A stretch of 10,669 nt of DNA from an uncultured Gammaproteobacteria bacterium (GTDB lineage: Bacteria; Pseudomonadota; Gammaproteobacteria; Arenicellales; UBA868), in the NCBI GenBank assembly GCA_913051905.1, contig CAJXBY010000086.1, positions 1 through 10,669 on the forward strand. The letters run 5' to 3'. The notes under the pieces were generated by a model. It was not told the origin of the DNA. It did not search any database and saw only the letters and a list, made by a program, of their open reading frames with translations. Of the stretch, positions 1-10,669 are shown piece by piece. A program made the translations under genes and the position numbers. Positions within the stretch are counted from its first letter, which is position 1; every line of letters begins with the position of its first letter.

Positions 1-172
1 CCGTTCGTGCCGCACGGGACGCCACCGCTTCACCTGCTAGGTCTGCTGCCAGCTTCTGGTCTGCGGCTGCAAGTGCCTGCGTCTGGGATCCAAGCCCCGT
101 CACCTTATCCGAAATAGCCGTTCGTGCCGCACGGGACGCCACCGCTTCACCTGCTAGGTCTGCTGCCAGCTT
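1..172. repeat. Perfect 55-bp direct repeat, period 117 bp (39 codons)
   Basis: Bases 1-55 and 118-172 are identical, with an offset of 117 bp, and diverge at 56 versus 173. The repeat lies inside the coiled-coil gene and encodes the segment LAADLAGEAVASRAART twice in frame. The left copy begins exactly at the window edge, so the identity probably continues outside. Perfect DNA identity, where older copies of the same unit in this protein share only protein-level similarity, points to a recent duplication or gene conversion. Confidence 0.95.
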
Positions 173-1522
173 GTCATCGGCGGTCCTGAGCTCACCTATC
201 TCAGCCATAAGCGCCAAGTTTCGGGCCTCCAGCGAGGCCATGCGTGCCGCCATTGCTTCGGCTGTCGACTGTGCAGCTGCCGCCTGTGCGGCCAGATCAG
301 ACGTCAGATTCTCGTCTGTGGCTCTCAATTCACCGATCTGTTCCGCGAGAGCCGAGGTGCTGCCCTCCAATGAAGTCACGCGTACCGCCGTCGTTTCTGC
401 TACGGCCTTTGTATTTGTTGCCTGCGCCTCCAGATCAGTCCTTAGCTGCGAACGTTCAATCTGGCCAGCTGCGACTTCATTCTGCAGCCGGACAGCGTCC
501 TGCCGCCATCGCTCGAGATCTCCCGAAAGGGTTTCAATCAATACTCTGGCTTCGTTGGTGTTTGCAAGCATTTCCTCACGCTCTGCCTTCGCACTTGCCA
601 GGACCTGCCCCAACTCAGTCAGATCTTTTGTTGAACCGGCAAGTTTCTCCGACAACGTGTCGACTCCTTCGAGAGCTTTTGTCGACTGAGCCTCCTGCCG
701 TTTAAGATCAGCCCCAAGCTGCTCGCTCTGTGTCGTAAATCCCTGAACCTGTGCAGACAGGACCGAGGTCATGTTCTCCAACGATGTCAGGCTCTGGGCG
801 AGCTGCCCGAAGTCCTGCTGCCACAATACAAACTCGCGGGAGGCAGATTCGATAGCACCCAACCTGTCGGAGATCGCTGTCTGCTCAGCTTTTATGCCAG
901 CAGTCTGCGCGGTCATCCCCGTTTTTAGTTGTTCGTCCTGAGTTTGTAGTTTCACCAGAGTTTGTTCGAGCTGAGAAAAGCGACTGCGCCACTGCTCAAG
1001 ATCGGTAGACAGGCCCTTGAGAGTTGCCAGACTATTGGTCATCGCGTCCCGCGCGGCAGCCGTCTGATCAGCAATTTGATCACGCTCCGTACGAAGACTC
1101 GTCAATGTCTGCCCTAACTGGTTAAAGTCGCTTCGCCACTGCTCAACATCACCTGCGAGCGCCTCTAGCGACGTCAAGCGCTCTGACATTAGCGCCTCGG
1201 CAGCACTGGTCCTGGCAGCCTGAGCCGCGAGGTCTGTCCTTAACTGTTGACTCTCGCCCTGTAATGCCTCGTCCCACGTCGAAAGCTCGGAAGAGCGCGA
1301 CTCGAGGGATACCACCCTTTCCGTGATGGCGGTCCGGCCCGTACGAGCCTCAGCGATCTGCCCCTCCAGATTCTTCTGCAGCTCCAGATTATCGGCTCGA
1401 TGAAGATCAGCATCATTCTGAACGTAAAGAACACCGACGATACCGGCAACAGCCAGTAGGACAACCGCACTCCATAATCCCGCAGACCCTGTCAATGCAC
1501 TTGGTTGCTGTTTTTCAGCCAT
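1..1522 (-). CDS. Membrane-anchored repetitive coiled-coil protein, partial (C-terminus beyond left edge)
   Basis: An uninterrupted minus-strand frame runs from ATG at 1522 off the left edge, giving 507 visible residues and no stop. A Shine-Dalgarno GAGAGG (1534-1529) lies 6 nt before the ATG. Residues 1-16 are short and polar. Residues 17-34 form one hydrophobic helix (LWSAVVLLAVAGIVGVLY), so this is probably a single-pass inner-membrane anchor with the rest in the periplasm (orientation inferred). Everything after about residue 45 is Ala/Gln/Glu/Leu/Ser/Thr-rich, free of Cys and Pro, and reads as coiled coil. Four Trp residues (129, 178, 234, 339), each followed by Arg or Gln, are spaced 49, 56 and 105 residues apart, all multiples of seven. 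From about 361 a Leu-rich unit (RTDLxAQA, then LAADLAGEA) recurs every 46, 46 and 39 residues. I recognise no named family; a scaffold, tether or envelope-spacing role is a guess. Confidence 0.85.
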   Translation of the reverse strand, partial: MAEKQQPSALTGSAGLWSAVVLLAVAGIVGVLYVQNDADLHRADNLELQKNLEGQIAEARTGRTAITERVVSLESRSSELSTWDEALQGESQQLRTDLAAQAARTSAAEALMSERLTSLEALAGDVEQWRSDFNQLGQTLTSLRTERDQIADQTAAARDAMTNSLATLKGLSTDLEQWRSRFSQLEQTLVKLQTQDEQLKTGMTAQTAGIKAEQTAISDRLGAIESASREFVLWQQDFGQLAQSLTSLENMTSVLSAQVQGFTTQSEQLGADLKRQEAQSTKALEGVDTLSEKLAGSTKDLTELGQVLASAKAEREEMLANTNEARVLIETLSGDLERWRQDAVRLQNEVAAGQIERSQLRTDLEAQATNTKAVAETTAVRVTSLEGSTSALAEQIGELRATDENLTSDLAAQAAAAQSTAEAMAARMASLEARNLALMAEIGELRTADDKLAADLAGEAVASRAARTAISDKVTGLGSQTQALAAADQKLAADLAGEAVASRAART

Positions 1523-1899
1523 AAACAACCTCTCAGCGGTCAGACCCGTCATCCTTCAGTAACCGGTGTTTAAGTATTTTTCTCATACACATTCGGAGCA
1601 CTTTTGAAAGCGTATTATCCGGTTATTGAGCCAGACTATCCACCACAGCAATCCTGATTTGGCCCTCAAAGTCAATAACATCCTAAAAACCCCAGAATTT
1701 TGGGTTCTGTCGGCCGAGGCGATTGGTTGCAAATTAGGATTTGGCTCAATCCAGAGCGCTCCAGTGCCAGCAGACTGCCGAACTTATGGTTGGAGGGGGA
1801 ATTCTTCTGAGCAACCACCTTTCGTTGGGCGAGCCAAATCCATACGACCTGTTCCGGTCCCTGCTCAGACTGAAACGGTGTTCTTTTGGGACTGGGCAG
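1523..1899. other. 377-bp gap without a supported gene
   Basis: This gap lies between the end of the DUF3096-like gene and the start of the coiled-coil gene, both on the minus strand, so it should hold the promoter of the latter; I could not pick a convincing -35/-10 pair. A plus-strand frame starting with TTG at 1626 and a nested ATG frame at 1741 have no ribosome binding site and no recognisable protein character. An 11-bp perfect inverted repeat is listed separately. There is no intrinsic terminator with a clear U-tract. Confidence 0.6.
1737..1841. repeat. 11-bp perfect inverted repeat, arms 83 bp apart
   Basis: GGATTTGGCTC (1737-1747) is matched by its reverse complement GAGCCAAATCC (1831-1841). 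Nine bases of the left arm region (TGGCTCAAT, 1742-1750) also have an inverted partner, ATTGAGCCA, at 1625-1633. No transposase, target duplication or strong long stem accompanies them. They could be the ends of a decayed small element, or chance. Confidence 0.5.
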
Positions 1900-2097
1900 T
1901 CAGTAACGCAGGATCATCCGAATGAGTGATTCACCGCTGTGCCGTGCAAGCCGGCGTCTGTGCCAGGCACTGGCGACAATCAAAACCCCGATCACGATCA
2001 ACAGCACCGATACAATCAATGACAGAAACGGCGGGTAGAGCGCGATGAACACACCCGCAATGATGATGATTAATCCGGCTAACATGTTCTTTTCCAC
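1900..2097 (-). CDS. Small two-helix membrane protein, DUF3096-like
   Basis: This 65-residue protein has two hydrophobic segments, about residues 6-21 (LAGLIIIIAGVFIALY) and 24-45 (FLSLIVSVLLIVIGVLIVASA), joined by a short PP turn. A basic tail (HRRRLAR) should lie on the cytoplasmic side. The pattern of a Leu/Ile/Gly-rich hairpin of about 50 residues matches what I know of the DUF3096 family, whose function is unknown. The start is uncertain: GTG at 2097 gives the whole frame but has no visible Shine-Dalgarno, while ATG at 2085 (residue 5) follows GGAAAAG at an unusually short spacing. The gene is divergent from the M24-like gene at 2293. Confidence 0.65.
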   Translation of the reverse strand: MEKNMLAGLIIIIAGVFIALYPPFLSLIVSVLLIVIGVLIVASAWHRRRLARHSGESLIRMILRY

Positions 2098-2218
2098 TGC
2101 CGAATATGGAGGTGATCTGAGCCAGATTCAAGCAGTCTTGTTCCGGAGGCCTTATTCTACTGCGACAAGAGCCGCCATGGCGAAATGGATGGCTTCAAGA
2201 CAATCAGGAGCGTAATCT

Positions 2219-2240
2219 GAACCTGGGCATACCCGGGTTC
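2219..2240. promoter_or_regulatory. Strong inverted repeat upstream of the M24-like gene
   Basis: The arms GAACCTGGG (2219-2227) and CCCGGGTTC (2232-2240) are complementary over 9 bp with one G-T pair and enclose the 4-base loop CATA. The repeat sits in the divergent intergenic region, about 52 bp before the ATG at 2293, and has no T-run after it on either strand. It is more likely an operator or leader hairpin than a terminator. Confidence 0.55.
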
Positions 2241-2273
2241 CGAAAGAAGTCCCGCTCAGTCTATTTGAAAGAG

Positions 2274-2285
2274 TCCTGATCAGGA
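2274..2285. promoter_or_regulatory. 12-bp perfect palindrome overlapping the M24-like ribosome binding site
   Basis: TCCTGATCAGGA (2274-2285) is fully self-complementary. It overlaps AGGAG (2282-2286), which lies 6 nt before the ATG at 2293 and is the ribosome binding site that decides this start. A protein bound here, or an intermolecular RNA pairing, would cover the ribosome binding site. Chance occurrence cannot be excluded. Confidence 0.5.
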
Positions 2286-2292
2286 GCATCTG

Positions 2293-3444
2293 ATGCCGAC
2301 ACACTTCAGCACCAAAGAAATGCAGGCCCGCCGTAAAGCCGTAGTGACACGGCTGGATGAACTCGGACTCGACGGCCTGCTGATGTTCAAGCAGGAGTCC
2401 ATGTACTACCTGACCGGCTACGACTCATTTGGTTTCAGTTTGTTTCAGTGTCTTGTCATCGACAGTGATGGCAATACTGCGCTGTTAACCCGATTGCCAG
2501 ACTTGCGCCAAGCTCGGTATACCTCGGACATCAAGGACATCCGGCTCTGGCACGATGTCGAAGGTGTGAATCCGGCTTTGGAGTTGCTCGGCATGCTCGA
2601 GGACTTGGGGTTCCAGCGTGGGACCCTGGGGATCGAGTTTGATTCTTACGGGCTTAAAGCTCAAAGCTGGCGACTCCTTGAGCCTGTTCTGGCGAATTTC
2701 TGTACGCTGACCGATGCCTCCACCCTGGTCGATAGATTTCGTGCAGTCAAAAGCCCAAAGGAAATCGAGTACATTCGCAAAGCCGCTGCACTTTCAGACG
2801 ATGCCTGGGATGAGGCTGTCCGACTCGCTCAACCTGGTATTTTTGAAGGCGAAATCCTGGCTGCAATGCAGGGCGCTGTATTTCGCGGCGATGGCGATTA
2901 CGCCGGCAACGAATTCATCATCGGCTCGGGTCCAAGCGCACTGCTGGTCCGATACCACAGCGGCAGGCGGCACCTTGGAACTGAAGACCAACTGACGCTG
3001 GAGTGGTCCGGCGCTTACCGGCGCTATCACGCGGCCATGATCCGTACATTACTCATAGGCGAGACCCATACCGACCACCTGCGCATGCACCGTGTCTGTA
3101 CAGAGGCTTTGATCGCCTGTGAGGCCGCGGTCCAACCCGGACGCAGCATGGGTATGGTCTACAAAGCACACGCAGAGGTCATGGATTCTGCCGGTTTTAG
3201 CGACCACCGCATGCACGCCTGCGGGTATGGGATGGGAGCCGTCTACAACCCGTTGTGGGTGGACCCACCCATGTTCTATCAGGATAACCCCCTGATCATG
3301 CAGACTGGCAACGTCTTTTTCCTTCATATGATCCTGGCTAACTCTGACACTGGCCGGGCAATGACGCTTGGACACAGCGTGCTGGTCACTGCCAACGGAT
3401 GCGAACGCCTGAGCCGGTCATCTCTGGAACTGGTGATTAACTAA
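2293..3444 (+). CDS. Creatinase/M24-family ('pita-bread') protein without canonical metal ligands
   Basis: This 383-residue protein matches the full two-domain length of creatinase, prolidase-like and DoeA-type enzymes. An N-terminal creatinase domain (about 10-145, including MYYLTGYDSFG at 37-47) precedes the M24 domain (about 150-370, beginning DRFRAVKSPKEIEYIRKAA). The five metal ligands of M24 peptidases (Asp, Asp, His, Glu, Glu) all appear replaced: the first Asp by Glu237 in LEWSG, the second by His246 in YRRYHAAMIRT, the His region by CGYGMG (310-315), the first Glu by His345 in FFLHMIL, and the last by LGHSVLV (359-365). His222 in VRYHSG is near where creatinase keeps a catalytic His. 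This suggests a metal-independent C-N hydrolase such as creatinase, or an ectoine-hydrolase-like enzyme, rather than a peptidase; the substrate is unknown. The start is set by AGGAG 6 nt upstream. Confidence 0.85.
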   Translation: MPTHFSTKEMQARRKAVVTRLDELGLDGLLMFKQESMYYLTGYDSFGFSLFQCLVIDSDGNTALLTRLPDLRQARYTSDIKDIRLWHDVEGVNPALELLGMLEDLGFQRGTLGIEFDSYGLKAQSWRLLEPVLANFCTLTDASTLVDRFRAVKSPKEIEYIRKAAALSDDAWDEAVRLAQPGIFEGEILAAMQGAVFRGDGDYAGNEFIIGSGPSALLVRYHSGRRHLGTEDQLTLEWSGAYRRYHAAMIRTLLIGETHTDHLRMHRVCTEALIACEAAVQPGRSMGMVYKAHAEVMDSAGFSDHRMHACGYGMGAVYNPLWVDPPMFYQDNPLIMQTGNVFFLHMILANSDTGRAMTLGHSVLVTANGCERLSRSSLELVIN

Positions 3445-3771
3445 CCCGACACCGCAAACCGATTCCCGAACGGGTCACGAATCGTGAAAGACTGATGAAA
3501 CGAGTCTTCCTCAATAGCTGATAGAGATAATTCGAGTGATTCATACCACCCCCGAGACGCTTTGATATCACCGTCAATCAGATCGAATAGCGCAGCGGTA
3601 CCCGGCACAATCTGATCTGGAGTCAATTGAAGCAGCAGATGCGTCCCGCCCCGTAGTTCAAGAATGGCAATGTCGTCCCCCTCGAAAATCTCGCAAAAGT
3701 GTGTAACTCTGCCGCTCCCGAGTAGGGTCATGCCAGGTCACACCGTGAATGTTTAGCCTGACAATGCTCAT
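3441..3771 (-). pseudogene. VOC (glyoxalase-fold) family gene, N-terminus disrupted by frameshift or internal deletion
   Basis: The minus frame from 3731 to the stop at 3441 encodes a clear VOC C-terminal part: FEGDDIAILELRGGTHLLLQL, then SFTIRDPFGNRFAV at the end. Its ATG at 3731 is preceded two codons earlier by an in-frame TGA, so the first beta-strand is missing. That strand is present in another frame: ATG at 3771 reads MSIVRLNIHGVTWHDP and stops at 3658. Joining the first 13 residues of that frame to the second frame gives about 109 residues, against roughly 115-130 for a single-domain VOC protein. The FYxxLLG helix is partly lost, with LLG remaining at the start of the second frame. 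The likely cause is a deletion not divisible by three near 3731, or a sequencing error. The stop codon overlaps that of the convergent M24-like gene. Confidence 0.7.
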
Positions 3772-3905
3772 TAAGAAAGATGTTCCAGACAGCGCGATCA
3801 ATACGGTATTATTCGGCTTGCTTCACGGAGTTAAAAGGCACCCCATCCTTTCACATTTCTAGAACACCGGTTGACCAGATATCCGGTGTCACGAGGACAG
3901 AATTC

Positions 3906-4379
3906 ATGGCAATTGAACAGGGAAAAAAAGCGCCGTCATTTTCGCTGAATGATCACGAAGGCAATAAGATCAAATTGAGTGACCTCGCAGGGCAATGGGT
4001 CGTACTGTACTTCTACCCGAAAGATGACACCCCGGGCTGTACGATCGAAGCCTGCGATTTCAGTTCAGACCTGAAGGGCTTTCAGAAACTTGGTGCCATT
4101 GTCTATGGGTGCAGTCCGGACTCTATGGAGAGCCACCAGAAATTCATTCGCAAATACAAACTCAAGGTTGGACTTCTATCCGACGCCAACCACAAGACCA
4201 TGGAGAGGTACGGCGCCTGGGGTGAAAAAAATATGTACGGGAAGATCACCTTAGGTGTAATCAGGTCCACCGTGCTGATCGATCCGCAGGGCAGAGTCGC
4301 CCGACACTGGAAGAGGGTCAAGGCGAAAGGTCATGCTGACTCCGTACGCAAGACGCTGGAAGAACTCACCGGGAACTGA
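3906..4379 (+). CDS. bcp: Thioredoxin-dependent peroxiredoxin, BCP/PrxQ type
   Basis: This 157-residue cytoplasmic thiol peroxidase should reduce hydrogen peroxide and organic peroxides using thioredoxin. It has the AhpC/TSA thioredoxin fold throughout: YFYPKDDTPGCTIEAC places the peroxidatic Cys at 45 and the resolving Cys at 50, the five-residue spacing typical of atypical 2-Cys BCP proteins. The conserved Arg is R120 in GVIRSTVLIDPQG, and the length is standard for the family. The frame is open back to an ATG at 3780, but the start is placed at 3906. GAGGA (3893-3897) lies 8 nt before this ATG, and the family begins here with a sequence like MAIEQGKKAPSFSL; the 42 upstream residues resemble nothing in the family. 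Its neighbours are unrelated, so it is probably transcribed alone. Confidence 0.95.
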   Translation: MAIEQGKKAPSFSLNDHEGNKIKLSDLAGQWVVLYFYPKDDTPGCTIEACDFSSDLKGFQKLGAIVYGCSPDSMESHQKFIRKYKLKVGLLSDANHKTMERYGAWGEKNMYGKITLGVIRSTVLIDPQGRVARHWKRVKAKGHADSVRKTLEELTGN

Positions 4380-4457
4380 CTGGCCTTCAAGTAGACTCTG
4401 ACGGCCTGTCATCCACCTCAAAGGATAGACCTCGCCCTGACGTGTGACCTGAAGTTA

Positions 4458-5192
4458 CTACTGGGCAGCTAACGCAGCGTTGGCAAACGAGGCCAGATCA
4501 GGAAATACGGCCTCGACCTCCGGCCAATCCTCGAGCGCCGCGGTCGCACCCCAGCCGCCCCCTGATGAGAGGTTCTGACGGTCAATCCATACGCTATACA
4601 GACCCGCTACTTTTGCCGGCTGGTGGTCATGATAAAGGCTCTGAGCCACATGCAGGATGCAGGATGAGTCGATTCCGAAGTCCTTATCCAGAGCACTGAA
4701 AAGATAGTCAAAATTGGCTGAATCAGGTTTGTATGACCCAATCCGCTCCGCGGTATAGATGGCATCGAACTCTACCTCCAAGTGACGGTTCGATGCGGCA
4801 AACCCGGCCTCGTGAACATTTGACAGAATGACCAGGCGGTAGCGATCCTTGAGTCGCCGGAGGGCCTCACTGCTGTCCGGAAAGGCGGGCCAGCGCCCTA
4901 CCGAATGTCCAAATTCGCGGTTAAGCACCGCATCAGTGACAAGATCATTGGCACCGGCGAACTGGTCATGGACATGGCCCAGGACATCGGAATACAACAT
5001 GTCGGGTGCGATCGCTTGCTGGGCATTCTCCAACTCCGCAAAACTACGCAGTACCGTCTGCCGGTCCAGAACGGTATTGTTATTGGCCTTCAGCAGGGGC
5101 TGGAAAGCATCCCAGATTCCGGTTTCCCAGTCGATCAGTGTTCCATAACAGTCAAAACTCAGTGCTTCGAATACGTTGTAGTCCAGGCCCAT
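4458..5192 (-). CDS. HAD-superfamily hydrolase, haloacid dehalogenase type II-like
   Basis: This 244-residue protein has all HAD motifs: motif I SFDCYGTLIDW with nucleophile Asp14, motif II LSN (Ser124-Asn125), motif III Lys155 in GSYKPD, and motif IV HVAQSLYHDHQPAK with His188-Asp189. Phosphatases have a second acid two residues after the nucleophile; here it is Tyr16 (DCYGT). This resembles the DAYGT motif of L-2-haloacid dehalogenases, as does the HVAQSLYHD block. A C-Cl hydrolase or a related 2-hydroxy-acid-forming enzyme is therefore possible, but many such proteins have unknown substrates. AAGGAA (5205-5200) precedes the ATG by 7 nt. The start lies 45 bp after the aminotransferase stop on the same strand, consistent with co-transcription. 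The cap domain lies between about residues 20 and 100. Confidence 0.85.
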   Translation of the reverse strand: MGLDYNVFEALSFDCYGTLIDWETGIWDAFQPLLKANNNTVLDRQTVLRSFAELENAQQAIAPDMLYSDVLGHVHDQFAGANDLVTDAVLNREFGHSVGRWPAFPDSSEALRRLKDRYRLVILSNVHEAGFAASNRHLEVEFDAIYTAERIGSYKPDSANFDYLFSALDKDFGIDSSCILHVAQSLYHDHQPAKVAGLYSVWIDRQNLSSGGGWGATAALEDWPEVEAVFPDLASFANAALAAQ

Positions 5193-5237
5193 GAGAGGCT
5201 TCCTTTTTTTCGTTACCCGAATTCCGTCAGCGCTTAA

Positions 5238-6461
5238 TCACCGAACAGCCGGACTGCCGGCCCTGCTGAGTGACTCGGCTGCGCTTTCAACCGCGCCACT
5301 GCCGTGAGCTACGCCCAGAGCTTTGAAAGCCGTATCCATTGTCGCCAGTGCGCCCAGCAGCATGGGCGGATTCAGGTGCCCCATATGACCAATTCGAAAC
5401 ACCGATTTACCATCCATATATTCCGGCAAATCGAAGCCCAGACCCAGTCCCAAAGTCAGACCGGCTTGGTCCTCGCACCAGCGACGCATGCGGGCCATGT
5501 CACAGCCTTTCGCCCGAACAGTAGTTACCGCGTGGGAACGGTACGCGGGATCGTCGATGTTGCACCGAAGGGGACCACCACGTCCCCAGGCCTCCACCGC
5601 GGCCCACACGGCCCGGGCCAGTTCGGCATGCCGCAACCAGACCACCTCGCGCCCCTCTTCCGCGATCATGTCTAGAGCAGCCCGTTGTGCAAACAGAAGG
5701 TGAGTCGGCGCCGTACCACAGAAACGCTGGTAAAACACGTCGGGCTCGACCCGCGGCCGCCAGTCCCAATACGGTGACGGAAATGGAACCTGCTCAGAGC
5801 ACTCCCGGGCCTTGTCGTTGAACAGCAGGTAGCCCAGTCCCGGCGGCGTCATCAGGCCTTTCTGGCAGGCCGTCACCGTGACATCGACACCCCAGGCATC
5901 CATCTCATACCGGTCACAACCAAACGATGCAATTGTATCCACCACCAGCAGTGCCGGATGCCCGGTTTGATCGAGAACCCTGCGAAGCCCGGCGATGTCA
6001 TTGCACACTGAGCTTGCTGTATCGGTATGTACCGTCATGACAGCTTTGATTCGATGATCTTTATCCGCATCAAGCCTAATCTGGACTGCCTCAGTGTCGA
6101 CTGGACCGGTTCTTCCGAAATCGATTTCCTCGACATCAACCCCCATTCGCTGGCCGATTCCTGCCCAGCTCCCCCCGAAGGAACCGCTGTTCAAGAACAA
6201 GGCCTTATCACCGGGCGCTAACAGATTACTGATCGCCGCCTCCCACACACCATGCCCGTTACAGATATAAAGTGCGGCTTTTCCCTTGGTGCCCGCAAGC
6301 TCGGCCAGGTCTGCGAGAATACTGTCCGTCATCCCGATCATCTCGCCTTCGTAAATGTTCGGTGCCGGCTGGTGCATCGCGTTCAAGACGCGGTCTGGCA
6401 TGATCGATGGGCCGGGCGTTAGAAAAAGGTCACGCCCGGAAGACAAAGACAGTGATGGCAT
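5238..6461 (-). CDS. Class V PLP-dependent aminotransferase, serine/alanine-glyoxylate type
   Basis: This 407-residue fold-type I enzyme opens with the family's LFLTPGPSIMPDRVLNAMHQP. The PLP-binding Lys is K201 in TACQKGLMTPPGLG, the ring-stacking and pairing region is HTDTASSV with Asp175 in VVDTIAS, and an RIGHMGHL motif near the C-terminus matches the substrate-carboxylate Arg region of AGXT/SGAT enzymes. The expected reaction is amino transfer from serine or alanine to glyoxylate, giving glycine, but related 2-aminoethylphosphonate or aspartate-type activities cannot be excluded. The frame extends to an ATG at 6497, but the start at 6461 is preferred because AGGAG (6474-6470) is 8 nt upstream, whereas the longer start has no ribosome binding site. 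It is the first gene of a likely two-gene unit with the HAD hydrolase. Confidence 0.88.
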   Translation of the reverse strand: MPSLSLSSGRDLFLTPGPSIMPDRVLNAMHQPAPNIYEGEMIGMTDSILADLAELAGTKGKAALYICNGHGVWEAAISNLLAPGDKALFLNSGSFGGSWAGIGQRMGVDVEEIDFGRTGPVDTEAVQIRLDADKDHRIKAVMTVHTDTASSVCNDIAGLRRVLDQTGHPALLVVDTIASFGCDRYEMDAWGVDVTVTACQKGLMTPPGLGYLLFNDKARECSEQVPFPSPYWDWRPRVEPDVFYQRFCGTAPTHLLFAQRAALDMIAEEGREVVWLRHAELARAVWAAVEAWGRGGPLRCNIDDPAYRSHAVTTVRAKGCDMARMRRWCEDQAGLTLGLGLGFDLPEYMDGKSVFRIGHMGHLNPPMLLGALATMDTAFKALGVAHGSGAVESAAESLSRAGSPAVR

Positions 6462-6661
6462 GGCGGAAACTCCTGAAGAAACGGCTGTGCCGGGCATCAG
6501 ATCTTACAGCCCGGATCGCATCGGAAACTGGACAAAAAACCGAATTGCGATGATACCACCCGATCCCCTATAGCAGACCAACAAGAGCTGTTCTGAAGCC
6601 CGGCCACCACGCATCGTGGATGATCTTGCCGCATTTACATCGCTTATCTGTTGGCTGGCAG
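6462..6661. other. Intergenic region between the RdhA-like and aminotransferase genes
   Basis: These 200 bp separate two minus-strand genes and should hold the leader of the aminotransferase-HAD unit. A small perfect hairpin, CCACG-CAT-CGTGG (6607-6619), lies about 40 bp beyond the RdhA-like stop but has no U-tract. A TATCAT box on the minus strand lacks a well-spaced -35. No gene is supported here. Confidence 0.5.
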
Positions 6662-8872
6662 TCAGTGACGGTCGGCACCCCGGTAAACCACAGGCCCTGC
6701 TTTGGTCCCGCTCGGGCCAGTTGGATCTGGCGGTGTCGGTCGGTAATTTGGCCGTATAACCTGACCTTGTGCTTTTCGGGTAACCGCTTCGGAGACTGTT
6801 TCGAGTTTTGAAGCGGCAGCAAGCGCGGCCTTCCGGTCTGCCTGCTGGGTGTTCAGATTGTTAGGCACCGGCATCATGCTCGCCAAATAGTAGGCAATTT
6901 TCTGCCTGGCAGGATCGACATGGTTCGCCGTGTCGAGTTCACGTTTGTTCACACCCTTGACCGGTGTGACACAAGAACCGTTAATCACCTCAAGGTCAAA
7001 CCACCATTTTTTTGCCGGATTTCGCGTCCCGTTGCCCAGCCAATCGTCAATTCTGACCGCCAGCGGCACCAGCATCGGTTTGAGTGCAGGTGCATTGATT
7101 CCACACCAGCTAGCAATCCGTTCGACAATTGAACCGTCGGCCGTCACGACTTTATTCAACGGACAGGTCTTCATACAACGCCCACAAGCGGAGCCCCGGG
7201 CATTGGTGAGGCGGTAACGTGTACAGCGCTCAACGTCGGGTTTCCACATCTCATAGCCGTTGAACATGACCTTACCCCCCCATGAAATTGCATCACAGGG
7301 ACACTCACGGGCGCATTTCAAGCAGCGGCTACAGAAATACTGCAGGCCGAAGTCAATCGGCTTGTCGACCTCTAGTGCCATATCGGTGGTCACGACGACC
7401 GTTTTCAACCTGGGCCCGACAAAAGGATTCAGGACCAGCTCCCCGATGCGTGACAACTCACCGAGTCCAGCAAGCAGCATCAGCGGAATGTGCAATACGT
7501 CGCTGTCTACGTTGGTCTGCGACCGGGCCGGAAACCCCAGCTTGCGCAGCATTTCCGCCATGACTCCAGCGATTTCTGCACCCCGCAGGTAGGCTCTCAT
7601 TGACTGTGTACCCGAGATCCAGTCATCACCCGAGGCCCCTTCCATGGTGTCAAATTCCTGATCGATCAGCATGACGATCGCATAGCGGTGTTTGATTTCG
7701 ATCGGTTCTCCGTCTGCTCCGTGCGAATACCAGGCATAAGGAGGAATTTCACAGATTCCGGTGACATCAGATCCCAGAAGATAGGACAATGATTTGACAG
7801 CCCGTGCGTTTGAACCCGCATCGGACAGCGCCTCCTGGTTGGCCAAAGAATCAGACTCACCCTCCTGCACCGGCACCATCGACCGCATCGATGCCATCAT
7901 TCCGGCCGTGTGGGGTTGCTTGAAGGCAAATCGATGCCGTTCCTTCTGTGCCTTGGGACCCAGATCACCGCGCAGTGCCCGATCGAAAAATGCGGCTCTT
8001 TTTGAAACCCTTGGGACCTCATCATCGATAATCAGTGTTGTCGGACGCTCAACCCGTTTGACACTTTCCATCGGGTATGGCCCCAGATGGGTCGCCCGTC
8101 TGTTTAGGCGGTTCCGCTCCCGTCCGGACGTCGCACCGTTACGCCCAAGCCAGTAACTCAGCCCTTTCGACCTGAGCGCTTTCTCCGCCAGTGGCTGGTC
8201 TGTCTGCAGAGCGTAATCAGTGGTGACTACTGCCAGCGAGAATCCTCTGGTGATAAACGGGTTGCACAACGTTGCTTCACACCGGACATTGAGGCCAGCA
8301 AGCACCGACAACCGTCCGGCATCCACTGAACCGGCACCCCTGACATGAGCCCTGCCCGACCAGCCGAGCTGAGAGATGTGACCGGCCAGACAGACCGCAA
8401 TACCGCCTACCCGGCAATCCGCAGCCTCCTCCACTGCCTTTTCGATCCAGCTCCTGGCCGGATTATCGGGTTCAGGAATGCGGCCGTGTTCGAGTAGCAG
8501 GACGACTGCGAAGCTGTGTGACAGGGGATCGGACCCTTTGCACCACGCGTTGGACGGCATACGGCAGATGCCCACCTGCGAGGCATTCATGAAATAACTA
8601 TAACCCTTGACATCGACCATCCGTCGGTACGGATCATCGGGTACGGGTGCTCTGACCGGGGCCGGTTCCGACACTGCGTTACGCACAAAGATGTCAAGGT
8701 AATCCCTCAACGCCTCCGCCAACGGCCCCTGGGGCGCCGCGTCAAAACCCGGAGAATCTACACGGGGACGCTGTTGTTCGCGATCCGCAACAGTGGAATC
8801 CACCGGTAGGTCCTCCAGTGGATAGGGCCCTAAGTGATAGGGCCTATTCCGCGAAGGCATCCGCAGAAACAT
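6662..8872 (-). CDS. Reductive-dehalogenase-like corrinoid/iron-sulfur protein with duplicated corrinoid domain
   Basis: This 736-residue protein has a C-terminal half with the RdhA/QueG pattern: a corrinoid-binding domain (about 355-510, with LAGLGELSRIGELVLNPFVGPRLKTVVVTTDMAL) followed by two [4Fe-4S] motifs, C514-x2-C517-x2-C520-x3-C524-P and C550-x12-C563-x2-C566-x3-C570-P. The N-terminal half repeats the plan without clusters: HLGPYP at 13-18 and 262-267, VGIC/TGIC at 100 and 371, LAGL at 191 and 467, NPF at 204 and 482, VVTTD at 215 and 493. The first copy has GLNVRCEAT where the second has GLGELSRIG, so it is probably non-binding. There is no twin-arginine signal, no RdhB-like anchor gene and no C-terminal flavin/ferredoxin domain, so it should be cytoplasmic and need an external electron donor. 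Substrate unknown. ATG at 8872 directly follows an in-frame TGA and has no clear Shine-Dalgarno. Confidence 0.82.
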   Translation of the reverse strand: MFLRMPSRNRPYHLGPYPLEDLPVDSTVADREQQRPRVDSPGFDAAPQGPLAEALRDYLDIFVRNAVSEPAPVRAPVPDDPYRRMVDVKGYSYFMNASQVGICRMPSNAWCKGSDPLSHSFAVVLLLEHGRIPEPDNPARSWIEKAVEEAADCRVGGIAVCLAGHISQLGWSGRAHVRGAGSVDAGRLSVLAGLNVRCEATLCNPFITRGFSLAVVTTDYALQTDQPLAEKALRSKGLSYWLGRNGATSGRERNRLNRRATHLGPYPMESVKRVERPTTLIIDDEVPRVSKRAAFFDRALRGDLGPKAQKERHRFAFKQPHTAGMMASMRSMVPVQEGESDSLANQEALSDAGSNARAVKSLSYLLGSDVTGICEIPPYAWYSHGADGEPIEIKHRYAIVMLIDQEFDTMEGASGDDWISGTQSMRAYLRGAEIAGVMAEMLRKLGFPARSQTNVDSDVLHIPLMLLAGLGELSRIGELVLNPFVGPRLKTVVVTTDMALEVDKPIDFGLQYFCSRCLKCARECPCDAISWGGKVMFNGYEMWKPDVERCTRYRLTNARGSACGRCMKTCPLNKVVTADGSIVERIASWCGINAPALKPMLVPLAVRIDDWLGNGTRNPAKKWWFDLEVINGSCVTPVKGVNKRELDTANHVDPARQKIAYYLASMMPVPNNLNTQQADRKAALAAASKLETVSEAVTRKAQGQVIRPNYRPTPPDPTGPSGTKAGPVVYRGADRH

Positions 8873-9066
8873 TCAGGGACTCACAAAACCAAACGTGTGG
8901 GAGCGGTAGACGGCCTCGATAAGGCGAAGCGTATACAAAAGGCCATAGTTCCCCCGTGGTCAAGCGGCAGCAGACTGCCCTTTAACGAGAGACTGTCTTA
9001 CTTCGGTAGGATAATCAATAGTATGCCAGTCGGTCTAACCGAAGGCTGAAGAGAAGAGAAGTCGAC
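8873..9066. other. Intergenic region with three successive hairpins
   Basis: The gap lies between the rpsI stop and the RdhA-like start, both on the minus strand. Three stem-loops follow each other: GGCAG/CTGCC (8966-8979, loop CAGA), an 8-bp stem closing a TTCG loop (8994-9013, two G-T pairs, stable only as plus-strand RNA), and a bulged stem TCGGT/ACCGA capped outside by GCC/GGC (9025-9046). None is followed by a T-run on either strand. They could belong to the rpsI 3' end, the RdhA-like gene leader, or an unannotated RNA. Confidence 0.5.
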
Positions 9067-9465
9067 TCAGCGTTTTGAATATTGAGGCCGCTTCCTGGCT
9101 TTATGCAGACCAACTTTCTTGCGCTCGACTTCACGGGAATCACGGGTGACAAATCCTGCTTTGCGAAGAGCGGGTCGAAGACTTTCGTCGTATTGCAGCA
9201 ACGCCCGCGTGATCCCATGGCGTATGGCACCCGCCTGCCCGGTATTGCCGCCGCCTTTGACGTTGGCTCTGATGTCGACCTTGTCGACCATTTCTGCCAC
9301 GTTCAATGGCTGGCGAATCACCATGCGCGCGGTCTCACGCCCGAAATAACGATCCAGTGGGCGGCGGTTTATCGTGATCTCTCCTGTACCGCGGGTCAGA
9401 AATACCCTTGCGGTCGAGGACTTCCTCCGACCGGTACCATAGAAAACCTGTTCGCCTGCTGCCAT
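9067..9465 (-). CDS. rpsI: 30S ribosomal protein S9 (uS9)
   Basis: This 132-residue protein of the small ribosomal subunit binds near the P site. It shows the family's hallmarks: an N-terminal [15 protein letters not shown], the central [19 protein letters not shown], and a basic tail ending [11 protein letters not shown], the conserved SKR terminus that reaches the P-site tRNA. The length is typical for bacteria. GAGGAA (9477-9472) is 6 nt before the ATG. It starts 30 bp after the rplM stop in the standard rplM-rpsI operon order. Confidence 0.98.
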
Positions 9466-9495
9466 CGTCTGTTCCTCGTTCTGCCGGGTCGGTGA

Positions 9496-9924
9496 CTAGA
9501 TGTTAAGTGTCTGGGGCTGCTGAGCCTGGTGCACGTGCTCCGGTCCGGCATAGACACGCAGTTTCAGAAACATTGCCCGCCCCAAGGCGTTCTTGGGAAG
9601 CATTCCTTTGACTGCTTTCTTAATGACCTGTTCGGGGCGACGTTCCAACTCATCGGCCAGACGGGTTTCACGAATCCCGCCCGGATAACCGGTGTGGCGG
9701 TAGTATTTCTTTTTCTCCGCCTTATTGCCCGTCACCCGGATCTTTGCCGCGTTGACCACGATGATGTGATCGCCGGTATCAACATGCGGTGTGTATTCGG
9801 GTTTGTGCTTGCCGCGCAGACGCGTCGCAATCTCTGTGGCCAACCGGCCCAGTACCTTGTCCGTGGCATCGACCAGATACCAGTCACGCTGTACGGATTC
9901 CGGTTTTGCCGAGTAAGTGCGCAT
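9496..9924 (-). CDS. rplM: 50S ribosomal protein L13 (uL13)
   Basis: This 142-residue large-subunit assembly protein is of standard length. Typical segments are [20 protein letters not shown] at the start, [39 protein letters not shown] and [24 protein letters not shown]. It is the first gene of the rplM-rpsI unit. No good Shine-Dalgarno is visible before the ATG at 9924; the upstream bases are U- and C-rich. A putative promoter at 9989-9961 would give a leader of only about 30 nt. Confidence 0.98.
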
Positions 9925-9960
9925 TGGGTGAATAATGGAGCGGAAAAAATTGAGGCGCGG

Positions 9961-9989
9961 ATGTTACAAGATGGGGCCGGTACTGACAA
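9961..9989 (-). promoter_or_regulatory. Candidate sigma70 promoter of rplM-rpsI
   Basis: On the minus strand TTGTCA (9989-9984, five of six matches to the -35 consensus) is separated by exactly 17 bp from TAACAT (9966-9961, four of six to the -10 consensus). The expected start near 9954 would leave about 30 nt before the rplM ATG. It lies downstream of the intrinsic terminator at 10069-10036, as expected if rplM is transcribed independently of what is upstream. Confidence 0.5.
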
Positions 9990-10035
9990 CTGTTTCCCCT
10001 CATGCAAAGTGACTACGGTGCAGGCGGCAAAACCG

Positions 10036-10069
10036 AAAAAAAAGCACAGCGCTTCAACTTGCTGTGCTT
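10036..10069 (-). terminator. Intrinsic (rho-independent) terminator
   Basis: A perfect 9-bp stem joins AAGCACAGC (10069-10061, minus strand) to GCTGTGCTT (10050-10042) across a 10-base loop. It is followed on the minus strand by a run of eight T, of which the first two close the stem (10043-10036). It would end minus-strand transcripts arriving from the promoter at 10219-10191 or from glcF, ahead of rplM. Confidence 0.85.
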
Positions 10070-10184
10070 AAACCACCAAAGGAGGATGGAGGAGTCTTTC
10101 GTTTACAGCGTAATTCTGTTTCCCTTTTTCCTACCCGGCTTAGTGTCCAGGTGTTCGATCTCTAGTGCCAAGTAATTAACTAGT
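10036..10184 (-). ncRNA. Candidate small RNA with anti-Shine-Dalgarno-like motifs
   Basis: A promoter (10219-10191) and an intrinsic terminator (10069-10036) bracket about 150 nt that contain no credible reading frame. The predicted RNA begins with an AU-rich 5' end. It then has a stem ACCTGG/CCGGGT (10152-10147 with 10138-10133, 8-nt loop), a possible weak ACAG/CTGT stem (10119-10105), and a CU-rich unpaired stretch with CTCCTCC (10094-10088) and CCTCCTTT (10085-10078). The terminator stem follows. The exposed CCUCC motifs beside a terminator resemble regulatory RNAs that pair with ribosome binding sites. The alternative is a transcription attenuator in a long rplM leader. The family is not recognised. 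Confidence 0.5.
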
Positions 10185-10190
10185 TTTATT

Positions 10191-10219
10191 ATTATTCACT
10201 AATACTCTTAAATAGTCAA
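10191..10219 (-). promoter_or_regulatory. Candidate sigma70 promoter for the putative small RNA
   Basis: On the minus strand TTGACT (10219-10214, five of six) and AATAAT (10196-10191, five of six) are separated by a 17-bp AT-rich spacer, the best promoter-like pair I saw in the window. The predicted start is near 10184. It lies about 110 bp after the glcF stop codon. Confidence 0.6.
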
Positions 10220-10325
10220 CCCTGCCAACGAGTTCTTCGAACAAATATCTTATATTCTTTCCTTTCAAGCACTTACCGATCCACCGGCTCGCTATAATCA
10301 GTGCCAATGCCATTCTGGCGACGTT

Positions 10326-10669
10326 TCAGGGATGCGGTTTGGCAGCTATCGCCGGGTTATCCAATAGCTCAACCCAGTGCACCACCGGCACACCGGACCG
10401 AGTCTGGAGATGAACCTGGCAGCCGATATTGCCGGTCGCGATGACGTCAGGTTTTGCTTGGTTTAATGCCGCTAGACGGTTGTCCAGCAAAGTGCTGGAT
10501 ATTTCCGGTTGCAGGATCGAATACGTCCCTGCTGCGCCACAGCACATGTGGCGTTCGCTGACTTCAACCAGCGAAAACCCTGCTCGTTCCATAACACGTT
10601 CAACAATTCCAGTAATCTGCTGTCCGTGTTGCAGCGTACAGGGGGAATGAAACGCGACGCGCAGCGACT
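10326..10669 (-). CDS. glcF: Glycolate oxidase iron-sulfur subunit, partial (N-terminus beyond right edge)
   Basis: The minus frame is open from the right edge to TGA at 10326, giving 113 C-terminal residues. It carries the second cysteine-rich (CCG) domain: HSPCTLQHGQQ near the visible start, then ERHMCCGAAGTYSILQPEIS, TGNIGCQVHLQTRSGVPVVHWVELLD. This series matches GlcF closely. GlcF is the electron-transfer subunit of the GlcDEF complex, which oxidises glycolate to glyoxylate and passes electrons to the membrane quinone pool. The ATG at 10592 is internal, because the family sequence TLQHG continues upstream of it. The N-terminal ferredoxin part, and presumably glcD/glcE, lie outside the window. 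No terminator directly follows its stop codon, so its message may end at the terminator at 10069-10036. Confidence 0.93.
   Translation of the reverse strand, partial: SLRVAFHSPCTLQHGQQITGIVERVMERAGFSLVEVSERHMCCGAAGTYSILQPEISSTLLDNRLAALNQAKPDVIATGNIGCQVHLQTRSGVPVVHWVELLDNPAIAAKPHP

What the first reader, a model, noticed from the sequence alone, without database searches (positions are those of the whole stretch)
10036..10219. Unannotated small-RNA unit with two anti-Shine-Dalgarno motifs between glcF and rplM
Seen: a 5/6 + 5/6 promoter with a 17-bp spacer (10219-10191), a non-coding stretch, and a 9-bp stem plus T8 terminator (10069-10036); a second promoter (9989-9961) then serves rplM. Known: several proteobacterial small RNAs expose CCUCC loops that pair with ribosome binding sites. 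Inferred: the CTCCTCC and CCTCCTTT motifs (10094-10078) just before the terminator stem are the targeting region, giving a broad translational repressor. A leader attenuator of rplM is the main alternative.
Basis: partly seen in the sequence, partly recalled or inferred. Interest (0 to 1): 0.7.

Follow-up and report, generated by a model that had tools for sequence, protein, structure and literature searches.

The report
Anti-Shine-Dalgarno small RNA beside rplM
The stretch most likely encodes a small regulatory RNA that copies the part of the ribosome which reads mRNA start signals; the kind is known from one bacterial group, and here it is found in another, usually just before a ribosomal protein gene.

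Summary
In detail: 10/12 promoter, CTCCTCC and CCTCCTTT, 9-bp terminator with T8, separate rplM promoter. Rfam RF02278 ("Betaproteobacteria toxic sRNA"; double-hairpin kind) matches 10097-10036(-), 38.9 bits, E 4.7e-5, below its gathering score of 50. The window's nearest L13 relatives are gammaproteobacterial. A covariance model from 12 rplM-linked copies matches 146 of 369 genomes of that class at E<=1e-3, 114 at E<=1e-6; in 21 genomes without an rplM-linked copy, 2 and 0. RF02278 passes its cut-off in 2 of 369. Of 109 loci inspected, 77 have rplM downstream on the same strand (median 154 nt), 30 have none nearby, 2 are cut by contig ends. A consensus promoter precedes it in 107 of 129 cases, against 4 of 121 control stretches. 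Tandem copies, copies not followed by rplM, and a distinct rplM promoter favour an autonomous trans-acting sRNA over an rplM attenuator. Many relatives also carry a 5' hairpin; the window's own 5' part is longer and weakly folded. Expression, targets and Hfq dependence are untested. Filed as an rplM-linked variant of a known kind.

The parts
10191..10219 (-). sRNA promoter: -35 TTGACT (10219-10214), 17 bp, -10 AATAAT (10196-10191)
   Evidence: Only 10/12 match in the window; promoter of this kind, consensus TTGACA-n10-AATATTAGAnAAT, in 107 of 129 upstream stretches of copies
10098..10184 (-). predicted 5' part of the primary transcript (start near 10184 inferred from the -10), outside the conserved core; weakly structured here
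   Evidence: Inferred; 5' segment fold z -0.9 in the window, median z -3.25 over 91 copies
10036..10097 (-). conserved sRNA core; match to Rfam RF02278, 38.9 bits (gathering 50); R1 match 10096-10033
10088..10094 (-). anti-Shine-Dalgarno site 1, CTCCTCC, 5' of and partly within hairpin 1
   Evidence: CTCCTCC in 91 of 128 distinct copies
10073..10089 (-). hairpin 1, CCAUC/GGUGG, with site 2 in its loop
   Evidence: RNAalifold on A2 and, with 4 of the 5 pairs, on A3; only one-sided changes in A2 and A3, one pair with two-sided change in A4
10078..10085 (-). anti-Shine-Dalgarno site 2, CCTCCTTT, in the loop of hairpin 1
   Evidence: CCTCCTTT in 98 of 128 distinct copies; mean unpaired probability of CCTCCTT 0.92 in cores of 53 loci
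10036..10069 (-). intrinsic terminator: 9-bp stem, 10-nt loop, T8
   Evidence: 9 of 9 pairs show two-sided changes over 101 distinct copies, the outermost pair forming in only about half
9961..9989 (-). separate rplM promoter, TTGTCA-17-TAACAT followed by G+C-rich CCGCGCC
   Evidence: TAGTATCCGCGCC is also present before rplM in L001, which lacks the sRNA there
9496..9924 (-). rplM, ribosomal protein L13
   Evidence: PF00572
9067..9465 (-). rpsI, ribosomal protein S9
   Evidence: PF00380
10326..10667 (-). 3' end of a glcF-like gene (upstream neighbour), CCG domain
   Evidence: PF02754

Best explanation
An independently transcribed, trans-acting small RNA of the RF02278 (double-hairpin, anti-Shine-Dalgarno) kind. 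A sigma-70-type promoter at 10219-10191 starts an RNA of about 149 nt that ends at the terminator at 10036, possibly trimmed to the conserved ~62-nt 3' core. The core offers two CU-rich sites, one before and partly in hairpin 1 and one in its loop; the latter has the letters of the anti-Shine-Dalgarno tail of 16S rRNA (recalled). It most likely pairs, probably with Hfq at its U-tail, with the ribosome binding sites of several mRNAs and blocks their translation. rplM next door has its own promoter and, in the window, no Shine-Dalgarno match of 3 nt or more, so it is not the likely target. Shown here: anatomy, homology, conservation, linkage. Inferred: transcription, processing, Hfq, targets, repression.
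For: Rfam match E 4.7e-5; RF02278 gives 0 of 14 control genomes at E<=1e-5. R1: 146 of 369 class genomes at E<=1e-3, 114 at E<=1e-6, against 2 of 21 and 0 of 21 genomes picked for lacking an rplM-linked copy. R1 also has a match in both genomes over the RF02278 cut-off, G226 and G113. Promoter in 107 of 129 against 4 of 121 control stretches. Terminator: 9 of 9 pairs with two-sided changes. Site 2 unpaired 0.88 in predicted full RNAs and 0.92 in cores, mean of 53 loci. Not tied to rplM: 30 of 109 loci lack it, several with the next long frame convergent (e.g. L107, L117, L122, L138, L154); tandem copies in L121, L135, L152, L153. Known RNAs of this kind are expressed and are predicted or shown to act at ribosome binding sites: ncS27 (PMC5688073, passages), S17 (PMC11722255, passages and sections); similar design in NmsRs (PMC5362039, passages).
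Against: No transcript data for this organism or any gammaproteobacterial copy. Score below the Rfam gathering cut-off. In the predicted 149-nt fold site 2 is mostly paired (0.21 unpaired; 0.94 in the 62-nt core), so activity may need trimming. Hairpin 1 has two competing registers and little two-sided covariation. The best L13 relative, L001, lacks the RNA before rplM; its genome has only weak matches elsewhere (29.7 bits). At E<=1 RF02278 rings in 11 of 14 control genomes, so weak single hits mean little.
Confidence: 0.82

Rival explanations
1. Cis-acting leader attenuator of rplM-rpsI: transcription from 10219 ends at the terminator unless a signal allows read-through.
For: The RNA lies upstream of rplM on the same strand in 77 of 109 inspected loci, which wants an explanation.
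Against: 30 of 109 loci have no rplM within about 1.5 kb, some with convergent next frames; tandem copies; distance to rplM ranges 87-1395 nt with a separate rplM promoter motif in between; L001 has rplM and that motif without the RNA. Alternative anti-terminator folds were not searched for.
Confidence: 0.08
2. A sub-case of the best explanation, not exclusive of it: an autonomous sRNA whose terminator leaks, so that rplM is partly co-transcribed and the linkage couples the RNA to ribosome synthesis.
For: Conserved linkage; opposite discriminator G+C of the two promoters, 0.32 (78 of 85 loci) against 0.80 (82 of 85).
Against: A run of six or more T in 119 of 128 distinct copies; no transcript data; linkage absent in 30 of 109 loci.
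Confidence: 0.25
3. Accidental promoter-terminator pair without a function in trans.
For: Elements alone are not above chance in this window; no transcript data.
Against: Similar core in over a hundred loci from many genomes, with covarying terminator and conserved promoter.
Confidence: 0.04

Closest known systems
Rfam RF02278, Betaproteobacteria toxic small RNA (double-hairpin RNAs ncS03, ncS05, ncS27, ncS62 of Burkholderia cenocepacia)
   Same: Two hairpins, the second a terminator with U-tail; CU-rich unpaired stretches; several copies in some genomes; alignable over the whole 64-position model. Per PMC5688073 (passages): expressed, predicted to pair at ribosome binding sites, ncS27 overexpression attenuates growth
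   Different: Below the gathering score (38.9 of 50); in a gammaproteobacterium; 4 nt shorter in hairpin 1; usually upstream of rplM; many copies have an added 5' hairpin (68 of 91 with z below -2), whereas three of the four B. cenocepacia RNAs are described as almost entirely two hairpins
S17 / S17S of Bordetella pertussis (PMC11722255, preprint; passages and sections 5, 13, 30 read)
   Same: Promoter with 17-bp spacer, 190-nt precursor trimmed by RNase E to a 67-nt form that starts near a C/U-rich loop between predicted stem-loops, Hfq-dependent, pairs at ribosome binding sites
   Different: Lies between a glycosyltransferase gene and coq7, not at rplM; its letters were not compared here
NmsRA/NmsRB of Neisseria meningitidis (PMC5362039, passages)
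   Same: Two anti-Shine-Dalgarno motifs per RNA; translational down-regulation of several mRNAs; two sibling copies
   Different: Neither letters nor neighbours were compared here
sX13 of Xanthomonas (PMC3771888, search listing only)
   Same: Gammaproteobacterial sRNA discussed with C-rich motifs
   Different: Not compared here; by recall a different structure with several C-rich loops

Membership tests
RF02278 | Score at or above the curated gathering score of 50 bits | tested here: not met
   38.9 bits in the window; the best copy under the cut-off in the class sample reaches 48.7 (G140, rplM-linked as L159)
RF02278 | Significant full-length match to the covariance model | tested here: met
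   E 4.7e-5, model positions 1-64 of 64
RF02278 | Two hairpins, the 3' one an intrinsic terminator with U-run | tested here: met
RF02278 | CU-rich stretches in unpaired positions | tested here: met
   in the 62-nt core site 2 is 0.94 and site 1 0.50 unpaired; in the predicted 149-nt form only 0.21 and 0.45
RF02278 | Found in Betaproteobacteria | tested here: not met
   By my reading of their titles, all 80 kept L13 loci (best of 577) are Gammaproteobacteria
RF02278 | Expressed as a short RNA; inhibits growth of E. coli when cloned | not testable with these tools
   Needs a bench test. For S17, a close relative, overexpression only modestly affected E. coli
rplM leader attenuator | Directly upstream of rplM with no other promoter in between | tested here: not met
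   30 of 109 loci without rplM nearby; own rplM promoter motif
NmsR siblings | Sequence relatedness to the Neisseria sibling pair | not tested
   Two motifs are present, but no sequence comparison was made; the window shows one copy

The most novel reading that the evidence does not exclude
Across much of Gammaproteobacteria an sRNA carrying a copy of the 16S rRNA tail is wired beside the rplM-rpsI promoter as a growth-rate switch: its promoter has an A+T-rich discriminator while rplM's is G+C-rich, so that when starvation signals turn ribosome synthesis down the RNA stays on, covers strong Shine-Dalgarno sites and shifts the remaining ribosomes towards mRNAs with weak ones, such as rplM itself in the window.
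Probability: 0.2. Interest if true: 0.75.

Novelty: new variant of a known kind. Interest (0 to 1): 0.58.

Why it matters
An sRNA kind catalogued as betaproteobacterial is, by this model, in roughly 30-40% of sampled genomes of the class of G003 (presumably the window's class), while the Rfam cut-off is passed in 2 of 369. The conserved position beside rplM-rpsI links a likely ribosome-binding-site blocker to a ribosomal protein operon and gives a directly testable question about control of translation initiation. The model and the aligned copies would let others annotate it.

Tried and rejected
rplM attenuator: rejected as the main reading. rplM as a selected non-target: leaders of 13 loci with the RNA have shorter 16S complementarity than 67 without (mean 2.9 against 4.2, p 2e-4), but lineages are not independent, and of 85 loci with the RNA 62 rplM leaders have 4-5 nt complementary to the RNA, so I make nothing of it. 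Other register of hairpin 1: fits slightly worse (91.5 against 96.7% of cells paired in A2). Mobile origin: the 71-base query had no match on plasmids at E<=0.01 and the exact 22-base core none in viral contigs; weak tests. Counting promoters of score 7 or more before rplM is no evidence by itself (shuffled 220-nt stretches average 7.5); I rely on the repeated G+C-rich element seen by eye.

L100 was dropped as the same place as L076. The toxic-gene paper behind RF02278 (Kimelman 2012) is not held; I know it only through papers citing it.

Full report
What is there. On the minus strand, between the end of a glcF-like gene and rplM, the window holds TTGACT-17-AATAAT (10219-10191), CTCCTCC (10094-10088), CCTCCTTT (10085-10078), a 9-bp terminator stem with T8 (10069-10036) and a second promoter (9989-9961) before rplM. 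By counts within the window alone these elements are not above chance; the 149-nt unit folds no better than shuffles (z -0.49), its 62-nt core does (z -2.36).

Homology. Scanning the whole window at E<=5 gives one match among 4227 Rfam families: RF02278, Betaproteobacteria toxic sRNA, at 10097-10036, full length, 38.9 bits, E 4.7e-5, gathering score 50. A scan of 431 bases at E<=10 adds five weak matches far below their cut-offs. The window is gammaproteobacterial by its nearest L13 relatives (best 80 of 577 kept; the best, L001, 75% identical, is an Acidiferrobacteraceae MAG). No whole genome is held for it.

Relatives at the same place. Of the 80 fetched rplM loci, 11 have upstream of rplM a core that aligns with CTCCTCCATCCTCCTTTGGTGGTTT plus terminator, and two more (L006, L031) a weaker one; titles include Arenicella, Candidatus Thiodiazotropha taylori and an Acidiferrobacteraceae MAG. 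The other 67 have no match over 18.4 bits in the fetched DNA; they include Halomonas, Alteromonas, Marinobacter and L001. L001 reads, by eye, with the same GlcF-like ending before rplM, but without the RNA. The gene before the RNA differs between loci, so the RNA goes with rplM rather than with glcF.

Model and spread. Twelve of these sequences (window included) were aligned (A2) and made into covariance model R1. R1 has a match at E<=1e-3 in 146 of 369 genomes sampled from the class of G003 (the genome of L076), 114 of them at E<=1e-6 (my count of the rows). As a control I searched 21 of the 67 genomes whose rplM locus lacks the RNA: 2 of 21 match at E<=1e-3 (29.7 and 28.6 bits, one being L001's genome) and none at E<=1e-6. 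So matches below about 30 bits are doubtful. RF02278 at E<=1e-5 finds 38 of 369 genomes of the same class sample, 2 over the cut-off, and 0 of 14 control genomes; at E<=1 it rings in 11 of 14 controls. R1, trained only on rplM-linked copies, also has a match in both genomes over the RF02278 cut-off; for G113 at the same place (38.3 bits), for G226 the place was not listed. The two groups thus detect each other.

Linkage. I fetched the surroundings of the better matches: 109 loci of L089-L198 (L100 dropped as a repeat of L076), plus 20 weaker ones; a few genomes give two loci. The model covers the RNA alone, so neighbours are separate evidence, although its training set came from rplM loci. Of the 109, 77 have rplM on the same strand downstream, none on the other (median 154 nt, 74 within 500 nt, longest 1395), 30 have none within about 1.5 kb, 2 are cut by contig ends. 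Of the 20 weaker, 9 have rplM and 11 not. In several of the 30 the next long open frame is convergent (e.g. L107, L117, L122, L138, L154; frames only), so the RNA can hardly be a leader there. Tandem copies occur: three in L135 and L152, two in L121 and L153; second copies in L177, L189, L190 and L196 are weak, 23-32 bits. G368 has eight matches, seven of them listed on two contigs, perhaps in part an assembly repeat.

Anatomy. Over 106 aligned copies (101 distinct), 9 of 9 terminator pairs show changes on both sides and 94.3% of cells pair, the outermost pair being the poorest; hairpin 1 pairs in 98.8% of cells, but 4 of its 5 pairs vary on one side only and one never varies, so it is consistent but weakly tested. 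In the 30 matches of A4, mostly weaker and some doubtful, one hairpin-1 pair changes on both sides. A3 and A4 were fitted to the structure, which favours it; the MAFFT alignment A2 was not, and RNAalifold chose the same hairpin there. Another register of hairpin 1 is possible and is what a single-sequence fold gives. CTCCTCC is kept in 91, CCTCCTTT in 98, the exact 21-base core in 60 and two CCTCC motifs in 110 of 128 distinct copies. In the 53 copies with exact core and a promoter score of 9 or more, site 2 is unpaired with mean probability 0.88 in the predicted full RNA and 0.92 in the core; site 1 0.47 and 0.48. The window differs: site 2 0.21 in the full RNA, 0.94 in the core. This would fit activation by trimming, as reported for S17 by RNase E (PMC11722255, abstract and sections), but it is inference.

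Promoters. The best TTGACA/TATAAT match scores 9 or more in 107 of 129 upstream stretches (4 of 133 dropped as too short or identical), against 11.6% of dinucleotide shuffles and 4 of 121 native stretches further upstream. Consensus of the 89 with a 17-bp spacer: TTGACA-n10-AATATTAGAnAAT. The six bases after the -10 are 32% G+C (78 of 85 loci) for the RNA and 80% (82 of 85) for the best promoter-like match before rplM; I ran no shuffle control on the latter. From established knowledge, G+C-rich discriminators go with stringent control; whether that applies here is untested. Between promoter and core, 91 copies have a 5' segment of 25-110 nt with median fold z -3.25, 68 of 91 below -2, i.e. usually a further hairpin of varied sequence; the window's 90-nt segment is not so structured (z -0.9).

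Mechanism. Known relatives: B. cenocepacia double-hairpin RNAs are expressed, ncS27 overexpression attenuates growth, silencing has the opposite effect, and predicted interactions cluster at ribosome binding sites (PMC5688073, passages; PMC4603805, passages). H. seropedicae has four (PMC7011215, passages). S17 is Hfq-dependent and directly represses a target; in E. [quoted passage not shown] NmsRs down-regulate TCA-cycle enzymes through anti-Shine-Dalgarno motifs (PMC5362039, passages). By analogy the window's RNA most likely blocks translation of several mRNAs. Its rplM leader shows no match of 3 nt or more to the 16S-tail complement or to the sRNA complement, so rplM is an unlikely target here.

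Novelty. Searches for rplM with small RNA and anti-Shine-Dalgarno (3 papers, listing only), 'upstream of rplM' with sRNA terms (the phrase is in none of the 20 listed of 92), RF02278 (4 papers) and toxic or double-hairpin RNAs with Gammaproteobacteria (none) showed no description of this rplM-linked form; the library lacks most subscription journals. I call it a new variant of a known kind: same working principle and probably homologous, but below the family cut-off, in another group, with a conserved genomic place and, in many copies, an added 5' hairpin.

Noticed in passing
L001:2481-3000: The best L13 relative of the window keeps a GlcF-like ending (read by eye) and the rplM promoter motif but has no copy of the sRNA there; its genome has only weak R1 matches (29.7 bits) and a weak RF02278 one (28.2 bits, L087).
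   Followed up: partly
L135, L152, L153, L121: Tandem arrays of two or three copies of the sRNA; G368 has eight matches on at least two contigs.
   Followed up: partly
L236, L242, L245, L248, L006: rplM-linked copies in which CTCCT or CTCCTCC stays but hairpin 1 and its loop motif have diverged, sometimes with what look like compensating stem changes.
   Followed up: partly
L059, L061, L062, L071, L072: Marinobacter loci have CCTCC motifs followed by a T-run about 70 nt before rplM, not matched by R1; perhaps an unrelated leader.
   Followed up: no
L093, L117, L122, L131: Copies not at rplM lie beside tgt/queA-like genes (by recall of the sequences, no family search made).
   Followed up: no
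window 6662-8872 (-): 736-aa protein with a sub-threshold 4Fe-4S match (PF12838); by recall it resembles a reductive-dehalogenase-like protein.
   Followed up: no
window 2-1552 (-): Long open frame of coiled-coil, repeat-rich make-up running off the window end.
   Followed up: no
L200:1501-1566: RF02278 match over the cut-off (54.5 bits) before an open reading frame on the same strand, ilvA-like by recall; no rplM in the locus.
   Followed up: no
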